Positions 1 to 64,000 of a stretch of DNA of 64,000 nt are shown here, piece after piece (the first letter of the stretch is position 1; every line of letters begins with the position of its first letter). The translations under genes and the position numbers were made by a program. The DNA comes from Bacillota bacterium (GTDB lineage Bacteria > Bacillota > SHA-98 > UBA4971), in NCBI GenBank assembly GCA_024653485.1, contig JANLFY010000002.1, forward strand, positions 62,001 to 126,000, in the 5' to 3' direction. The notes beneath the pieces were generated by a model, which was not told the origin of the DNA, did no database searches, and saw only the letters and a list, made by a program, of their open reading frames with translations.

Positions 1-1
1 C

Positions 2-586
2 ACGGCGGCTGTATGCGTCCTCGGTTTTCTGGCTGCGTACTCGTTCGCCAGGTACGACGTCGGGCGCGGCCAGCTGACGTTCTTCATCCTTTCAACGAGA
101 ATGTTCCCGCCTATCGCGGTGGTGATACCGTACTTCCTCATTTTCCGGTCACTGCACCTCATCGATACGAGACTCGGTCTCATCCTCTGTTACACGATGT
201 TCAATTTGCCGTTCGCCATCTGGCTCCTCATGGGATTCATAAGTGACGTTCCGGTCGGCCTTGAGGATTCGGCCCGGATCGACGGCCATACTCCTCTCCA
301 GGCGCTCTGGAAAGTGGTCGTACCTCTGGTGGCGCCTGGTCTCGCAGTGACCGCCATTTTCTGTCTTCTGTTCAGCTGGAACGAGTTTCTGTTCGCGTTC
401 TTGCTCACGCGATCTGTGGCGACCACGGCGACCGTTGGTGTTTCGGGGTTCTGGACTCAACGCGGAATACTCTGGGGCCCGATGTGCGCCGCTGCGACCA
501 CGGCCGTGGCTCCCATGTTCATATTCACTCTATTCCTCCAGAAGTACATAGTGAGAGGGCTTACGTTTGGCGCTGTGAAGGGCTGA
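2..586 (+). CDS. Sugar ABC transporter permease, MalG-type (5' end cut by window)
   Basis: Inner-membrane subunit of a carbohydrate ABC importer. The frame is open from base 2, so the N-terminus lies outside the window. The visible part carries several hydrophobic segments and the cytoplasmic coupling (EAA-type) loop, here LEDSARIDGHTPLQALWKVVVP, which docks on the ATPase. It ends in RGLTFGAVKG, identical to the end of the permease at 22047-22862, so the two are paralogues. It lies 12 bases before a tiny membrane protein and then two ATPase genes, evidently one operon. The substrate is not determined; the KDPG aldolase downstream suggests a sugar acid or related compound. Confidence 0.9.
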   Translation, partial: TAAVCVLGFLAAYSFARYDVGRGQLTFFILSTRMFPPIAVVIPYFLIFRSLHLIDTRLGLILCYTMFNLPFAIWLLMGFISDVPVGLEDSARIDGHTPLQALWKVVVPLVAPGLAVTAIFCLLFSWNEFLFAFLLTRSVATTATVGVSGFWTQRGILWGPMCAAATTAVAPMFIFTLFLQKYIVRGLTFGAVKG

Positions 587-598
587 GGAGGGACTCGC

Positions 599-775
599 AT
601 GAGCACAAGTGATCGGATATTCTGGGGGGTCGTGACGTTCGTTTTCGTGTGCCTGTTTTGGCTGAAGTTCGTGGAAAGGTTTCTTCCCATGTGGTTCGGA
701 ACGATCGTTGCTATAGGCGCCTTCCTGGGGGTACTGGCTTTCGGTCGTCCGAAGGCGGGGGCGTCGCGGAAGTGA
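599..775 (+). CDS. Small two-TM membrane protein of a sugar ABC operon
   Basis: A 58-residue protein with two hydrophobic segments (about residues 7-25 and 31-49) and a basic tail. ATG follows GAGGAGGG in the spacer after the permease gene. It aligns along its whole hydrophobic part with the protein at 23137-23397: SDRIFWGV versus TDRITWGV, LFWLKFVERFLPMWFG versus LLWLRFLENYVPQWVG. Both genes sit in the same place, between the second permease and the first ATPase. Glycerol ABC operons of proteobacteria carry a small membrane protein (GlpU, DUF2160) in a comparable setting, so this may be an accessory transporter subunit. That parallel is inferred from context and size, not from a search. Confidence 0.75.
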   Translation: MSTSDRIFWGVVTFVFVCLFWLKFVERFLPMWFGTIVAIGAFLGVLAFGRPKAGASRK

Positions 776-870
776 TCGAGCTGATGAGTTCCATCGTAGG
801 GGAGTGCTGATTGGGTCGATTGCCGGCGCATCGGGCGACCTTGAAGTTAGGTCCATGGGGGTACATAGCG

Positions 871-1962
871 GTGGCCAAGATAGAAATAAGAAATCTCACC
901 AAGCGGTTCAGGCACGTCGTTGCCCTACAGGATGTCTCATTCACTGTGAATGACCAGGAGCTGTTCGCAGTGCTGGGTCCATCGGGTGCGGGGAAGACGA
1001 CGCTCTTACGGATAATAGCTGGAGTGGAAACCCCTACCGCCGGGGACGTGTATCTCGACGACGTTTGCGCGACGCGGTGGGCTCCCGAGGAGCGTCAGGT
1101 TGCGATGGTTTTCGAGGACTACCTCCTCTATCCCCACCTGACGGTCCGTGAGAACCTGGGGAGTTCCTTGCGTGTGCTCAAATGGTCGCAGGATGACCGT
1201 AACGCGAGAATCAGCGAGATAGCGGATGCGCTTCAGATAGGGCACCTGTTGGATAGATATCCCGGTCAACTGAGCGGCGGACAGAAGCAAAGGGTCGCAC
1301 TCGGGCGCGCACTCGTGAAACCGGCACGGGTATACCTTCTCGACGAACCGATAGCGCACCTCGATGCCAAGCTGAGGCACAGGATGCGGGGAGAGCTCAC
1401 CCAGATGTGCCGTCAGCTCAGGTCGACGATAATCTATGTTACGCACGATTACAGGGAAGCTCTAGCCATGGCTGATCGGGTGCTTGTCCTGAACTCCGGT
1501 CAAGTGGTGCAGATCGGCTTTCCAAAGGAGATATACGCAAGGCCTGCCACGCGGTTCGTGGCCGATTTCGTAGGAGACCCTCCGATGAACCTGATCGACG
1601 GTGTTCTGGCCGTCCAGGACGGGAGAACGACCTTGAGAGTGGGCGAACAGGAGCTGGCTCTGCCTGAGTCGGTCTGGTCTAGGTGCCGTGACGGCGACCG
1701 GCAGGTGCCGCGGGGTGTGACGTTGGGGATAAGAGCCCAACACCTGGAAGTTCGCGACGCCTTCCCCGGAGGACCTTGCCTTAGAGGCAAGGTGTACGTT
1801 ACAGAGGTGATTGGCCGAAGGGTCATCCTGACATGTTCCGTAAACGGCATGCTCGTTCAAGCCATAGTGGGCAGAGAGAGCCGCTTCGATATGGACCAGA
1901 CCGTTTGGCTGGTGCCTGACATGGACCGTGCCGTGTTGTTTGACCTCGATTCTGCGAGCTAG
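871..1962 (+). CDS. Sugar ABC transporter ATPase, first of a pair
   Basis: MalK/UgpC-type ATPase of 363 residues that powers the importer of this operon. Walker A GPSGAGKTT, signature LSGGQKQR, Walker B VYLLDEP and the H-loop VTHD are intact, followed by a C-terminal OB-fold (TOBE) region. The Q-loop glutamine is replaced by glutamate (MVFEDY, residue 82). An upstream TTG at 811 also keeps the frame open, but the GTG at 871 matches the start of the paralogue at 23400 (VAKIEIRNLTK versus VAEVRLENVTK) and has GGGGG about 9 bases upstream, so I chose it. It probably forms a heterodimer with the next gene product. Confidence 0.88.
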   Translation: MAKIEIRNLTKRFRHVVALQDVSFTVNDQELFAVLGPSGAGKTTLLRIIAGVETPTAGDVYLDDVCATRWAPEERQVAMVFEDYLLYPHLTVRENLGSSLRVLKWSQDDRNARISEIADALQIGHLLDRYPGQLSGGQKQRVALGRALVKPARVYLLDEPIAHLDAKLRHRMRGELTQMCRQLRSTIIYVTHDYREALAMADRVLVLNSGQVVQIGFPKEIYARPATRFVADFVGDPPMNLIDGVLAVQDGRTTLRVGEQELALPESVWSRCRDGDRQVPRGVTLGIRAQHLEVRDAFPGGPCLRGKVYVTEVIGRRVILTCSVNGMLVQAIVGRESRFDMDQTVWLVPDMDRAVLFDLDSAS

Positions 1963-2026
1963 GCCGCGGTTATGTCTGGACGCGACCTGACACAACGAAC
2001 TTCTCTTCGCAAAGCGGGTGACCGAG

Positions 2027-3130
2027 ATGGCGCAAGTCAGATTTGAGGGCGTTTGGAAAACGTATGGCAAGACGCAGGCTGTCAAAGGCCTCTCCCTAGA
2101 GATCCAGGACGGAGAGTTCATGGCTCTCTTGGGCCCATCCGGCTGCGGAAAGACTTCCACTCTGAGGATGGTCGCGGGACTCGAGGAGGTGTCTGCAGGT
2201 GACATCTACTTCAACGATAGGCAAGTGACAAGAATGCGGCCAGCTGAACGAAACGTGGCAATGGCGTTTGAGCACTACGCCTTGTACCCGTCGCTCACCG
2301 TTCGAGACAACATCGCGTTTCCTCTCGTAGCCCGCGGGTACAGCAAGTCCGAGATCAAGAGACGTGTCCAGACGCTTCTCGAGGCTCTCGAGATCGAGCA
2401 CATCGCTGACATGAAGCCCTCCAAGCTGTCTGATGGCCAGAAGCAGAGGGTCGGGCTCGCTCGCGCCCTCGTCAGAGAGCCGGTAGTGTTTCTCCTTGAT
2501 GAGCCCCTCTCTCATTTGGACGCCAGACAACGGGCAAGGATGAGGACGTTTCTCAAAAGGCTTCACCAGGAGATTAAGACCACGATGATAATGGTCACAC
2601 ACGACCAAGTAGAGGCGCTCGCCATGGCAGATAGGGTGGCCGTCATGAACGAGGGCAAGCTGGAACAAGTGAGCGACCCTGTCGAGCTGTACGAAGCGCC
2701 CAAGACACAGTTCGTAGCGGGTTTCATCGGTGAGCCGCCGATGAATCTCTTGCCGTGTGAGCTGTATGTCGATGGTGGGCGTATTCTCCTGAGAGGGGAG
2801 GGCTTCTCGGTTACGTTTCCGGAGAGCGCTCGCTTGGCGGACGGCACACGAAACGGTGATGCAGTCGTGTTGGGAGTCCGACCGGAGGACCTCGAGATCT
2901 GCGACTCTGACGGCGGCGAGTCCAACGGTGTGTTCTTCGGAACGACGCAACTGGTAGAAGACTTGGGGGATGAGGTTGTCGTTACGATCGGACTGGATGG
3001 AGAGAAGATTCACATGGTTCTCGAACCCGGAGCCATGAGGCCTGATGAGGGAAGTCCCGTGGCCATCAGGCCGAAAACTGAGCGCATACGAGTGTTCTCC
3101 GTGGAAACCGGCCTCAGCCTCATGGCTTGA
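2027..3130 (+). CDS. Sugar ABC transporter ATPase, second of a pair
   Basis: MalK/UgpC-type ATPase of 367 residues, partner of the preceding ATPase. Walker A GPSGCGKTS, Walker B VFLLDEP and VTHD are present, with a TOBE-like C-terminal region. Two motif changes stand out: glutamate replaces the Q-loop glutamine (MAFEHY) and the signature reads LSDGQKQR. The ATG at 2027 has GCGGGTG six bases upstream; a GTG at 2018 is the alternative. Its closest relative in the window is the ATPase at 24546-25655, which occupies the same slot in the second transporter operon. The next gene may start inside its stop region. Confidence 0.88.
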   Translation: MAQVRFEGVWKTYGKTQAVKGLSLEIQDGEFMALLGPSGCGKTSTLRMVAGLEEVSAGDIYFNDRQVTRMRPAERNVAMAFEHYALYPSLTVRDNIAFPLVARGYSKSEIKRRVQTLLEALEIEHIADMKPSKLSDGQKQRVGLARALVREPVVFLLDEPLSHLDARQRARMRTFLKRLHQEIKTTMIMVTHDQVEALAMADRVAVMNEGKLEQVSDPVELYEAPKTQFVAGFIGEPPMNLLPCELYVDGGRILLRGEGFSVTFPESARLADGTRNGDAVVLGVRPEDLEICDSDGGESNGVFFGTTQLVEDLGDEVVVTIGLDGEKIHMVLEPGAMRPDEGSPVAIRPKTERIRVFSVETGLSLMA

Positions 3131-3162
3131 GACGATCTGGCAGCAAGAAGGTGCTCATTGGC

Positions 3163-4209
3163 ATGGGGAAATGGAAAGTGATCGTTACCGCTCGGTCCTT
3201 CGGTCAGGTGAGCTCCAGACCGGCCGAAATACTCACGAGCGCTGGATGCGAGGTAGTGTCGAGTTCCATAGACCGTCCTCTCGACAGCGATGAGCTGTCA
3301 GGCATGGTTTCTCAAGCAGACGCGATCATCGTGGGAAACGACCAGGTGAGTGGGTCGGTGATCGAGAGCGCTCCCAGGCTCAAGGTGATATCGCGCTACG
3401 GCGCCGGGGTGGACAACATCGACATACGAGCGGCCACAGCTAGAGGTGTAGTGGTAACGAACACACCGGGGGTCAACGACGAAGCTGTGGCTGACCTTGC
3501 GGTGGGGCTGATGATTTCCTTGGCCAGGCATATCTGCCCCACAGTCGACATGGTAAGGCAGGGAAAGTGGACACGGATCCTTGGCATGGACATGGCTGGC
3601 AAGAATGTCGGCGTGGTCGGCCTCGGACGGGTTGGTAAGGCGGTGGTTAGGCGTCTGGCGGGGTTTGATGTGACGACCCTCGCCTACGACCCTGTGAGGG
3701 ACGACCGCTTTGCGCGAGACTATGGTGTAAGCTATGTGCCGCTGAACACGTTGCTCGGGTGCTCCGATTTCGTGACGCTCCATACTCCCCTCACGCAACA
3801 GACCCGGCACCTGATTGGCGCCCGAGAGCTCTCGTTGATGAAGCCGACCGCGTTCCTGATCAACGCCTCGCGCGGAGGAGTGGTCGACGAAGAAGCCTTG
3901 TACGCGGCCCTCAAGGAGAAGCGCATCGCGGGTGCTGCGCTTGACGTGTTTTCGCACGAACCCCCCTTTGGCAACCCGCTCATCACGCTTGATAACGTCC
4001 TTGTAACCTCACATATCGGGGGATACACGCGCGAGTCGGTGGACAACATGGGCATCCTGGCTGCCACTAACGTTGTAGATGTCCTGGAAGGAAGGAAGAC
4101 TCGGTACGTGGTCAATCCGGAGGTCTATGAAGATCGTAAGTGGGAGCAGCGCGACACAGCGCGCCACGCTTGCCACAACGATAGACGCTGCACTGAAAGG
4201 GGCGATTGA
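3163..4209 (+). CDS. D-isomer-specific 2-hydroxyacid dehydrogenase (phosphoglycerate dehydrogenase-like)
   Basis: NAD-dependent dehydrogenase of about 348 residues that interconverts a 2-keto acid and a D-2-hydroxy acid. The Rossmann motif GLGRVGKAVVRR, the active-site arginine region INASRGGVVDEEAL, the acidic residue in ALDVFSHEPP and the catalytic SHIGGYT histidine are all visible. ATG 3163 is preferred; a TTG at 3127 overlapping the ATPase stop is possible. Lying between a sugar importer and KDPG aldolase, it may reduce or oxidise a sugar acid or keto-acid intermediate rather than make serine. Substrate unknown. Confidence 0.82.
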   Translation: MGKWKVIVTARSFGQVSSRPAEILTSAGCEVVSSSIDRPLDSDELSGMVSQADAIIVGNDQVSGSVIESAPRLKVISRYGAGVDNIDIRAATARGVVVTNTPGVNDEAVADLAVGLMISLARHICPTVDMVRQGKWTRILGMDMAGKNVGVVGLGRVGKAVVRRLAGFDVTTLAYDPVRDDRFARDYGVSYVPLNTLLGCSDFVTLHTPLTQQTRHLIGARELSLMKPTAFLINASRGGVVDEEALYAALKEKRIAGAALDVFSHEPPFGNPLITLDNVLVTSHIGGYTRESVDNMGILAATNVVDVLEGRKTRYVVNPEVYEDRKWEQRDTARHACHNDRRCTERGD

Positions 4210-4215
4210 CGCTCC

Positions 4216-4872
4216 ATGAACCGGGAGGAGACTCTTGCGCTGATCAAGGAAACCGGGATAGTGGCGATAATCCGCGGCATACCTGCTGAGGGTCTCGCAG
4301 GGGTGACAGACGCTCTGAAGGCGGCGGGTGTGCGCGCCATCGAAGTGACGATGAATACTTCGCAGGCTCTTGACATGGTCGCTTGGCTGGCAAGATATGG
4401 AGGCCGGGATGTAGCAATCGGTTCCGGAACGGTGCTTGACAGTGAGACAGCGAGATCCGCCATGCTCGCGGGGGCGTCTTTCATCATTTCTCCGTCGTTG
4501 AACGCGAAGATGCTGGAGATGTGTCACAGGTACGGTGTTCTCACGATACCAGGAGTGCTGACACCCAGTGAAGTGCTCACAGCCTGGGAACTCGGTGCCT
4601 CACTCGTCAAGATCTTTCCTGCGGGTCGTCTCGGCCCAGGCTACGTCAAGGATCTCAGAGGACCATTCCCCCACATAGAAATGGTGGCCGTCGGAGGCGT
4701 CACCCAATCGAACGCCGCAGAGTTCCTCAAGGCGGGTTGCGTAGCAGTAGGCGTGGGCTCGGAGCTCGTTGACCGACAGCTGGTGACTGAGAAGCGCTTC
4801 GATGTGATAGGGGAGCGAGCTGCCGCTTTCGTGAAGGCTGTACGGAGCTGCGCAGTGCCTAACACTCTCTGA
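4216..4872 (+). CDS. eda: KDPG/KHG aldolase
   Basis: Class I aldolase of 218 residues that splits 2-keto-3-deoxy-6-phosphogluconate (and often 4-hydroxy-2-oxoglutarate) to pyruvate plus an aldehyde. The family pattern is complete: the glutamate in IEVTMNT, GSGTVLD, the region FIISPSLN, the Schiff-base lysine in SLVKIFPA and the phosphate loop VAVGGVT. It starts 6 bases after the dehydrogenase and closes the operon, so imported substrate is probably channelled through an Entner-Doudoroff-type end reaction. No KDG kinase is visible; it may lie upstream of the window. Confidence 0.9.
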   Translation: MNREETLALIKETGIVAIIRGIPAEGLAGVTDALKAAGVRAIEVTMNTSQALDMVAWLARYGGRDVAIGSGTVLDSETARSAMLAGASFIISPSLNAKMLEMCHRYGVLTIPGVLTPSEVLTAWELGASLVKIFPAGRLGPGYVKDLRGPFPHIEMVAVGGVTQSNAAEFLKAGCVAVGVGSELVDRQLVTEKRFDVIGERAAAFVKAVRSCAVPNTL

Positions 4873-5397
4873 GCCGATACCCCGCAGATCCGGCGCATCG
4901 AACATGCCCTAGCGACGACGGGCAGCGCGCTCACGCACCGCACTGTCCCGTGCCGCGTCGACGAGAGGTCTACGGGAGCCTTGACGTTTCGGTCCTGCCG
5001 AACTCCTCGGCAGACCGAATCGCTTTACTCGTTCACCCACGGGAGTCTGACAAGAGAAGGGTGGACGACCTCGCGTTCGACCTGAGTAGACAGAAGGAAA
5101 GCCTGAGGAGAAGGTCGAGGACCTGTCAGCTCATCAACAGCCACCAAGTGAGCGATCTCCATAACGCCGCCTCTTAGGGCCGCCGCCTCTTCCTGTCTCG
5201 CACTCGCTATGGTATGCTGTCATCGGCGGCACGCCAATTCGGTCCGCTTTTGGTGAGCCCGCAGTCGGTCTACGGCTGCCTTTCACCCCAACAACCCAAA
5301 GGGCCGCGATCAAGATGCGGTCAAGATACAGTCGGAATGTGGCAGGAACACCGTCAGGGTGTCCAAGAGCACACTTGTCTTGTGAGGAGAGTCGGGC
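4873..5397 (+). other. Gene-free spacer between eda and the TPR gene
   Basis: No convincing gene. A 75-codon open frame at 4950-5177 has no ribosome binding site and arginine-rich, low-complexity content. The spacer holds one hairpin (4990-5017), listed separately, which would fit an operon end. I see no clear promoter for the downstream gene. Confidence 0.5.
4990..5017 (+). terminator. Terminator-like hairpin after the eda operon
   Basis: CTGCCGA and TCGGCAG pair perfectly around a 5-base loop. The stem is extended by CGGT/ACCG across a single bulged C, giving about 11 pairs. There is no T-run after it, so intrinsic termination is uncertain. Confidence 0.4.
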
Positions 5398-7344
5398 ATG
5401 GGCGTTTCAGACATGAGTCGTTTCGAGGAGATCGAAGCCTTGCGGCTAAAGGGCATGCGACACTTGGACATGGATGAATTCGAGGAGGCTGAAAGGATAT
5501 TCAAGAAGCTGGTGAAGATGAACCCAAGTCCGGTTTTCCGCAATAACCTGGCGATGTCCCGCTTTCGACAAGGAGACCCCGAGGGAGCCCTGATGGTCCT
5601 CAAGCCCAACCTCGAGGCGGACCTGCCGAATCCCTTCGCGCACGCCCTCGCTGCGCAAGCCCTCGCGGCATTGGGGCGCCGCGGCGATGCGGAGGAGCAA
5701 CTCGCGAAGGCGATATCCGACTTTGAGATGGGGCTGGAAACCGTGGTGCCCGAAGGCTTGGTTAGCGGGCGGTCATGGCGTGAGTACACCGTGATCGTCA
5801 AGAGAGCCGCTGGCGACCTGGGGAATCACCGCCAAGTCCTGGACCTGTATCGCAAGTGGGAGGGGTACCACACGCATCCCGAGGACCGCTTCCTGGCCGG
5901 GGTTGCCGCTTTCAATCTCGGCCGGTTCTCGAGGGCAGCGTCCCACTGGAGAAGACTGCCGCGGCCAGCGTGGGGCTTTGCGGACCTATACGTGATCGTG
6001 GCCGACGCCGCAAACGCGGGACTTGTGCCGCAGTTCCCTCTGGAATACCACGTCCCCAAGCTGCGTCAAATCAAGGGACGCGAGACAGATGACGACCTCC
6101 GTAGATTGGCGCAGCAAGGCTGGTCCCGTATGATCGCGCTGGGATACATCCTTGGCGAGTCCGCTGATGAAGAGAGCAAACGGCGCTGTGCCGCGCAGCT
6201 GCGCTTGCTCATCTACCACGGCGGAGATTGGGGACAGGACCTGGCAAAACGCGTCCTCTCGGCGCGCGGACTCGGCAGGGAAATGAAGCTCGCAGCCGCG
6301 AACGTGCTTGTGGAGCTTGGTGTTTACAAGGAGGGAGAGCCCATCGAAGCCGTGGTGGGCGGCAAGACAACGAATCTATTCATCCAGAGCCTCAAGGTTG
6401 CGGAGCAGCCCGACAGGAGGATGGACGAGATCTTGGAGGAAGCGAGGCGTCTCCGCGACGCGGGGAAAGTCGATGAGGCTATAGAGAGACTAGAGCCCTT
6501 GATTGAGCAAGGCGACTTCTACCCGCCCGCGATCCTGATGCTGGCCAACCTTCTGAGGCGCAAGGACAGGTTGGACGAAGCCGAGGACTTTCTCCTCACT
6601 CTGATGGAGATCGCCCCCCACGATCCCGCTGTGCTCTTCAACCTTGCAGCGCTGTACCTTCAGCTCGGCGACCTCGAGCGCGCCAAGGAGCACGCCGGCC
6701 GGATAGACCGCCGCGATCTCCCAGGCGAGCTCCGTGACAAACTCAGACTGCTCGAAGACGAGATAAGCCGCCTTGAACACCTGATGACAACGCCAAGCCA
6801 GATCGTGGCCGCTCTTGCGGAGTCCTGGCGTGAGGATCAGGAAGACAAGCCCGTTTCCCTGAATGTAAACCTGTCCCAGGCTATGCGTGGGGTGCCTGCG
6901 AGATGGGTGAGTGCCGCCTGCAAAGAGCACGGGATCGATCCGGCATCTCTAGGGCGCAAGAAGGAGCGGGCGGAAGCCCTCGGACGACGGCTCGTGGACC
7001 GACGCCACATGGAGGAGACCGTGTCGCGGCTGGAACAGGATGAAAGGGAGGCTCTTCGTCATGTCCTCGATAGGGGAGGCTGGGCCGACCTCTCGACCCT
7101 CACTCGGCGGTTCGGCTCCATGGAGGGCGACGGGTTCTGGTGGGACGAAAGCCCACCTCGATCCACTCTGGGAAGGCTTCGGCTCAAGGCCTTGGTGTTC
7201 GTAGGACGAGCCGTTATCGAGGGGCGCCGGCACAAGGTCGCGGTAATCCCCATTGAGCTGCGAGAAGGCCTCGCGGACCTTCTCGAGCCGCCTCTTGCGG
7301 GCGAGCGGGGGAGATCCCAAGGGAAACGAGGAAAGAGAGGCTGA
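5398..7344 (+). CDS. Tetratricopeptide-repeat protein
   Basis: A 648-residue, highly charged protein with no signal peptide or membrane segment, so probably cytoplasmic. TPR-like helical pairs are evident in the N-terminal part (residues about 5-110, for example EEAERIFKKLVKMNPSPVFRNNLAMSRFRQGD) and again at about 340-450 (AIERLEPLIEQGDFYPPAILMLANLLRRKDRLDEAEDFL). The last 200 residues look like a separate helical, possibly DNA- or RNA-binding domain rich in arginine and lysine. ATG has GAGGAGAG eight bases upstream; a second ATG at 5413 is possible. It stands alone, with no partner gene. TPR modules usually mediate protein-protein contacts; no specific role can be given. Confidence 0.8.
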   Translation: MGVSDMSRFEEIEALRLKGMRHLDMDEFEEAERIFKKLVKMNPSPVFRNNLAMSRFRQGDPEGALMVLKPNLEADLPNPFAHALAAQALAALGRRGDAEEQLAKAISDFEMGLETVVPEGLVSGRSWREYTVIVKRAAGDLGNHRQVLDLYRKWEGYHTHPEDRFLAGVAAFNLGRFSRAASHWRRLPRPAWGFADLYVIVADAANAGLVPQFPLEYHVPKLRQIKGRETDDDLRRLAQQGWSRMIALGYILGESADEESKRRCAAQLRLLIYHGGDWGQDLAKRVLSARGLGREMKLAAANVLVELGVYKEGEPIEAVVGGKTTNLFIQSLKVAEQPDRRMDEILEEARRLRDAGKVDEAIERLEPLIEQGDFYPPAILMLANLLRRKDRLDEAEDFLLTLMEIAPHDPAVLFNLAALYLQLGDLERAKEHAGRIDRRDLPGELRDKLRLLEDEISRLEHLMTTPSQIVAALAESWREDQEDKPVSLNVNLSQAMRGVPARWVSAACKEHGIDPASLGRKKERAEALGRRLVDRRHMEETVSRLEQDEREALRHVLDRGGWADLSTLTRRFGSMEGDGFWWDESPPRSTLGRLRLKALVFVGRAVIEGRRHKVAVIPIELREGLADLLEPPLAGERGRSQGKRGKRG

Positions 7345-7645
7345 TGACGCCTCTACTGGGCGGTGCGCAGCAGTACGCGTCCCATTCATGCTGGAGTGCC
7401 TCTGCGCGTTCCACGAGGGCATCTGTGGGCCGCGACGTCACGCGCCATCTCTTGACGAATTTCCCCAGAGCAAGCAGGAGAATCGCCAGTTCTCTCGAAC
7501 GAACAGAAGGAGACTGCACGAGTTATATGATATTATAATAACGATATCTCCAGTGCTATGCGGAGGACTTGCGTACCCATGTGATTGCGAGGTCTCATTA
7601 CTATCACGGGGTCTTAAACAGCCTTGAGAATGTAGGGGTATGGGG
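7345..7645 (+). other. Spacer with the gntR promoter region
   Basis: No gene seen. The AT-rich island around 7522-7547 contrasts with the GC-rich flanks. It holds a perfect TATAAT at 7534-7539 inside the operator listed separately. No good -35 element is visible. Confidence 0.5.
7522..7547 (+). promoter_or_regulatory. Putative GntR operator, copy 1 (autoregulatory)
   Basis: TTATATGATATTATAATAAC matches the sites at 8770-8796 and 14215-14241. The core includes TATAAT, so a bound repressor would cover a -10 element. It lies about 100 bases before the gntR start, which suggests autoregulation. The right arm (GATAT) is less conserved than in the other two copies. Confidence 0.6.
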
Positions 7646-8335
7646 ATGATTGACAGGCTAAGTAACATTCCGCTTTACGTTCAGGTGTACAATGCCATGC
7701 GGGACAACATCACCTCGCACAAATGGCTACCCAGGGAGCGTTTACCCTCGGAGGCGGAACTAGTCGAGCAGTTCAACGTGAGTAGAATCACGGTGCGCCG
7801 TGCCGTGGACGAGCTCGTGCGCGACGGCTTGGTCATTCGGCAAAAAGGTCTCGGCGCCTTCATCGCGCCGCCGAGGCACTCGTCCAGCGTGACGATGCTC
7901 ACGAGCTTGACGGAAGATCTGATCGAAAAGGGCTTTCACCCAGGAACGGAGATCCTGGATTTCTCCGTTGTCCCCGCGACTGAGGACCTCGCTCGCCGCC
8001 TCGTGTTGTCCCCGGGGGACAAGGTGTTTCGTGTCGAGCGGCGCCGTTTCGCTGATGACAGGGTCGTGGCGCTGAACCTATCGTACATCCCGTGTCGCTT
8101 GTGTCCGACCCTCTCCCGACAGGACGTTGCGGTTGGCTCCCTGTACGGGGCGCTCGAGGCGAAATACGGGCTGCGCATCAAGAAGGCGATCCGAGAATTC
8201 GAGATGATTGAGGCGGCGGATTACGAAGCGCGGCTGCTTGAGGTGCCGGTGGGGACGCCGATCCTCAGAATCACGGGGACGGTCTCGACGGCGGACGGCA
8301 GCGTCGTGGATTACCACGTGAAGCACTACAAGTAG
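7646..8335 (+). CDS. GntR-family regulator with UTRA domain (HutC subfamily)
   Basis: One-component transcription factor of 229 residues. The N-terminal winged helix (about residues 5-70) contains PSEAELVEQFNVSRITVRRAVDELVRDGL, the GntR signature. The rest is a UTRA ligand-binding domain, which in this subfamily senses small metabolites, often sugar phosphates. ATG 7646 is preferred over 7640 because AGGGGT then lies 6 bases upstream. The gene precedes the transaldolase/transketolase genes, and a shared near-palindrome occurs upstream of it, of that group and of the cupin-xylulokinase group. It is the obvious candidate to bind all three; binding itself is inferred. Confidence 0.88.
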   Translation: MIDRLSNIPLYVQVYNAMRDNITSHKWLPRERLPSEAELVEQFNVSRITVRRAVDELVRDGLVIRQKGLGAFIAPPRHSSSVTMLTSLTEDLIEKGFHPGTEILDFSVVPATEDLARRLVLSPGDKVFRVERRRFADDRVVALNLSYIPCRLCPTLSRQDVAVGSLYGALEAKYGLRIKKAIREFEMIEAADYEARLLEVPVGTPILRITGTVSTADGSVVDYHVKHYK

Positions 8336-8523
8336 CAATGGTCATGAACAGCACTCGCTCGCGGACGGATGTCGAGGCAGTCGAGTAGCTTTGTCTTCTT
8401 CTTCATCTTAGTCTGTCGTCCGAACGAAGAACCCGATGCGTGCTTCTTACATGGCACAGCTTCGGGCTTCTTTGTCTCCGGGCGTCTTCATGGCGTCCCT
8501 GGCGGCGTCCCTGCCTGCGCCCG

Positions 8524-8575
8524 GTCGGACAAGTCTCAAACTTGACCCTGTCGGACAAGTTTCGAACGTGGCACG
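8524..8575 (+). repeat. Tandem 26-bp imperfect direct repeat
   Basis: GTCGGACAAGTCTCAAACTTG is followed after 26 bases by GTCGGACAAGTTTCGAACGTG. Spacing of about 2.5 helical turns. It could be a protein-binding array or a simple duplication. Confidence 0.55.
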
Positions 8576-8769
8576 TGTGGCCGCAAAGACGCACCTCATA
8601 TGCGGCCTGTCAGAGTACGCCTCGAACGCGGCTCGCTCGGCCGCGCCTAAAGCGTGGTCGGACCCGGGCTCCGCGTGAGGGTTGGTCAGCCATGGGAGAG
8701 GATGGGGAGTCTCTTTTTCTACTTGGGAAGAAGGATAACGGGACTCAGCCGCGAATACATAGTACCAGA

Positions 8770-8796
8770 CTTATATGATGTTATAACAACATGTAT
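8770..8796 (+). promoter_or_regulatory. Putative GntR operator, copy 2 (transaldolase group)
   Basis: Core ATGATGTTATAACAACAT (8775-8792) is an 18-base near-perfect palindrome with one mismatched pair, centred on TTATAA. Flanks TTAT and GTAT match copy 3. It lies about 120 bases before the transaldolase start and includes a TATAAC that could be a -10 element. Confidence 0.65.
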
Positions 8797-8916
8797 GGGA
8801 AGCATCGACTTGGGTGCGTGTCCATGTGCGCGGCCGAGTTTAGGCACCGTTCCTGGTGAGTTCACCGGGTTAGCGCGGTCATACAAACCTAAAGGTTGGT
8901 TGAGGAGGAGATTCCG

Positions 8917-10119
8917 TTGGCTGGCAGTAGGAAACGAGGCGCTATGGAGCGACTTGCCAGGGATGGCAAGGGTATGGAGTTGTGGTGGGACTCGAATCCG
9001 CTGATATACGAGGCTTGGTGCGCGAAGTTCCTCGCAGCGGTGCCGGAAGACCAGAGAGGGCAGCTCTCCGAACAGCTGAAAGCTATGTGGGACGAGGGAG
9101 CGAGCCCGAACGACTGGGTATTTAGGGGAGTGACCACGAATCCTCCGCTGACCAAGGCGGCGTTCGAATACGTCAAGGACGAAGGAATATCGATCATAAA
9201 GGAAGCCCGTCGAAACCATCCTTCCCTGGGCTATCGCGAGGTTGCGTGGGAAGCGTACAAGGCGGCCTCCCAGAAGGGAGCGCGGCGGTACCTTCCTCTC
9301 TTCGAGGGTTCCGGTTACCGGTTCGGGTTCGTGTGTGCCCAAGTGGATCCCGCGCTCTGCAAAGACACTGCGGAGATGGTCCGTCAAGGCCTCGAGCTAT
9401 GGAGGCTCGCGCCCAACGTCATGATAAAGGTTCCGGCCTCCCGTGCGGGTGTTGCGGCCATGCGCATCCTTACCTCGATGGGGGTTCCGATCAACGCCAC
9501 GCTCTCGTTCACCCTTCCACAGATAATGGCGGTCGCGCGTGCCGTGAAGGAAGGAAAGGAACTCGGCGAGAAATCGGGTATCCGCTACGACAAGTGGCGT
9601 GCGGTGATCACCCTCATGATCGGAAGGTTCGAAGACGCCGCCATCTTCCGGGAGCAAGCGGCCCAGAAAGGCATTCAACTTACCGATGAGCTGAAGAGGT
9701 GGTCGGGAATCGCTGTGGCACGAAAGGCTTGCCAGCTGATTGCGGAGGGAGGCTACCCGTGCAAACTCCTCATCGCCTCGAGCAGGGTCGGACCGACGGT
9801 CGACGGACAGCAGCGGATATGGCACATAGAAGGGGTCGTCGGCCGGGATCTCGTATACACCATGAATCCTGAACTCATCCAGTCGTTCATGCTGTTGTAT
9901 GCCGATCGTCCGATTGAGACCGACTTGAGCCGGAACGAGATACCCGACAGTGTGATGGAGCAGATCCTCCAAGCTCCTTATTTCGCCCAGGCGTACGCCG
10001 AGGACGGCATACGCGAAGAGGACTTCGAGACGATAGAGCCGTTCGTCACTACTTACCGGCAGTTTTCCGGCGCTATGGACGATCTGGCCTCGTATGTCAA
10101 GAAGGTGTTGGAAGGATAG
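8917..10119 (+). CDS. Transaldolase-family protein (long form)
   Basis: Class I Schiff-base aldolase of about 400 residues, transferring or releasing three-carbon ketol units in sugar-phosphate metabolism. GVTTNPPLTKAAF is the N-terminal transaldolase signature, and the catalytic lysine is K171 in NVMIKVPAS. NATLSFTLPQ and LLIASSRVG fit later barrel strands. The protein is longer than TalB (about 316 residues) or the short TalC/Fsa type, so substrate specificity could differ. TTG 8917 is chosen because GAGGAGGAG sits 6 bases upstream; the GTG at 8896 lacks such a site. It leads the group transaldolase, split transketolase, RpiB-like isomerase, PHP protein, behind operator copy 2. Confidence 0.85.
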   Translation: MAGSRKRGAMERLARDGKGMELWWDSNPLIYEAWCAKFLAAVPEDQRGQLSEQLKAMWDEGASPNDWVFRGVTTNPPLTKAAFEYVKDEGISIIKEARRNHPSLGYREVAWEAYKAASQKGARRYLPLFEGSGYRFGFVCAQVDPALCKDTAEMVRQGLELWRLAPNVMIKVPASRAGVAAMRILTSMGVPINATLSFTLPQIMAVARAVKEGKELGEKSGIRYDKWRAVITLMIGRFEDAAIFREQAAQKGIQLTDELKRWSGIAVARKACQLIAEGGYPCKLLIASSRVGPTVDGQQRIWHIEGVVGRDLVYTMNPELIQSFMLLYADRPIETDLSRNEIPDSVMEQILQAPYFAQAYAEDGIREEDFETIEPFVTTYRQFSGAMDDLASYVKKVLEG

Positions 10120-10515
10120 GAGTCTTGTCCAGCTGAGGTGCTTGCGCTTGCTCACACGCGCTTCGGCGCCTGCACACGCCTCCGCCGACGCGCGCGCACC
10201 CGCGCTCGCACGCGCGCCCGCACGCGCGCCCGCGCACGCAGGAGCGGGCACGTAGAATCGCGCATGCGGACGCGGGCACTCGGAGACGGGCACGGAGCGC
10301 TCGTGACAGCGCGCGTGTGCAGGCGCGGGCAATGGAGCACATGATGGCGTGCGCCGGGGGGCTCGGCCCGCTTGCCGACGGGCGTCTCCCGGCGGCCGCC
10401 TCACGGCTGCGTTACAAGTGGTACAGATGAGACGCGCGAGGCGTGCGGGGCATTGCGAGGCATGTGGGACGTGCGGGCACGTCACGAGACTGGAACGTAA
10501 GGAGCTAGAGAGGCT
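10120..10515 (+). other. GC-rich spacer with alternating purine-pyrimidine tract
   Basis: No gene. It contains the CG/CA alternating tract listed at 10189-10241. The overlapping open frames here are arginine- and alanine-rich low-complexity translations without ribosome binding sites. Confidence 0.5.
10189..10241 (+). repeat. Alternating CG-rich simple repeat, possible Z-DNA former
   Basis: About 50 bases of nearly alternating pyrimidine-purine (CGCGCGCAC, CTCGCACGCGCG). The 12-mer CACGCGCGCCCG is repeated in tandem at 10209-10220 and 10221-10232. It lies inside what should be one operon. Confidence 0.65.
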
Positions 10516-11355
10516 GTGGGCGCTAGCGACATGTCGAAAACCCACTCAATCGAGGCGCTCGCTCGGAACATAAGGCGAGACGCCATATGGATGAGCACGA
10601 AAGCGGGTTGCGGACACCTGGCCCCGGCGCTTTCCGCTGCGGATATCGTGGCCGTTCTGTACGGAGGGGTCATGAGGCACGACCCCAAGAACCCTACATG
10701 GCCCGAGAGGGACAGGTTCATTCTCAGCAAAGGTCACGGGTGCCTAGCTCTATACTCCGTCTTGTGCGAGACCGGCTATTTCGAAAGGCGACTGCTCTCG
10801 AGTTTCTGCTCCGAGTACGGCACCATGTTAGCGGGCCATCCGGAAAGGTGTCTGCCCGGCGTGGAAGCGAACACGGGGTCCCTTGGCCACGGGATCGCGC
10901 TGGGTCTGGGCATGGCGCTGGCCGCTCGTCTGGACGGGCTCGCGTATCGCGTGTTCGTGCTGGTGGGCGATGGAGAGCTCGAAGAGGGGAGCAATTGGGA
11001 GGCGGCCATGGCTGCCGCTCGCCACGAGGCAGGCAATCTCACAGTGATCGTTGACAGGAACGGTCTGCAACTCGGGGGCTTTACCGAGGAGATCAGCCGT
11101 CTCGAGCCCCTGGAAAGGAAATGGGAGGCGTTCGGGTGGGACGTGAAAACAGTTGATGGACATGACGTCCGGGCGCTCTTGGAAGCGCTCGAGAGCGTTC
11201 GCCCGCAAAACGCGAAACCCACAGCGGTCGTAGCCAAGACGATCAAAGGCAAGGGGCTGAAGGTAGCGGAGAACAAGGTGGAGTGGCACTACAAGGCGCT
11301 CACACCGGAACAGTACAGCGAGCTGGAGCCCGACTTGCAATTGGAGGTGCTCTAG
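10516..11355 (+). CDS. tktA: Transketolase, N-terminal (TPP-binding) subunit
   Basis: The thiamine-diphosphate half of a split transketolase (279 residues). GHGCLALY, GSLGHGIALGLGMALAARLDG and the TPP/metal motif GDGELEEGSNWEAAMAAARH followed by DRNGLQLGG are diagnostic. Transketolase moves two-carbon units between ketose and aldose phosphates; split forms are usual in archaea and many anaerobic Bacillota. GTG 10516 is chosen because AAGGAG ends 11 bases upstream; ATG 10531 is an alternative. Its stop is 2 bases before the start of the second subunit, so the two are co-translated and form one enzyme. Confidence 0.9.
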   Translation: MGASDMSKTHSIEALARNIRRDAIWMSTKAGCGHLAPALSAADIVAVLYGGVMRHDPKNPTWPERDRFILSKGHGCLALYSVLCETGYFERRLLSSFCSEYGTMLAGHPERCLPGVEANTGSLGHGIALGLGMALAARLDGLAYRVFVLVGDGELEEGSNWEAAMAAARHEAGNLTVIVDRNGLQLGGFTEEISRLEPLERKWEAFGWDVKTVDGHDVRALLEALESVRPQNAKPTAVVAKTIKGKGLKVAENKVEWHYKALTPEQYSELEPDLQLEVL

Positions 11356-11356
11356 G

Positions 11357-12301
11357 ATGGCTGGTGAGTATGAGTCGACGAGGAGCGCCTTCATAGCGGC
11401 ACTCATCGAGGCGGGGCGAGCGAATGCTGGTATAGTCGTGGTAAGCGCTGACTCTGAGTCCCGGTTCGGCGGGTTCGTCAAGGAGTTTCCCGGCAGGAGT
11501 TTCAACGTGGGCATTGCCGAGCAGACCATGGTGGGCACGGCCGCGGGTTTGGCGCTTGCTGGGAAGACCCCGGTGATAACGGCTTACGCCAGTTTCCTGG
11601 CTTTCAGGGCCTTGGAGCAGATCAGAGTGGACATCGCCGCTGAGAAGCTGGACGTGAAGATCGTGGGCACCGACACAGGCTTCTCAGCAGGCTGGTCGGG
11701 CTACACCCACTTAGCCCTGGAAGACATGGCTGCCATACGAGCTCTGCCCAACATCGTGATAATCGATCCCGCAGACGGCAACGAGGCGTTTTGCGCCACT
11801 CGAGCCATGTTCGAGTATCGCGGACCGGTCTACATTCGTTTGCGTGGTAGGCAGGGGGAGCCGGCCCTGCCCGTTCCGGACAGGCCTTTCGTGATAGGAC
11901 AGGGTGAAGTCCTCGCGGAGGGAGATGACGTGCTCATCGTGGCGTGCGGCGCTGCGGTGTACGAAAGCATGGAGGCAGCGCGTCTTCTCAGGGAGCAAGG
12001 CTTGAGCGCTTCGGTGGTAAAGATGTCCACGGTGAGACCGTTGGACGAGGGTCTCATCGGTGAGCTGGCTGCCCGGATACCGAAAGTGGTGACGGTGGAG
12101 GAACACAGCATCGTCGGCGGGCTGGGGAGCGCCGTTGCGGAGTTCCTGTGCGAACAGGGCATAGGTGCTCGCCTCCGAAGGCTCGGTGTCGTGGATGGGT
12201 TCTGCAGGCCGGGTTCGGAGAAGGCCCTGAAGAAGGCTCTGTCACTGGATGGAGCGGGGATAGCGCGGGCTGTGGGCCGTTTCTTGATGAACGAGAAATG
12301 A
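11357..12301 (+). CDS. tktB: Transketolase, C-terminal (pyrimidine-binding) subunit
   Basis: The second half of the split transketolase (314 residues). It has the pyrimidine-binding domain with the cofactor-activating glutamate in FNVGIAEQTMVGTAAGLA, and the C-terminal transketolase domain (ILPEGDDVLIVACGAAVYESMEAA-like region, VVTVEEHSIVGGLGSAVAE). TAYASFLAFRALEQIRVD is also typical. With the preceding subunit it would act on pentose and tetrose phosphates in the cytoplasm. An RpiB-like isomerase follows 43 bases later. Confidence 0.9.
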   Translation: MAGEYESTRSAFIAALIEAGRANAGIVVVSADSESRFGGFVKEFPGRSFNVGIAEQTMVGTAAGLALAGKTPVITAYASFLAFRALEQIRVDIAAEKLDVKIVGTDTGFSAGWSGYTHLALEDMAAIRALPNIVIIDPADGNEAFCATRAMFEYRGPVYIRLRGRQGEPALPVPDRPFVIGQGEVLAEGDDVLIVACGAAVYESMEAARLLREQGLSASVVKMSTVRPLDEGLIGELAARIPKVVTVEEHSIVGGLGSAVAEFLCEQGIGARLRRLGVVDGFCRPGSEKALKKALSLDGAGIARAVGRFLMNEK

Positions 12302-12344
12302 CCAAGATGACAGGGGAAGATGACGAAGGCAGGGAGAAACGACC

Positions 12345-12809
12345 ATGAAGGTGATACTCGGAGCTGACCATCTCGGTTTCGGGCTGAAGGAGACCATAAA
12401 GTCCTATCTGTGCGACAAAGGGGTAGAAGTAGTGGACGCGGGCACCTACGACACGAATCCCGTGGATTACCCCGATATCGCCCATGCCGTGGCGAAAAGG
12501 ATCGCCAGCGGGGAACTGGACAGGGGGATCCTCATATGCGGCACGGGGATCGGCATGGCCATAGTGGCCAACAAGGTCCCCGGTGTAAGGGCGGCCCAGT
12601 GTCACGACGTGTATTCCGCGGAGCGCGCCCGGAAGAGCAACAACGCGCAGATCATGACTCTCGGCGCCTTGGTGGTCGGGCCCGAGCTCGCGAAGACGCT
12701 CGTGGACGCGTGGCTGGAGTCGGAGTTCCAGGGCGGCAGGTCCGGGCCTAAAGTCGAGAAGATTGACAGGATAGACCAGATGTACCGTAAGGATGTGGGA
12801 CTTACATGA
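12345..12809 (+). CDS. rpiB: RpiB/LacAB-family sugar-phosphate isomerase, variant active site
   Basis: Isomerase of 154 residues, normally converting ribose-5-phosphate to ribulose-5-phosphate. The fold motifs are clear: GADHLGFGLK (D8, H9), the catalytic cysteine in ILICGTGIGMAIVANKVPG (C65) and LGALVVG. However, the usual R-x-H-N-D-A-N segment reads RKSNNAQ, so the histidine that opens the furanose ring in canonical RpiB is Ser98. The phosphate-binding arginine pair is GGRSGPKV rather than GGRHxRRV. These changes suggest an open-chain substrate such as a tetrose phosphate, as for EryI-type enzymes. That is inference; the family assignment is firm. Confidence 0.85.
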   Translation: MKVILGADHLGFGLKETIKSYLCDKGVEVVDAGTYDTNPVDYPDIAHAVAKRIASGELDRGILICGTGIGMAIVANKVPGVRAAQCHDVYSAERARKSNNAQIMTLGALVVGPELAKTLVDAWLESEFQGGRSGPKVEKIDRIDQMYRKDVGLT

Positions 12810-13126
12810 GAACGTAAGCCCGTATCCGATGCTCCCAGCTTCCACTGGAGTGCCCTCCTACAGGCTACCGGCTTCGACGGGTCTCCCCGTTCCGCAGCGC
12901 GGCAGCTTTGCTGCTGCGTCTTGACGGTCGTTTGCACCGGTATGCGGGCCTGGCTGTGTGTCCGAAAGACGAGGATGTAGCATGCAAAGCGCGAAAACGG
13001 CGTGTCGGTGGTGTCGGCGGACCGGAGGCCTCGGACTGCGGGCGAAGCGAGGCGGTTGACTGACGCTGCACGGACGCTGAGGTGATGCCACGGTGGACAG
13101 TGCCAGCAAGACACGGGGTGACAAAC
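12810..13126 (+). other. Spacer between rpiB and the PHP gene
   Basis: No gene seen. A short GC hairpin at 12899-12917 (GCGGCAGC, TTT loop, GCTGCTGC) could attenuate the operon. A TTGACG follows a few bases later, but no matching -10 is convincing, so whether the PHP gene has its own promoter is open. Confidence 0.4.
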
Positions 13127-14101
13127 ATGACTCGCATGAATAGACACGAATGTGACCTCCACTGCCACACGACCAGGTCCGACGGAAACGACACGCCCGC
13201 CGACCTGATAGACAATGCGGCGGCAGCAGGGGTGAGGGTCGTGGCCATCACCGACCACGATGTGCAGCCGCCTCTGTCTCTGTGCGTGGACGCCAGGGGG
13301 AGCCACGTGGACATACACTCCTACGCGCGGGAACGCGGCGTGGAGCTTGTGTTGGGTTACGAGTTCTCGTGCGACACATACGTGGACGACGTGCACATAC
13401 TGGGATACAGAATGGACTGGACGAGTGAGGAACTGGCCAGAGAGGTGAAGCGTGCCAGGGAGAGCAAGACCGAGGCGTACATGCGGTTGTGTGAGAAGCT
13501 GACTTCCAAGGGCATGCCTCTGGACTTCGAGGAAGACGTTTTAGCCCTCCTGGGCGGAAGCAACGAGGGGAAGTCCGCGAGTCCCGACGAGGTGGAGAGG
13601 AAGCACGTCTTCGAGGCCATGGCGAGGAAAGGCTACGCCCCGACCTGGAAAGACGCGAAGCTGATAGTGAGAGACGACCCGGAGTTGAATGTCAGAAGGG
13701 AGAAGATCGATCCGGTACGTGCTATCCACCTGATAAAGAGCTTGGGTGGAACGGCGGTCCTGGCGCACCCGCTCCTGATAGATGAGACGGTTAGCTATCC
13801 GGACGGAAGGGTCTTTACGCGGCGGGAGTACATCTGGAGGCTGATTTGCGAGGGTCTCGACGGAATGGAGGCGTCCTATCCGTACAGCAAGACGAGCTAC
13901 AAGGGCCGCTGGTCAGACACGGAAGCAGAAGCGTACATACGCGGAGAGTTCGGGAGCAAGCTGAAACTTCTCACCGGCGGCTCTGACTACCATGCGGACG
14001 AGCGCAAAGGCGTGAGTAACCCAAGGTACATCGGGGAAGGCGGAATATCCCTGAAAGAGTACGAGGCGGTAAGGGAGTTCCTCCGCGTGCAGTCCCCTTA
14101 G
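13127..14101 (+). CDS. PHP-domain metal-dependent phosphoesterase
   Basis: About 324 residues of the polymerase-and-histidinol-phosphatase (PHP) superfamily, which hydrolyses phosphate esters with a multinuclear metal site. Metal ligands are visible in order: DLHCHTTRSDG at the N-terminus, ITDHD, the glutamate in LGYEFSCD, VLAHP, and GSDYHADE at the C-terminus. A long middle insertion (about residues 110-220) is less conserved. ATG 13127 has GGGGTG 6 bases upstream, whereas the GTG at 13082 lacks a site. It ends the transaldolase/transketolase group and might dephosphorylate a sugar phosphate or nucleotide; the substrate is unknown. Confidence 0.82.
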   Translation: MTRMNRHECDLHCHTTRSDGNDTPADLIDNAAAAGVRVVAITDHDVQPPLSLCVDARGSHVDIHSYARERGVELVLGYEFSCDTYVDDVHILGYRMDWTSEELAREVKRARESKTEAYMRLCEKLTSKGMPLDFEEDVLALLGGSNEGKSASPDEVERKHVFEAMARKGYAPTWKDAKLIVRDDPELNVRREKIDPVRAIHLIKSLGGTAVLAHPLLIDETVSYPDGRVFTRREYIWRLICEGLDGMEASYPYSKTSYKGRWSDTEAEAYIRGEFGSKLKLLTGGSDYHADERKGVSNPRYIGEGGISLKEYEAVREFLRVQSP

Positions 14102-14214
14102 CGGCACGGGGGGCTTGCCACCAAAGGGGCCACGATGTCACGGAGCGTTTCCTGTACTTTTCAGAACCCCTCTTTGGAGGAGAGTGGACAATCCCGTCGA
14201 ATAATAATTAGAGG

Positions 14215-14241
14215 CTTATATGACATTATGACAGCATGTAT
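14215..14241 (+). promoter_or_regulatory. Putative GntR operator, copy 3 (cupin-xylulokinase group)
   Basis: TTATATGACATTATGACAGC followed by ATGTAT. It matches copy 2 at nearly every position of both arms, with TTATGA at the centre. It lies about 115 bases before the cupin gene. Upstream, TGGACA at 14185-14190 could be part of a promoter. Confidence 0.65.
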
Positions 14242-14355
14242 TACGTGGTCTCCTGCCAGCGAATAGTCAACGAATGACCAGCCAGTAACCTGAAAGATCG
14301 GGCCGACGCATGAAACGAGAGAGACGAGCGGTCGCAGCATCTATAGGGAGGCGTG

Positions 14356-14745
14356 ATGATGAAGTACCTGGTCAACGTGCAATCGAAGAACCCTGACGAA
14401 GATCCGCGTTCCTTGAGGGCGCGAGTGGTGAACAGGGACAAGGCGGTGTTGCGGGATACTTACATCCTGTTTGACAACGACAAAGGGCCGTCCCGCAACG
14501 TGAAGATGGGTTACACCGTCATCTATCCGACCGGGACGACAACAGGACATACACACGACGATGAGGAAGTGTACTTCGTCATCTCAGGGGAGGGCATCAT
14601 GCAGGTAGGTGACGAGAAGTTTGACATAAAGCCGGGTGACGCGCTCTACGTGCCGCCGGGGCTGTTCCACACCACGTATCAGAAAGGAAACATCCCGCTC
14701 ACAGTGGTTTGGGTCACCTCGAAGGTCACAGCAGGAGAGGCGTAA
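14356..14745 (+). CDS. Single-domain cupin protein
   Basis: About 129 residues forming one cupin_2 barrel. The first metal motif is GHTHDDEEVYFVISGEG (two histidines and a glutamate) and the second PGDALYVPPGLFHTTY. Small cupins of this kind include sugar and sugar-phosphate isomerases and epimerases. The sequence resembles the general layout of cupin-type phosphoglucose isomerases but is shorter, so a sugar isomerase role is only a suggestion from context. Three start codons lie in a row (14353 GTG, 14356 ATG, 14359 ATG) behind GGGAGG. It opens the group cupin, aldehyde dehydrogenase, SDR, xylulokinase, downstream of operator copy 3. Confidence 0.8.
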   Translation: MMKYLVNVQSKNPDEDPRSLRARVVNRDKAVLRDTYILFDNDKGPSRNVKMGYTVIYPTGTTTGHTHDDEEVYFVISGEGIMQVGDEKFDIKPGDALYVPPGLFHTTYQKGNIPLTVVWVTSKVTAGEA

Positions 14746-14762
14746 CCGGAGGAGAGGCGCAA

Positions 14763-16208
14763 ATGATCATACACGGCCAGATATTGATAGACGGCAACTG
14801 GATAGGGCCCGGGAACAGGGAAGCTTTGGAGGTCATAAACCCGGCCACCGAAGAGGTCTTTGCCATTGTCCCGAAGGCCGATGAGAACGATGTCAGGGCA
14901 GCGATAGATGCAGCAGCCGCGGCTTTCAGGCCTTGGTCGGAGCTTACACCCTTCGAGAGGGGTCGCTTTCTCCGGAAAGCAAGCGAGATCGCGCTGGCTC
15001 GATCCCGAGAGATCGCGACCCTGATGACCCAAGAAGAGGGGAAACCGCTCAAAGAGGCCGAGGGAGAGGTGGTCAAGGGGGCGGAGATCTTCCGGTACTA
15101 TGCGGAAGAAGGCGAGAGACTCTATGGGAGGATCATCGCGAACTCCGAGCCAAAGACGGAGAGCAGGGTGATTTACCAGCCCGTGGGAGTAGCCGCCGCC
15201 ATCTCTCCATGGAACTACCCGGTCGAGCTCCTTGCCTGGAAGCTGGGGGGCGCTCTCGCCGCAGGCTGCACGATCGTGGCCAAGGTCCCGTCGGAGACTC
15301 CCCTTTCCCCGCTGGCTTTCGTCAAGTGTCTGACGGACGCGGGCGTGCCGAGGGGGGTAGTCAATGCCCTTGCCGGCAAGGGCTCGGTTATCGGGCCGAT
15401 CCTCTTCGAAAGCCCGGTGGTCAAGAGGGTCGCCTTCACAGGATCGACCGAGGTCGGGAAGGAAGTCCTGAAGAAATGCGCTCCGTCGTTGAAGAGGGTG
15501 TCCCTGGAGCTCGGCGGGAGCCTGCCCATGATCGTGTGCGATGACTGTGACATCGACGCCGCGGTGGCGGGAGCGGTCAGGAGATCGTTCCGGAACATGG
15601 GGCAGATCTGCATAGCCATCAACCGCATATACGTTGATCGCAAGATATATGAGGAATTCCTGGAGAGGTTCGCATCCGCGACCAAGAAGCTGACCATCGG
15701 GAACGGGCTCAAAGGAGATTTCGATCTAGGCCCGATGTGCACTCTGGACGGGGTCAAGAAGGCCATGTCCCACACCGATGACGCAGTGAGAAAGGGAGCC
15801 AGGCTGCTTTGCGGCGGCAAGAGGCCGACAGGACAGGAGTACGAAAAGGGGTACTTCTTCGAGCCCACGATCATTGCAGACGCCACCCACGAGATGTTGG
15901 TCATGAAAGAGGAAACGTTCGGCCCGGTGGTGGGCGTGATGCCGTTCAAGGACCTCGAGGAGGCGGTGGCGCTCGCGAATGACACTGGGTACGGGCTGGC
16001 GGCGATCGTGTTCACGAACAGCCTGACGCGAGCAGAGACGCTCTCACGCCAGCTCAACTTCGGCAACGTGGCCATCAACAACGTGGACGCCGGCGTGATC
16101 AATGCGCCGTACGGAGGATGGAACGAGAGCGGCTTCGGGCACGAGCACGGGCCCGAAGGTCTGCACGAGTACCTGCACATCAAGCATGTGCGTGTTCGCT
16201 ATCTGTGA
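14763..16208 (+). CDS. NAD(P)-dependent aldehyde dehydrogenase
   Basis: Full-length ALDH superfamily enzyme (481 residues from ATG 14763, preceded by GGAGGAGAGG). It oxidises an aldehyde to an acid in the cytoplasm. PWNYPVELLAWKLGGALAAG and VAKVPSETPLSPL form the cofactor site, FTGSTEVGKEVL the loop, LELGGSLPMIV carries the general-base glutamate, and GQICIAINRIYV carries the catalytic cysteine. EETFGPVVGVMPF completes the family pattern. It resembles the succinate-semialdehyde, lactaldehyde and glycolaldehyde group. Next to a polyol-type SDR and a xylulokinase, a short sugar-derived aldehyde such as glycolaldehyde is a reasonable guess. Confidence 0.9.
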   Translation: MIIHGQILIDGNWIGPGNREALEVINPATEEVFAIVPKADENDVRAAIDAAAAAFRPWSELTPFERGRFLRKASEIALARSREIATLMTQEEGKPLKEAEGEVVKGAEIFRYYAEEGERLYGRIIANSEPKTESRVIYQPVGVAAAISPWNYPVELLAWKLGGALAAGCTIVAKVPSETPLSPLAFVKCLTDAGVPRGVVNALAGKGSVIGPILFESPVVKRVAFTGSTEVGKEVLKKCAPSLKRVSLELGGSLPMIVCDDCDIDAAVAGAVRRSFRNMGQICIAINRIYVDRKIYEEFLERFASATKKLTIGNGLKGDFDLGPMCTLDGVKKAMSHTDDAVRKGARLLCGGKRPTGQEYEKGYFFEPTIIADATHEMLVMKEETFGPVVGVMPFKDLEEAVALANDTGYGLAAIVFTNSLTRAETLSRQLNFGNVAINNVDAGVINAPYGGWNESGFGHEHGPEGLHEYLHIKHVRVRYL

Positions 16209-16541
16209 CAGAGGTCACTTCGAGTGTTCGGTGCCGGTGCGCCCGCTGTGGTTCTTGCCATGTTCTCGTTCTAGGCTGTGACTGTTGTTTTGACCGACGC
16301 AACTGACGCATTCGTAGCTGCTGACATGATCGACGTATCGACGTAGCAATGATCGACACTGATGCGGAGACGACCGGCACCGACGTTTTGATTTCAGACA
16401 GAACTCTGGTTCTCCGGCACAATGCAGGCACAATGGTTGACCGAACGGCGAAGCGCTTCGTGACTGGTTGGCGCTGTCAAGCAGGCGAGAATGTGTGCCT
16501 TGATCAGAACGGATTGATGCGGCCCGTAACCGGGGTGATCT
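16209..16541 (+). other. Spacer between ALDH and SDR genes
   Basis: No gene seen in 333 bases. It is less GC-rich than the flanks and contains a TTGACC at 16298-16303 and the short direct repeat GGCACAATG, but no complete promoter or operator match. No copy of the 27-base GntR site is present. Confidence 0.4.
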
Positions 16542-17324
16542 ATGATGAACGTAATGGAGAGATTCAGCCTTCGGGGAAGGTGTTCCGTAGTCACGGGAGG
16601 GGCCATGGGCCTGGGGAAAGCAATGGCTGAGGCCCTGGCCGAGGCCGGGTCCGACGTCGTGATAGCCGATATAAACCTCGACGCCGCGAATCTTACGGTG
16701 GATGGGATACGGAGTAAGGGTGTGCGTGCGGTCGCCGTCCAGTGTGACGTGACGCGTCCGGGTGATTGTCGGATGACGGCGCAGCGTGTCGTGGAGGAGT
16801 TCGGGAAGATCGACGTCCTCGTCAACAACGCCGGTATATGCGCTCACATCAGGGCCGAGGACATGGAGTTCGAAGACTGGTATAGAATCATCGACGTCAA
16901 CCTCAACGGGGTCTTCAATATGTCTCAGGCCGTGGGACGAGCGATGATAAGACAGAAGAGAGGCTCGATAATAAACATCGCCTCAATGTCCGGGCTCATC
17001 GCCAACACTCCCCAGGCTCAGTGCGCGTACAACGCCTCAAAAGGCGGAGTGATAATGCTCACCAAGAGCCTTGCGTCCGAGTGGGTAGACCATAACATCC
17101 GTGTGAACTGCATCGCGCCGGGTTACATGAAGACGGAGCTGACCCGCGGGTTCTTTGAGAAGGGCGACAGGGCCATGATCGCGAGATGGATGGATTTCAC
17201 GCCGATGAAGAGGGCTGGAATGCCGGACGAGTTGGGTGGCATCGCAGTATACCTTGCGTCGGACGCTTCCTCCTTCGCGACCGGGGCGGTCTTCACGATC
17301 GACGGAGGGTACACTGTGTGGTAA
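16542..17324 (+). CDS. SDR-family oxidoreductase (polyol dehydrogenase-like)
   Basis: Classical short-chain dehydrogenase of 260 residues. The cofactor loop is TGGAMGLGKAMAEA, with aspartate at the end of strand 2 (VVIADIN), indicating NAD rather than NADP. NNAG, the catalytic serine in INIASMSG and YNASK (Tyr and Lys) complete the active site; the C-terminus FTIDGGYTVW is typical. Such enzymes oxidise sugar alcohols or 3-hydroxyacyl compounds. Placed directly before a xylulokinase, oxidation of a pentitol such as arabinitol or xylitol to a pentulose is the simplest hypothesis; a tetritol would also fit. Starts at 16542, 16545 and 16554 are possible. Confidence 0.85.
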   Translation: MMNVMERFSLRGRCSVVTGGAMGLGKAMAEALAEAGSDVVIADINLDAANLTVDGIRSKGVRAVAVQCDVTRPGDCRMTAQRVVEEFGKIDVLVNNAGICAHIRAEDMEFEDWYRIIDVNLNGVFNMSQAVGRAMIRQKRGSIINIASMSGLIANTPQAQCAYNASKGGVIMLTKSLASEWVDHNIRVNCIAPGYMKTELTRGFFEKGDRAMIARWMDFTPMKRAGMPDELGGIAVYLASDASSFATGAVFTIDGGYTVW

Positions 17325-17454
17325 TTTCGGGCCGGCCTCCGTCCCCTCCGGGAAATGAAACGGAGGTAGGCGAAGAGGCAGGCGAAACGGGCTGGGAAGA
17401 CCGGCCGGGGTGAGGGAACCGAGCCGACATCCCACCAGAGGGAGGTATGAGGTC

Positions 17455-19002
17455 TTGCGGAAAAGATACCTCGTGGGGATAGACATAGGGACCTCAGGGT
17501 GCAAGGCGATCCTCATCGATGAACAGGGAGAAGTCGTGGCCAGGAGCATAGCCGACTACCCTCTGTACACCCCGCGCCCGGGGTGGGCAGAGCAGGACCC
17601 TGAGGACTGGTGGCAAGCTACCGTCAAAACCGTGAGCCGTATCCTCCAGGAGAGCCGGGTGAACCCAGACTCGCTGGCAGGCGTCGGCCTTTCCGGCCAG
17701 ATGCATGGCATGGTGGCCTTGGACGGCGAGAACCGAGTCATAAGGCCCGCCATACTGTGGAACGATCAGAGGACCGCGAAGCAATGCCGGGAGATAGTCG
17801 AAGCCGTGGGCGGCGAAGAGAGGTTGATGAGCTACACTAACAACCTCATGCTGCCAGGCTATACGGGCGGCAAGATCCTTTGGTTGCGCGAGAACGAACC
17901 AGATCGATACGAACGCACTCGGCTCGTGCTCAACCCCAAGGACTACATCAGGTTCAGACTCACGGGCGAGGCGGCTACTGAGGTCTCGGACGCCTCGGGA
18001 ACGGGGCTCTTCGATGTGAGGAACCGCCGATGGAACTATGAACTCCTCTCGATCCTGGGCATACCTGCAAGCCTGCTCCCAGCTTGCTTTGAGTCGGACG
18101 AGGTCACCGGCAAGGTCACTAGACGGGCATCGGAAGAGACAGGGTTGCCCGAAGGCCTGCCTGTCGTGGGCGGAGGCGGAGACGCTGTGGTCCAGACGAC
18201 CGGCATGGGCGTGATCAGGGAAGGGACGCTCGGCGTAACGATCGGGACCGCCGGGATAGTGGCCATGGGCCTCGAGAGGTTCCGAAACAACCCGGGAGGA
18301 CGGCTCCAGATATTCTGCAACAACTCCGCCGACGCCTGGCACGTCATGGGAGTCACGCTGTCCGCGGGTGGGGCGTACCAGTGGTACAAGAATAACCTCT
18401 GTGAGAGCGAGAAGGCGCGCGCTGCTCACGAGGGGCGCGACGTATACGAGCTCTTGGACGAGGATGCGCTGTCTTCGCCGCCGGGCAGCAAGAACCTGGT
18501 GTTCCTGCCGTACCTGAGCGGTGAGAGGTGTCCGTATCCGGACCCTACCGCGAGAGGTGCGTTCATCGGGTTGAACTTGCTCCATAACAAGAAGGATATG
18601 ACGAGAGCCGTCATGGAGGGAGTCACCTACAGTCTCTATGATGTGTTCGAGCTCATCCGGAACCTGGACAAAGACATGACCATCGCGACAATAACGGCCT
18701 CGGGCGGAGGCTCTCGGAGCGCTGTTTGGCGTCAGATCCTGGCTGACGTGTTTCAGTTGCCTGTGAGGACCGTGAGCGGCAGCTCGGAAGGCGGTGCGTA
18801 CGGCGCGGCGCTTGTCGCCGGGGTAGGGTGCGAGGTATGGGGGAGCATTGATGACGCCGTGCGTGTCCTGAAAGTCGAGACCGAGACCAGGCCGAACCCG
18901 GCCTTGCGCGATGTGTACATGAGACTGTATGGAATCTACAACGGATTGTACCCGGCGCTACGGGGATCCTTCGGGGAACTTGCCGCGTACACAGCTAATT
19001 GA
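17455..19002 (+). CDS. xylB: Xylulokinase (FGGY family)
   Basis: FGGY carbohydrate kinase of 515 residues that phosphorylates D-xylulose or a related ketose, feeding it to transketolase. ATP- and sugar-binding motifs are clear: GIDIGTSGCKAILID, GLSGQMHGMVALD, ILWNDQRT, GGGGDAVVQTTG, GTAGIVAMG, FLPYLSGERCPYPDP and TASGGGSRSAVWRQILADVF. TTG 17455 is chosen because GGGAGG lies 9 bases upstream; a GTG at 17410 would add 15 unlikely residues. It links the SDR upstream with the transaldolase/transketolase group in the same putative regulon. The sugar could also be ribulose or erythrulose; xylulose is favoured by sequence pattern. Confidence 0.88.
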   Translation: MRKRYLVGIDIGTSGCKAILIDEQGEVVARSIADYPLYTPRPGWAEQDPEDWWQATVKTVSRILQESRVNPDSLAGVGLSGQMHGMVALDGENRVIRPAILWNDQRTAKQCREIVEAVGGEERLMSYTNNLMLPGYTGGKILWLRENEPDRYERTRLVLNPKDYIRFRLTGEAATEVSDASGTGLFDVRNRRWNYELLSILGIPASLLPACFESDEVTGKVTRRASEETGLPEGLPVVGGGGDAVVQTTGMGVIREGTLGVTIGTAGIVAMGLERFRNNPGGRLQIFCNNSADAWHVMGVTLSAGGAYQWYKNNLCESEKARAAHEGRDVYELLDEDALSSPPGSKNLVFLPYLSGERCPYPDPTARGAFIGLNLLHNKKDMTRAVMEGVTYSLYDVFELIRNLDKDMTIATITASGGGSRSAVWRQILADVFQLPVRTVSGSSEGGAYGAALVAGVGCEVWGSIDDAVRVLKVETETRPNPALRDVYMRLYGIYNGLYPALRGSFGELAAYTAN

Positions 19003-19317
19003 AGTCTGGGGCAGCCGCATCTTGGGTTTACGCCCGGATGACGGGGTGCTGCGGGAATGGAATGGCAGCGAACATCCCGCGGCGGGCGCGCTTCAGGTGC
19101 AAATGTGAACGGGGAGGTGAGTGTGAAAGAGGGAATCGATGAATCGGGATCGGGATCGTCTAGATCCGCTAGGTGCCGAGTCTCATGGTTACGAGGTTCT
19201 GTGCTGGACAGTTGACGAGACCGAAGGAACGGATGTAACTGTCGTATGTTGTCCCCGGCAAAACGGGACGCTTGTCCCTGGTGAAGCGGGAAGCTTAGCT
19301 GAGGAGGCTGTAACGAA
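19003..19317 (+). other. Spacer before the sugar-binding protein gene
   Basis: No firm gene. A 60-codon frame (19139-19321) ends in ATGA overlapping the next start, so translational coupling is conceivable, but its composition is not protein-like. No AT-rich operator like those upstream of the regulon genes is visible. Confidence 0.4.
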
Positions 19318-20760
19318 ATGAAACGAATGATTGCTGTCCTTCTTTGCCTCTCGTTCATGCTGCTACCGTGGGTTGCTCAAGCTCAGGCCGATAAGTTCGG
19401 CCTCGATGACGTCCCGAAGATCCAGAACACAAAGCCCATAACCATGGTGCTGGAGACGGGCGAAGGTTATTCGAGAATGCTGCCGGCAATCGAAGCCTTC
19501 ACCAAGAAGACCGGAGTCAAGGTGAACGTTGAGCGCATCGCGTCCTCCGGCGTGTACGGCAAAGAGAACGTGGAGCTCATGGCGGGCACCGGCTACTATG
19601 ACCTCGTGTACGTGGAGACTTCCTGGACGACGGAGTGGTCGGACTACCTGTATGACCTGGACGAGCTGGCGAACAAGTACGATCCGGGCAAGGCCGCGGC
19701 TCTGCAGAAAGAGCTCGCCTTCATGGCGCCATCCATTTTGATGTGTGGCAAGGCGTACGGCAAACAGATGGTGTTGCCTTTCTACACGTTTGACATGTGC
19801 ATGTGGGTCCGGCAGGATGTCTTCGACGATCCGACCGAAAAGGCCAACTTCAAGAAGAAGTATGGATATGACCTCAAACCCGCCACCACCGAAAAGGAAC
19901 TCAAGGATCAAGGGGAGTTCTTCACCAGGAAGAAAGGCGAGCTCCTCAAAGGCAAGCCCCTCACCCACGACATCTACGGTCTGTCCATGCAGGCGGGCGC
20001 GTACCAGTGTAACGATGAGACCAGCGCCCGGCTGTGGGCTCGCGGGCAAGACTGGGTAACGGTGGTGCGCGATGACAAGGGGAACATCAAGGAGTTCGTG
20101 ATCACCAAGGCGAACAAAGAGGCCCTGAAGGCGGCGCTGCAAGACTACAAGGATGAGCTGAAGTACGATTCCCCCAGCGCTATCACGGCCAACTTCGACT
20201 TCGTGGTCGCGCAGATGGGTAACGGAAACGCCATCATCTGCCCGACGATCTGGGCCAACTGCACGGTTTGGGCCGACGGGATCCTCCGCGAGAAGGTTCC
20301 GGGGGCGAAGATCGGCGTGTACCCGAGCCCGGGCGGCCGCCCGTACACGGGCGCCTGGTCCTACGGCATAGCCAAGGCCTCCAAGAACCCCGAGGCCGCG
20401 TACTGGCTCCTTAGGTACCTCACTTCGTACGAGTGCGCGCAGATCATCTTCAAGGAAGGCGGCATGGTGCCGGCGCGCGTGGACCTGATGACCGAGGTGG
20501 CCAAGGACAAGAACAACTACCCGTACGCGATGCTCGCGGACTACCACATCAACATATGGAAGACCATGGCGCCGCACATTCCCAACTACTGGTACTTCAA
20601 CACGAAGGCCGGCGGCAAGGTCTATGACATGCAGATCTACGCGGTGAGCAAGGCTCTGACTGGCGAGATGACGATCGATCAGACGGTGGAGTCCATCACC
20701 AAACAGACGCTTGAACTGACATCCAAGTTCGACAAGATCCCCATCCGCGAGGAGAAGTAG
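19318..20760 (+). CDS. Extracellular sugar-binding protein of an ABC importer
   Basis: Family 1 solute-binding protein of 480 residues, the external receptor for the transporter encoded downstream. A Sec signal peptide (MKRMIAVLLCLSFMLLPW) ends near AQA and has no lipobox cysteine, so membrane anchoring is not evident. ITMVLETGEGYSRMLPAIEAFTKKTGVKVNVERI is the usual first lobe, and GRPYTGAWSYGIAKASKNPEAAYWLLRYL the typical later motif. At about 480 residues it is longer than most maltose-type receptors and near the size of glycerol receptors (GlpV). It follows xylulokinase in the same direction and is separated from its permease by a strong hairpin (20811-20845). Confidence 0.9.
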   Translation: MKRMIAVLLCLSFMLLPWVAQAQADKFGLDDVPKIQNTKPITMVLETGEGYSRMLPAIEAFTKKTGVKVNVERIASSGVYGKENVELMAGTGYYDLVYVETSWTTEWSDYLYDLDELANKYDPGKAAALQKELAFMAPSILMCGKAYGKQMVLPFYTFDMCMWVRQDVFDDPTEKANFKKKYGYDLKPATTEKELKDQGEFFTRKKGELLKGKPLTHDIYGLSMQAGAYQCNDETSARLWARGQDWVTVVRDDKGNIKEFVITKANKEALKAALQDYKDELKYDSPSAITANFDFVVAQMGNGNAIICPTIWANCTVWADGILREKVPGAKIGVYPSPGGRPYTGAWSYGIAKASKNPEAAYWLLRYLTSYECAQIIFKEGGMVPARVDLMTEVAKDKNNYPYAMLADYHINIWKTMAPHIPNYWYFNTKAGGKVYDMQIYAVSKALTGEMTIDQTVESITKQTLELTSKFDKIPIREEK

Positions 20761-20810
20761 AGAACGAGGTGCCATCGCCAGCTGGTAACTGTTGCTAGCT
20801 GGTAGCTGAG

Positions 20811-20845
20811 CCGAGGTGCCGGATCCTAAAGGTCCGGCACCTCGG
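20811..20845 (+). terminator. Perfect 13-bp hairpin between binding protein and permease genes
   Basis: CCGAGGTGCCGGA and TCCGGCACCTCGG are exact inverse complements around a 9-base loop. There is no T-run. In transporter operons such a hairpin commonly stabilises the upstream message or causes partial termination, so the receptor is made in excess over the permeases. Confidence 0.7.
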
Positions 20846-20891
20846 AGAACACGAATCCGCCAGCGCGGCATGGGTTGTGGAGGTAAGATCG

Positions 20892-21851
20892 GTGGGCCGT
20901 CATGCGAGCGCAGACTTCAGTATGGGACCGGCGGGCGTTGAAAGCGGCGCACAGACGAAGAGGGGCAGGCGACCGACCATCTGGGAGACTCTCACCAACG
21001 AGAGGAACTTCCGGTGGACCCTCGTTGTGCCGCTCCTGGTCTTGCTCGTGATATTCGCTTTCTATCCGCTGTTCTACAGCATGTACTTCTCGTTCCACGA
21101 TTGGGGAATGCAGGGAAGCCCGGTGTTCTCCGGCCTTAGGAACTACCGGCAGCTGGTACACGACACCACGTTCTGGGTGGCGTTCGGCAGGACGATTGAG
21201 GTGCTTGTCATATGTATCACGATTGAGCTGCTGCTGGGCCTCGGGGTTGCTTTGCTCTGGAACCGGGAGTTCAAAGGGCAGAACATCGTGAGGGGGCTTG
21301 CGCTCCTCCCGTTGTTGGTTGCCCCGTTGACTTTGTCACTGCTCTGGTACTTCCTCCTGGACTTCAACTTCGGAGCCGTGAACCAGCTGCTTGGCGCGAT
21401 GGGCTTCGATAAGGTCTACTGGTGGGCCCCTAACAAGGCTCTGTTCACGATATGTTTCATCACGATCTGGCAATGGTTCCCGTTCTCAGCGTTCGTGCTG
21501 TTGGCAGGGCTGAAGAGCCTGCCCAAGGACGTCTTCGAAGCGGCGAGGGTTGACGGAGGCTCGAGCTTCTACACCTTCCGGCGTCTCACCCTCCCGATGT
21601 TGTCACCGCTCATCATGATCATCATCGTCCTTCGGGCGATGTGGCTGATAAGGCTGATGGATCCGCTCTTCGGGACCACGCGCGGCGCGGTCAACACGGA
21701 GCTGCTCGACTGGATCGTGTACCGCACGGGCTTTGTCATGTTCGACATAGGGTACGGTTCAGCGATGGCGGTGGTTTCGTGGGCCGCTACCATGGTGTTG
21801 TGTCTCATAATGTTCAGGCAGTTGATGAACTCCATGAGAGCGGGCAGGTAG
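20892..21851 (+). CDS. Sugar ABC transporter permease, MalF/UgpA type
   Basis: Integral membrane subunit of about 319 residues with six predicted membrane segments, the first at about WTLVVPLLVLLVIFAFYPLFYSMYF. The EAA coupling loop reads EAARVDGGSSFYTFRRLTLPML. GTG 20892 is chosen because GGAGGTAAG ends about 5 bases upstream; 20877 is the alternative. The N-terminal 40 residues are polar and cytoplasmic. It pairs with the permease at 22047-22862. Confidence 0.88.
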   Translation: MGRHASADFSMGPAGVESGAQTKRGRRPTIWETLTNERNFRWTLVVPLLVLLVIFAFYPLFYSMYFSFHDWGMQGSPVFSGLRNYRQLVHDTTFWVAFGRTIEVLVICITIELLLGLGVALLWNREFKGQNIVRGLALLPLLVAPLTLSLLWYFLLDFNFGAVNQLLGAMGFDKVYWWAPNKALFTICFITIWQWFPFSAFVLLAGLKSLPKDVFEAARVDGGSSFYTFRRLTLPMLSPLIMIIIVLRAMWLIRLMDPLFGTTRGAVNTELLDWIVYRTGFVMFDIGYGSAMAVVSWAATMVLCLIMFRQLMNSMRAGR

Positions 21852-22046
21852 TCCTGCGGGTGAGGGTGGCGACCGGTCCAAAGCGCGGCGAGAGTGGCGC
21901 TGTGCGGGCTGTGCCTAAGATGCTGTGCCGAGGATGTTACGCCGAGGCGGTGCCCTAAGGCCGTGCGCCGAAGGCTTTGGGCCGAAGGCGCTAAGCTGAA
22001 GAAGGCGCTGACCAGGAATAAAGTGACGATATGGAGAAGGTCGACT

Positions 22047-22862
22047 ATGATTAAGAGGGTGCTTTTCTGGCTCGTAACCACAGTAGTGCTCCTTTTCGTG
22101 CTCTTTCCGCTGGCGTGGGTTTACCTGACGGCGTTCAAGTCAAATGCCGACATATTCGACCCGAGGCTCATCAGGTTCGTGGTTTTCAAGCCCACGCTTG
22201 ACAACTTTCGCAACCTGTTCTCGCAGTATCCCTTCTGGCAGAACTTGCTCAACAGCTTGATCGTAAGCATCGGAAGCACCATCATCACCATGTTGGTTGC
22301 CTTTCCGGCCGCCTACAGCTTCGCGCGGTGGAATACCGGGGGAGGGGACTTGCTGTTCCTCACAATCTCCACGCGCATGTTCCCTCCAGCGGTAGCGGCG
22401 ATTCCCCATTTCATAGTGTTCAAGACGCTGGGCCTGCTGGACACGCACTGGGGGCTGATGCTGCTTTACGTTTTCCTCAATGTGTCCTTCGCGACTTTCC
22501 TCCTGTATGGGTTCTTCGATCAAGTCCCGAAGGAGCTCGAGCAGGCGGCGATGATCGACGGGTACAGCCGCACCGAGGTGTTCCGAAAGATCGTCTTTCC
22601 GCTCATCAAACCCGGGTTGGCCGTGACGTCGGTGTTCTGCCTCATATGGGCGTGGAATGAGTTCTTCTTCGCGTTCCTGTTCACAAGGAACGTTGCCAGG
22701 CCGGTGAACGTCCTGATCTCGTCCTTCTGGGGAGGGTTGCAGGTTCAGTACGGCCTGATGGCGGCGGGGGCCGCGATTACGATTTTGCCTGCGCTCCTTA
22801 TCGTGGGCTTCATGCAAAGGTACATCATCCGCGGCCTGACGTTTGGCGCTGTCAAGGGCTAG
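22047..22862 (+). CDS. Sugar ABC transporter permease, MalG type
   Basis: Second membrane subunit, 271 residues and six predicted membrane segments. The coupling loop is LEQAAMIDGYSRTEVFRKIVFPL. It shares MFPP, the LAVTSVFCLIWAWNEFFFAFLFTRNVA region and the C-terminus RGLTFGAVKG with the truncated permease at the window start, so the two transporters are paralogous. ATG 22047 has GGAGAAGG 7 bases upstream; the open frame extends to 21894 but that extension lacks protein character. A small membrane protein gene and two ATPases follow. Confidence 0.9.
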   Translation: MIKRVLFWLVTTVVLLFVLFPLAWVYLTAFKSNADIFDPRLIRFVVFKPTLDNFRNLFSQYPFWQNLLNSLIVSIGSTIITMLVAFPAAYSFARWNTGGGDLLFLTISTRMFPPAVAAIPHFIVFKTLGLLDTHWGLMLLYVFLNVSFATFLLYGFFDQVPKELEQAAMIDGYSRTEVFRKIVFPLIKPGLAVTSVFCLIWAWNEFFFAFLFTRNVARPVNVLISSFWGGLQVQYGLMAAGAAITILPALLIVGFMQRYIIRGLTFGAVKG

Positions 22863-23136
22863 GCGGGAGGCGACGGAGCCGACGCGGATCGCCTCACGGA
22901 TCGCTCGAGCGGATTTGGCATTCAGGAGCGCGCGGACGCGCACGCGAGTGTTCGCGTGAGCCCGAATGTGAGCGCGACCGCTGCGGACGACGACGAACGT
23001 GGGACGCGCGGGCGCGGCACGAGTGCGCGAGACGATGGCGCACATCATCAGCGGCGCGTGCGATTGAGCGTGATCACGATACGCGCCTATGCTGCAAACA
23101 GGCCTGAGAAGGCCGGAAAGTGAGCAGAGGAGGACC
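22863..23136 (+). other. Spacer with CG-rich low-complexity sequence
   Basis: About 270 bases inside the transporter operon, dominated by GCGCG-type sequence (22918-23070) similar in character to the tract at 10189. No gene. The small hairpin GGCC-TGAGAA-GGCC lies at 23101-23114. Confidence 0.45.
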
Positions 23137-23397
23137 ATGACTGAGATCAGGAAGATGCTGCCACAAATGAAGATAACTGATCGCATCACGTGGGGTGTGT
23201 TGTGTTGGATCTTCTTCAACCTGCTGTGGTTGAGATTCCTTGAGAACTACGTGCCACAATGGGTGGGCGCGGCGATCGCGACCGCCCTCGTGGCTGCGTT
23301 CATCGCCTTTGGCCCCGGTCCGGGTGCGGCAGGGGATGAGGGCGACGGTGACGGCGCGGAAGAGACGGCTCATGAGGAGGACAGGGAAGGAGAATAG
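23137..23397 (+). CDS. Small membrane protein of the second sugar ABC operon
   Basis: An 86-residue protein with two hydrophobic segments (about residues 18-33 and 42-59) and a very acidic tail rich in Glu, Asp and Gly. ATG follows GCAGAGGAGGA. The core aligns with the 58-residue protein at 599-775 and holds the same position between the MalG-type permease and the first ATPase, so it is conserved across both transporters. The tails differ: acidic here, basic there. An accessory or stabilising transporter subunit is the likeliest role, by analogy with small membrane proteins of glycerol ABC operons. No family was confirmed. Confidence 0.8.
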   Translation: MTEIRKMLPQMKITDRITWGVLCWIFFNLLWLRFLENYVPQWVGAAIATALVAAFIAFGPGPGAAGDEGDGDGAEETAHEEDREGE

Positions 23398-23399
23398 CT

Positions 23400-24533
23400 G
23401 TGGCAGAGGTCAGACTGGAGAACGTGACAAAGCTGTACGGGCGCAAGAGAGCGATCAGCGATGTCAGTTTCGTGTGCAAGGAAGGAGAGTTCCTTTCGAT
23501 ACTTGGCCCCACCGGGGCTGGCAAGAGCACGATCCTGAAGATGATCGCGGGAATAGAGGACGTTACGTCGGGGCGGATCATGTTCAATGGCCGCGTGGTG
23601 AACGACGTTCCTCCCCAGGAGCGGAACGTCTCCATGGCTTTCGAAACGTACAACCTCTATCCGCACATGAATGTGTACGATAACATCGCGTTTCCGCTGC
23701 GCGCGCCGCGGTGGGGTCTCAAGTTGAGCCGGGAGAAGGAAAGGGAGAAAGTAGAGGAGATCGCCAATTTCCTCGGCATCGGCGAGCTGCTGGACAGGCT
23801 CCCTCAGCAGCTGAGCGGTGGCCAGAAGCAAAGAGTGTCTCTGGCCCGCGCTTTGGTGAGGAAGCCGGAGGTGTTCCTCCTCGACGAGCCCATAGCCCAC
23901 CTCGATGCTCGGCTCAAGTTCACGACTCAGACTCTCCTGAAGGAGTTCGCGAACAGCTACCGCAGCACCATCGTGTACGTAACTCACGACTACCGCGAGG
24001 CGCTTGCTCTGTCCGACCGCATCATCGTGCTGAGGAAGGGCAGGATCGAACAGGAAGGATCGCCCGAGGAAGTCTATTACACGCCCGCGACCGATTTCGT
24101 CGGAAGGCTGGTCGGGGAGCCGCCCATGAACCTTGTGGATGGTGAGCTCGAGGAGGGCATAGCGGGCCTCGTGTTCAGAAGCGGAGAGTCGATAGCGCTT
24201 CGCGTGGATCGAGAGCTCGTCCGTCCCCTGAAGAACCTGCCGCAGGGGCAGGGGATGAGACAGCGTGCCCGCCTTGGTATCAGGTGTGAGTACGTGAAAG
24301 TGAGTCACGAGAGAATCTCGGAAGATGCTTTTCAGCTCCCGATCTACGCGGTCGTTCGTGAGGCGGAGAGCGTCCTGTTCTCTTTCCAGATACAGGAGGG
24401 AAAGCTTCTGCACGCCAGGACCCGCGATGAGGACGTAACCGGCTGTGAAGTCGGGGAAAAGCTCTGGGTGGAGTTCGACAGGCACAACATGTTCTTCTTC
24501 CCAATAACAACTGAGCGTGCTACACGCTTATAG
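23400..24533 (+). CDS. Sugar ABC transporter ATPase, first of a pair
   Basis: MalK/UgpC-type ATPase of 377 residues, orthologous in position to the gene at 871-1962. Walker A GPTGAGKST, signature LSGGQKQR, Walker B VFLLDEPIAHLDA and VTHDYREALALSDR are intact, with a C-terminal TOBE region. The Q-loop has glutamate (MAFETY). GTG 23400 has GGGAAGGAG 7 bases upstream and lies 2 bases after the small membrane protein gene. It should pair with the next gene product. Confidence 0.9.
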   Translation: MAEVRLENVTKLYGRKRAISDVSFVCKEGEFLSILGPTGAGKSTILKMIAGIEDVTSGRIMFNGRVVNDVPPQERNVSMAFETYNLYPHMNVYDNIAFPLRAPRWGLKLSREKEREKVEEIANFLGIGELLDRLPQQLSGGQKQRVSLARALVRKPEVFLLDEPIAHLDARLKFTTQTLLKEFANSYRSTIVYVTHDYREALALSDRIIVLRKGRIEQEGSPEEVYYTPATDFVGRLVGEPPMNLVDGELEEGIAGLVFRSGESIALRVDRELVRPLKNLPQGQGMRQRARLGIRCEYVKVSHERISEDAFQLPIYAVVREAESVLFSFQIQEGKLLHARTRDEDVTGCEVGEKLWVEFDRHNMFFFPITTERATRL

Positions 24534-24545
24534 GGGCGTCTTGCA

Positions 24546-25655
24546 ATGAGCAGAGTCGACATAAACCATGTTTGGAAGGTGTACCCCCGGGCGACCGAAG
24601 CGGCCGTCAAGGATCTGACGTTCACCATCAACCACAAGGAGTTCCTCGTCATCCTCGGTCCGTCTGGCGGCGGCAAGAGCTCGACGTTGAGGATGCTGGC
24701 TGGCCTGGAGGACATCACACGAGGCGAGATCCGCTTCGACGGGAAGGTCGTGAACAGCCTGGGTCCCGCCGAGAGAAACGTCGCGTTGGCCTTTGAGTCC
24801 TACGCGCTCTACCAGCGGTTGACGGTGTACGAGAACATCGCTTTCCCGCTGAGGGCCAAGGGTATGAGGCAGCCCGAGGTCCATCAAAAGGTGACAGAGA
24901 TCGCCGAAAGGTTCGGGCTCTCCTCGGTATTGAAGAAGCACCCGTCGTCGCTCGCCGGCGGCCAGCAGCAGAGGGTGTCGCTCGCGCGCGCCTTGATCCG
25001 TCAACCCAACCTCACGCTCTTGGATGAGCCTATCTCTCACATGGATCAGCGGGTTCGAGCCGAAATGAGGGCCTTGATCAGGCACATTCACGACACGATG
25101 GGGAATACGACGGCCTACGTGACTCACGATCAAGCGGAGGCCATAGCCCTTTGCGACCGGATAGCGATCATAAACGGCGGCAAGCTGCAGCAAATAGGGA
25201 CCATCGACGAGATCTGGAACCGGCCGGCCAACAAGTTCGTGGCGTTCTTCGTGGGCGAGCCGGCAATGAACTTCATCACCGGGGTGATCCGTGACACGCG
25301 GAGCGTCTCCATTCCCACCGACCAGGGTGCGAGAGTCTTCAAGATCGCCGGGGAGATAGGTGAGGCGTACGTTGGACGCGACATCACCGTGGGCGTTCGC
25401 CCTCAACAGATCACCGTCGCCCGCGAGGGGCAAGGGGAGAACACGATTCCCGCCAAGGTGCGACTCATCGAATTCCGCGGTGAGATCACGGTGCTTACGA
25501 TGGATCTCTCGGATGTCAAGAAGACAGAGGTCAAAGTCGTGGTCCCGGCGACTGAACGGTACGTCATTGGGGAAGCGCTGTGGCTTCACTGGGAACCCGA
25601 GATAATACACCTCTTTGACGGAGACCTGCCGATAACCAGGAACATGCCGGGATGA
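24546..25655 (+). CDS. Sugar ABC transporter ATPase, second of a pair
   Basis: MalK/UgpC-type ATPase of 369 residues. Walker A GPSGGGKSS, Walker B LTLLDEPISHMDQ and VTHDQAEAIALCDR are present. The signature is LAGGQQQR and the Q-loop has glutamate (LAFESYALYQRL). It corresponds to the ATPase at 2027-3130. It is the last gene of the operon; a large inverted repeat follows at 25784-25848 between it and the convergent phoU. Confidence 0.9.
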   Translation: MSRVDINHVWKVYPRATEAAVKDLTFTINHKEFLVILGPSGGGKSSTLRMLAGLEDITRGEIRFDGKVVNSLGPAERNVALAFESYALYQRLTVYENIAFPLRAKGMRQPEVHQKVTEIAERFGLSSVLKKHPSSLAGGQQQRVSLARALIRQPNLTLLDEPISHMDQRVRAEMRALIRHIHDTMGNTTAYVTHDQAEAIALCDRIAIINGGKLQQIGTIDEIWNRPANKFVAFFVGEPAMNFITGVIRDTRSVSIPTDQGARVFKIAGEIGEAYVGRDITVGVRPQQITVAREGQGENTIPAKVRLIEFRGEITVLTMDLSDVKKTEVKVVVPATERYVIGEALWLHWEPEIIHLFDGDLPITRNMPG

Positions 25656-25783
25656 CGACGGTCCGATCCGCCGATCGGCCATCCCGTTGAAACCATCCAT
25701 ACGTTCGGTGGACGTCCCACGAGTCTCGACAGTCTCGACGCGCCGCCTAGGGGCTCCTAGAGGCTCCAAGAGAACGTCAAGTA

Positions 25784-25848
25784 GACCATCCCAACCAACC
25801 CCTCATTCCCCCCCAGAAACCGTGCTGCGGGAGTTGGCTGGGATGGTC
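25784..25848. terminator. Long inverted repeat between convergent operons
   Basis: GACCATCCCAACCAAC and GTTGGCTGGGATGGTC are 16-base arms with one mismatch, separated by 33 bases. It lies between the end of the sugar transporter operon and the end of phoU, so a bidirectional terminator is plausible. No clear T-run on either side. Confidence 0.5.
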
Positions 25849-25868
25849 GGCTTTCCTCTCAAGACCAA

Positions 25869-26531
25869 CTAAGTGTGTAGCTCCTTCAGTTCCCCGGTCT
25901 CCACGTAGAACACACGCTCCGCGATATTCGTGACGTGGTCAGCGATGCGTTCGAGGTAACGAGAGATCAGGAGGAGCTGCACCGCCTGGTCCACGACGTC
26001 CGGATCCCTCTTCATGAACTCGACGAGCTCGTCGTACAGACTGCGGTAGAGGTGGTCTACCTCGTCGTCGGCGTCGACCATCTTCTGAATCAGAGCGAGG
26101 TCTCTTGTCACGAAAGCCTCGAGCGCCTCGCGCAGCATCTGACTCACGAGACCCTGGAGCCTCGGGATATCCACGAGCGGCTTGAAGAGCGGCCTGTCCG
26201 CGAGGCGCTTGGCCATCTTCGCTATGTCTACGACGTAGTCAGCGACCCTCTCTACATCTGCGCAGATCTTGAGAGCGGCGACTATCACGCGCAGATCCCG
26301 CGCCGCCGGTTGTTGCGTGGCAATGAGTCTTATGCAAGTGGTCTCGATCTCCAGGTTCAGCGCGTCCACCTGGTCGTCCATGGCGATCGTCTCATCCGCG
26401 AGCGCGACGTCCCTTTCCGCTAGGGCGATGAGCGCCTTCCCCAACATGTCTTCTGAGATCCTGCCCATGCGGAGGAGGGAGCTGTCAAGCCCCGCGAGCT
26501 CGGCCTCGAACCGCTTCCTGGGGGTCGTCAT
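25869..26531 (-). CDS. phoU: Phosphate signalling protein PhoU
   Basis: Cytoplasmic helical regulator of 220 residues with two PhoU repeats. The metal-binding motifs are recognisable: KICADVERVADYVVDIAK in the first half and ISRYLERIADHVTNIAERVFYVETGE at the end. PhoU links the state of the Pst importer to the PhoR sensor and limits phosphate uptake. ATG is preceded by GGAGGTGT. It is the last gene of the pst operon, 54 bases after the second pstB. No phoR/phoB pair is in the window. Confidence 0.95.
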   Translation of the reverse strand: MTTPRKRFEAELAGLDSSLLRMGRISEDMLGKALIALAERDVALADETIAMDDQVDALNLEIETTCIRLIATQQPAARDLRVIVAALKICADVERVADYVVDIAKMAKRLADRPLFKPLVDIPRLQGLVSQMLREALEAFVTRDLALIQKMVDADDEVDHLYRSLYDELVEFMKRDPDVVDQAVQLLLISRYLERIADHVTNIAERVFYVETGELKELHT

Positions 26532-26585
26532 TGCAACACCTCCGTTCGCTCGTTCATCCTGTCTTTCGGCAAGCCGAGTCAGTGG

Positions 26586-27407
26586 CTACCCTAGCCTCCC
26601 GGCGACGTAATTCTCCGTCCTTCTGTCTGCCGGGGACGTGAAAACCTGACCCGTGGGGCCGTACTCCACGAGCTCCCCGGAGAGCATGAACGCCGTGTGG
26701 TCAGACGCCCTCGCGGCTTGCTGCATGTTGTGCGTGACGATGACCACCGTGTAGGACTCCTGCAGCTCCCTCATCAGATCCTCGATCCTCAGGGTGGACG
26801 CCGGATCCAATGCGGAGCACGGCTCATCGAGCAGGATGACATCGGGCCCCGTCGCGATGACTCGCGCGATGCATAGCTGCTGCTGTTGTCCCAGGGAAAG
26901 ACCGAGCCCCGGGCTTCTGAGCTTGTCTTTGACCTCATCCCAGAGGCCGACCCGGCGCAGGCTTTCCTCCACGATTGGGTCGAGGCTCTTTCTGTCCCCG
27001 ATTCCGTGCACGCGAGCTGCGCACGCCACGTTCTCGTATATGGACAGCGGAAACACCACTGGCCTTTGGAACACCATGCCCACGCGCTGGCGCAGACGCG
27101 TCACGTCCGCTTCCGGGGCGTAGATGTCCTCCCCGTCCAGCCTGATCGACCCCTCGATCCTCACGTTCTCGATGACGTCGTTCATCCGATTCATGCATCT
27201 GAGAAGGGTGGACTTGCCGCACCCTGACGGACCGATGAGCGCCGTGATCGAGTTCTCGATTATGCTCAGCGTCACACCCTTCAGGGCGTGAACCAGCCCG
27301 TAGTAAAGGTTGAGGTTGCTGATCTCGATCTTGTGTCTCCGGGTCCTCTCCTGCTCACGGTCACGGACATCTTCATTGGCCGACACAGACATTGTTGTTA
27401 GCGACAT
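26586..27407 (-). CDS. pstB: Phosphate ABC transporter ATPase PstB, second copy (variant signature)
   Basis: PstB-family ATPase of 273 residues with Walker [11 protein letters not shown]-loop [12 protein letters not shown], Walker [14 protein letters not shown] and [13 protein letters not shown]. The signature motif is non-canonical: LSLGQQQQL instead of LSGGQQQRL. An N-terminal charged extension of about 25 residues precedes the domain. ATG follows TAAAGGAG. It lies 44 bases after another pstB whose signature is canonical but whose Q-loop is altered, so a heterodimer with one good ATP site is likely (see findings). Confidence 0.93.
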
Positions 27408-27451
27408 GGCTTCTCCTTTAGATACTTCTTTAGATACCTAGATATCTCATG

Positions 27452-28213
27452 TCATCCGAATTTCCCGCATACGTAGTCCTCTGTGCGTTTGTCTCTGGGG
27501 TGCGTGAATATCTCCGACGAAGGCCCCGTCTCGACGAGCTCCCCCATGAGAAAGAACGCTATGTCGCCTCCCACCCGCGCGCCCTGCAACGGGTTGTGGG
27601 TGACGAGCACGACCGTGTACGACTTCACTAGCTCCCACAGGAGTTCTTCGATTCGCAACGTGGATATGGGGTCGAGACCGGAGGTCGGCTCGTCCAGCAG
27701 GAGGATCTCGGGCTCCACGGCGAGGACGCGCGCTATGGAGAGCCTCTGCTGTTGGCCGCCGGATAGCGTGCCCGCATGGTCTCGCAGTCTGTCTTTCACC
27801 TCATCCCACAGGATCGCGTCGCGCAGAGCCTTCTCAACGATCTCTTCCAGGCCCCGTCTGTTGCGGATCCCCCGCTTGCGCGGACCGTACGCCACGTTGT
27901 CGAAGATGCTCATCGGAAGCGCCATCGGCAGCGCGAACACCATCCCCACTCGCCTGCGCAGGTCCGCTACGTTCACTGAGTGGCTGTATACGTCCACGCC
28001 GTCTATCTCCAGGCTGCCCTCGGCCCTCGTGCTAGGGATGAGGTCGTTGAGCCGGTTGAGCGACCGGAGGAACGTGGTCTTACCGCTCCCGGACGGGCCC
28101 ATGATGGTCAACAGCCGGTTGCGCGGGATCTCCAGGTCGATTCCCTTGAGGGCGCGGTGCTGACCATAGTAGAACCTGAATCCTCGAGCTCGGATCTTGG
28201 TCGAATCGTGCAT
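27452..28213 (-). CDS. pstB: Phosphate ABC transporter ATPase PstB, first copy (variant Q-loop)
   Basis: PstB-family ATPase of 253 residues: Walker A GPSGSGKTT, canonical signature LSGGQQQRL, Walker B ILLLDEPTSGLDP and VTHNPLQGARVGGD. The Q-loop glutamine is Ala94 (MVFALPMALPMSIFDN). The frame stays open far upstream through pstA, but ATG 28213 is the first start codon with a normal PstB N-terminus (TKIRARGFRFYYGQHRALKG). The spacer to pstA is 158 bases, unusually long for this operon. Tandem pstB genes are known in Thermotoga, Bacillus and clostridia. Confidence 0.92.
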   Translation of the reverse strand: MHDSTKIRARGFRFYYGQHRALKGIDLEIPRNRLLTIMGPSGSGKTTFLRSLNRLNDLIPSTRAEGSLEIDGVDVYSHSVNVADLRRRVGMVFALPMALPMSIFDNVAYGPRKRGIRNRRGLEEIVEKALRDAILWDEVKDRLRDHAGTLSGGQQQRLSIARVLAVEPEILLLDEPTSGLDPISTLRIEELLWELVKSYTVVLVTHNPLQGARVGGDIAFFLMGELVETGPSSEIFTHPRDKRTEDYVCGKFG

Positions 28214-28371
28214 GGCCTTCGCCGTGTAGAGCCGCTCCTTTCTCTCCTTACTGGTCCCGGCAGGTTCCCGGGAGGTTCCCTGCCGGTCGACGGCCGTGAG
28301 GGCGGCCAGCGACCGGCGCGTGTCCAGCCTGATCTCTTCAAGCTGCCTGAAGTAGGTTGCTTCCGCCCTTG

Positions 28372-29235
28372 CTACCTGCTCCGGGCTGCGAAGCGATTCA
28401 CAATAGAATACGCCGCTACGTTGATGACGAGTATCAAGACGATCAAGACTGCTGCCGTGCCGTACGCGTGGTCCATGGAGATGCCCTCGCGCGCAAGGAT
28501 GTAGAAATGCACCGGCAGTGTCCTCACGGGATCGAGCAAGGATCCGGGCAACTTCAGCGATGCGCCGGCCGTGAAGATCACCGCGGCCGTCTCGCCGATG
28601 CTCCTCCCGATGGCCAACACTATTCCCGTCACTATGCCGGGCAGCGCGCTCGGCAGGACGACGCCCATCACCGTCTGCCACCTGGTCGAACCCAGAGCGT
28701 AGCTTATCTCGCGATACGCGTTGGGCACCGCCCTGATCGCTTCCTCCGAGGTCCGGACTATGGTCGGGAGGATCATGGCAGCGAGCGTGAGCGCGCCCGA
28801 AAGCACGGACCAGCCGAGACCCAAATAGATCACGAAGAAGAGGAACCCAAACAAGCCGAAGATGATCGATGGGATCCCGGCGAGGCTCTCGGTGCCGAAG
28901 CGCACTATACGAGGGAGCCGGTCCTCCCTCGTATATTCGGTGAGGTAGAGCGCTGTCGCGACGCCGACGGGAGTTGCGATGAGGACTGCGATGCCGGTGA
29001 CGAGAACGCTCCCGACTATCGCGGGGTAGATGCCTCCGGACCTCCCCATCTGCCTCGGCGCCTGTGTGAGAAAGGCCGGTGTCACCATGTGCAGCCCTTT
29101 GCCGAGGATGTAGGCGACCACGAATACGAGGACGCACACGGTCGCCACGGCGGCGCTCGCGAAGACGGCCGTCATGATCTTGTCCGCGAGCCGCTCATTG
29201 ATGCTTCTGCGTCTTTCTCGCGATGGAGCCGTCAT
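28372..29235 (-). CDS. pstA: Phosphate ABC transporter permease PstA
   Basis: Membrane subunit of 287 residues with six predicted membrane segments. GIPSIIFGLFGFLFF, TIVRTSEEAIRAVPNAYREISYALGSTRWQTV (coupling loop) and AIGRSIGETAAVIFTAG are PstA hallmarks. Its ATG overlaps the pstC stop by four bases (ATGA), so translation is coupled. With PstC it forms the phosphate channel. Confidence 0.95.
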   Translation of the reverse strand: MTAPSRERRRSINERLADKIMTAVFASAAVATVCVLVFVVAYILGKGLHMVTPAFLTQAPRQMGRSGGIYPAIVGSVLVTGIAVLIATPVGVATALYLTEYTREDRLPRIVRFGTESLAGIPSIIFGLFGFLFFVIYLGLGWSVLSGALTLAAMILPTIVRTSEEAIRAVPNAYREISYALGSTRWQTVMGVVLPSALPGIVTGIVLAIGRSIGETAAVIFTAGASLKLPGSLLDPVRTLPVHFYILAREGISMDHAYGTAAVLIVLILVINVAAYSIVNRFAARSR

Positions 29236-30149
29236 TTCGAACGCCCCCTTGCCGGCGCGCCTGCGAAGAGGCGAGCCACGACATTGAGCAGCGCTATGAC
29301 GACGAAGAGCACGATCCCAGTAGCGAAGAGCGCTTCCCTGTGTTCGCCCGCGGCGTAGCCCATCTCAAGGGCTATGTTGCTCGTGAGGGTCCGCACGGGC
29401 TCGAGGACGGACGAGGGTATCTTCGTGGCGTTTCCCGCGACCATGATGACCGCCATCGTTTCCCCAATGGCTCGACCCATGCCCAGTATCACCGCGGCGA
29501 TGATCCCCGGCCTCGCCGCCGGCAGGATCACCATCCTTATGGCCTGCCACCTGGTGGCGCCCAGGGCGAGCATACCATCTCTGTAAGCGGCGGGCACAGC
29601 TTTGAGTGCGTCGTAGGAGATGCTGACTATCGTTGGCAAGACCATCATTGCGAGCACGATGGCCGCGGCCAGGACCGAAAAGCCCGGCCCACCGAACCAA
29701 CGTCTGATCAGCGGGACGAGCACGACGAGGCCCATGAACCCGTAGGCGACGGAGGGGATACCGGCCAGGAGCTCGACGCAGGGCTTCAGGACCGAGCTGA
29801 GCCTGGCGGGTGCCATCTCCGCGAGGAAGATAGCACAGGCAAGTCCCAGCGGCAGGCCCACCGCGAGCGCGCCGAGCGTGACCGAGAGAGATCCCAGGAT
29901 CATGGGAAGGATCCCGAACACGCCGCGGCTGGGCGACCACTTCGCCCCGAGGACGAACCGCGCCACGCCGACCTTGTACATTAGCGGCGCCCCTTCGCGG
30001 AACACAAACAGGATTATGAGTCCGAGCACGGCTATGGCCGAGAGGGCCATAGCCACGAGAGCCCTCTCGATGATGGCTTCGCCGTATCGCGCCGGACGTC
30101 GTACGGGATATTGTGCGGAATTGCCGATCAAGCTCTCGCTCTCCTTCAC
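29232..30149 (-). CDS. pstC: Phosphate ABC transporter permease PstC
   Basis: Membrane subunit of 305 residues with six predicted segments. ELLAGIPSVAYGFMGLVVLVP, ISYDALKAVPAAYRDGMLALGATRWQAI and GMGRAIGETMAVIMVAGNATKIP match PstC. The GTG start overlaps the pstS stop (GTGA), and its stop overlaps the pstA start, so the three genes form a tightly coupled unit. Confidence 0.95.
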   Translation of the reverse strand: MKESESLIGNSAQYPVRRPARYGEAIIERALVAMALSAIAVLGLIILFVFREGAPLMYKVGVARFVLGAKWSPSRGVFGILPMILGSLSVTLGALAVGLPLGLACAIFLAEMAPARLSSVLKPCVELLAGIPSVAYGFMGLVVLVPLIRRWFGGPGFSVLAAAIVLAMMVLPTIVSISYDALKAVPAAYRDGMLALGATRWQAIRMVILPAARPGIIAAVILGMGRAIGETMAVIMVAGNATKIPSSVLEPVRTLTSNIALEMGYAAGEHREALFATGIVLFVVIALLNVVARLFAGAPARGRSK

Positions 30150-31096
30150 GGTTGGTCGTCGGCCGATGCGGGCACCAGCCCTTCGGCCTTGAGCAGCCCC
30201 TGTCCAGTCGGGCTCAAAACGAAGTCCATGAACTCCTGGGCGTGCGGGCTCAAGGCGCCGCGCACCGCGAATATGAACGGCCTTACGATGCGGTAAGTGC
30301 CGTTTTCGATGTTCGGGACGCTTGGGGCGACGCCTGAAACTCTGATGCCCTTGACGCGTCCATCGAGTAGCCCAAGGGAAATGTAACCTATCGCCGCGGG
30401 GTCTCCCGCCACGGTCTCTCGCACGGCCCCGTTGGAATCCTGAACGATCGCTGCGGGCGTGACCTCGCTGTCTCCCATGACTATCTCATCAAACGAGCCG
30501 CGGGTCCCGGAGCCTTCTTCGCGGCTAACCACGTCGATTCTGTGATCCATGCCTCCAACGCGCGACCAGTTCGTGACGCGACCGGCGAAGATGTCTCGGA
30601 TCTGGTCGATCGTGAGGTCATTGACAGGATTGGACGGGTGGACGATCACGGCGATGGCGTCCCGCGCGATCACTATGGCCTGGAGGGAGCGCTCGTCCTC
30701 CTTCAGCGGCCGAGACAGCATCCCGATCTGGGCGACGCCGGTCAGCGCCGCTCTTGCGCCGGCGCTCGAGCCGCCGCCCTGGACGCTCACTGACACATCG
30801 GGGTTGATGGTCATGAACTCTTCCGCAAGGAGCTCCGCGAAAGGCTGGACCGACGTGGACCCCGCGACCGTCAGCGACCTCGTGGCGCTGCCGGGGGCCT
30901 GACCACCGGGCCGGGAAGGGGTGCCGCAGCCCGTCACAATGATGGCTGTGAGCGCGAGGGTGACCGCCAACGCGAGGCGCAGTAGAACCAGGAGGACCGA
31001 AGGATCCCGCGGCCGCGCAGGCGATCCACCCGGCACGAACTCTGCGTGCCCGACGGATGGAGCACCTCGCTCCGCGGACGCTCTGGGCTGCGACAT
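30146..31096 (-). CDS. pstS: Phosphate-binding lipoprotein PstS
   Basis: Phosphate receptor of the Pst importer, about 316 residues. A hydrophobic stretch ending in the lipobox IVTGC predicts a membrane-anchored lipoprotein. Phosphate ligands appear in AGSTSVQPFAELLAEEF, GGGSSAGARAAL, SREEGSGTRGSFDEIV and AIGYISLGLLDG. The start is uncertain: ATG 31096 is given; a GTG at 31036 would make a more normal signal peptide, and an ATG at 31195 adds low-complexity residues. None has a strong ribosome binding site. First gene of the minus-strand operon pstS-C-A-B-B-phoU. Confidence 0.9.
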   Translation of the reverse strand: MSQPRASAERGAPSVGHAEFVPGGSPARPRDPSVLLVLLRLALAVTLALTAIIVTGCGTPSRPGGQAPGSATRSLTVAGSTSVQPFAELLAEEFMTINPDVSVSVQGGGSSAGARAALTGVAQIGMLSRPLKEDERSLQAIVIARDAIAVIVHPSNPVNDLTIDQIRDIFAGRVTNWSRVGGMDHRIDVVSREEGSGTRGSFDEIVMGDSEVTPAAIVQDSNGAVRETVAGDPAAIGYISLGLLDGRVKGIRVSGVAPSVPNIENGTYRIVRPFIFAVRGALSPHAQEFMDFVLSPTGQGLLKAEGLVPASADDQP

Positions 31097-31705
31097 CGCC
31101 GACCGCGTTGGTCGGGAAGAAGTAGGCCTGTGCAACGGGACCCTCCCCCTCCTCTTACTCCAGCTTCCTACCCCGGCTTCCGCTCCCGCTCTCATCTCCC
31201 AGTGCTCCGCCCCCCCTCATGGGCAGCCAGACAGCCGGGCACCAGGAATCCGACACATCGTTGCGCGCTCCCACTCGCTCACGTGTGCAAGCATGGTGAT
31301 TTTGCTCGTCCACCATTATAGCACACATCTATGAGTATGGCACTAGCTCGACACCGGGCAAACAGCTTCTGCCTTGGTGTTCCTTGCCTGCTTACCGGGG
31401 GCGTGGGGCTTGCGTCACCGAACTGGACGCATTCTGGGCGCACGCGGACACGAGCTTCAGGCTCAGGCTTGAACTACGGCAAACCCCAACGCAGCACGGG
31501 AGGACTATGGGTGAGAATAAAGAAAAAGTACACAATCGACAGTGAGAGAACCCTCATCTGCTGTGAGATAGTCGAGCAAGCGCTACGGCGTGGCACGCTG
31601 TGATCATTCTAGAGCAGCTTGCTTAGGAGAATACTGCGGTCTTCTTGGGCTCGCGACAGTCGGTCGCGTGTACGCCCAATGTTGTACACCGAGGGGGAGT
31701 ACTCC
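31097..31705. other. Divergent spacer between pstS and the desulfidase-like gene
   Basis: About 600 bases. It contains a good minus-strand promoter candidate (31315-31343) for the pst operon. I found no clear Pho box (repeated 7-mers) and no convincing plus-strand promoter. A 90-codon frame at 31331-31603 lacks a ribosome binding site. Confidence 0.45.
31315..31343 (-). promoter_or_regulatory. Candidate promoter for the pst operon
   Basis: Read on the minus strand: GTGCCA (-35, four of six matches), a 17-base spacer, then a perfect TATAAT (-10, complement of 31315-31320). It would give a leader of roughly 200 bases before pstS. Confidence 0.5.
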
Positions 31706-33031
31706 GTGGTATCCCTGAAAGAGTTCCTGCAGAGCGAGGTGAAGCCGGCTCTCGGATGCACCGAGCCCGGCGCCGTGGCCCTCGCGGTTGCCAGAGCATG
31801 TGAAGAGCTGGACCGAGCTAGAGTGCACTCGGTGAAGGTGGTCGTGAGCGACAGCGTCTACAAGAACGGCATGGCGGTAGGGATCCCAGGCTCAAACGGG
31901 GCGAAGGGGAATGCCGTGGCCGCCGCGCTCGCCGTATTCACCGGACGGTCCGCATATGGGCTCGAGGTGCTGAAAGATTCCAGACCCTCCGATGTCGCGA
32001 GAGCCGAGGAATGGGTGCGAACCGGCCGGGTAAAGGTCTTGAGGCATCCGGAGAAGTCGGGAGTGTACGTGGAAGCGGTTGTGAGCTCGCAAGGCACGCC
32101 CTGCCACGAGGCCTCGTGCGTCATCGAGGGCGAGCACTCCAACATCGTCAAGGTGACCATCGACGGCAAGGTGGTTTTCGAGAAGCCGCTGTTGCGGGAG
32201 GATGAGTCGGGGGATGCCGTCCGGTCAGCGAGAGATGGCTCCGTGTCCGAAGCCATCGGCACCATGACTTACAGCGAGGTCATAAGGCTCGCAGATCAGA
32301 TGGATGACGAGGACGTCCGTTTCCTCATGGAAGGCGCAAGGCTCAACAAAAGGATCGCTGAGTATGGCCTTGAGAAGGGCTCGATCTCCGGCTTGGGCCT
32401 CGGCAAGGGCATGAAGACCCTCCTGGACCAGAGGAGGCTCGGAGAAGACCTCGGATACCTCATCAAGGCTTATTGCTACGCAGCGGCTGACGCGCGGATG
32501 GCGGGCGCGCCGCTTGCGGTGATGAGCAGCGCCGGTAGCGGGAACCACGGCATCACGGCCGTGCTGCCCGTGTACCTTGTGGGCGAGGCCTTGCTCAAGA
32601 GCGAGAGAGAGGTGGCTCGAGCTATCGCTCAGAGCCACCTGTCGACCAGCTTCGTGAAGAGCAGGATAGGCCGGCTTTCTTCCGTCTGCGGGTGTGTCGT
32701 GGCCGCCGGAGCCGGGGCCGCTGCAGGCATGGTATTCCTGATGGGTGGCGACGAGAAGGGAGCGATTCAGGCGATGCAGACGGTCCTGGCGGACACCGCG
32801 GGCATGGTGTGCGACGGAGCCAAGGAGAGTTGTTCGCTGAGGGTGGGGGTGGGGGCTGGGGAGGCGTACCTGGCCGCGCTTTTCGCCCTCGAGGGCATGG
32901 GGTTCTCAACTCCTCAAGGCCTTGTGGATACATCCATCGAGAAGACTATTGACAACGTGAAGCTGCTGAACAAGGTGGGCATGCGGCAGGTCGACAGCGT
33001 CCTGATAGATATCATGGAATCAAGGAACTAG
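31706..33031 (+). CDS. L-cysteine desulfidase / UPF0597 (CyuA-type) family protein
   Basis: About 441 residues of the UPF0597 family, whose characterised members (CdsB, CyuA) break L-cysteine into pyruvate, ammonia and sulfide with an oxygen-sensitive iron-sulfur cluster. Conserved cysteines are seen in ALGCTEPGAVALA near the N-terminus, in SSVCGCVVAAGAGAAAG and in MVCDGAKESCSLRVG; AGSGNHGITAVLP is another family landmark. GTG 31706 is chosen because GGGGGAG lies 7 bases upstream; ATG 31679 is the alternative. It precedes the nitroreductase gene by about 280 bases. A serine-dehydratase-like activity on another amino acid cannot be excluded. Confidence 0.85.
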   Translation: MVSLKEFLQSEVKPALGCTEPGAVALAVARACEELDRARVHSVKVVVSDSVYKNGMAVGIPGSNGAKGNAVAAALAVFTGRSAYGLEVLKDSRPSDVARAEEWVRTGRVKVLRHPEKSGVYVEAVVSSQGTPCHEASCVIEGEHSNIVKVTIDGKVVFEKPLLREDESGDAVRSARDGSVSEAIGTMTYSEVIRLADQMDDEDVRFLMEGARLNKRIAEYGLEKGSISGLGLGKGMKTLLDQRRLGEDLGYLIKAYCYAAADARMAGAPLAVMSSAGSGNHGITAVLPVYLVGEALLKSEREVARAIAQSHLSTSFVKSRIGRLSSVCGCVVAAGAGAAAGMVFLMGGDEKGAIQAMQTVLADTAGMVCDGAKESCSLRVGVGAGEAYLAALFALEGMGFSTPQGLVDTSIEKTIDNVKLLNKVGMRQVDSVLIDIMESRN

Positions 33032-33119
33032 CTCGCGTCGCGGACCGTAGCCGGCTGCCGCTTCGCGCGTCCGAGAAGCTCTCGAGCGGGCGACTTCCGA
33101 TGGGGCTCGGCGTCTTGCT

Positions 33120-33155
33120 GAACGGATAGCGCGTGCCGAACGGATAGCGCGACAC
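33120..33155 (+). repeat. Tandem 18-bp direct repeat
   Basis: GAACGGATAGCGCG occurs twice, 18 bases apart, in the spacer between the desulfidase-like and nitroreductase genes. Possibly a slip duplication; no function evident. Confidence 0.5.
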
Positions 33156-33314
33156 GGACGGATCTTCGGGAAGACGGGCGCTCGGCAGAAGGACATCGCT
33201 GCCCGCTCCAGGTGTCGACACCGGCACGCGTAGACGGTAGACGAGAGAACAGCCCGTCCCCTGTGACAACAACTTGACAGCGAGGGACAATGCAGCAATC
33301 AAGAGGTGGTTCAG

Positions 33315-34232
33315 GTGAGAGAAGCAGCATCCGACAAGCACGTAACCCTGCGTCTCCTGATGGAGCGGGCGAGCTGTCGCAACTTCACCGATGACAAAAT
33401 CCCGCCGGACGTTCTGCGACAGGTGCTCGAGGCAGGCATCCAGGCGCCTACCGGAGGCAACCTGCAACCGTACAGCATAATCAAGATAGAAGACCAAGCC
33501 GCCAAGGACAAGCTGGCCAAGATGTGTGAGGACCAGCCCTTCATCGCGCGAGCGCCTGTGGATCTCCTTTTCTGCATAGATCTGCATCGTTTGGAACGCT
33601 GGGCCGCCCTTGAGGCCGCTCCCTTCACCGCCAGAAAGAGCTTCAGGCACTTCTGGATCGCCTTCCAGGATACCGTGATGTGTGCCCAGAACATCTGCAC
33701 AGCGGCGGACGCGCTCGGGCTCGGATCGGTGTATGTCGGCAGCGTGCTCGAGTGCTTCCGCGAGCTCCGCGAGATGTTCAGCCTGCCTTGCGGGGTGTTT
33801 CCCGTCGTGCTCCTCTGCTTGGGTTATCCCACCAAGGCCCCCCGACCCTCGAGGCGTCTAGGTGTGGACGTGGTGGTTCACGACGAGGCGTACCGCGAGA
33901 TGAACGACGCCGAATTGGTCGAGGCGTTTCGTGCAAAGTACCCGGGCCTCAGAGTGCAGCCCACGGTCGAGCGACTAGAGGAGATCGGCGAGGTTTGCAG
34001 CGCCGTGGGCGGCGACGCTCTGGCTCGTGAGTGTCTAGCGCGAATCCAGGCCCAGGGGTTCATAAACGCGGCTCAGAGATACTTCGGCCTGCACTACCGG
34101 GCCGACCTGATGCCCCAAGGCAGCCGCGAGTACCTGGAAACGCTGAGGGACTTCGGGTTCGAATGGGCAGACTGCTCGCAAGATCCCGAGAATGCAAGCG
34201 ATCGAACCTCGGGGTCCGCGCATTCCGACTGA
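33315..34232 (+). CDS. Nitroreductase-family flavoprotein with C-terminal extension
   Basis: About 305 residues. Residues 10-185 form the FMN-dependent nitroreductase fold: LLMERASCRNFTDDKIPPDVLRQVLEAGIQAPTGGNLQPY at the FMN site, and AQNICTAADALGLGSVYVGSV with VVLLCLGYPTKAP later. The remaining 115 residues are charged and helical and not part of the usual family. GTG 33315 has GAGGTGG 6 bases upstream; 33306 is the alternative. Members reduce nitro groups, quinones, flavins or dehalogenate; the substrate is unknown. Confidence 0.85.
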   Translation: MREAASDKHVTLRLLMERASCRNFTDDKIPPDVLRQVLEAGIQAPTGGNLQPYSIIKIEDQAAKDKLAKMCEDQPFIARAPVDLLFCIDLHRLERWAALEAAPFTARKSFRHFWIAFQDTVMCAQNICTAADALGLGSVYVGSVLECFRELREMFSLPCGVFPVVLLCLGYPTKAPRPSRRLGVDVVVHDEAYREMNDAELVEAFRAKYPGLRVQPTVERLEEIGEVCSAVGGDALARECLARIQAQGFINAAQRYFGLHYRADLMPQGSREYLETLRDFGFEWADCSQDPENASDRTSGSAHSD

Positions 34233-34343
34233 CGAGCTCCCTCATGTTTCCTCTTGAGGCTCCAAATCCCATGTACGCACGGTGAGCCTTTCCGCTCTGC
34301 AGGGGAATCCTATGTGAGCGAAAAGCGCACGGGAGGTGCAACC

Positions 34344-34517
34344 ATGGGTCCTAAGAGTACGAGCTGGATCGTGGTGGTCTTGGGGGCGGCGGTGTCTGCC
34401 GTGGGTCAAGTCATGAGGCCCGGGGAGCTGGGCTCTGGAATCCTGGGATTCGGCCTCGCTCACGTGCTGCTGGGCTTCCTCGACATGCTCAGGCCGACCG
34501 TGAGACAGCGCTCGTGA
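34344..34517 (+). CDS. Small hydrophobic membrane protein
   Basis: A 57-residue protein with two hydrophobic segments (SWIVVVLGAAVSAVGQVM and GILGFGLAHVLLGFLDML) and a basic end. GGGAGGTG 5 bases before the ATG is a strong ribosome binding site, which supports it as a real gene. I do not recognise the family. It lies about 110 bases after the nitroreductase gene. Confidence 0.65.
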   Translation: MGPKSTSWIVVVLGAAVSAVGQVMRPGELGSGILGFGLAHVLLGFLDMLRPTVRQRS

Positions 34518-35063
34518 ACACCGCACCAGGAGGCGAGCGCGCCTGAAGCGCGCCTGCAGGGCGGCAGGTTTGCGGATGCCGCCGTGCCTCCGCGGCGGAC
34601 GCCTAGAACGCCTATCTGGCGGGAGCCGTGAGAATGCGCCCGGTCGGCTGTGAGTGTCGCATCGCTTGGAGGGCGAGCAATCCGCAAGGGTGAATCCTGC
34701 AAGCCACGGCGCAGCACGGCGTTGAAAGAGTGAAGCCCAGCGGGTGCCTGTTCCTCCTTTCAGACGGGTACCCGTTCCCTCTCGCACACTTCCACGTATC
34801 GCCGCTTCCCCGCACGCTTGCGGGCGGCGCTGCGCGGAGGTGTTTTCTTTCCCACCCCTGGACTCGCGGAACACCCCAGACCAAAGAATATCGGTGAAAC
34901 CTCGGCGGTCGCTGTCTCCTCCACGGCTTACCATTAAATACCAGCGCACAATGTCAAACATTGACAGAGTCACTTCGCCTTTGGTGTCGAATATCGAAGG
35001 AGAGCGAACGGACTGTCGATCCTTGTAACGACTCGTCGATTCCGCGGTGGGGAGGGCTCACTG
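34518..35063 (+). other. Spacer upstream of the TIGR04076-pucR pair
   Basis: No convincing gene in 545 bases. The 3' part is AT-richer and holds a palindrome with an overlapping TTGACA (34949-34966), probably the promoter region of the next two genes. The 94-codon frame at 34744-35028 has no ribosome binding site. Confidence 0.45.
34949..34966 (+). promoter_or_regulatory. Palindrome overlapping a -35 element
   Basis: CAATGT CAA ACATTG is a perfect 6-3-6 inverted repeat. Its right end overlaps TTGACA (34961-34966), a consensus -35; the matching -10 is weak. It lies about 100 bases before the TIGR04076 gene, a plausible regulator site. Confidence 0.5.
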
Positions 35064-35336
35064 GTGGGAGCTATCTACGACCTAGTCATTACGGTTAAAG
35101 ACCAGAAAGGCTCATGTGCCTTGGGCCACAGAGTCGGGGACAGGTTCTACGTCAGAAAGGGGGCCAGCCCTTCCGGACTATGCATGACCGCCATGGCCGC
35201 GCTCATCCCCGCCGTGTCCGTGCTCATGGTGGGAGGCAGCTTCCCGTGGGAGGACGACCCTGATTCGTGTTGCCGGACGTGCCAGGACCGGCAGAATCCC
35301 GTGACGTTCGAGATCAGGAGGCTCGCGTCTTCCTAG
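35064..35336 (+). CDS. TIGR04076 family protein
   Basis: A 90-residue soluble protein matching the small TIGR04076 family of unknown function. Landmarks are GSCALGHRVGDRFYV, the stretch PSGLCMTAMAALIPAVSVLMVGGSFPWEDDPD, and a C-terminal NPVTFEI. Cysteines are frequent (six, including CCRTC), which suggests metal or cluster binding. GTG is preceded by GGGGAGGG 7 bases upstream. It lies 12 bases before the PucR regulator gene, so the two are co-expressed. Confidence 0.8.
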   Translation: MGAIYDLVITVKDQKGSCALGHRVGDRFYVRKGASPSGLCMTAMAALIPAVSVLMVGGSFPWEDDPDSCCRTCQDRQNPVTFEIRRLASS

Positions 35337-35348
35337 CGAGTCAGCGAG

Positions 35349-36989
35349 GTGAGCCGGGTGGCGATCACAGTCGCGGAAGCTCTCAAGATCGGCGGGCTAC
35401 GGCGCGGTCAGCTGGTCGCGGGCGCGCGAAACGCGGGGAACGTCATTCAGCACATCGACACGATGGAGGTCCCCGACATACGGCCCTGGTTGAGGAAGAA
35501 CGAACTCCTCGTGACCACCGCGTATGCCATCAGAGATGACATCCCCGCGCTTACCCGTTTGATCGAGGCGCTCGCGGATGTCAAGGCGGCCGGGCTCGTC
35601 ATAAAGCCGGCGCGGTTCATCGGGGAGTTGCCCGAGGCCGTGGTCAAGACCGCCGAAGAGTTGGGTGTGCCGCTCGTAGAGATCCCGGCGGACGTGCCGT
35701 TCATCGAGATCACGCATCCGCTCATGAAGGCCATTCTGAGCAGACAGGCACGTTATCTTGAGTACTCGGAAACAGTCCACCGGGAGCTGCTCCGCGTCGA
35801 ACTCGAGGGCCAGGGTTACGGCTCGATCGCCGCCACACTGAGCTCCTTGCTCGACGCGGGGATCGTGGTGTACGACACCGACTTCAACGTCATGGCCTCT
35901 GTTGGAGAGCCCGAGCTGATTCCCACAACGGAACAACGGCTGTACTTGAGTAAGCTGAACGGACAAGGCCGCACGCGCATCGGCGACTCTTCGTGGGAGT
36001 ACTGCTGCCAGCCGGTGCGCGTGAAGAGGAAGGTCTTGGGTTACATCGCGGTATCGGAACGAAACAAGCAGCTAAACGACATGGAGCTCACAGCCCTGGA
36101 GCACGCATGCACAGCCGTCGCTCTAGAGATCACGAAGCAGCAGGCCGTGTCTGAAGCGAGCAAGCGGCTGGAGATGGATCTCTTCGACGATCTGCTCGAC
36201 GGGTCGGTGAAGATGGAGGAGGTGGCCGAAGGCCGTGCGAGGGCGCTTGGCTGGCCCGTAGGGCGACCGTTCTATGTCATAGTCGCCCGTGTTGATGACT
36301 TTGAGAAGAAGACCGCTCGGATCGAAGGAGAGCACCTCACGCAGTCGGTCAAACATCGAATAGCACGTGCCGCTGGAAAGGCCGTTGCTTCACAGCTGGG
36401 ATCCGGGCAGGAGCATGCGTCCGCGGTGTTCATGCGAGGAGACAGCCTGGTCTGCCTCGTCCCTGCCTCAGAGGAACTCGTGCGGCAGCGGGCGTGCATC
36501 GTTCAGGCCGTGCAACGCGCCGTCGCTGCACTCGACGCAAGGCTCTCCCTTTCGACAGGGATCTCGAGCGTAAGAACGCAGCTCACTCAGGTCCCGACGG
36601 CGTACAAGGAGGCGCGCAACGCGGCGAGTATCGCCCGCTCTCTTTACGGCGGGGGTGGAGTGGTCCACATAGAGGATGTCGCGCTGTACGCGTTGCTTCT
36701 GGATAGCGTGGAACGTCCGCTCCTAGATGGCTTCTGCAAACGCATCCTCGGGCCGCTTTTCGAGGATCGAGAGGGAGCTGCCATGCCGCTGATAGAGACC
36801 CTGGAGGCCCTCACATCATGCAATGGATCCCGGGTAGAGGCCGCTCGTAAGCTGTTCATACACAGGAATACCTTGGCATATCGCATAAAAAAGGCCGAAG
36901 AGCTGCTCGGAAAGGACCTCGCGGATCCTGAATACCTGCTCGCCCTGTCTGTAGCCCTCAAACTGCGACGCATCCTGGCAAGCCGCTAG
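35349..36989 (+). CDS. PucR-family transcriptional regulator
   Basis: A 546-residue regulator. Residues about 5-125 form the PucR N-terminal domain (VAEALKIGGLRRGQLVAGARNAGNVIQHIDTMEVPDIRPWLRKNELLVTT), the middle about 290-420 a GGDEF-like CdaR region, and residues about 480-540 the PucR helix-turn-helix (LTSCNGSRVEAARKLFIHRNTLAYRIKKAEELLG). Known members control purine, allantoin, amino-acid or sugar-diacid catabolism. GTG 35349 or GTG 35358 could be the start. The transporter/aldehyde oxidoreductase operon begins 160 bases downstream in the same direction, making it the likely target. Two 20-base-spaced repeats lie between them. Confidence 0.88.
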   Translation: MSRVAITVAEALKIGGLRRGQLVAGARNAGNVIQHIDTMEVPDIRPWLRKNELLVTTAYAIRDDIPALTRLIEALADVKAAGLVIKPARFIGELPEAVVKTAEELGVPLVEIPADVPFIEITHPLMKAILSRQARYLEYSETVHRELLRVELEGQGYGSIAATLSSLLDAGIVVYDTDFNVMASVGEPELIPTTEQRLYLSKLNGQGRTRIGDSSWEYCCQPVRVKRKVLGYIAVSERNKQLNDMELTALEHACTAVALEITKQQAVSEASKRLEMDLFDDLLDGSVKMEEVAEGRARALGWPVGRPFYVIVARVDDFEKKTARIEGEHLTQSVKHRIARAAGKAVASQLGSGQEHASAVFMRGDSLVCLVPASEELVRQRACIVQAVQRAVAALDARLSLSTGISSVRTQLTQVPTAYKEARNAASIARSLYGGGGVVHIEDVALYALLLDSVERPLLDGFCKRILGPLFEDREGAAMPLIETLEALTSCNGSRVEAARKLFIHRNTLAYRIKKAEELLGKDLADPEYLLALSVALKLRRILASR

Positions 36990-37001
36990 TCAGCAGATGA
37001 C

Positions 37002-37035
37002 GCCCAACGTTGGATCTCGAAGCCCAACATCGGAT
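37002..37035 (+). promoter_or_regulatory. Direct repeats between pucR and the liv-type operon
   Basis: GCCCAACGTTGGAT and GCCCAACATCGGAT are spaced 20 bases apart, about two helical turns. The first contains the perfect palindrome CCAACGTTGG. A plausible binding site for the PucR-family protein, controlling the operon starting at 37151. Confidence 0.5.
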
Positions 37036-37150
37036 TTCAGTGTGCGGCGTGCACAATACGGTCGCCTGTTATTCGTGCACCCGTCACGCAGGGAAAACAT
37101 GCAGAAACAAGGAATAACCTTGCAACGGGAAAGAAGGAGGGATAGGCACC

Positions 37151-38290
37151 ATGTCATCCAGGCAGAGAGTCAGTCTACTCCTGTGTCTTGCTTTCCTCAT
37201 GACGTCAGCAACCATGGCTGTTCACGCGCAGTCGAAGGTGGTAAGAATCGGCGTGTTCGCTCCTCTCTCCGGGTCCATGGCCGTCGCCGGACAGCACCAG
37301 AACGACGGCATCCGCTTCGCAGGAGACGAGATCAACGCCGCGGGCGGCATCCTGGGGTACAAGCTCGAGTTCGTGTTCGAGGACGATGAGGGCATCCCTG
37401 CAAACACGGTCAACATCATGAACAAGCTGTTGTACCGCGACAAGGTAGTGGCCACCATGGGAAGCAACAACAGCCCAAGCGTCCTCGCGGTGCTCGACGT
37501 GATCAAGCGTGCTCAGACGCCGCACATAGTGCCCAGCGGAGTGGCGTACGCCATTACCCACTCCGGCAATCCGTGGGTGTTCAGGGTCACGGCTACCGAC
37601 GAGGTGTTCACGAAAAAGCTGGTCGACTACGGAGTCAGCGAACTGGGCTTTTCGAAGTTCGCCATCATCTTTGACACGAACGACTACGGCCAGGGCGGAA
37701 GGGACCTTGTGATCAAATGGTTGAAAGGTCACGGTTTGTCCCCCGTGGCGGTCGAAGGATACAACAAGGAGACCAAGGACTTCACTCCGCAGCTCATGAG
37801 CATCAAGAACGCAAGCCCCCAGGCTCTCATCATCTGGGGCAACTACACCGAGGGGGCGCAGCTTGTCCGGCAGATCAGATCCATGAACCTTCCGTTCCAG
37901 GTCATGGTATCAACGGGTGTCACTATCGGGAACTTCTACGAGCTGGCGGGCAGCGCGGCCGACGGAATCATCGGCATAACGGGCGGCTGGCATCCGGAGC
38001 GTTCAGATGCCCGCGCCGTCGATTTCATTGAAAGATTCAAGAAGGCAAAGGGTTACGTGGCCGATATGAATGTGGCATGTGGCTATGATGCGGTCATGCT
38101 CCTAGCCAAGGCCATGAAGGAAGCCGGCACGGTCACCGACAGGGCGAAGATCCGTGAAGCTTTGTCCAAGGTGACGCTGGACGGGATCACAGGAAAGATC
38201 GCCATCAACGAGAACGGCGATGGCGGGACCGAGGCCATCCTGTTCAGGGTGAAGGACGGCAAGCCCGTTCTGATACAGTCCAAGAAGTGA
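37151..38290 (+). CDS. livK: Branched-chain amino acid-type ABC substrate-binding protein
   Basis: Type I periplasmic-binding-fold receptor of 379 residues with a Sec signal peptide ending near VHA and no lipobox. IGVFAPLSGSMAVAGQHQNDGIRFAGDEINAAGGILGYKLEFVFEDDEG is diagnostic; YGQGGRD and GYDAVMLLAKAMKEAG follow. Such receptors bind amino acids but also amides, aromatic acids and other small ligands, so livK describes the family only. ATG is preceded by GAAGGAGGG. First gene of an operon in which transporter and redox genes alternate. Confidence 0.88.
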   Translation: MSSRQRVSLLLCLAFLMTSATMAVHAQSKVVRIGVFAPLSGSMAVAGQHQNDGIRFAGDEINAAGGILGYKLEFVFEDDEGIPANTVNIMNKLLYRDKVVATMGSNNSPSVLAVLDVIKRAQTPHIVPSGVAYAITHSGNPWVFRVTATDEVFTKKLVDYGVSELGFSKFAIIFDTNDYGQGGRDLVIKWLKGHGLSPVAVEGYNKETKDFTPQLMSIKNASPQALIIWGNYTEGAQLVRQIRSMNLPFQVMVSTGVTIGNFYELAGSAADGIIGITGGWHPERSDARAVDFIERFKKAKGYVADMNVACGYDAVMLLAKAMKEAGTVTDRAKIREALSKVTLDGITGKIAINENGDGGTEAILFRVKDGKPVLIQSKK

Positions 38291-38345
38291 CGAGGCCACA
38301 CGATGTCACGATGTCGGGGGAGGATGTGTGGAGGGAGGATGAGCG

Positions 38346-38759
38346 ATGGGACATGCGTTGGTTACGGATCCGGCAAGGTGCACGGGGTGTCTGCAGTGCG
38401 AGCTGGCGTGCTCTTTGAAGCACGAAGGCGTGTTCGCTCCCTGGCTTGCTCGAGTCGTGGTTCACAGAGAGCCTGAGACGTGCCGTGCCTTTCCCAACGT
38501 GTGCCGCCATTGCGACGATCCGCCTTGTGTTCGTGCCTGTCCTGTTGGGGCTCTAAAGCCTTCTCCCGCGACAGGTGCGGTGTACGTCGACGTGGTCGAG
38601 TGCATAGGTTGCCGAGAGTGCCTCGAAGCGTGCCCCAATGGATCCATATCTTTCGATCCTGACAAGGGAGTGGCGCTGAAGTGTGACCTCTGCAACGGTG
38701 AGCCAGCCTGCGCGAAGGTATGTCCTAGCGAAGCGATCACTATGGAGCGGTGTGGATAA
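38346..38759 (+). CDS. Four-cluster ferredoxin-type electron transfer protein
   Basis: A 137-residue iron-sulfur protein with sixteen cysteines in four groups: CTGCLQCELAC, CRHCDDPPCVRACP, CIGCRECLEACP and CDLCNGEPACAKVCP. This is the pattern of DMSO-reductase/HycB-type electron-transfer subunits with four [4Fe-4S] clusters. It directly precedes the aldehyde oxidoreductase gene and probably takes the electrons released there. No signal peptide, so it acts in the cytoplasm. Confidence 0.9.
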   Translation: MGHALVTDPARCTGCLQCELACSLKHEGVFAPWLARVVVHREPETCRAFPNVCRHCDDPPCVRACPVGALKPSPATGAVYVDVVECIGCRECLEACPNGSISFDPDKGVALKCDLCNGEPACAKVCPSEAITMERCG

Positions 38760-38822
38760 TACACCCCGCCGCGGAGTCACCGTCTTGCGAGGCCAGGAAA
38801 CCCGGCCGGAGGAGGGCCGATG

Positions 38823-40772
38823 ATGAGTAGCGGCTGCGACATTATTGTTCTACGCGTCGATCTCTCACAACGTTGCACTAGTGTAGAAAGGCTTCCGCTT
38901 CAGGACGCTGTAAGGTTTCTAGGTGGCCGGGGCCTGGCCTCGCGTATTCTTTTCAGCGAGACGGGTCGAGGATCGGACCCACTCGGAGACGAGGCCGTGC
39001 TCGTCTTCGCGCCCGGCCACCTCACCGGCACGTGCGCCCCGACCGCGGGAAGAACGACGGTTGTGGGCAAGAGCCCTGCTACCGGGCTCTTCATGAAGTC
39101 GAGCATGGGTGGGCACTGGGGTGCTGGGCTCAAGTTCGCGGGGTACGACATTCTCGTGGTCCGTGGGACGGCTTCTCGTCCGACGTACCTGCTTATTACG
39201 GACACCGTGGTTCAGTTCGGGGATGCCTCACACTACTGGGGCCTTGACGTTCGGGAGACGAGCCGGCGGATGGCCAAGGAACTTGCCATGCCCGACGTGG
39301 ACGTCGCCTGTATCGGCCCTTCCGGTGAAAACAATGTCAAGCTCGCCGGGATTATGTGCACCTACTACCACGCGGCCGCGAGGGGCGGCCTTGGCGCTGC
39401 GCTTGGGGCGAAGAACTTGAAGGCCATCGCCGTGCGGGGGCACACTCCCATGAGGCTGGCGGACCCTGCTAGGTTCTGGGACGTATCTGAGCAAGTCCGC
39501 AGGCGAATCGTCGCTACCGGCAGGTGCAAGTTTTACGGAAAGTACGGTACAGCCGGGGTAGTGGTTGGGACGAACGAAATGGAGGCATTGCCCGTTCAGA
39601 ACTTTCGACGCGGCTACATGGAGAACGCCTACTCGATAAGCGGGCAGTGCCTGACCGAAAAGGGCTACCTCGTCCGACGGGAGTCTTGCTTTGCGTGTCC
39701 CATTGCGTGCAAGAGGTATTCCGCGGCGCGCGAGAAACATCCGGGGTCGGAGGCAGGAGGACCGGAATACGAGACGGTCGCAGCCTTTGGGGCAGGCTGC
39801 CTCCTGGAAGACATGGACGACAACCTCAGAGCCAACGAGCTCTGCAACATCCTCGGCCTCGATTCGATATCCACTGCCTCCGTGATACAATGGGCGTTCG
39901 AATCAGCGGAGCGAGGCGTGGTTCCCGAGTACGTGGATGACGGGCGTGGAGGCCGCATCCGTCTGGCCTGGGGCGACGCCGACGCCGTCCTGGCTTTGAT
40001 AGAGATGATCGCGTACAGGAGAGGATTCGGTGACGTCCTTGCCGATGGGGTTCGCGCCGCTGCTCAAAAGGTAGGGGGAGACTCCTGGAGATGGGCGGTG
40101 GAGGCCAAGGGCTTGGAGCAGTCGCGTGTCGAGACGCGCATGGCAAAGGCCTACGCTCTCGCTTTCGCCACGAACCCCAGAGGGCCCGACCACCTGTACG
40201 GACAACCGATGGCGGAGTTCGGGTTCTCCCCGGAAGCGCGCGATCTCGTCAGGCGCCTGACCGGCGACGCAAAGTACGCTGACCCTGTGATCACGGATCA
40301 CAAACCGAAGCTCGTGGCATGGCACGAGGAGTGCTTTGCGATGACCGACAGCCTCGGGCTCTGCTCCAGGGCGACCCTTTCTACTTATGCTATCACGCCG
40401 GCCATGATGGCCGAGATGCTCTCCGCAGCAACCGGCCTCGAAGTCACGGAAGACGAGATGCACCAAGCCGCAAGGCGCGTCATCAACCTGGAACGCGCGT
40501 TCAACGCTCGTGAAGGAGCCGGCCGGAAGGACGACAGGCTTCCATGGCGCTTGATGCACGAAGAGCTCCCCAACTCCAGGGGCATCAAAGCCGTGAACTC
40601 GGAGGAGGAGCTGGGGACGATGTTGGACGAATACTACGACATCCGGGGCTGGGACCGCGATAAGGGCATCCCGAAGGCGTCAACCCTGGTCAGCTTGGGA
40701 TTGGGGGACGTCGCGTCCGCCCTACGTACCGCCACGGCCGCGAGGGAGCCTTCCCAGGCCGGCAAACCCTAG
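38823..40772 (+). CDS. aor: Aldehyde:ferredoxin oxidoreductase (tungsten/molybdenum)
   Basis: Full-length AOR-family enzyme of about 649 residues, oxidising an aldehyde to a carboxylic acid with a tungsto- or molybdo-bis-pterin and one [4Fe-4S] cluster. Cluster ligands are C289, C292 and C296 (SCFACPIACK) and C514 (DSLGLCSR). Pterin-binding stretches such as GRTTVVGKSPATGLFMKSSMGGHWGAGLKFAGYD, ARGGLGAALGAKNLKAIAVRG and TNPRGPDHLYG are present. GGAGGAGGG precedes; ATG 38820 and 38823 are adjacent options. The neighbours supply an electron acceptor (ferredoxin), an iron-sulfur flavoprotein and a MoaD-like sulfur carrier for the pterin. Confidence 0.92.
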   Translation: MSSGCDIIVLRVDLSQRCTSVERLPLQDAVRFLGGRGLASRILFSETGRGSDPLGDEAVLVFAPGHLTGTCAPTAGRTTVVGKSPATGLFMKSSMGGHWGAGLKFAGYDILVVRGTASRPTYLLITDTVVQFGDASHYWGLDVRETSRRMAKELAMPDVDVACIGPSGENNVKLAGIMCTYYHAAARGGLGAALGAKNLKAIAVRGHTPMRLADPARFWDVSEQVRRRIVATGRCKFYGKYGTAGVVVGTNEMEALPVQNFRRGYMENAYSISGQCLTEKGYLVRRESCFACPIACKRYSAAREKHPGSEAGGPEYETVAAFGAGCLLEDMDDNLRANELCNILGLDSISTASVIQWAFESAERGVVPEYVDDGRGGRIRLAWGDADAVLALIEMIAYRRGFGDVLADGVRAAAQKVGGDSWRWAVEAKGLEQSRVETRMAKAYALAFATNPRGPDHLYGQPMAEFGFSPEARDLVRRLTGDAKYADPVITDHKPKLVAWHEECFAMTDSLGLCSRATLSTYAITPAMMAEMLSAATGLEVTEDEMHQAARRVINLERAFNAREGAGRKDDRLPWRLMHEELPNSRGIKAVNSEEELGTMLDEYYDIRGWDRDKGIPKASTLVSLGLGDVASALRTATAAREPSQAGKP

Positions 40773-40794
40773 GTCTGTGAGGAGGAAGGTGCGA

Positions 40795-41502
40795 ATGAAC
40801 GTCCGGGTGGTCGGGATCTCCGGAAGCCCTCGTCACGCCAACACAGACATCATGGTCAAGGAGGCGCTCGCCGCAGCGGCGGATGTGCCCGGGACGACGA
40901 CGGAGTTTGTTTCGCTCGCGAACAAGAAGATCACGGGCTGCGTCAACTGTAGGGGGTGCGTCCGTAAAGGATATTGCGTCGTCCAGGATGACTGGCAAGA
41001 ATGCGCAAGGCCACTCATCGACCCGGTGCCCGACGGCGTCATCATCGGTGCGGCCGTTTACTTCTTCAACATCAACTCTCAGGCGAGGGCCTTCATGGAG
41101 AGGTGCACGTCGCTGCTAAAAGGGCTCTTCTTTCCGGAAGCGGTCCAGAAGCCGCCCGATTGGAGCAGGACGGTGGGCGCAGGGCTGGCTGTCGGTTTCG
41201 ATCGTCACGGAGGACAGGAGCACGCGATCTCCAGCATCATCCATTGGTTTCTCATAAACAACTTCGTCTGCGTAGGGGGCAGCCACGTCGGCTACATAGG
41301 GGCGCCCGGATGGCTCATGGGTGCGAACGATCGCGACTCGATCCTACGCGACACCGAGCTCGGCCTGAAGGCGTGCCGGATTGTCGGACGACGCGTCGCC
41401 GAGACGGCTGCCCTGCTGAAGGCGGGCCATGAAACCCTCAGTGGCAGTGGCAGGGCGTGGGACTCCAGAAAAGAGTGGAACGTCCCGGGGGAATCGCAGT
41501 GA
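40795..41502 (+). CDS. Iron-sulfur flavoprotein (NADPH-dependent FMN reductase family)
   Basis: Flavodoxin-like protein of 235 residues. The N-terminal FMN loop is GISGSPRHANTDIMV. The compact cysteine motif GCVNCRGCVRKGYCVVQDDW (C49, C52, C55, C61) is that of iron-sulfur flavoproteins, which shuttle electrons between ferredoxin and other carriers. ATG 40795 has GGAGGAAGG 6 bases upstream. Its TGA overlaps the GTG start of the MoaD-like gene. It may carry electrons onward from the aldehyde oxidoreductase/ferredoxin pair or act on the product. Confidence 0.87.
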   Translation: MNVRVVGISGSPRHANTDIMVKEALAAAADVPGTTTEFVSLANKKITGCVNCRGCVRKGYCVVQDDWQECARPLIDPVPDGVIIGAAVYFFNINSQARAFMERCTSLLKGLFFPEAVQKPPDWSRTVGAGLAVGFDRHGGQEHAISSIIHWFLINNFVCVGGSHVGYIGAPGWLMGANDRDSILRDTELGLKACRIVGRRVAETAALLKAGHETLSGSGRAWDSRKEWNVPGESQ

Positions 41503-41810
41503 GGATCACGGTCAACGTGTTCGGCTCCATCAAAGGTCCGTTCAGCTCCGAGGTGGACCTCGAAGAGGGGGCGACTGTGGCGGACGTGGTCGCCTGGCTG
41601 AGAGGCGCCGACCGGCTGCCTCAGGTTTTCGAGGAGTGCCGCGACGTCCGCGAGACCCGGGCGGCCCGCGAGGCCGCGGAGACCCAAGACGTGCTCGGAG
41701 GCCTCTTGGTCGTCGTGAACCACGTAAACGTGAGCGTTCTCGACGGACCGCACACGGCGCTCAAAGAAGGAGACAGGGTGACTGTTCTCACAGCCATGGC
41801 AGGGGGGTGA
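41499..41810 (+). CDS. MoaD/ThiS-family sulfur carrier protein
   Basis: A beta-grasp protein of 103 residues ending in the diagnostic Gly-Gly (TVLTAMAGG), which is thiocarboxylated to donate sulfur. VRITVNVFGSIKGPF, GATVADVVAWL and LVVVNHVNV fit the MoaD/ThiS fold. It overlaps the end of the flavoprotein gene (GTGA). In AOR clusters a dedicated MoaD-like protein is common and is thought to serve tungstopterin synthesis for that enzyme. Confidence 0.85.
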   Translation: MRITVNVFGSIKGPFSSEVDLEEGATVADVVAWLRGADRLPQVFEECRDVRETRAAREAAETQDVLGGLLVVVNHVNVSVLDGPHTALKEGDRVTVLTAMAGG

Positions 41811-41884
41811 AGGGCGCAGACGCGCCGGGCCACCCTGTCGTCGTGGTGACATGTCATTGGCCGCGCTATCGGGAGTGTTGTTTG

Positions 41885-42763
41885 GTGTTCCGATTCGGTG
41901 TATCCGACTTCCTTCAAGTCGTCCTTTCGGGCGTAGCCATGGGCTCGATCTACGCTCTCATGGCGCTCGGATTCACTATCATATACAACGCCTTGAGGCT
42001 CATCAACTTCGCCCAGGGAGACATGTTCATGCTCGGAGCGACCTTCGGGCTGACATTGTTCGTCATGTGGCGCCTGCCGTTCTCCCTCGCTTTCGTGTTG
42101 ACCGGGCTGGCGGTGGCAGTCGTGGGGATGATAATAGAGAGAACGGTCTTTCGTCCGCTGAGGCGTTACCCCGTCCTCAACCTCATAATAGCGACCATCG
42201 GCATTTCCATAACCTTGCGGGCGCTCGCCCTGATAATATGGGGGTCTCAAGCGCTCCTCTTTCCGCCCGTCTTCGGGGACAAGCCGATCTGCGTCGGTGG
42301 GCTCGTAGTGATGCCCCACTACTTGTGGATCATAGCCATCGCCGTTGCTATCATCGCGCTGCTCCAAGCCTTCTTCACCCTCACCCTACCGGGGAAGGCC
42401 ATGAGGGCCACGGCTCAGAACCGCGACGCCGCCTCCCTCATGGGGATCAACGTCTTTCGCATGGATGCGCTTGCGTCCGCGATTAGCGCGGGTCTCGGAG
42501 GCCTGGGTGGCGTGCTCATCGCCCCGGTGTTCTTCGTGACCACGGAGATGGGGGCGCTAGCGGGGCTCAAGGGTTTCGCCGCTGCCGTCTTGGGTGGGTT
42601 CGGCACGATTCCTGGAGCGATCGTGGGAGGGCTGGTGCTTGGAGTGAGTGAGAGCTTCGCGGCGACGGTCGCATCCACATACAGGGACGCTGTGGCCTTC
42701 ATTATCCTGATCGCAGTTCTCTTGTGGCGGCCCAGCGGCATCATGGGGCCGAAGACGCGATAG
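41885..42763 (+). CDS. livH: Branched-chain amino acid-type ABC permease LivH
   Basis: Membrane subunit of 292 residues with about eight hydrophobic segments. VVLSGVAMGSIYALMALGFTIIYNALRLINFAQGDMFMLGA is the LivH signature, and TAQNRDAASLMGINVFRMDALASAISAGLGGLGGVL the coupling region. The open frame extends to 41429, but GGGAG 9 bases before GTG 41885 and family alignment place the start here (TTG 41882 is equivalent). It follows the MoaD-like gene after 74 bases. Confidence 0.9.
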   Translation: MFRFGVSDFLQVVLSGVAMGSIYALMALGFTIIYNALRLINFAQGDMFMLGATFGLTLFVMWRLPFSLAFVLTGLAVAVVGMIIERTVFRPLRRYPVLNLIIATIGISITLRALALIIWGSQALLFPPVFGDKPICVGGLVVMPHYLWIIAIAVAIIALLQAFFTLTLPGKAMRATAQNRDAASLMGINVFRMDALASAISAGLGGLGGVLIAPVFFVTTEMGALAGLKGFAAAVLGGFGTIPGAIVGGLVLGVSESFAATVASTYRDAVAFIILIAVLLWRPSGIMGPKTR

Positions 42764-42773
42764 GGGGTTGTTC

Positions 42774-43760
42774 ATGGCAGCACCGAGATTGACCTCCAGC
42801 ACAACACGGCAAGTGCTCGTCATAGCGGCTGTATGCCTGGTCCCGGTGGTCCTGCGCAACAACTACTACGTCCACCTCGCCAACACCGCCATGATAACCA
42901 TGATCGTCGCCACCGGCCTGAACCTCCTCACGGGGTACTGCGGCCAGATCTCCATAGGCCATGCGGCGTTCTGGGCAGTGGGAGCGTATACCTCAGCTCT
43001 CTTGACGACGAGGCTAGGTTGGTCGTTCTGGGCGGCGCTGCCTGCGTCGGGACTCACGGCCGGCGCGCTCGGGTACGTGATCGGTCGACCCACCCTGCGC
43101 CTCAAGGGTGCCTACCTGGCGATCGCCTCCATTGGTGTGGGAGAGATCGTTCAGCTGGTGCTGCTCAACTGGACGAAAGGAACGGGGGGCGCCCTTGGGA
43201 TCAAGGGAATACCCCTTCCAAGGGTGTTCGGGTTTGAGTTGGTTACAGAAGTCCATATGTTTTATCTCATCCTCGCCGTTTTCGTTCTGGTCTTCTGGAT
43301 CAATGACGGGATCGTGGGATCGCCCATTGGGCGGGCGTTTCTGGCCATACGTCAGAACGAGGTGGCCGCGCAGTTCATGGGCGTCGACATCGCGCGTCTC
43401 AAAGTCCTCGCGTTCGTGACGAGCACGGTGTACGCAGGCGTGGCCGGCAGCCTCTTCGCCCACCTGCAAGGGTACATATCGCCTTACGGATTCGGCTTCA
43501 AGGAGTCGGTGGGCGTCTTGTGCATGGTCCTCGCCGGAGGCATGGGCTACAGGTGGGGGCCGGTAATCGGTGTTCTTCTGCTGACGGTCGGGCGCGAGAG
43601 CTTCCGATACTTTCAAGACTACCAGCTCGTGGTGTACGGCCTCCTGCTGATCATCGTGATCGTGTTCATGCCCAAAGGAGTGGCTGGGTCGGTTCCGGAG
43701 CTTGCCAGCAGGTGGCACCGCCTGGTCGCGCGCCGGAACGCGCGCCGGAACGAGAGCTAG
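42774..43760 (+). CDS. livM: Branched-chain amino acid-type ABC permease LivM
   Basis: Membrane subunit of 328 residues. LLTGYCGQISIGHAAFWAVGAYTSALLT, GRPTLRLKGAYLAIASIGVGEIVQLVLLNW and AIRQNEVAAQFMGVDIARLKVLAFVTSTVYAGVAGSLFAH are LivM hallmarks. ATG 42774 has AGGGGG 6 bases upstream. It pairs with LivH; the spacing of 10 bases shows co-transcription. Confidence 0.92.
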   Translation: MAAPRLTSSTTRQVLVIAAVCLVPVVLRNNYYVHLANTAMITMIVATGLNLLTGYCGQISIGHAAFWAVGAYTSALLTTRLGWSFWAALPASGLTAGALGYVIGRPTLRLKGAYLAIASIGVGEIVQLVLLNWTKGTGGALGIKGIPLPRVFGFELVTEVHMFYLILAVFVLVFWINDGIVGSPIGRAFLAIRQNEVAAQFMGVDIARLKVLAFVTSTVYAGVAGSLFAHLQGYISPYGFGFKESVGVLCMVLAGGMGYRWGPVIGVLLLTVGRESFRYFQDYQLVVYGLLLIIVIVFMPKGVAGSVPELASRWHRLVARRNARRNES

Positions 43761-43938
43761 GACGCGCTGGGACGCGCACCGGGGCGACCCCAGCTAGGTC
43801 GCTCTTGTCTCCACAAACGCGGGCCGCGTACTTGGCGTCATCCAGGGCCCCGACGGGGGCGACCGGGATTTTGCGACCGGACTTGACCGCGACGTCGCGG
43901 TGAGAGCGCAGCGTTGTGCATGTGGGGGAGAACCAGGA

Positions 43939-44706
43939 ATGGCAGTCATCCTTGATGTGCGTAACCTCTCCAAGACGTTTGGGGGACTAGTCGCCATAGA
44001 CGACCTCTCCCTTCAGGTCGACAAAGGGACCATCCACGCGATAATCGGTCCCAACGGGTCGGGTAAGACGACTTTCTTCAACTTGGTGACCGGGATGTAC
44101 GCGCCTGACGGCGGGGAGATCCTGTTCGACGGCGAGCCCGTCAACGGACTCTTGCCACACGCGATAGCCAGGAAGGGAATCGGGCGCACTTTTCAGAACC
44201 TGCTCCTCTTCGGAGACATGACGGCCGTGGACAACGTCATGGTGGGTCTCCAGTGTCGCAACGGTTATTCTCTCATGGAGGCGATCCTGAGGCGGGGGGC
44301 AGGCGCGACCGACAAGATGTACAGCGAAGCAGCCAGACTCCTCGATTTCGTCCGGATGGGCGGCGCGCGCGATCAGCCGTCCAGGTATCTATCATACGGC
44401 GATCAGCGTCTGCTGGAGATCGCGCGAGCGCTGGGAACTAGTCCGCGGCTAGTCCTCCTGGACGAGCCTGCGGCGGGCATGAATCCTCAGGAGACAGGTG
44501 TCCTGATGAGCACGATTCGTCGCATCCGCGATGAGTTGGGAACGACGGTCATCCTCATAGAACACGACATGAAGTTGGTCATGAACCTTGCGGAGCGCGT
44601 GTCCGTTCTGAACTACGGCAGGCTGGTCTCCGAGGGCACCCCGGAACAGGTGAGGAACGACCCCAAAGTGATTGAGGCGTACCTTGGTGTTGCAGAGGAG
44701 CAGTGA
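43939..44706 (+). CDS. livG: Branched-chain amino acid-type ABC ATPase LivG
   Basis: ATPase of 255 residues with Walker A GPNGSGKTT, Q-loop GRTFQNLLLFGDMT, the LivG-type signature LSYGDQRLLEIARAL, Walker B VLLDEPAAGMNP and the H-loop LIEHDM. The ATG is the 14th codon of a longer open frame and has GGGGGAGAA upstream. Its stop overlaps the start of the DUF1177 gene (GTGA), which separates it from livF. Confidence 0.92.
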   Translation: MAVILDVRNLSKTFGGLVAIDDLSLQVDKGTIHAIIGPNGSGKTTFFNLVTGMYAPDGGEILFDGEPVNGLLPHAIARKGIGRTFQNLLLFGDMTAVDNVMVGLQCRNGYSLMEAILRRGAGATDKMYSEAARLLDFVRMGGARDQPSRYLSYGDQRLLEIARALGTSPRLVLLDEPAAGMNPQETGVLMSTIRRIRDELGTTVILIEHDMKLVMNLAERVSVLNYGRLVSEGTPEQVRNDPKVIEAYLGVAEEQ

Positions 44707-45659
44707 AATACCGAATGTCGCTGAAACATGTACTAGAAGCCATTGAGTTGCTGGATGGGTGGGTCACTGGAAACGACGTGAGGGAAGCCCTTGAGCGGCA
44801 CGGGCTTTCCCCCGAGATCGCCACGGTTCAGGGTGAACGAGGCAGGACGGACTTTGTCAACGTGACGGTGGCAGGCAAGGCTGGTAAGAGCGTGGGAGGC
44901 TCCGCTCCGACCGTGGGTATCATCGGACGGCTCGGGGGCGTCGGGGCGAGGCCGGCAAGGATCGGCCTCGTGTCGGATGGAGATGGCGCCGTCGCAGCTC
45001 TCGCCATCGCGTTCAAGATCGGCGACATGCGACGGCGAGGGGACGTGCTGCCCGGAGACGTGATGATCGCCACTCACGTATGCCCCGATGCTCCGGTCAC
45101 GCCCCACGAGCCAGTTCCGTTCATGGGATCCCCGGTGGACATGGAGACCCTGAACAGGATGGAAGTCGATCCCCTGATGGACGCGATACTATCGGTCGAC
45201 ACCACGCGCGGGAACCGCACTCTCAATCGACGCGGCATAGCGATCACTCCTGTCGTAAAGGAAGGTTACATACTTCCTATATCTGATGGAATCCTTGATG
45301 TCTTTCAGAACGTGACGGGGGAGCTGCCGGTGGTGCTTCCCCTCACGACGTACGACATTACGCCGTATGATAACGGTCTGCCGCACGTGAACAGCATAGT
45401 CCAGCCGTCGACGGCCGTGTCTAGCCCGGTGATGGGCGTTGCGATAGTATCTTGCGCGGCCGTCCCTGGTTGCGCCACAGGAGCTACTCAGGCGTTCGAC
45501 ATAGACGCGGCCGTGAGGTTCTGTATCGAGGTTGCCAAGGTCGTCACGGCAGGCGACGGCCATCTGTTCGACCAGGAGGCTTACGAAAGGGCGGTAAGAC
45601 TCTATGGACGGCTCTCCGTCCTCCAGGCGGCAAACGGGCAGCCAGCCATATCCAGATAA
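44703..45659 (+). CDS. DUF1177 family protein
   Basis: About 318 residues of DUF1177, a conserved family of unknown function. Landmarks are GKSVGGSAPTVGIIGRLGGVGARPARIGLVSDGDGAVAALA, GDVMIATHVCPDAP, VPFMGSPVDMETLN, ILSVDTTRGNR and a GCATGATQAFDID segment. Conserved Asp, His and Cys residues hint at a metal-dependent hydrolase, but none is proven. The GTG start overlaps the livG stop; ATG 44715 is a possible later start. It sits between livG and livF, so it must be made together with the importer and probably acts on the imported compound. Confidence 0.85.
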   Translation: MKYRMSLKHVLEAIELLDGWVTGNDVREALERHGLSPEIATVQGERGRTDFVNVTVAGKAGKSVGGSAPTVGIIGRLGGVGARPARIGLVSDGDGAVAALAIAFKIGDMRRRGDVLPGDVMIATHVCPDAPVTPHEPVPFMGSPVDMETLNRMEVDPLMDAILSVDTTRGNRTLNRRGIAITPVVKEGYILPISDGILDVFQNVTGELPVVLPLTTYDITPYDNGLPHVNSIVQPSTAVSSPVMGVAIVSCAAVPGCATGATQAFDIDAAVRFCIEVAKVVTAGDGHLFDQEAYERAVRLYGRLSVLQAANGQPAISR

Positions 45660-45673
45660 GGAGTAGAGGCCGG

Positions 45674-46378
45674 ATGCTGGAGGTCAAGGGGGTTGAATGC
45701 TTCTACGGCAGCATAAACGTCCTCAGGGGCGTCAGCTTCCACGTTGACACGGGGGAGATCGTGGCCCTCATCGGTGCCAACGGCGCTGGCAAGACCACAA
45801 CCCTGCGCGCCATATCCGGCTTGGTCCGCGTAGCCAAGGGTGACGTGGTGTACGAGGGTCGGAGCATAGCGAACCAGCCCCCTCACGCCATCGTGTCGCA
45901 AGGCATCGTTCACGTGCCCGAAGGTCGTCAGGTGTTCCAGGAACTATCCGTGGAGGACAACCTCGTCCTTGGAGCCTACACTGCCAAGCACGCGGCTGAC
46001 CGGCTCGAGGCGCTCGAACAGGTGTACGAGCGTTTCCCAAGGTTGAGAGAGCGAAGGAGGCAGATGGCCGGGACGCTGTCCGGCGGGGAACAGCAAATGC
46101 TTGCGATAGGGCGCGCCCTCATGTCCCGCCCCAAGCTCCTGCTCCTCGACGAACCTTCCATGGGACTCGCCCCCATACTGGTCAGGGAGGTCTTCTCCAT
46201 CATCGAGGAGATAAGCAGGGGAGGCGCCACTATACTGCTGGTCGAGCAGAACGCGCGAATGGCCTTGAGCCTTGCTGACAGGGCGTACGTCCTCCGGACG
46301 GGGACGATAGTGCTCTCCGGCAGCGGACGCGAGGTGGCGGCCAACCCTGAGGTGCGAGAGGCCTACCTCGCGGACTGA
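45674..46378 (+). CDS. livF: Branched-chain amino acid-type ABC ATPase LivF
   Basis: ATPase of 234 residues with Walker A GANGAGKTT, the LivF-type PEGRQVFQELSVEDNL Q-loop region, signature LSGGEQQMLAIGRAL, Walker B LLLDEPSMGLAP and LVEQNARMAL. ATG 45674 lies 10 bases after AAGGAG. It closes the operon and converges on hypD. Confidence 0.93.
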   Translation: MLEVKGVECFYGSINVLRGVSFHVDTGEIVALIGANGAGKTTTLRAISGLVRVAKGDVVYEGRSIANQPPHAIVSQGIVHVPEGRQVFQELSVEDNLVLGAYTAKHAADRLEALEQVYERFPRLRERRRQMAGTLSGGEQQMLAIGRALMSRPKLLLLDEPSMGLAPILVREVFSIIEEISRGGATILLVEQNARMALSLADRAYVLRTGTIVLSGSGREVAANPEVREAYLAD

Positions 46379-46410
46379 CTGCGGCTCGCACCCGTCTCGG
46401 ACGACGGCTG

Positions 46411-46438
46411 CTCGTCAGAACGAGCTCGTCAGAACGAG
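46411..46438. repeat. Tandem 14-bp hairpin units at the livF/hypD junction
   Basis: CTCGTCAGAACGAG is repeated twice back to back. Each unit is itself a small hairpin (CTCGT, CAGA, ACGAG). The second copy covers the hypD stop codon. Possibly part of a bidirectional termination zone, or a simple duplication. Confidence 0.6.
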
Positions 46439-48786
46439 TCGTGTTCGGTCCTGGCGATTATCTCGTCCTGCAGGGCCCGGGAAAGGTCGCAGAAGTAGTC
46501 GCTGTAGCCTGCGACGCGCACTATCAGGTCGCGGTGACGCTCGGGGTGGTCCTGGGCGTCACGCAGCGTCTGGGCGCTCACCACGTTGAACTGGATGTGA
46601 TGGCCGCCAAGCCGAAAGTACGTCCGTACCAGGTGCGCGAGGTTGTCGATGCCATCCTCCCCCTCGAGCAGCTTGGGCGTGAACTTCATGTTCAGGAGCG
46701 TCCCGCCCGTGAGCACGTGGTCCATCTTCGCCGCTGACTTTATCACTGCGGTCGGGCCTCGCCTGTCCGCCCCCTGGACGGGGGATATGCCCTCGGACAC
46801 CGGCTGCCACGCCTTTCGCCCGTCGGGGGTTGCTCCCGTGACGGAGCCGAAGTAGATGTGGCAGGTCGTGGGGAGCATGTCGATCCCGTAGCGCCCGCCC
46901 TTGGTGTTCGGACGACCATCTACCTCTTCGAAGAATGCGAGAAAGACCTTTCGCATGATGTCGTCGGCAAAGTCGTCATCGTTCCCGTACCGCGGGGTCT
47001 GGTTCATCAACATCGCCCGCATTCGCTCGAATCCCTCGAAGTTGCTGCGCAAGGCGCCAAGGAGCTCGTCCATAGTTATGCTGCCTCTGTCGAACACGTG
47101 ATACTCGATGGCTGAGAGACTGTCGGTTACCGTGCCTATTCCCACGCCCTGGATGTATGTAGTGTTGTACCGAGCCCCTCCGTCGTTGTAGTCCTTTCCG
47201 CGAGCGACGCAGTCGTCTATGAGGGTGGACAGGAACGGCGCAGGCATGTACTTGGCGTAGAGCCTCTCTACGGCATTGTTGCCGCGGATCTTCACCTCCA
47301 CGAAGTAGTGGAGTTGTTCCCGGAAGGCGCGCCAAACTTGATCGAACGATGTAAATTCGGACGCGTCTCCCGTGCGCGGTCCGAGCTGTTTCCCCGTGCG
47401 AGCGTCGATCCCGTTGTACAGCGCGAGCTCGAGGATCTTCGGGAGGTTGAGGTAACCCGTCAGGATGTAGCTCTCTTTGCCGAAGGCGCCGGTCTCCACG
47501 CACCCGCTCGTTCCGCCGCACCGCGCGTCCTCTACGGACTTACCCTGGCGGAGCATCTCTTGAACGACCATGTCGGCGTTGAAGATGGACGGCTGGCCCC
47601 ATCCCTTCCTCACTATCCTGAGCGCCCGCTTCAGGAACCTATCGGGATTCTTCGCGCTTAACTGGATATTGGAGCTCGGCTGCAACAGCCTCATCTCGTC
47701 GATGACGTCCAGTATGAGATATGTCAGCTCGTTGACCGCGTCCGAGCCCTCGGGCTTGAGACCGCCGTTGTTGATGTTCGCGAAGTCCGTGTACGTGCCG
47801 CTTTCGGCCGCCGTCACCCCAACCTTCGGAGGCGCGGGCTGGTTATTGAACTTGATCCAAAAACATTGCAGCAGTTCGCGTGCCTGCTCTTCAGTAAGAG
47901 TTCCGTCCTCGAGGCCCTTCTTGTAGAACGGATAGAGGTGCTGGTCGAGCCTCCCGGGGTTGAAAGAATCCCACGTATTGAGCTCGGTGATGACTCCGAG
48001 ATGAACAAACCAGTACGCTTGCAGCGCCTCCCAGAAGTCGCGGGGCGGGTTCTCAGGGACCCAGTCGCAGATCTCAGCAATACGATCGAGCTCCGCTCGT
48101 CGCTGCGGGTCCCGCTCCTTCAAAGCGAGTTCGCGCGCGGCCGCGGCGTGGCGTCTGGCGTATGTGCATATCGCCGCGGCGGCTATATCCATCGCTCGTA
48201 GCTCCTCGGCCTTTGATTGGGCCTCCGGGTCATTGAGCCAGTCGAGCGAGGCAAGGCTTTCCGCGATCTCTTCCCGTATCCTCTTGAACCCTTTCCTGTA
48301 TATCTTGTCGTCCGCCACGGTGTGACCAGGCGCGCGCTGCTCCATGAACTCGGTGAAAATGCCGGCCTCGTACGCGGCCTTCCACTCTCCGGTCATCTCC
48401 GCGAAGATGAGGTCCCTCATGGATCTGCCCTTCCAGAACGGGATGATCCTCTCCTCATACACCCTTCTAGTCTCTGGGGACGACGCGAAAGGTATCTTCT
48501 CCCGGGCGTGGAGCACCTCGAGATCCTCGAGTGAATGACAGCACAGCTCGGGGTAAGTGGGGGTCGCCTTGGGTTCGGGACCCCTTTCACCCACAATCAG
48601 CTCACCGTCGTTGATGCGGATGGCCTTTCGCTCCAAGAGGTGCCGAAACGCGAGCGCGCGTCGGATTGGCGCGGAAACGGTCCGGTCTCTCTCATAGAAC
48701 TCCGTTACGAGCTCCGCCCTCTCCGTCGAAATGTACGGGGTAGCCTCGAGGCTTTGTTGACGGAGCCTGCATACTCTCTCGGTCAT
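46429..48786 (-). CDS. hypD: trans-4-hydroxy-L-proline dehydratase (glycyl radical enzyme)
   Basis: Glycyl radical enzyme of 785 residues that dehydrates trans-4-hydroxy-L-proline to pyrroline-5-carboxylate. The active-site loop GGTSGCVETGAFGKESY carries the thiyl cysteine C429 and glutamate E431; GCVET (rather than the GCVEP of glycerol or choline enzymes) and the sequences EFMEQRAPGHTVADDKIY, WIKFNNQPAPPKVG and TYTDFANINNGG match my recollection of Clostridioides HypD closely. The radical glycine is G760 in RVAGYSDYF. ATG 48786 has GGAGGG 10 bases upstream; GTG 48795 overlaps the activase stop. Oxygen inactivates such enzymes, implying anaerobic life. No proC is nearby. Confidence 0.88.
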   Translation of the reverse strand: MTERVCRLRQQSLEATPYISTERAELVTEFYERDRTVSAPIRRALAFRHLLERKAIRINDGELIVGERGPEPKATPTYPELCCHSLEDLEVLHAREKIPFASSPETRRVYEERIIPFWKGRSMRDLIFAEMTGEWKAAYEAGIFTEFMEQRAPGHTVADDKIYRKGFKRIREEIAESLASLDWLNDPEAQSKAEELRAMDIAAAAICTYARRHAAAARELALKERDPQRRAELDRIAEICDWVPENPPRDFWEALQAYWFVHLGVITELNTWDSFNPGRLDQHLYPFYKKGLEDGTLTEEQARELLQCFWIKFNNQPAPPKVGVTAAESGTYTDFANINNGGLKPEGSDAVNELTYLILDVIDEMRLLQPSSNIQLSAKNPDRFLKRALRIVRKGWGQPSIFNADMVVQEMLRQGKSVEDARCGGTSGCVETGAFGKESYILTGYLNLPKILELALYNGIDARTGKQLGPRTGDASEFTSFDQVWRAFREQLHYFVEVKIRGNNAVERLYAKYMPAPFLSTLIDDCVARGKDYNDGGARYNTTYIQGVGIGTVTDSLSAIEYHVFDRGSITMDELLGALRSNFEGFERMRAMLMNQTPRYGNDDDFADDIMRKVFLAFFEEVDGRPNTKGGRYGIDMLPTTCHIYFGSVTGATPDGRKAWQPVSEGISPVQGADRRGPTAVIKSAAKMDHVLTGGTLLNMKFTPKLLEGEDGIDNLAHLVRTYFRLGGHHIQFNVVSAQTLRDAQDHPERHRDLIVRVAGYSDYFCDLSRALQDEIIARTEHDSF

Positions 48787-48791
48787 GAGCG

Positions 48792-49703
48792 TCACCCTCC
48801 TATCTTCACCTCAAGCCCGAGCACTCTGAAGAAATCGGCGATGCGGTCCATGCGCCCGGCATCCGGGCCCTCCAACGCTTCGAGGCTGTACGCCCTGCCG
48901 AGGCGCTTGTACTTGTCCACTCCAATCTTGTGATACGGGAGCAGGTCGAGGCGCTCCGGGCGCCTGCCCTCTAGTGACGAGATTAACTCCGCGAACCGGC
49001 GGAGGCTTTCTTGGTCGTCGTTGACCCCGGGGATCACCGGCACGCGCAGGATCACACTCGCCCCCTTCGCGGTCAGGGCGCGCAGGTTCCCCAAGACATC
49101 CTCGTTGGGGAGGCCGACCTTGCGAAGGTGGATCTCGGGGTCTAGGACCTTGATGTCGTACAACCACACTCCCACCAACGGCGCCAGTCTCTCCACGAGT
49201 CCCCGGCCGCCGACTCCGCTCGTGTCCACCGCGGTGTGGATGTCTGCCGCACGGCAGGCCACGAGGAGATCCTCGAGGAACTCTGGCTGCGCGAGCGGCT
49301 CGCCCCCGCTAAATGTCGCGCCTCCTCCCGATTCGTCGTAGAAGATCCTGTCGCGCTCGAGCTCCCGCATGACTTCGTCCACGCTCACCAGCCGCCCGAC
49401 CACGGTCCGGGCGTCGAAGCGGCACGCGCGGACGCACATGCCGCACGCCGAGCACTTGCGGCGCGACGTCTCGGGACACCCGCCCACCATCTCTATCGCG
49501 CCCACCGGGCACGCCTCGGCGCACGCCCCGCACCCGGCGCACCTACGCTCCCAGAACATGATCTCTGGGCTCGGATCCTGGCTCTCCGGATTGTGGCACC
49601 ATTCGCATCGCGCGGGGCACCCTTTGAAGAACACTGCGGTGCGTATTCCCGGTCCGTCGTGGACCGAGTATCGTCGGATGTCGAAGACCAGACCTTGTCG
49701 CAC
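48792..49703 (-). CDS. hypE: Glycyl radical enzyme activase (radical SAM)
   Basis: Radical SAM enzyme of 303 residues that abstracts hydrogen from the glycine of the downstream dehydratase. The SAM cluster motif is GCPARCEWCHNPES, followed by two ferredoxin-like cluster motifs (CAGCGACAEACP and CSACGMCVRAC), as usual for dehydratase activases. ATFSGGEPLAQPEF binds SAM. GTG has AAAGGAG 8 bases upstream. It precedes hypD with a short overlap, so both are co-translated. Confidence 0.92.
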   Translation of the reverse strand: MRQGLVFDIRRYSVHDGPGIRTAVFFKGCPARCEWCHNPESQDPSPEIMFWERRCAGCGACAEACPVGAIEMVGGCPETSRRKCSACGMCVRACRFDARTVVGRLVSVDEVMRELERDRIFYDESGGGATFSGGEPLAQPEFLEDLLVACRAADIHTAVDTSGVGGRGLVERLAPLVGVWLYDIKVLDPEIHLRKVGLPNEDVLGNLRALTAKGASVILRVPVIPGVNDDQESLRRFAELISSLEGRRPERLDLLPYHKIGVDKYKRLGRAYSLEALEGPDAGRMDRIADFFRVLGLEVKIGG

Positions 49704-49850
49704 GCGACCGGGCTCCTTTGCCTCACTACAGGTTTACGCTGAGCGAGGGCGATCTGATGAAAAACACAATTCGACGCGGCTCACCCGAAACCCTATCCAA
49801 GAAAAAGTCCAGGGGCAAGCAGGATTCTCGCGCGGGACAGCGAACCCAAG

Positions 49851-49884
49851 TAATGCATTATTAGTAGCATTAATAGTATTAATG
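49851..49884. promoter_or_regulatory. AT-rich operator between hypE and the second gntR
   Basis: CATTAATAGTATTAATG (49868-49884) is a perfect 8-1-8 palindrome. Upstream lie TAATGCATTA, also palindromic, and a 12-base tandem repeat (GCATTATTAGTA, GCATTAATAGTA). In a GC-rich genome this stands out. It lies 25 bases before the gntR start and about 150 bases before hypE, so it may control either or both. Confidence 0.65.
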
Positions 49885-49908
49885 TGATGAGAAGGTGATG
49901 AGCGAGCC

Positions 49909-50670
49909 TTGAGAGCGGACGCAAAGTTGCCACACTACTTGAGGATCAAAGCAGATCTCCAGAATCGCATCCTTTCAGGGGATCTTGCACCGGGAGATCG
50001 CCTTCCATCCGAGGCTGAGCTGAGTCGGGAATTCGGAGTCAGCATGTCGACGATCAAGAGGGCGATAGCGGCGTTGGTCTCGGATCATCTTCTCGACCGA
50101 ACCCCTGGGCGCGGCACCTTCGTTACGAGGCCTCAAAGCGCCGGCACCGAGGTGCCCTTGCGCAGCTTCCACGAAGAGATGAGAGCTCGCGGTCTCACGC
50201 CGGGGTCCAAGGTGCTGACGAAGGAGATCATCCAGGCCGACGGAGAGCTCGCATGGCAACTGGACTTGCCGGAAGGCAGCGACGTCTACTTCGTCCGAAG
50301 CCTGAAGACGGCCGAATCCGTGCCTGTGGCGCTCGAAGAAGCGTATGTCCCGTGTGCGTCTTGTCCCGGATTGTTCGATCACGATCTCGAGGTCTACCCG
50401 ATCGAACGGCTTCTCGAGGACCGCTATCGTCTTGCGATCTTGAAAGCCTTGGAGTACGTCCATGCGCGCCCGGCGACGCCGGAAGAAAGCGCTCTTCTCG
50501 ACGCTCGAGACGAGCAGTTGATCCTCATCGTGGCCGACCGGACGGTCGAGGGTATTGGGCGACAGAGGGTCGAGTACTCCAGAACGCTCTACCGTGCCGA
50601 CCGGTACATATTGCGGTTTCACCTGCGACGATTTGCGGGAGCTTCTGAGGAAAGAGGCGAGCTTGCTTGA
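49909..50670 (+). CDS. GntR-family regulator with UTRA domain (second)
   Basis: Regulator of 253 residues, HutC subfamily. The winged helix contains LPSEAELSREFGVSMSTIKRAIAALVSDHLLDRTPGRGTFV; the remainder is a UTRA ligand domain. The start is TTG, with AAGGTGATG about 10 bases before; no ATG in frame fits. It overlaps the kinase gene (stop within TTGACG), heading the amino-sugar-like operon, so it probably senses the sugar or its phosphate and binds the palindrome just upstream. Confidence 0.88.
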   Translation: MRADAKLPHYLRIKADLQNRILSGDLAPGDRLPSEAELSREFGVSMSTIKRAIAALVSDHLLDRTPGRGTFVTRPQSAGTEVPLRSFHEEMRARGLTPGSKVLTKEIIQADGELAWQLDLPEGSDVYFVRSLKTAESVPVALEEAYVPCASCPGLFDHDLEVYPIERLLEDRYRLAILKALEYVHARPATPEESALLDARDEQLILIVADRTVEGIGRQRVEYSRTLYRADRYILRFHLRRFAGASEERGELA

Positions 50671-51692
50671 CGAACGACCCTTGCGAGTCGATATCCATCG
50701 GCGTGGACAGCGGCGGCACTAAGACCGTCGGGTGCGTGATTTCGTCTAGCGGAACGGTGTTGGGTCTCGGTTACGGCGGGCCCACGAATATCCTCTTCGT
50801 TCCGGAGCGGGACGCGAGACACGCGGTAAGGGAGGCCGTGTTGGGCGCGCTTGGGCAGAGCGGGGCAGCTGGCGGAGCATTTCCGCCGGTGCGGGTGGTC
50901 TACCTTTCCGCGCCAGGCTTCCCGGCTGACAGCGCGGAGCGCGCCTTGAGGCCGATAGTCCCAAGAGCGAGAATCGTGGTCGAATCCGACGCGTACGCGG
51001 CCTTCCGCGGGGCTCTGCCGCGGGGCGATGGGGTCGTTGTCTTGTCCGGCACCGGCTCCTTTGCTTGCGGGCACTGGCATGGCCGCTGGATCACGACAGG
51101 AGGCTGGGGTCCGCTTGTAGGCGACGAGGGCAGCGGATATTGGATCGGTGTGGAGGCTCTCAAAGCGGTTGTGCGCGCGGTCGATGGCCGCGGACCCTCA
51201 ACCGGGCTACGAGAGGTCTTCCGGCGGACGTTGCATTACTCGTTCGATCGGGAGCTGCGCCACTTCATCTACGGCAACGAATTGAACAGGCAGCGCATTG
51301 CAGGCCTAACGCTGCTGGTAGCGCAGGCCGCCAGGGATGGCGATTCTGTGGCGAGAGACATTCTCGAACGCGCCGGCCGGGAGCTGGCGATTCTGGGGTT
51401 CAGCGTGGCGGAACGCCTTGGTGCGGATGATGGGCCTCTGGTGGTCTCCGCCACGGGCGGAGTCATGAGGGCTGGATCTATTGTGCTGGAAACGTTTCGC
51501 CGCGAAATCGAGCGACTGGTACCTCAGGCACGGTACGTCCCGGCGCGTTTCCAACCATGGGTGGGTGCGGCTCTCTGCGCTCTTGAGCTCGACGGGATCG
51601 GAATCACGGACGCTCACTTGACGAGGCTGGAAGAATCCATCGTCCGCCCGGACGAGCCGCGATCGAAGGGAGGAGAGTATGCTACGGGATAA
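50667..51692 (+). CDS. BadF/BadG-type kinase, N-acetylglucosamine kinase-like
   Basis: ASKHA-fold ATPase of 341 residues. ATP-binding motifs are GVDSGGTKTVGCVI, VVVLSGTGSFACG, GGWGPLVGDEGSGYWIG and VSATGGVMRAG. Proteins of this type phosphorylate N-acetylglucosamine or related sugars; others activate radical dehydratases, but the sugar kinase type fits the operon better. It begins on the stop of the regulator gene and its 3' end overlaps the SIS gene by 14 bases. Confidence 0.85.
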   Translation: MTNDPCESISIGVDSGGTKTVGCVISSSGTVLGLGYGGPTNILFVPERDARHAVREAVLGALGQSGAAGGAFPPVRVVYLSAPGFPADSAERALRPIVPRARIVVESDAYAAFRGALPRGDGVVVLSGTGSFACGHWHGRWITTGGWGPLVGDEGSGYWIGVEALKAVVRAVDGRGPSTGLREVFRRTLHYSFDRELRHFIYGNELNRQRIAGLTLLVAQAARDGDSVARDILERAGRELAILGFSVAERLGADDGPLVVSATGGVMRAGSIVLETFRREIERLVPQARYVPARFQPWVGAALCALELDGIGITDAHLTRLEESIVRPDEPRSKGGEYATG

Positions 51693-52425
51693 GTACTTCT
51701 CGGCCATGAGGACGGTCTTGAGGAGGATAGAGGAAACACAGGGCAGGGCAATAGACGCGGCCGCTTCTCTGATCGTGGAATCTGTAGTGAGCGGGGGTAC
51801 GTGGAACCTCTACGACACGGGGCACATGCTGATGACGGAGGCGGTGGGCCGCGCGGGTGGACTCATGATGGTGACCCCGATCCGCGTCGAAGTGAAAGTG
51901 GAGCACGAATCCAGGCCTCGCGCCATCCCACCCAACCCGAACCGACTCTTTCTCGACCAGATCCGGGACCTCCCGGAATTCATCCTTACCAGAGCGGAGC
52001 TGCAAGCGGGGGATGTGTTGATGATTGGCTCCGTGTCGGGCGTGAACGTGTTGCCGGTCGGGCTGGCCATCAAAGCGCGAGAGATGGGGGTCAAGACCAT
52101 CGGCATCACCTCCGTGGCCGCGTCCGCCCTAATGACCTCGCAGCATGAGAGCGGACGCCGCCTGTACGAGGTCGTGGATCTGGTTCTGGACCAGTGCGTT
52201 CCGTACGGAGACGCGCTGGTGGAGGTGAGCGCCCTCGACGGCCAGCACATCTGCCCCGCGTCGGGAATCGCGGCCGCCTACTTGATGTGGGCGCTCCAAG
52301 CGACAGTGATCGAGCTTCTGGTAGAACGGGGCTTGCGCCCGAGCGTGTATCTGAGCAATCACCTTCCTGGGGCGGGTGAATTCAACGCAGCTATGCGGCT
52401 ACGGTATCGCAGCCAAGGGTTCTAG
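51679..52425 (+). CDS. SIS-domain sugar isomerase-like protein (UPF0309 type)
   Basis: SIS (sugar isomerase) fold protein of 248 residues. NLYDTGHMLMTEAVGRAGGL, DVLMIGSVSGVNVLPVGLAIKAREMGVKTIGITS and the helical end are typical of the UPF0309 group, often found beside BadF-type kinases and GntR regulators. Such proteins bind phosphosugars and may isomerise or deaminate them or act as etherases. It is translationally coupled to the kinase and probably acts on its product. Confidence 0.82.
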   Translation: MLRDKYFSAMRTVLRRIEETQGRAIDAAASLIVESVVSGGTWNLYDTGHMLMTEAVGRAGGLMMVTPIRVEVKVEHESRPRAIPPNPNRLFLDQIRDLPEFILTRAELQAGDVLMIGSVSGVNVLPVGLAIKAREMGVKTIGITSVAASALMTSQHESGRRLYEVVDLVLDQCVPYGDALVEVSALDGQHICPASGIAAAYLMWALQATVIELLVERGLRPSVYLSNHLPGAGEFNAAMRLRYRSQGF

Positions 52426-52468
52426 GTGTCCACGGGTCGTAGGCATCCATTCGGATGGGGGAGACAGA

Positions 52469-54778
52469 ATGGCTTGGTACAACAGGGAAGCGATTGACTT
52501 TGAGCTGGACCCAGGTTCCGGAGCCATCGCGCGCTTCGCGGTAAACGAGCGGCCGCTGTTAGCAAAGCCGGCTGTCGAGGGTGAGACGCCGCTACTCGAA
52601 GTCGTGCTCGTGATGGGCGAGCGAAAGATTCGAGTCCGGCCGCACACGGTTCACGTAAGACCACATCATGGGTCTATGAACGGGGCGTGTGGCATGCGCG
52701 CGGCTGAAGTGGAGTTTGTGCAGTGTGCCGAGGTTCAAGAGCTTCCAGGTGCTCGCCAAGATGTTCCCGAGGTTGACCTCGAGGAGGCGGCCGAGCGAAG
52801 CGCGCAGCTCTACCAGGTGACCGGACGCTGCCTCTTGGACATCGAAGACGATGGGACCTTCATATGGCGTTTATCACTCGAGAACAAGACCGGTCTCCCG
52901 GTGCATGAGATCCTCTTCCCTTGCCTCGGCCCCGTGCGACTGCCCGGGACGGCGGACCTGCTCTATCCCCACCACGCAGGCGAGAAGATCCGTGACGTTC
53001 CCGCGAGCCTCGCGAGCGAGCGATACTTGAGGTTCTGGCGGGCACAGAGTGTCCCGACTCCGTGCGGGTACGCCCGGGAGATCAATTACTGCGGCCTTGC
53101 CTCCATGACATGGATGGACCTCACCGACGGTGTGATAGGGCTGTATGCAGCTTCGTATGACCCTTCCTTTCCCGTCACCGGGCTCCGCGTGGAGACGGGA
53201 GGGCCGGAGGACCCATGGGTTACCCTGGGTTTTCGGAAGTACGTGGATGTCGAGCCCGGGGGTCTACACGAGACGGGCCCTGTGGTCTGGCGGGTTCACT
53301 CTGGCGACTGGCATGAGGCCGCGAGAGAGTACCGACGCTGGTTCGACGGGCTGGTTGAACAGCGGGAACAGCCGGAGGACCTCCGGAGGGAGGTTGTGAT
53401 CACGACCCATTACCAGTTCCGGCGGTACGAAGGGATAGCGCACCGCTTCGAGGACATCCCGCGCCTCTTCGACCGAGACAAGAGCGAGTTTCAGAGCCGC
53501 CACTTCTTCATTGCGAGCTGGAATCACCTTGGGTTTGATAGTCACTATCCCGACTACAATCCCGATCTCGAGCTCGGCACGCCGTTGAAGCTATACGAAG
53601 GGGTCAGGTACGTTCGGGATTCAGGCGGGTTCGCCACATTCTACATCAACAGCCGGATAATGGATCGCCACTCTGAGTACTTGCCTTCGCTGGGACAACG
53701 CTGGCTCCTGCGAAACGAAAGAGGAGAGCCGATCTCCGAGACATACGGCCCCGCGGAGGCCGTGGTATTGTGCCCGTCGTGCTCCGAGTGGCGCTCGTAC
53801 TTGGAGGAGTTCGCGGTCTGGATGTGTCAGGCTTACGGGGCTAGGGGCATCTACTTCGACCAGCTGGGTTCCGCTATGCCTTTGCCGTGTTACGCGTCTC
53901 ACGCCCACAGTCCCGTGCGAGGCTCCTGGGGATTCAACGCGGCCTATGTCGACCTGATCGAACGGACGACTGGAAGGTTGCGGGCGCTTCGCCCCGACGC
54001 GTTCCTGATGATCGAGAACTGCGGCGACATCTACAGCAGTCGCGTGTTCGCCAACGTTGCTTGGAACGGCGAACGATACGACGAGTTCTTCAATCTGTAC
54101 AAGTTCACGTTCCCAGAGCACATTCTCATCAACATGGTCAATCCGCGGAACGTGAAAGACCCCGCCCTGCAAGAGGAGATGTTCTACCGAGATCTGGACC
54201 GCGCCTTCGTTCTGGGCAGCGTCTTCTGGATCGAACCGGACCACTTCGATGACAGGGTTACCGATGACGAGCTTCGCTCGCGCATGGTTGGCTCCCTGAA
54301 GCGAGCGATCCGCGTGAGAGAAGCCACGGCGCCCTATCTGGCACACGCGGTGTTCATGGACGATCTGGAGCTGGAGGTGCCGGCGGGCCTCAAGGCGACT
54401 CGCTGGGAGAGTGCGGGGAAGAACGCCGGCGGTCTCCTCCTGGTGGTGAACCGTGAGAGACTATCTGACCTCGTCATCACTCTCTCGCGAGACGCCTGGA
54501 CATCGGGTGGCGATTCGGGCTACGGCCGGCCTGGGGGCGGGGGTCGGCTCGAGGTAGCCGAACCGGTGACACCGCCGTTTGGCACCCGGCCCGAGACGCG
54601 GCGCGCGGACGCGGAGGGAACGGACGCGGCGGGATCAGAGGTGTGGCGACTCGACTCGGAGACTTGCGAATGGCGGCGGGATTCTGCGCGCGTGGTCGGC
54701 GACGCGCGCCTCTTCTCGATTCCGTCAGCGGAGTATTCGGTGTTCCGTTGGGGATTCGACGGAAAGGAGGAAGCCTGA
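52469..54778 (+). CDS. Glycoside hydrolase-like protein (DUF6259 type)
   Basis: A 769-residue protein without signal peptide. The N-terminal half is beta-rich; the centre (about residues 310-610) looks like a TIM barrel with possible acidic catalytic residues, for example GIYFDQLGS and FLMIENCGDI, and conserved aromatic stretches (HFFIASWNHLGFDSHYPDYNPD). This layout matches DUF6259 proteins, assigned to glycoside hydrolases. The C-terminal part (about 690-740) is Gly/Arg-rich low complexity. ATG 52469 has GGGGGAG 5 bases upstream. It probably cleaves the oligosaccharide imported by the following transporter. Confidence 0.7.
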   Translation: MAWYNREAIDFELDPGSGAIARFAVNERPLLAKPAVEGETPLLEVVLVMGERKIRVRPHTVHVRPHHGSMNGACGMRAAEVEFVQCAEVQELPGARQDVPEVDLEEAAERSAQLYQVTGRCLLDIEDDGTFIWRLSLENKTGLPVHEILFPCLGPVRLPGTADLLYPHHAGEKIRDVPASLASERYLRFWRAQSVPTPCGYAREINYCGLASMTWMDLTDGVIGLYAASYDPSFPVTGLRVETGGPEDPWVTLGFRKYVDVEPGGLHETGPVVWRVHSGDWHEAAREYRRWFDGLVEQREQPEDLRREVVITTHYQFRRYEGIAHRFEDIPRLFDRDKSEFQSRHFFIASWNHLGFDSHYPDYNPDLELGTPLKLYEGVRYVRDSGGFATFYINSRIMDRHSEYLPSLGQRWLLRNERGEPISETYGPAEAVVLCPSCSEWRSYLEEFAVWMCQAYGARGIYFDQLGSAMPLPCYASHAHSPVRGSWGFNAAYVDLIERTTGRLRALRPDAFLMIENCGDIYSSRVFANVAWNGERYDEFFNLYKFTFPEHILINMVNPRNVKDPALQEEMFYRDLDRAFVLGSVFWIEPDHFDDRVTDDELRSRMVGSLKRAIRVREATAPYLAHAVFMDDLELEVPAGLKATRWESAGKNAGGLLLVVNRERLSDLVITLSRDAWTSGGDSGYGRPGGGGRLEVAEPVTPPFGTRPETRRADAEGTDAAGSEVWRLDSETCEWRRDSARVVGDARLFSIPSAEYSVFRWGFDGKEEA

Positions 54779-54780
54779 CC

Positions 54781-55686
54781 GTGCGTGGAGGGCAACAGAG
54801 GCGGCGTCTCTTGCGACAGCGCGAGCAGTTCGAGGCGTGGCTCTTTCTTGCCCCGAACCTAGCGGGGTTCTTCGTCTTCACAGTGTTCGCCGTGGTGTTT
54901 TCCCTGTGGATCAGCCTTCACGAATGGGATCTCTTCAACCCTCCAACGTTCGTAGGCGTTGCCAACTTCGCGAAGCTGCTCACTAGGGACGCGAACCTGA
55001 GGCGCGCTCTATGGAACACAGTCTGCTTCGCATTGGGCATCGTGCCGTTGGGCACTGCGGTGGCTCTCGCACTGGCCCTCCTGGTCAATAGGGCTGTAAA
55101 GGGAGTCACGTTGTTCCGCACCGCGCTTTACATCCCCTCAGTGAGCTCGACCATTGCCATCGGCATAGTCTGGGTCTGGCTTCTCGATCCCCAGTTCGGG
55201 CTCGTCAACTGGTTTCTCAGGACCATCGGCGTGGCCCACCCTCCGGACTGGCTCAGCTCCACGTTGTGGGCCAAGCCAGCGTTGATTCTGATGGACGTTT
55301 GGAAGTCGGCAGGCTACTATATGGTGATCTTCCTCGCCGGTCTTCAAGGCATCCCGGAACAGCTTTACGAGGCCGCGCTGATCGATGGCGCCACCCCATG
55401 GAGGAAGTTCTGGAGCATCACGCTCCCCCTTCTATCTCCCACGATCTTTTTCGTCGTGGTCATGCGCATCATAGGCGTGTTCAACATGTTCGAGCTGCCG
55501 TACATAATGACGTTGGGCGGGCCTGCCGGGTCGACGGAGACAATGGTGTTCTACATCTACAAGAATGCGTTCGAGTGGTTCCAAATGGGGTACGCCGCCG
55601 CAATAGCCTGGCTGCTCTTCCTCATCATATTCGCTGTCACCTACGTGCAGTTTCGCTATCAAAGAAGGTGGGTAACGTATGACTAG
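54781..55686 (+). CDS. Sugar ABC transporter permease, MalF/UgpA type
   Basis: Membrane subunit of 301 residues with six predicted segments, beginning WLFLAPNLAGFFVFTVFAVVFSLWISLHEWDLF. The coupling loop reads LYEAALIDGATPWRKFWSITLPLLSP. GTG 54781 follows AAGGAGG by 12 bases, and the gene begins right after the glycosidase stop. The next permease starts inside its end (55679), so the two are coupled. Confidence 0.9.
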   Translation: MRGGQQRRRLLRQREQFEAWLFLAPNLAGFFVFTVFAVVFSLWISLHEWDLFNPPTFVGVANFAKLLTRDANLRRALWNTVCFALGIVPLGTAVALALALLVNRAVKGVTLFRTALYIPSVSSTIAIGIVWVWLLDPQFGLVNWFLRTIGVAHPPDWLSSTLWAKPALILMDVWKSAGYYMVIFLAGLQGIPEQLYEAALIDGATPWRKFWSITLPLLSPTIFFVVVMRIIGVFNMFELPYIMTLGGPAGSTETMVFYIYKNAFEWFQMGYAAAIAWLLFLIIFAVTYVQFRYQRRWVTYD

Positions 55687-56560
55687 GGAGATCCGTACTG
55701 CCGGAGTCGTTGTGACGTCCGCCGCCCGTAGAGCCGCCAAGGAGCGCCTGGGGAACGCGGCAGTCTTCGTTCTATTGAGCATAATATCCGTTGCCACTGT
55801 CTTGCCGTTCCTGTGGACGATCTCCTCTGCGCTGAAAGGACCTGGACAGGTATTCGACTACCCGCCAAGATGGATTCCCAGCCCGGCGCACTGGGAGAAC
55901 TTCGCCACGGCCTGGAACCGCGTGCCCTTCGGCCGCTTCCTCCTGAACTCGACGTTTGTAGCGTGTTCCGTTGTGTTCTTGCGTCTCTTGACTTCGTCGC
56001 TCGCTGCCTACGCCTTTGCCCGAATGCGCTTTCCGGGACGCGACGCTATGTTCCTCCTCTATCTCGGCACGCTGATGATTCCGGGGCAGGTGACCATCAT
56101 CCCTAGGTTCATCCTAGTGCGTTACCTTCACTGGCTTGATACGTATACCGCTATGATCTTGCCTGGGGCTTTCTCCGCTTTCGGGACTTTCTTGCTGCGC
56201 CAGTTCTTCCTTACGCTTCCGTACGAACTCGAGGACGCTGCGAGAATCGACGGGTGCAGCCGCCTCGGGGTGTATTGGCACATCATACTGCCCTTATCCC
56301 GACCTGCCCTCGTGGCGCTCGGGATATTCACGTTCGAGGGTGAATGGAACGCGTTCCTGTGGCCGTTGATCGTGGCGAACAACCCAATGAAGATGCCAGT
56401 CCAGGTGGGTCTTGCGTTCTTTCGGGGGATGTACTCGACCGAATGGGAGATCATGCTGGCGGGCACTCTCATCGCTCTCGTCCCCACGCTCGTCGTGTTT
56501 GCTGCGGGTCAGAGGTACTTCACGAAAGGAATCGCTCTTTCCGGGTTGGGAGGCCGCTAG
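55679..56560 (+). CDS. Sugar ABC transporter permease, MalG/UgpE type
   Basis: Membrane subunit of 293 residues with six predicted segments. SSLAAYAFARMRFPGRDAMFLLYLGTLMIPGQVTIIPRFILVRYLHWLDTYTAMILPG and the coupling loop LEDAARIDGCSRLGVYWHIILPLSRPAL match the family. It overlaps the previous permease gene by 8 bases. No ATPase gene follows anywhere in this operon, so the importer must borrow a shared ATPase. Confidence 0.92.
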   Translation: MTREIRTAGVVVTSAARRAAKERLGNAAVFVLLSIISVATVLPFLWTISSALKGPGQVFDYPPRWIPSPAHWENFATAWNRVPFGRFLLNSTFVACSVVFLRLLTSSLAAYAFARMRFPGRDAMFLLYLGTLMIPGQVTIIPRFILVRYLHWLDTYTAMILPGAFSAFGTFLLRQFFLTLPYELEDAARIDGCSRLGVYWHIILPLSRPALVALGIFTFEGEWNAFLWPLIVANNPMKMPVQVGLAFFRGMYSTEWEIMLAGTLIALVPTLVVFAAGQRYFTKGIALSGLGGR

Positions 56561-56938
56561 GCGGCGGGCTGCCTTGCACCACTCGCCGGGCTCGAGCGGG
56601 TCGAAACGTGCGGAACGCCCGGAGGAGCGTTCGCGGGCGGCGGCCGGGCGGGCAGCGTGGGATGGAGGCGCTGGTACAGACGCGAGGCAGAGGCAGCCGT
56701 GCGCGGGGCAGACGCTGAGCTGGCGCGGAGGAGTGCCTGGCTAATGCGCGGTCGAAGCTAAAGCCGACACCGGTCCGAAAGAGGGATGGGGTGAAAGGAG
56801 GGGGGAATGAGGGCAATCCTCCGTGTTCGTTACGCTGGGTTCGTCGTCAGATCTGTCGTAGGGAGCCAGCGGGTCTATGTGGACCTCGGGAGCAACGTGC
56901 GGTCGAGTCTGCGGTCTACCAAAAGGAGGGCACGAGAT
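56561..56938 (+). other. Spacer with an extra in-frame start upstream of the binding protein
   Basis: Mostly arginine-coding GC-rich sequence without a gene. At its end AAAGGAGGGGGG directly precedes an ATG at 56807, in frame with the binding-protein gene whose preferred start is 56939. The extra 44 codons would precede the signal peptide. Confidence 0.45.
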
Positions 56939-58204
56939 ATGCGAGTAAGAAGGTTCTTCGTAGGGATCCTGGCGCTCGCCCTATCGCTCGGCGTCGCCGT
57001 AGCGCCGTGCGCCGCGGCCAAGACGAAAGTGCGGGTCTCGACATGGTGGAGCTTTGAGACAGGGAGTCCCCTCGACGCGTTGAAGGCTGCCTTTGAGGCG
57101 GCGAATCCCGACATCGAGATCGAGTACCTACAGATTCCTTCCTCAGAGTACTATACGAAAGTCTTGACGATGATCGCAGGCGGCACTCCGCCCGACGTCG
57201 CCATGCTGGGCATGGATAAGCTCGGCTCATGGGTCCCCCGCGGTGCGCTTCAGGAACTCACTTCATACATCAAGGAGGCCGGGTACGACCTGAATCAGCT
57301 CTTTCCCGCGGTACGTAGGGCCATTGAGTTCCGCGGCGGCATCTATGCCCTTCCGAGGGACGTGACCACGAGCGTCGTTGCGTACAACAAGACCCTCTTT
57401 GACCAGGCCGGCGTGGCCTATCCGAAGGCGGGTTGGACGCGCCAAGACTTCCTGAACACGGCCAAGGCCTTGACGAAAGTGGAAGGCGGTCGCACAACGG
57501 TGTTCGGCTACGCCTTCGATACTTTCCCCGACGGATTCGTGGACTGGCTCTTCACGAACGGAGCGAGCTTCATCGACGCCCAGGCCAACCGCGACGCGCT
57601 GCACGAGCCGAAGGCGGCGGAGGTCCTGAAGTTCCTGCAGGGCATGATCAAAGAGGGCATCGCTCCCTCGCCGAGCCAGGCGGAGGCCTTCAAGTACGCC
57701 TCCAGCGCGTTCACGATTCAGAAGACTGCTATGTACGTCGCCACGGTAGGATGGGCGAACACTTTCGCCAAGGACGCCAAGCTCAACTGGGACGTGGCGC
57801 CCATGCCAGTCTGGGCTGAAGGAATGGAGCCTGCTTGCAGACTCTGGGTCAATTTCTGGACGCTCCCGAAAGGATCCGTTCATCCGAAGGAAGCTTTCAA
57901 GGTGATGGCGTTCTTCGCGGGACCAGTTGGCCAGAAGATCGTGGGCGAAACCCGCATGGGCATCCCCGCCATTCGCGATATCGCGTACGGCCCGGCCTTC
58001 CTGGGGCTCCCGGGAGCGCCTGAACACCGCCAGGTCTTCCTGGATGTAATGCACAACGCTATCCCGTTCCCGCTCTTCCCGGAGAGCGACCAGTACTTCA
58101 CCGTCATGAGGCGAGAGCTCGACCAGGTGTGGGCGGGTCAGAGATCGGTGGAAGACGCTGTTGCGGCAATCGATCGGGAGACTCGTTCGCTGTTCGGCAA
58201 GTAG
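56939..58204 (+). CDS. Extracellular sugar-binding protein of an ABC importer
   Basis: Family 1 solute-binding protein of 421 residues. The Sec signal peptide (MRVRRFFVGILALALSLGVAVAP) ends near CAAA. VRVSTWWSFETGSPLDALKAAFEAANPDIEIEYLQIPSSEYYTKVLTMIAGGTPPDVAMLGMDKLG is the usual first lobe. ATG 56939 has AAAAGGAGGG 9 bases upstream and gives a normal signal peptide; ATG 56807 has an equally strong site. It is the receptor for the two permeases upstream. Confidence 0.9.
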   Translation: MRVRRFFVGILALALSLGVAVAPCAAAKTKVRVSTWWSFETGSPLDALKAAFEAANPDIEIEYLQIPSSEYYTKVLTMIAGGTPPDVAMLGMDKLGSWVPRGALQELTSYIKEAGYDLNQLFPAVRRAIEFRGGIYALPRDVTTSVVAYNKTLFDQAGVAYPKAGWTRQDFLNTAKALTKVEGGRTTVFGYAFDTFPDGFVDWLFTNGASFIDAQANRDALHEPKAAEVLKFLQGMIKEGIAPSPSQAEAFKYASSAFTIQKTAMYVATVGWANTFAKDAKLNWDVAPMPVWAEGMEPACRLWVNFWTLPKGSVHPKEAFKVMAFFAGPVGQKIVGETRMGIPAIRDIAYGPAFLGLPGAPEHRQVFLDVMHNAIPFPLFPESDQYFTVMRRELDQVWAGQRSVEDAVAAIDRETRSLFGK

Positions 58205-58420
58205 CCGGAACCGATGTCAGGGCCGCGGTGGCCCCGTGGCCGATCGTCTGGGACGGGCCAGGCTCGTTCTTGGCGGGTGTGAGTGTGGCAGAGGGCAGGG
58301 GAGCGCCGCGCCGAATCGCGGTTCTCTCCTGCCCGGCCGTACCCGAAGACGAGGTCACCTTCGAGTCGCGGCCACATTCAGGTAACACGCAACGACACAG
58401 CGGAATGGGGGACAACGCAA

Positions 58421-59251
58421 GTGTACCAGTGCCGAGCGACAGCATACGACACGCACGCGCTCAGCCAATCCGAGTTACGCATAGGTGTGATCGCGGACAT
58501 CCACGCTGGGTCGGACCAAGGCTCGCAGCTGGGCAGCCACGCGTTCCGGCTTCTCGAAGAGGTCGTACGCGAAATGGCGAGATTCGAGCCAGACCTCGTC
58601 GTGGACCTGGGCGACCGGATCAATAACGTGGGTCGTGTCGAAGACTCCTTGCACCTGCGAGAAGTGGTTGCGAGAATCGGGTCTCTGCGGCAACCGAGGT
58701 ATGTACCTGGCAACCACGACTTGGTCCACCTCACCCTGAGGGACAACGAAGAGGCTGCGTCGCAATCCCAGGGGCACCGGTCCGAGGTATGGCAAGGATG
58801 GCCCGTGCTCTTCCTCAACACCGAGGGCGAGAAACCTGACACGAGAAGTCTTGTGGCGGACATCTCCCACATCTCTCGAGGCTTGCTCATTGTCTTTAGT
58901 CACCGACCGCTCGTTCCGGTCCCTCTGGCCCGTAACCCTCTCTTCGACCCCGGTGAACCCCAGAATCCCCCCTGGGGTCCCGCCCTTGTGGACGAGCTGG
59001 TCGAATTGGGCTGGGTACCTTTGTGCGTCAACGGTCACCTGCATTGGAACCACGTGCTCATCGCGCGAGCATCCACCCACGTCACCGTAGGTTCTCTAGT
59101 TGAGGCGTGGGAGTGCTCGGGACATCCATCGGGGTCATTCGCCCAGCTGGTTGTGGAGCCCGCCGGGGTGTTGACGGGAGTTGGGGTGGAAGTGCACGTG
59201 ATAGGGAGGCTCGCATGCCACTACAGGTTCGATTTCCAATACGACGTCTAG
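58421..59251 (+). CDS. Calcineurin-like metallophosphoesterase
   Basis: About 276 residues with the full metal-site series: DIHAG, LGDRIN, PGNHD, FSHRPL and NGHLHWNH. The family cleaves phosphomonoesters or diesters with two metal ions. It has no signal peptide and so acts in the cytoplasm. GTG 58421 has GGGGG 9 bases upstream; the open frame runs back to 58283 without protein character. It follows the sugar transporter operon after about 215 bases; whether it belongs to it is unclear. Confidence 0.85.
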   Translation: MYQCRATAYDTHALSQSELRIGVIADIHAGSDQGSQLGSHAFRLLEEVVREMARFEPDLVVDLGDRINNVGRVEDSLHLREVVARIGSLRQPRYVPGNHDLVHLTLRDNEEAASQSQGHRSEVWQGWPVLFLNTEGEKPDTRSLVADISHISRGLLIVFSHRPLVPVPLARNPLFDPGEPQNPPWGPALVDELVELGWVPLCVNGHLHWNHVLIARASTHVTVGSLVEAWECSGHPSGSFAQLVVEPAGVLTGVGVEVHVIGRLACHYRFDFQYDV

Positions 59252-59356
59252 GCGGACTTGGGGCGAAAGCGTGGCCCCATTGCCCTGTGCGGCCTGTCAT
59301 TCGAGCGACGCGAGCCCGGCGAAGGCGAGGGGCGGCCACACGGGGAGGCTGATTCC

Positions 59357-59386
59357 TTGTCAAACTCGTTCCTTCGGCGGTACAAT
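59357..59386 (+). promoter_or_regulatory. Candidate sigma-A promoter for the gyaR gene
   Basis: TTGTCA (59357-59362), an 18-base spacer and TACAAT (59381-59386), about 110 bases before the start codon of the dehydrogenase. Five of six matches in each box. Confidence 0.6.
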
Positions 59387-59495
59387 CAGGCTGTGGGAAT
59401 GCAAGCCGAGATCATGCGAGCATGAACCAAAACCCACGCCGAGCTGGAGAGCGAGGCAGCGCCAGCACCAGCCGGTCCGTCGAGGTCGTTAGCGG

Positions 59496-60524
59496 ATGAA
59501 GACGGTGAAGCCCAAGATCTATGTCACTCGAAGAATTCCCCAGCCGGGCCTGGATCTCCTCGCGACAGCGTTCGAGGTCGAGGTCAACTCGCACGATAGG
59601 GTCGCGACCCGGGAGGAGCTCATTGCGGGAGTACAGGGCAAGGATGCTCTCCTCTGTCTGCTCACCGACAAGATCGACGCCGCTGTCATGGACGCCGCCG
59701 GTCCAGGACTCAGAGTGATCGCCAACTACGCGGTGGGGTTCGACAACGTGGATGTGCCTGCAGCTACACTGCGCGGGATCCCGGTAACGAACACCCCCGG
59801 CGTGCTGACCGACACCACGGCCGACCTCGCCTTCGCGTTGCTCATGGCGACCGCGAGGAGAGTGGTCGAGGCGGATAGATTCATGAGGGCAGGCATGTAC
59901 CGAGGTTGGGGCCCGATGCTCTTCCTGGGCCAGGACATCCACCACAAGACCCTGGGCATAGTTGGGCTCGGAAGGATCGGTCGGGCCATGGCGGAGAGGG
60001 CAGCAGGGTTCCACATGAGGATTCTTTACACTAACACGACCGCGACGCGGGCGGAGGCCTCGACGAATGACACCGGACCGTCAAAGGCGATCGAGAAGAA
60101 GCTGAACGCCGAGTTCCGGGAGCTGCCAGACCTCCTCAGAGAGTCAGATTTCGTGAGCCTCCACGTTCCGCTCACGGAGTCGACCCATCATCTCATCAGC
60201 GACGCTGCATTCGACCTCATGAAGCGAACGGCCATACTCATCAATACGTCCCGAGGCCCTGTCGTGGACGAAAAGGCGCTGGTGCGAGCGCTCAAGATGG
60301 GGAAGATCGCCGGCGCTGGCCTCGATGTGTACGAGCGCGAGCCGGAGTGTGAGCCGGAGTTGAGAGAGCTAGACAACGTGGTAATGGTGCCGCACATCGC
60401 GAGCGCTTCCGTGGAGACCAGGACCAAGATGGCCACCATGGCTGCGGAAAACGCCGTCGCAGCCATCCGGGGCGAAGTTCCGCCGAACCTCGTGAATCCC
60501 GAAGTATGGGACAGGAAGAGGTGA
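59496..60524 (+). CDS. gyaR: D-2-hydroxyacid dehydrogenase, glyoxylate reductase type
   Basis: NAD(P)-dependent reductase of 342 residues, probably acting on glyoxylate, hydroxypyruvate or a similar 2-keto acid. GIVGLGRIGRAMAERAAGF is the cofactor loop, INTSRGPVVDEKALVRAL carries the substrate arginine, LDVYEREPE the acidic residue and VPHIASASVETR the catalytic histidine. GAGGT lies 9 bases before ATG. It has its own promoter candidate and is only distantly similar to the dehydrogenase at 3163-4209. An insertion at about residues 185-215 (TATRAEASTNDTGPSKAIEKK) is unusual. Confidence 0.87.
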   Translation: MKTVKPKIYVTRRIPQPGLDLLATAFEVEVNSHDRVATREELIAGVQGKDALLCLLTDKIDAAVMDAAGPGLRVIANYAVGFDNVDVPAATLRGIPVTNTPGVLTDTTADLAFALLMATARRVVEADRFMRAGMYRGWGPMLFLGQDIHHKTLGIVGLGRIGRAMAERAAGFHMRILYTNTTATRAEASTNDTGPSKAIEKKLNAEFRELPDLLRESDFVSLHVPLTESTHHLISDAAFDLMKRTAILINTSRGPVVDEKALVRALKMGKIAGAGLDVYEREPECEPELRELDNVVMVPHIASASVETRTKMATMAAENAVAAIRGEVPPNLVNPEVWDRKR

Positions 60525-60670
60525 CTGGCACCCTCGCCTCACCTCTCCTCACGTCGCCTCACCGTGACGAAGCCGGGCGTTCCCCTGTTGTACCGGAGGG
60601 TCCTGCTTCGTCTTTGGGTATGAGGTCATGGCCGACGTGATCTCAGTCTCTGTGAAAGGAGGAGGCCGGA

Positions 60671-63600
60671 GTGCGTTCCAGGTTCGCGCTGGTATGGAAA
60701 ATGCTAACAATGATAGTGGTCTTCCTCTGTGTGATTTCTACTGTAGTCATGCCCGAGTATGCGCCGAGGGCGGATGCGGCGGCGGAGAACCCCTCCATCA
60801 CCGTCGTGCACCCAAACGGCAACGAAGTCTGGGAACTGGGATCGCAACAAACCATCGTATGGACATACACAGGCAACCCGGGCAGCCAGGTCACGATCGA
60901 GCTGCGGGACGGCTATAACGAGCCGGGCTATGCCGGGGGCACCGCGCGCGTCGTGGGAAAGCCTTCGATAGGACAAAACGGTATCGGCACGTACACCTTC
61001 GTCGTGCCCAAGGATCTGCGACCAGCCTGTACGTATCAGGTCAGAGTGAGCGTCGCCAACACCAACTATGGGGACCTTAGCGACGACGATTTCAAGATAT
61101 TGCTCCCTGGAGAGCGTCCGCCCATAACCGTCTTGTCGCCCAATGGCCGCGAGATCTGGATTCCGGGTTCCGTGCAGACCATCCGTTGGTCGTACAGGAG
61201 CGATCTGGCGTCGAAAGTCAAGGATGTGGACATTTACTGGTTCAAGCCGGCTGTCGGCACGACGACGCAGTCGTACGTGAAGCTGGGCTCCGCCCCTCTG
61301 GGACAAAACGGCCTTGGCAGCTACAAGTGGCAGATCTCGCCGACGTCGGGTCCGGGGAAATCCCCTGGGAGCGACTACAAGATCGCGATAGTTGCCCACA
61401 ATGACCGGTTTGTCAGGGACACGAGCGACGGGTGCTTCACGGTGGGTTCCGCCTCGTCCCCGACGCAAGAACCGAGTGGGCAACCGGCTGAGCAGCGCCT
61501 CATAGTGCCTCAGCCATCCGTCGTGAGCGCGACCCATGCGGGGGTGGCCCTGACCTACAATCTCCCCAGGCAGTTCTCGTCGGTTCAAGGAGCGAACAAC
61601 TGGTATTACCTCTTTGGTAGCTCGGCGAAAGGGCCAAATCGCGCCGCCTGGGACAACCGTGTCCAGCCGTGGGGAACGGTCGACCATTATAGCTGGAACG
61701 GGGGATCAGGGAGTTCCGGCCCACGATACCTGGAGATAACGGGACGCGACCCGAAGGACTGGCGTAGACCTGGGACGGGGGGATGGCTGCAACCGGGCGA
61801 AGGGGCTGACATCTCCATCGGCTGGAGCGCGCCGCAAAGCGGCAGGGTTTACATTCGGGGCATGTTGAACACCACGTGGATAGACGCGATAGCCGGCGGG
61901 TCCAACGACGATGGGGTGTGGTTTTCGATTTGGAAGGGCACGTCTCGCCTAACCCAAGAGGAAAGGGTTTTCCGAGGCAATGACGAGAGGAACCGAGCGC
62001 CATCCGTGGTGCAGACCGTCGCGACTACGGTGGCGCCCGGGGACATGATATACTTCTATGTCCGGAGGGGCAACTGGCAGGACTGCGACGGTATGTACTA
62101 TAGCTTCACGATAACTTACGATCCCAACGCCGACCTAGAGCCGCCGGTGTCTAACTTCATGGTCCAGGGAGACACGATTAGCTTGTTCGCCGAGGATGCT
62201 GGAAGCGGCGTGGCCACCATAGAGTACTTCGTTCGCGACTGGGAAGGAAGACAATCCGAGTGGAGGACTTACGAGGGCCCGCTCGTCCTGGACAACGTCG
62301 AAAAACTGGTGTTCAGAGCGATGGACAATGTCGGCAACTTGGAGCCTTATCACATAGTCAACGTGGGCGAACTGATGTCCCATGCCTACCAGCCCGGGCC
62401 GGGGTATGAAGCGGCGGTGGAGGCTCAACCGCAGCCTATGCCGGAGGGCGAACCCCCCTCCTCGTCCGAGTCGTTCGAGGAGGCCCTCGAGGGAATCTTC
62501 AGCGGGTTGTTCTCTGCCCTGTTGGGGGGCCAGTCTCCGACTGCGCAGCCACAGCCACAGCCTCTGCCTCAACAGCAATCGCAGCCGCAATCGCAGCCGC
62601 AACCCCAGCTCCAGATCGTGCCCTCGGCCGGCCAGGTGCTCATCGACGATCCATCGTTCGTGACGCTTACGGCCTTTCCCAACGCGTCGGGCGGGGCCTT
62701 CGCGGCCTCCTACGACCTGCAGATCAAAGCCAACAATCCAAGCTACCCGGTGGAGGTCTCATACCTTCTGCTCAGCGCGAGTGGGACGCCCGACCGTCCA
62801 TCGTCCGGCATCGATGTCCATCCCGCGGGAGAGTACGAGTCAGTCTGGGATCCCAACAAGCAGCAGTTCTACCAGACAGAGGTCGGTGGCTGGGCGCAAC
62901 CGAAGTACAGGGTGAACCCTCAGGTCCTCTCACTGCCGGCGGGCAGGGGGGCAGTCTTGATGTTGGCCCGGTACCAGAAGATCTACGTCATCTTCCTGAA
63001 CGAGTCGGATGGCCACCTCGTCTACGAGGTGTTCAGGGGCGGGGCGTTCAACGGCCTCGACGTCCCCGGGCTTGGGCAGGTGACTCGGTCGGGCGACAAG
63101 CTTAGGATCCATTCGCTGGGAGAGCCCGTGGAGGTGGGCATCTGGGGCACAGGGCAGTACCTCCACGATGAAGTGATGGGATTCGCACAGCAGGGCTATG
63201 TTGCCAACGACAAGCTGTACGACATTCCCAAGTACGGAATGTTCATGCTGGCGATCGCCAGATATGACAAAATCGGGCTCATCATCGGGAACTTCAACGA
63301 CGGACAGCTAGGTGCGCTGTCATTCACCGGCTCGAGGCGCCTCGAGACCGAGACCGTCCCGGGCCTCTGCGAGATACGAGATGGCGGCATAGTGGCGGGA
63401 CCGGACACCACTGGTCCCATACCACTGGTTCACGTGACCGCTACCTCTGGAAGGCCCGTTGACTTCCTCCACTTCGCCTTCGACAACACCTCTTGGCGGT
63501 GGCAGGTAGGTGGCTGGTCTCGTCCGGAGTACGTCAGGAATCCGCAGGTCCTCCAGCTGAGGCACTATACACCCGGCTTCTTCATGGTGAGCGGCCAGGG

Positions 63601-63673
63601 CAGGGTGGGGGTGTTCTTCTACAACGAGAACGACATGGAGACGGGCGTCCTGCCCCTCACGCAGGTGCGGTGA
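60671..63673 (+). CDS. Large secreted repeat protein with Ig-like domains
   Basis: A 1000-residue exported protein: signal peptide ending near ADA (about residue 36), then two tandem beta domains (about 43-143 and 152-258) that share HPNG/SPNG, TIVWTY/TIRWSY and GQNGIGTYTF/GQNGLGSYKW and resemble Kre9/KNH-type Ig domains. A middle beta region (about 270-480), a Ser/Glu-rich stretch and a Gln-Pro linker (about 625-651) follow. Three related repeats occupy the C-terminus near 735, 831 and 940 (VGGWAQPKYRVNPQVL, VMGFAQQGYVANDKL, VGGWSRPEYVRNPQVL). GTG has AAAGGAGGAGG just upstream. No anchor motif or catalytic site is recognised; a cell-surface binding role is likely. Confidence 0.8.
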   Translation: MRSRFALVWKMLTMIVVFLCVISTVVMPEYAPRADAAAENPSITVVHPNGNEVWELGSQQTIVWTYTGNPGSQVTIELRDGYNEPGYAGGTARVVGKPSIGQNGIGTYTFVVPKDLRPACTYQVRVSVANTNYGDLSDDDFKILLPGERPPITVLSPNGREIWIPGSVQTIRWSYRSDLASKVKDVDIYWFKPAVGTTTQSYVKLGSAPLGQNGLGSYKWQISPTSGPGKSPGSDYKIAIVAHNDRFVRDTSDGCFTVGSASSPTQEPSGQPAEQRLIVPQPSVVSATHAGVALTYNLPRQFSSVQGANNWYYLFGSSAKGPNRAAWDNRVQPWGTVDHYSWNGGSGSSGPRYLEITGRDPKDWRRPGTGGWLQPGEGADISIGWSAPQSGRVYIRGMLNTTWIDAIAGGSNDDGVWFSIWKGTSRLTQEERVFRGNDERNRAPSVVQTVATTVAPGDMIYFYVRRGNWQDCDGMYYSFTITYDPNADLEPPVSNFMVQGDTISLFAEDAGSGVATIEYFVRDWEGRQSEWRTYEGPLVLDNVEKLVFRAMDNVGNLEPYHIVNVGELMSHAYQPGPGYEAAVEAQPQPMPEGEPPSSSESFEEALEGIFSGLFSALLGGQSPTAQPQPQPLPQQQSQPQSQPQPQLQIVPSAGQVLIDDPSFVTLTAFPNASGGAFAASYDLQIKANNPSYPVEVSYLLLSASGTPDRPSSGIDVHPAGEYESVWDPNKQQFYQTEVGGWAQPKYRVNPQVLSLPAGRGAVLMLARYQKIYVIFLNESDGHLVYEVFRGGAFNGLDVPGLGQVTRSGDKLRIHSLGEPVEVGIWGTGQYLHDEVMGFAQQGYVANDKLYDIPKYGMFMLAIARYDKIGLIIGNFNDGQLGALSFTGSRRLETETVPGLCEIRDGGIVAGPDTTGPIPLVHVTATSGRPVDFLHFAFDNTSWRWQVGGWSRPEYVRNPQVLQLRHYTPGFFMVSGQGRVGVFFYNENDMETGVLPLTQVR

Positions 63674-64000
63674 GCAAAGGAAGTATGCCGAGCCCAGAGC
63701 GTGCTCGCGTGTGTCAGAGTGTGACCGTGTGCGTCAGAGCGTGTCCGATTGCGTCTGAATGTGTCCGAGACGAACTGAGGCGCCCCGGTCCGCCGGGGCG
63801 CCAGCGCGTCGTTTCGGAGCGGTGGGCCGACTTCTCTCCGCAGCTGCGAGGCAGCGATGCCGGAACCAAGACGGCTGCATTCGGCCACACGTCGCCTGCC
63901 CGCAGGCCGCCCCACGCGGCCCCACTCGGATGAGAGGGAAAGAGCGTACTTGGGTTGAAGTAAGTGATGTTCGGAGTGCTCGCATCGCTCGGGGCGATCT
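63674..64000 (+). other. Gene-free end of window with degenerate repeats
   Basis: No gene seen. Bases 63703-63770 consist of degenerate repeats of GTGTCCGA, GTGTGTCAGA and GCGTCTGA. A strong hairpin follows (63779-63802). The overlapping open frames have low-complexity translations. Confidence 0.5.
63779..63802 (+). terminator. Strong GC hairpin after the secreted-protein gene
   Basis: GGCGCCCCGG and CCGGGGCGCC are exact 10-base inverse complements around TCCG. It lies about 105 bases after the stop codon. There is no immediate T-run, but it could end the transcript. Confidence 0.6.

Follow-up and report, generated by a model that had tools for sequence, protein, structure and literature searches.

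A candidate operator of three tandem 9-bp units upstream of a HutC-type gntR gene in a Bacillota sugar operon

In the 64,000-nucleotide stretch of Bacillota DNA analysed here (the window, from genome G000), the gntR gene of an uncharacterised sugar operon is preceded by three head-to-tail 9-bp units, TATTAGTAG-CATTAATAG-TATTAATGT, at 49859-49885. The operator of the adjacent GntR very probably lies at this site, because related DNA adjoins orthologous gntR genes, and the comparison makes it likely that the array serves the sugar operon locally as an autorepressor operator, composed of three tandem half-sites with TTAA cores. The initial annotation, drawn from this single sequence, had described a palindrome with control in both directions; comparison with relatives corrects that reading and provides a candidate control site for the operon.

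The genes from gntR through the solute-binding gene run in one direction, to the right of a 205-bp gap, with hypE and hypD divergent on its left. The gntR product carries an HTH domain followed by a UTRA domain, as in the HutC subfamily (PF00392, 72.2 bits, cut-off 27; PF07702, 98.7 bits, cut-off 23.8). The badF product scored 103.6 bits against the NCBIfam NagK model, under its cut-off of 370, and hypD scored 1342.6 bits (cut-off 1100). DUF6259 is named in no paper of the literature searched, outside which most subscription papers fall. The features, with their strands, are as follows.

48792..49703, reverse strand: hypE-like glycyl-radical activase gene, divergent (NF043069, 363.2 bits, below the cut-off of 425), judged to lie outside the feature
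49851..49860, no strand: palindrome TAATGCATTA, absent from G002, a genome of the same genus
49859..49867, forward strand: unit 1, TATTAGTAG, the weakest unit (lag-9 self-match; contiguity checked)
49868..49876, forward strand: unit 2, CATTAATAG, left part of the palindrome; the same unit occurs in G442 and G421
49877..49885, forward strand: unit 3, TATTAATGT, right part of the palindrome (lag-9 self-match; contiguity)
49868..49884, no strand: 17-bp exact 8-1-8 palindrome, a probable by-product of units 2 and 3
49884..49905, forward strand: 11-bp direct duplication, GTGATGAGAAG/GTGATGAGCGA, seen in the sequence
49909..50670, forward strand: gntR, GntR HTH (residues 10-72) and UTRA (93-233), HutC type, TTG start (Pfam)
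50667..51692, forward strand: badF, BadF/NagK-like sugar kinase family (PF01869, 127.2 bits)
51679..52425, forward strand: SIS-domain sugar isomerase-like protein (PF13580; NF002805, 206.2 bits, cut-off 135)
52376..54778, forward strand: DUF6259 protein, start codon uncertain (PF19773, 107.9 bits)
54643..56560, forward strand: two ABC sugar permease genes, 54643-55686 and 55679-56560 (PF00528 in both)
56807..58204, forward strand: ABC solute-binding protein gene (PF01547, 140.2 bits)

Counted back from the gntR start codon, the array spans 23-50 bp; it ends at 49885, 23 bp short of that codon, and is separated from the start codon of hypE by 155 bp. Its lag-9 self-match has p=0.004 and its three-unit score is 17/18; the three repeats, being contiguous 9-bp units, are less than a helical turn apart. 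The window and G002 stretches gave no match to a sigma-70-like promoter consensus, which may not be the host's, that would position the array relative to a transcription start.

We found an orthologous gntR-badF-SIS operon in 10 genomes, including G000 and G002. In the class of G315 (72 genomes), eight genomes had a GntR match at E<=1e-45, and in all eight the gene order was gntR, then the badF match, then the SIS match. The 10 orthologous GntRs form an exact clade (FastTree support 0.999) among 57 proteins, the remainder being 47 of the 51 control GntRs, with L024, L025, L026 and L031 left out. The GntRs of G015 (39%) and G182 (40%) had E-values like those of the weakest orthologues, yet fell outside the clade and were used as controls; in G182, badF comes after the SIS gene rather than after gntR.

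Periodicity was scored in the nine orthologues with readable upstream DNA (that of G434 is N), using a motif-free measure, the highest lag-9 self-match of any 27-bp stretch in the 150 bp upstream, against 500 dinucleotide shuffles each. As the initial annotation had expected of its motif, related DNA does lie beside orthologous gntR genes: a contiguous head-to-tail 9-bp repeat was present in seven of the nine, with p<=0.008.

G000: TATTAGTAG-CATTAATAG-TATTAATGT, lag-9 p=0.004
G002: TGTTAGTAG-CATTAATGG-CATTAAGGT, lag-9 p=0.004
G442: GAATAATAG-CATTAATAG-CATTAAGTA-CATTGATAT, lag-9 p=0.002
G421: TAATAATGT-CATTAATAG-CATTAATGC, lag-9 p=0.008
G450: GCTTAAGCG-ACTTAAGCG-GTTTAATAC, lag-9 p=0.004
G449: ACTTAAATG-ACTTAAGTG, lag-9 p=0.008; third unit off register, array farther from the start (about 83 bp)
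G451: GTTTAAGCA-CCTTAAGCG-GTTTAAGCG, lag-9 p=0.008

The same test over 150 bp upstream detected no array in G448 (p=0.27) or G315 (p=0.89). Among the 51 control gntR upstreams, none reached p<0.01 at lag 9 and three reached p<0.05, giving a Fisher value of 9e-8 for orthologues against controls that ignores relatedness. At the other lags from 6 to 14, none gave 12/18 or more in more than two of the nine orthologues. A unit-based score (three YWTTAA at 9-bp steps) gave p<=0.004 in five orthologues, 0.026 in G450, 0.082 in G449, 0.38 in G448 and 0.97 in G315, although it is not independent, since it was derived from the same sequences.

The palindrome itself, CATTAATAGTATTAATG at 49868-49884, is an exact 8-1-8 inverted repeat, as had been claimed, and the genome scan that the claim called for found no second copy of this 17-mer in the 3.0 Mb genome with up to 3 mismatches allowed (its own reverse strand aside). 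The 205-bp intergenic region has a GC content of 50.7%, against 60.8% for the window, and a palindrome with arms of at least 8 and a loop of at most 1 arose there by chance in 0.4% of 5000 dinucleotide shuffles. Across the whole window, 11 inverted repeats with arms of at least 8 and loops of at most 6 were observed, where 20 shuffles gave 8.15 on average; symmetry by itself is therefore weak evidence.

A classical operator, with one GntR dimer on the 17-bp palindrome and unit 1 as at most an accessory box, appears rather unlikely. It would account for the exact symmetry in the window (p=0.002) and for the borderline symmetry (p 0.054-0.09) in G002, G421, G450 and G449, and PMC4494728 describes GntR palindromes accompanied by weaker additional boxes. 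G002 keeps seven of the eight pairs, and positions 8/10 have changed together from A-T to G-C; this change raises direct-repeat identity too, and so cannot separate a palindrome from a repeat. However, symmetry is lacking in G442 (p=0.99) and G451 (p=0.52) despite their strong 9-bp repeats, and ranges over p=0.054-0.99 in the eight orthologues scored besides the window; p<0.05 was reached in 2 of the 51 control upstreams. The palindrome is best explained by the juxtaposition of two 9-bp units, because these have a self-complementary TTAA core, and we do not regard it as the functional unit, because the feature common to the orthologues is the direct repeat.

Of the two further repeats reported ahead of the palindrome, TAATGCATTA is indeed present at 49851-49860, whereas the 12-base tandem repeat holds only loosely (9/12 positions by eye, 49857-49880), the stronger period being 9 (49859-49885). 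The lag-12 self-match reaches 13/18 in the window and 7-11 in the remaining eight scored orthologues; both TAATGCATTA and the 12-base repeat are absent from G002. The duplication GTGATGAGAAG/GTGATGAGCGA, with two copies in the window and one in G002, likely contains the gntR ribosome-binding site.

Relatives within the genus indicate to which side the array belongs. From gntR to the solute-binding protein, the operon is retained in G002 with protein identities of 65-91%. The upstream neighbour of its gntR is a co-directional ABC permease-like gene, and TTAGTAGCATTAATGGCATTAAGGTGATGA lies immediately upstream of gntR. Over the block 49863-49891, 25/29 columns are identical between the window and G002, which is higher than at the third codon positions of gntR (128/253; binomial 6.7e-5) and in the flank upstream (41/61 columns; p 0.019). 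No hypE match was found in G002 at E<=1e-60, though the array is present. In G004 and G005, hypE orthologues occur at 77-78%, a scan for the motif, as distinct from the array pattern, found nothing at <=1 mismatch, and the DNA upstream of hypE is alike in the two and unlike that of the window. The array goes with gntR, not hypE, as judged from G002, which has the array without hypE, and from G004 and G005, which have hypE without the motif; none of the three keeps the site together with both operons.

These comparisons bear on a two-way switch, in which GntR at this site would also control the divergent hypE-hypD genes. The divergent arrangement about a 205-bp gap is compatible with such a switch, and single sites in GntR divergons usually regulate both operons according to PMC4494728, but the same paper places shared single sites near the middle, whereas the present site is much nearer to gntR (23 bp) than to hypE (155 bp). 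Moreover, hypE and the motif separate in the genus, and nine other stretches around orthologous gntR operons gave no tblastn match to hypD or hypE at E<=1e-6. We therefore consider control of the hydroxyproline genes, as first annotated, highly improbable; the other half of that proposal, an operator for the sugar operon, is supported.

Binding by the adjacent GntR is a prediction, and the array could in principle be bound by another regulator encoded elsewhere, which we likewise think has very little chance of being correct. Against it, the array tracks this gntR clade over two classes, is the sole matching place in four genomes, and has a unit that differs with the recognition helix of the adjacent GntR. 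We scanned the 10 orthologue genomes for HTTAA-N4-HTTAA-N4-HTTAA at 1 mismatch, with the reversed pattern as control. The gntR array was the sole match in G000, G421, G450 and G451, with 0, 10, 0 and 0 reversed matches, respectively; uniqueness in G421 is less informative because of its 10 control matches. G002 had the array and two other matches (L111 inside open frames; L104 overlapping the first bases of one and otherwise between frames), and in G442 two places besides the array matched (control 4). In G434, with its unreadable gntR upstream, there were 18 matches elsewhere against 14 for the control. No match was found in G315, G448 or G449; in G449 the third unit is off register. The 17-mer and array-pattern scans revealed no wider regulon in the window's genome. 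A phylum scan for CATTAATRGYATTAAKG matched 5 of 398 genomes besides G000 and G002, which we take as background, the reversed control likewise giving 5 matches. A related-locus search of genome contigs returned one weak relative, which was left out.

The least probable account is an RNA structure (a hairpin or terminator), a promoter element, or AT-rich symmetry that arose by chance. The stretch is AT-rich in a GC-rich genome and palindromes of this size in the window are near expectation (11 against 8.15), but it folds no better than shuffles (z 0.78; 159/200 fold at least as well), which with the absence of a terminator led us to reject a hairpin or terminator. A sigma-70 consensus is likewise absent from the window stretch, and block conservation and 9-bp periodicity in relatives also speak against this account.

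For the array as an autorepressor operator, we infer GntR binding, repression, cooperativity, stoichiometry and the effector along the following lines. In the uninduced state, adjacent units would be occupied by GntR molecules lying next to one another across the gntR promoter/start region, which would repress gntR and, behind it, the genes for the kinase, isomerase, DUF6259 protein and ABC transporter. Repression would end when a sugar metabolite, perhaps a sugar phosphate or amino-sugar phosphate, binds the UTRA domain.

Known regulators offer partial parallels. The canonical operator of the HutC subfamily is NyGTMTAKACNy (PMC4494728). The window GntR belongs to the same protein family and its site is close upstream of the regulator gene; in contrast to the canonical case, however, Arg28 and Arg38 are missing, and the 120 bp upstream contain nothing closer to GTMTAKAC than a match with 3 mismatches. 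The lack of this operator does not exclude HutC membership, because the subfamily has direct-repeat exceptions. Two such exceptions are FarR and NagQ, HutC-subfamily GntR regulators with direct-repeat motifs (PMC4494728). They resemble the window GntR in that direct repeats replace GTMTAKAC; FarR TGTATTAWTT (PMC4494728) and window AGTATTAATG have GTATTAAT in common, and the direct repeat is conserved here as lag-9 periodicity in 7/9 orthologues, with binding predicted. Unlike in FarR and NagQ, the units are contiguous, 9 bp long and usually three, and a second subclade (YTTAAGCG) lacks a GT/AC signature.

In E. coli NanR, a 32-residue N-terminal extension mediates the cooperative binding of three dimers to (GGTATA)3 (PMC8012715). 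As there, three closely spaced tandem repeats precede a sugar operon and the regulator has a GntR-type DNA-binding domain, but the window GntR has UTRA as its effector domain and its repeat is TTAA-centred. It also lacks a NanR-type extension: the HTH match starts at residue 10, and the open frame (259 aa, against 253 aa for the protein) leaves room for no more than 6 additional residues. Cooperativity, if there is any, would therefore have to rely on a different contact. In the literature searched, outside which most subscription papers fall, we found no paper on UTRA regulators with direct-repeat operators and no GntR paper on a 9-bp tandem-repeat operator with N-acetylglucosamine; two papers in it mention GntR together with three direct repeats.

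Specific base contacts of FadR and AraR fall at HTH positions 28, 37-39 and 58-59, and correlations within HutC at positions 28, 39, 43 and 62, according to PMC4494728; we numbered the present GntRs by our own alignment onto that scheme. Arg is absent from both position 28 and position 38 in all 10 orthologues. We searched the 120 bp upstream of 54 homologues, a set that includes three orthologues lacking Arg38, for an exact GTMTAKAC; the operator was present for 16 of the 41 with Arg38 and for 0 of the 13 without it (Fisher 0.006, a rough value because the proteins are related). It occurred in 15/23 homologues with Arg38 and Met39 against 1/31 of the remainder, and in 0.9% of shuffled upstreams.

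Two subclades of the orthologues differ in both helix and unit: one combines helix SxST[IV]KR with units of the CATTAATAG type, the other [GS]xATVKQ with units of the YTTAAGCG type. In the first, position 2 of the unit is A in 12/13 units, against C/T in 8/8 of the second, and position 7 is T in 11/13 against G in 6/8, counts that rest on units picked by eye in related sequences. G315, with helix SQATAKH, has neither unit type in 150 bp upstream. We tentatively propose that a GntR clade lacking Arg28 and Arg38 may read TTAA-centred 9-bp arrays, with two units that differ with the helix, in convergence with NanR and without its extension. Since operator unit and recognition helix vary together, the orthologue set offers material on the departure of GntR proteins from the GT-AC code, and it bears on how they adopt direct-repeat operators.

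Other sites were seen upstream of the homologues and orthologues. GntR homologues with helix SRIT...K (L004, L006, L007, L010 and L040) have, by eye, GATATATC-like symmetric sites and no exact GTMTAKAC upstream, which suggests another helix-operator pairing. The gntR upstream of L041 contains a perfect 22-bp palindrome, TATAGACGTATATACGTCTATA, that includes the canonical HutC operator of this homologue. Lastly, GCAGGA (49819-49824 in the window) occurs in 15 of 60 gntR upstreams of 150 bp, against 2.4 expected by shuffling, including gntR-type upstreams such as those of L075, L078 and L081; by eye, it lies roughly 29-32 bp before the array in G442, G450, G449 and G451, possibly as a promoter-linked element.
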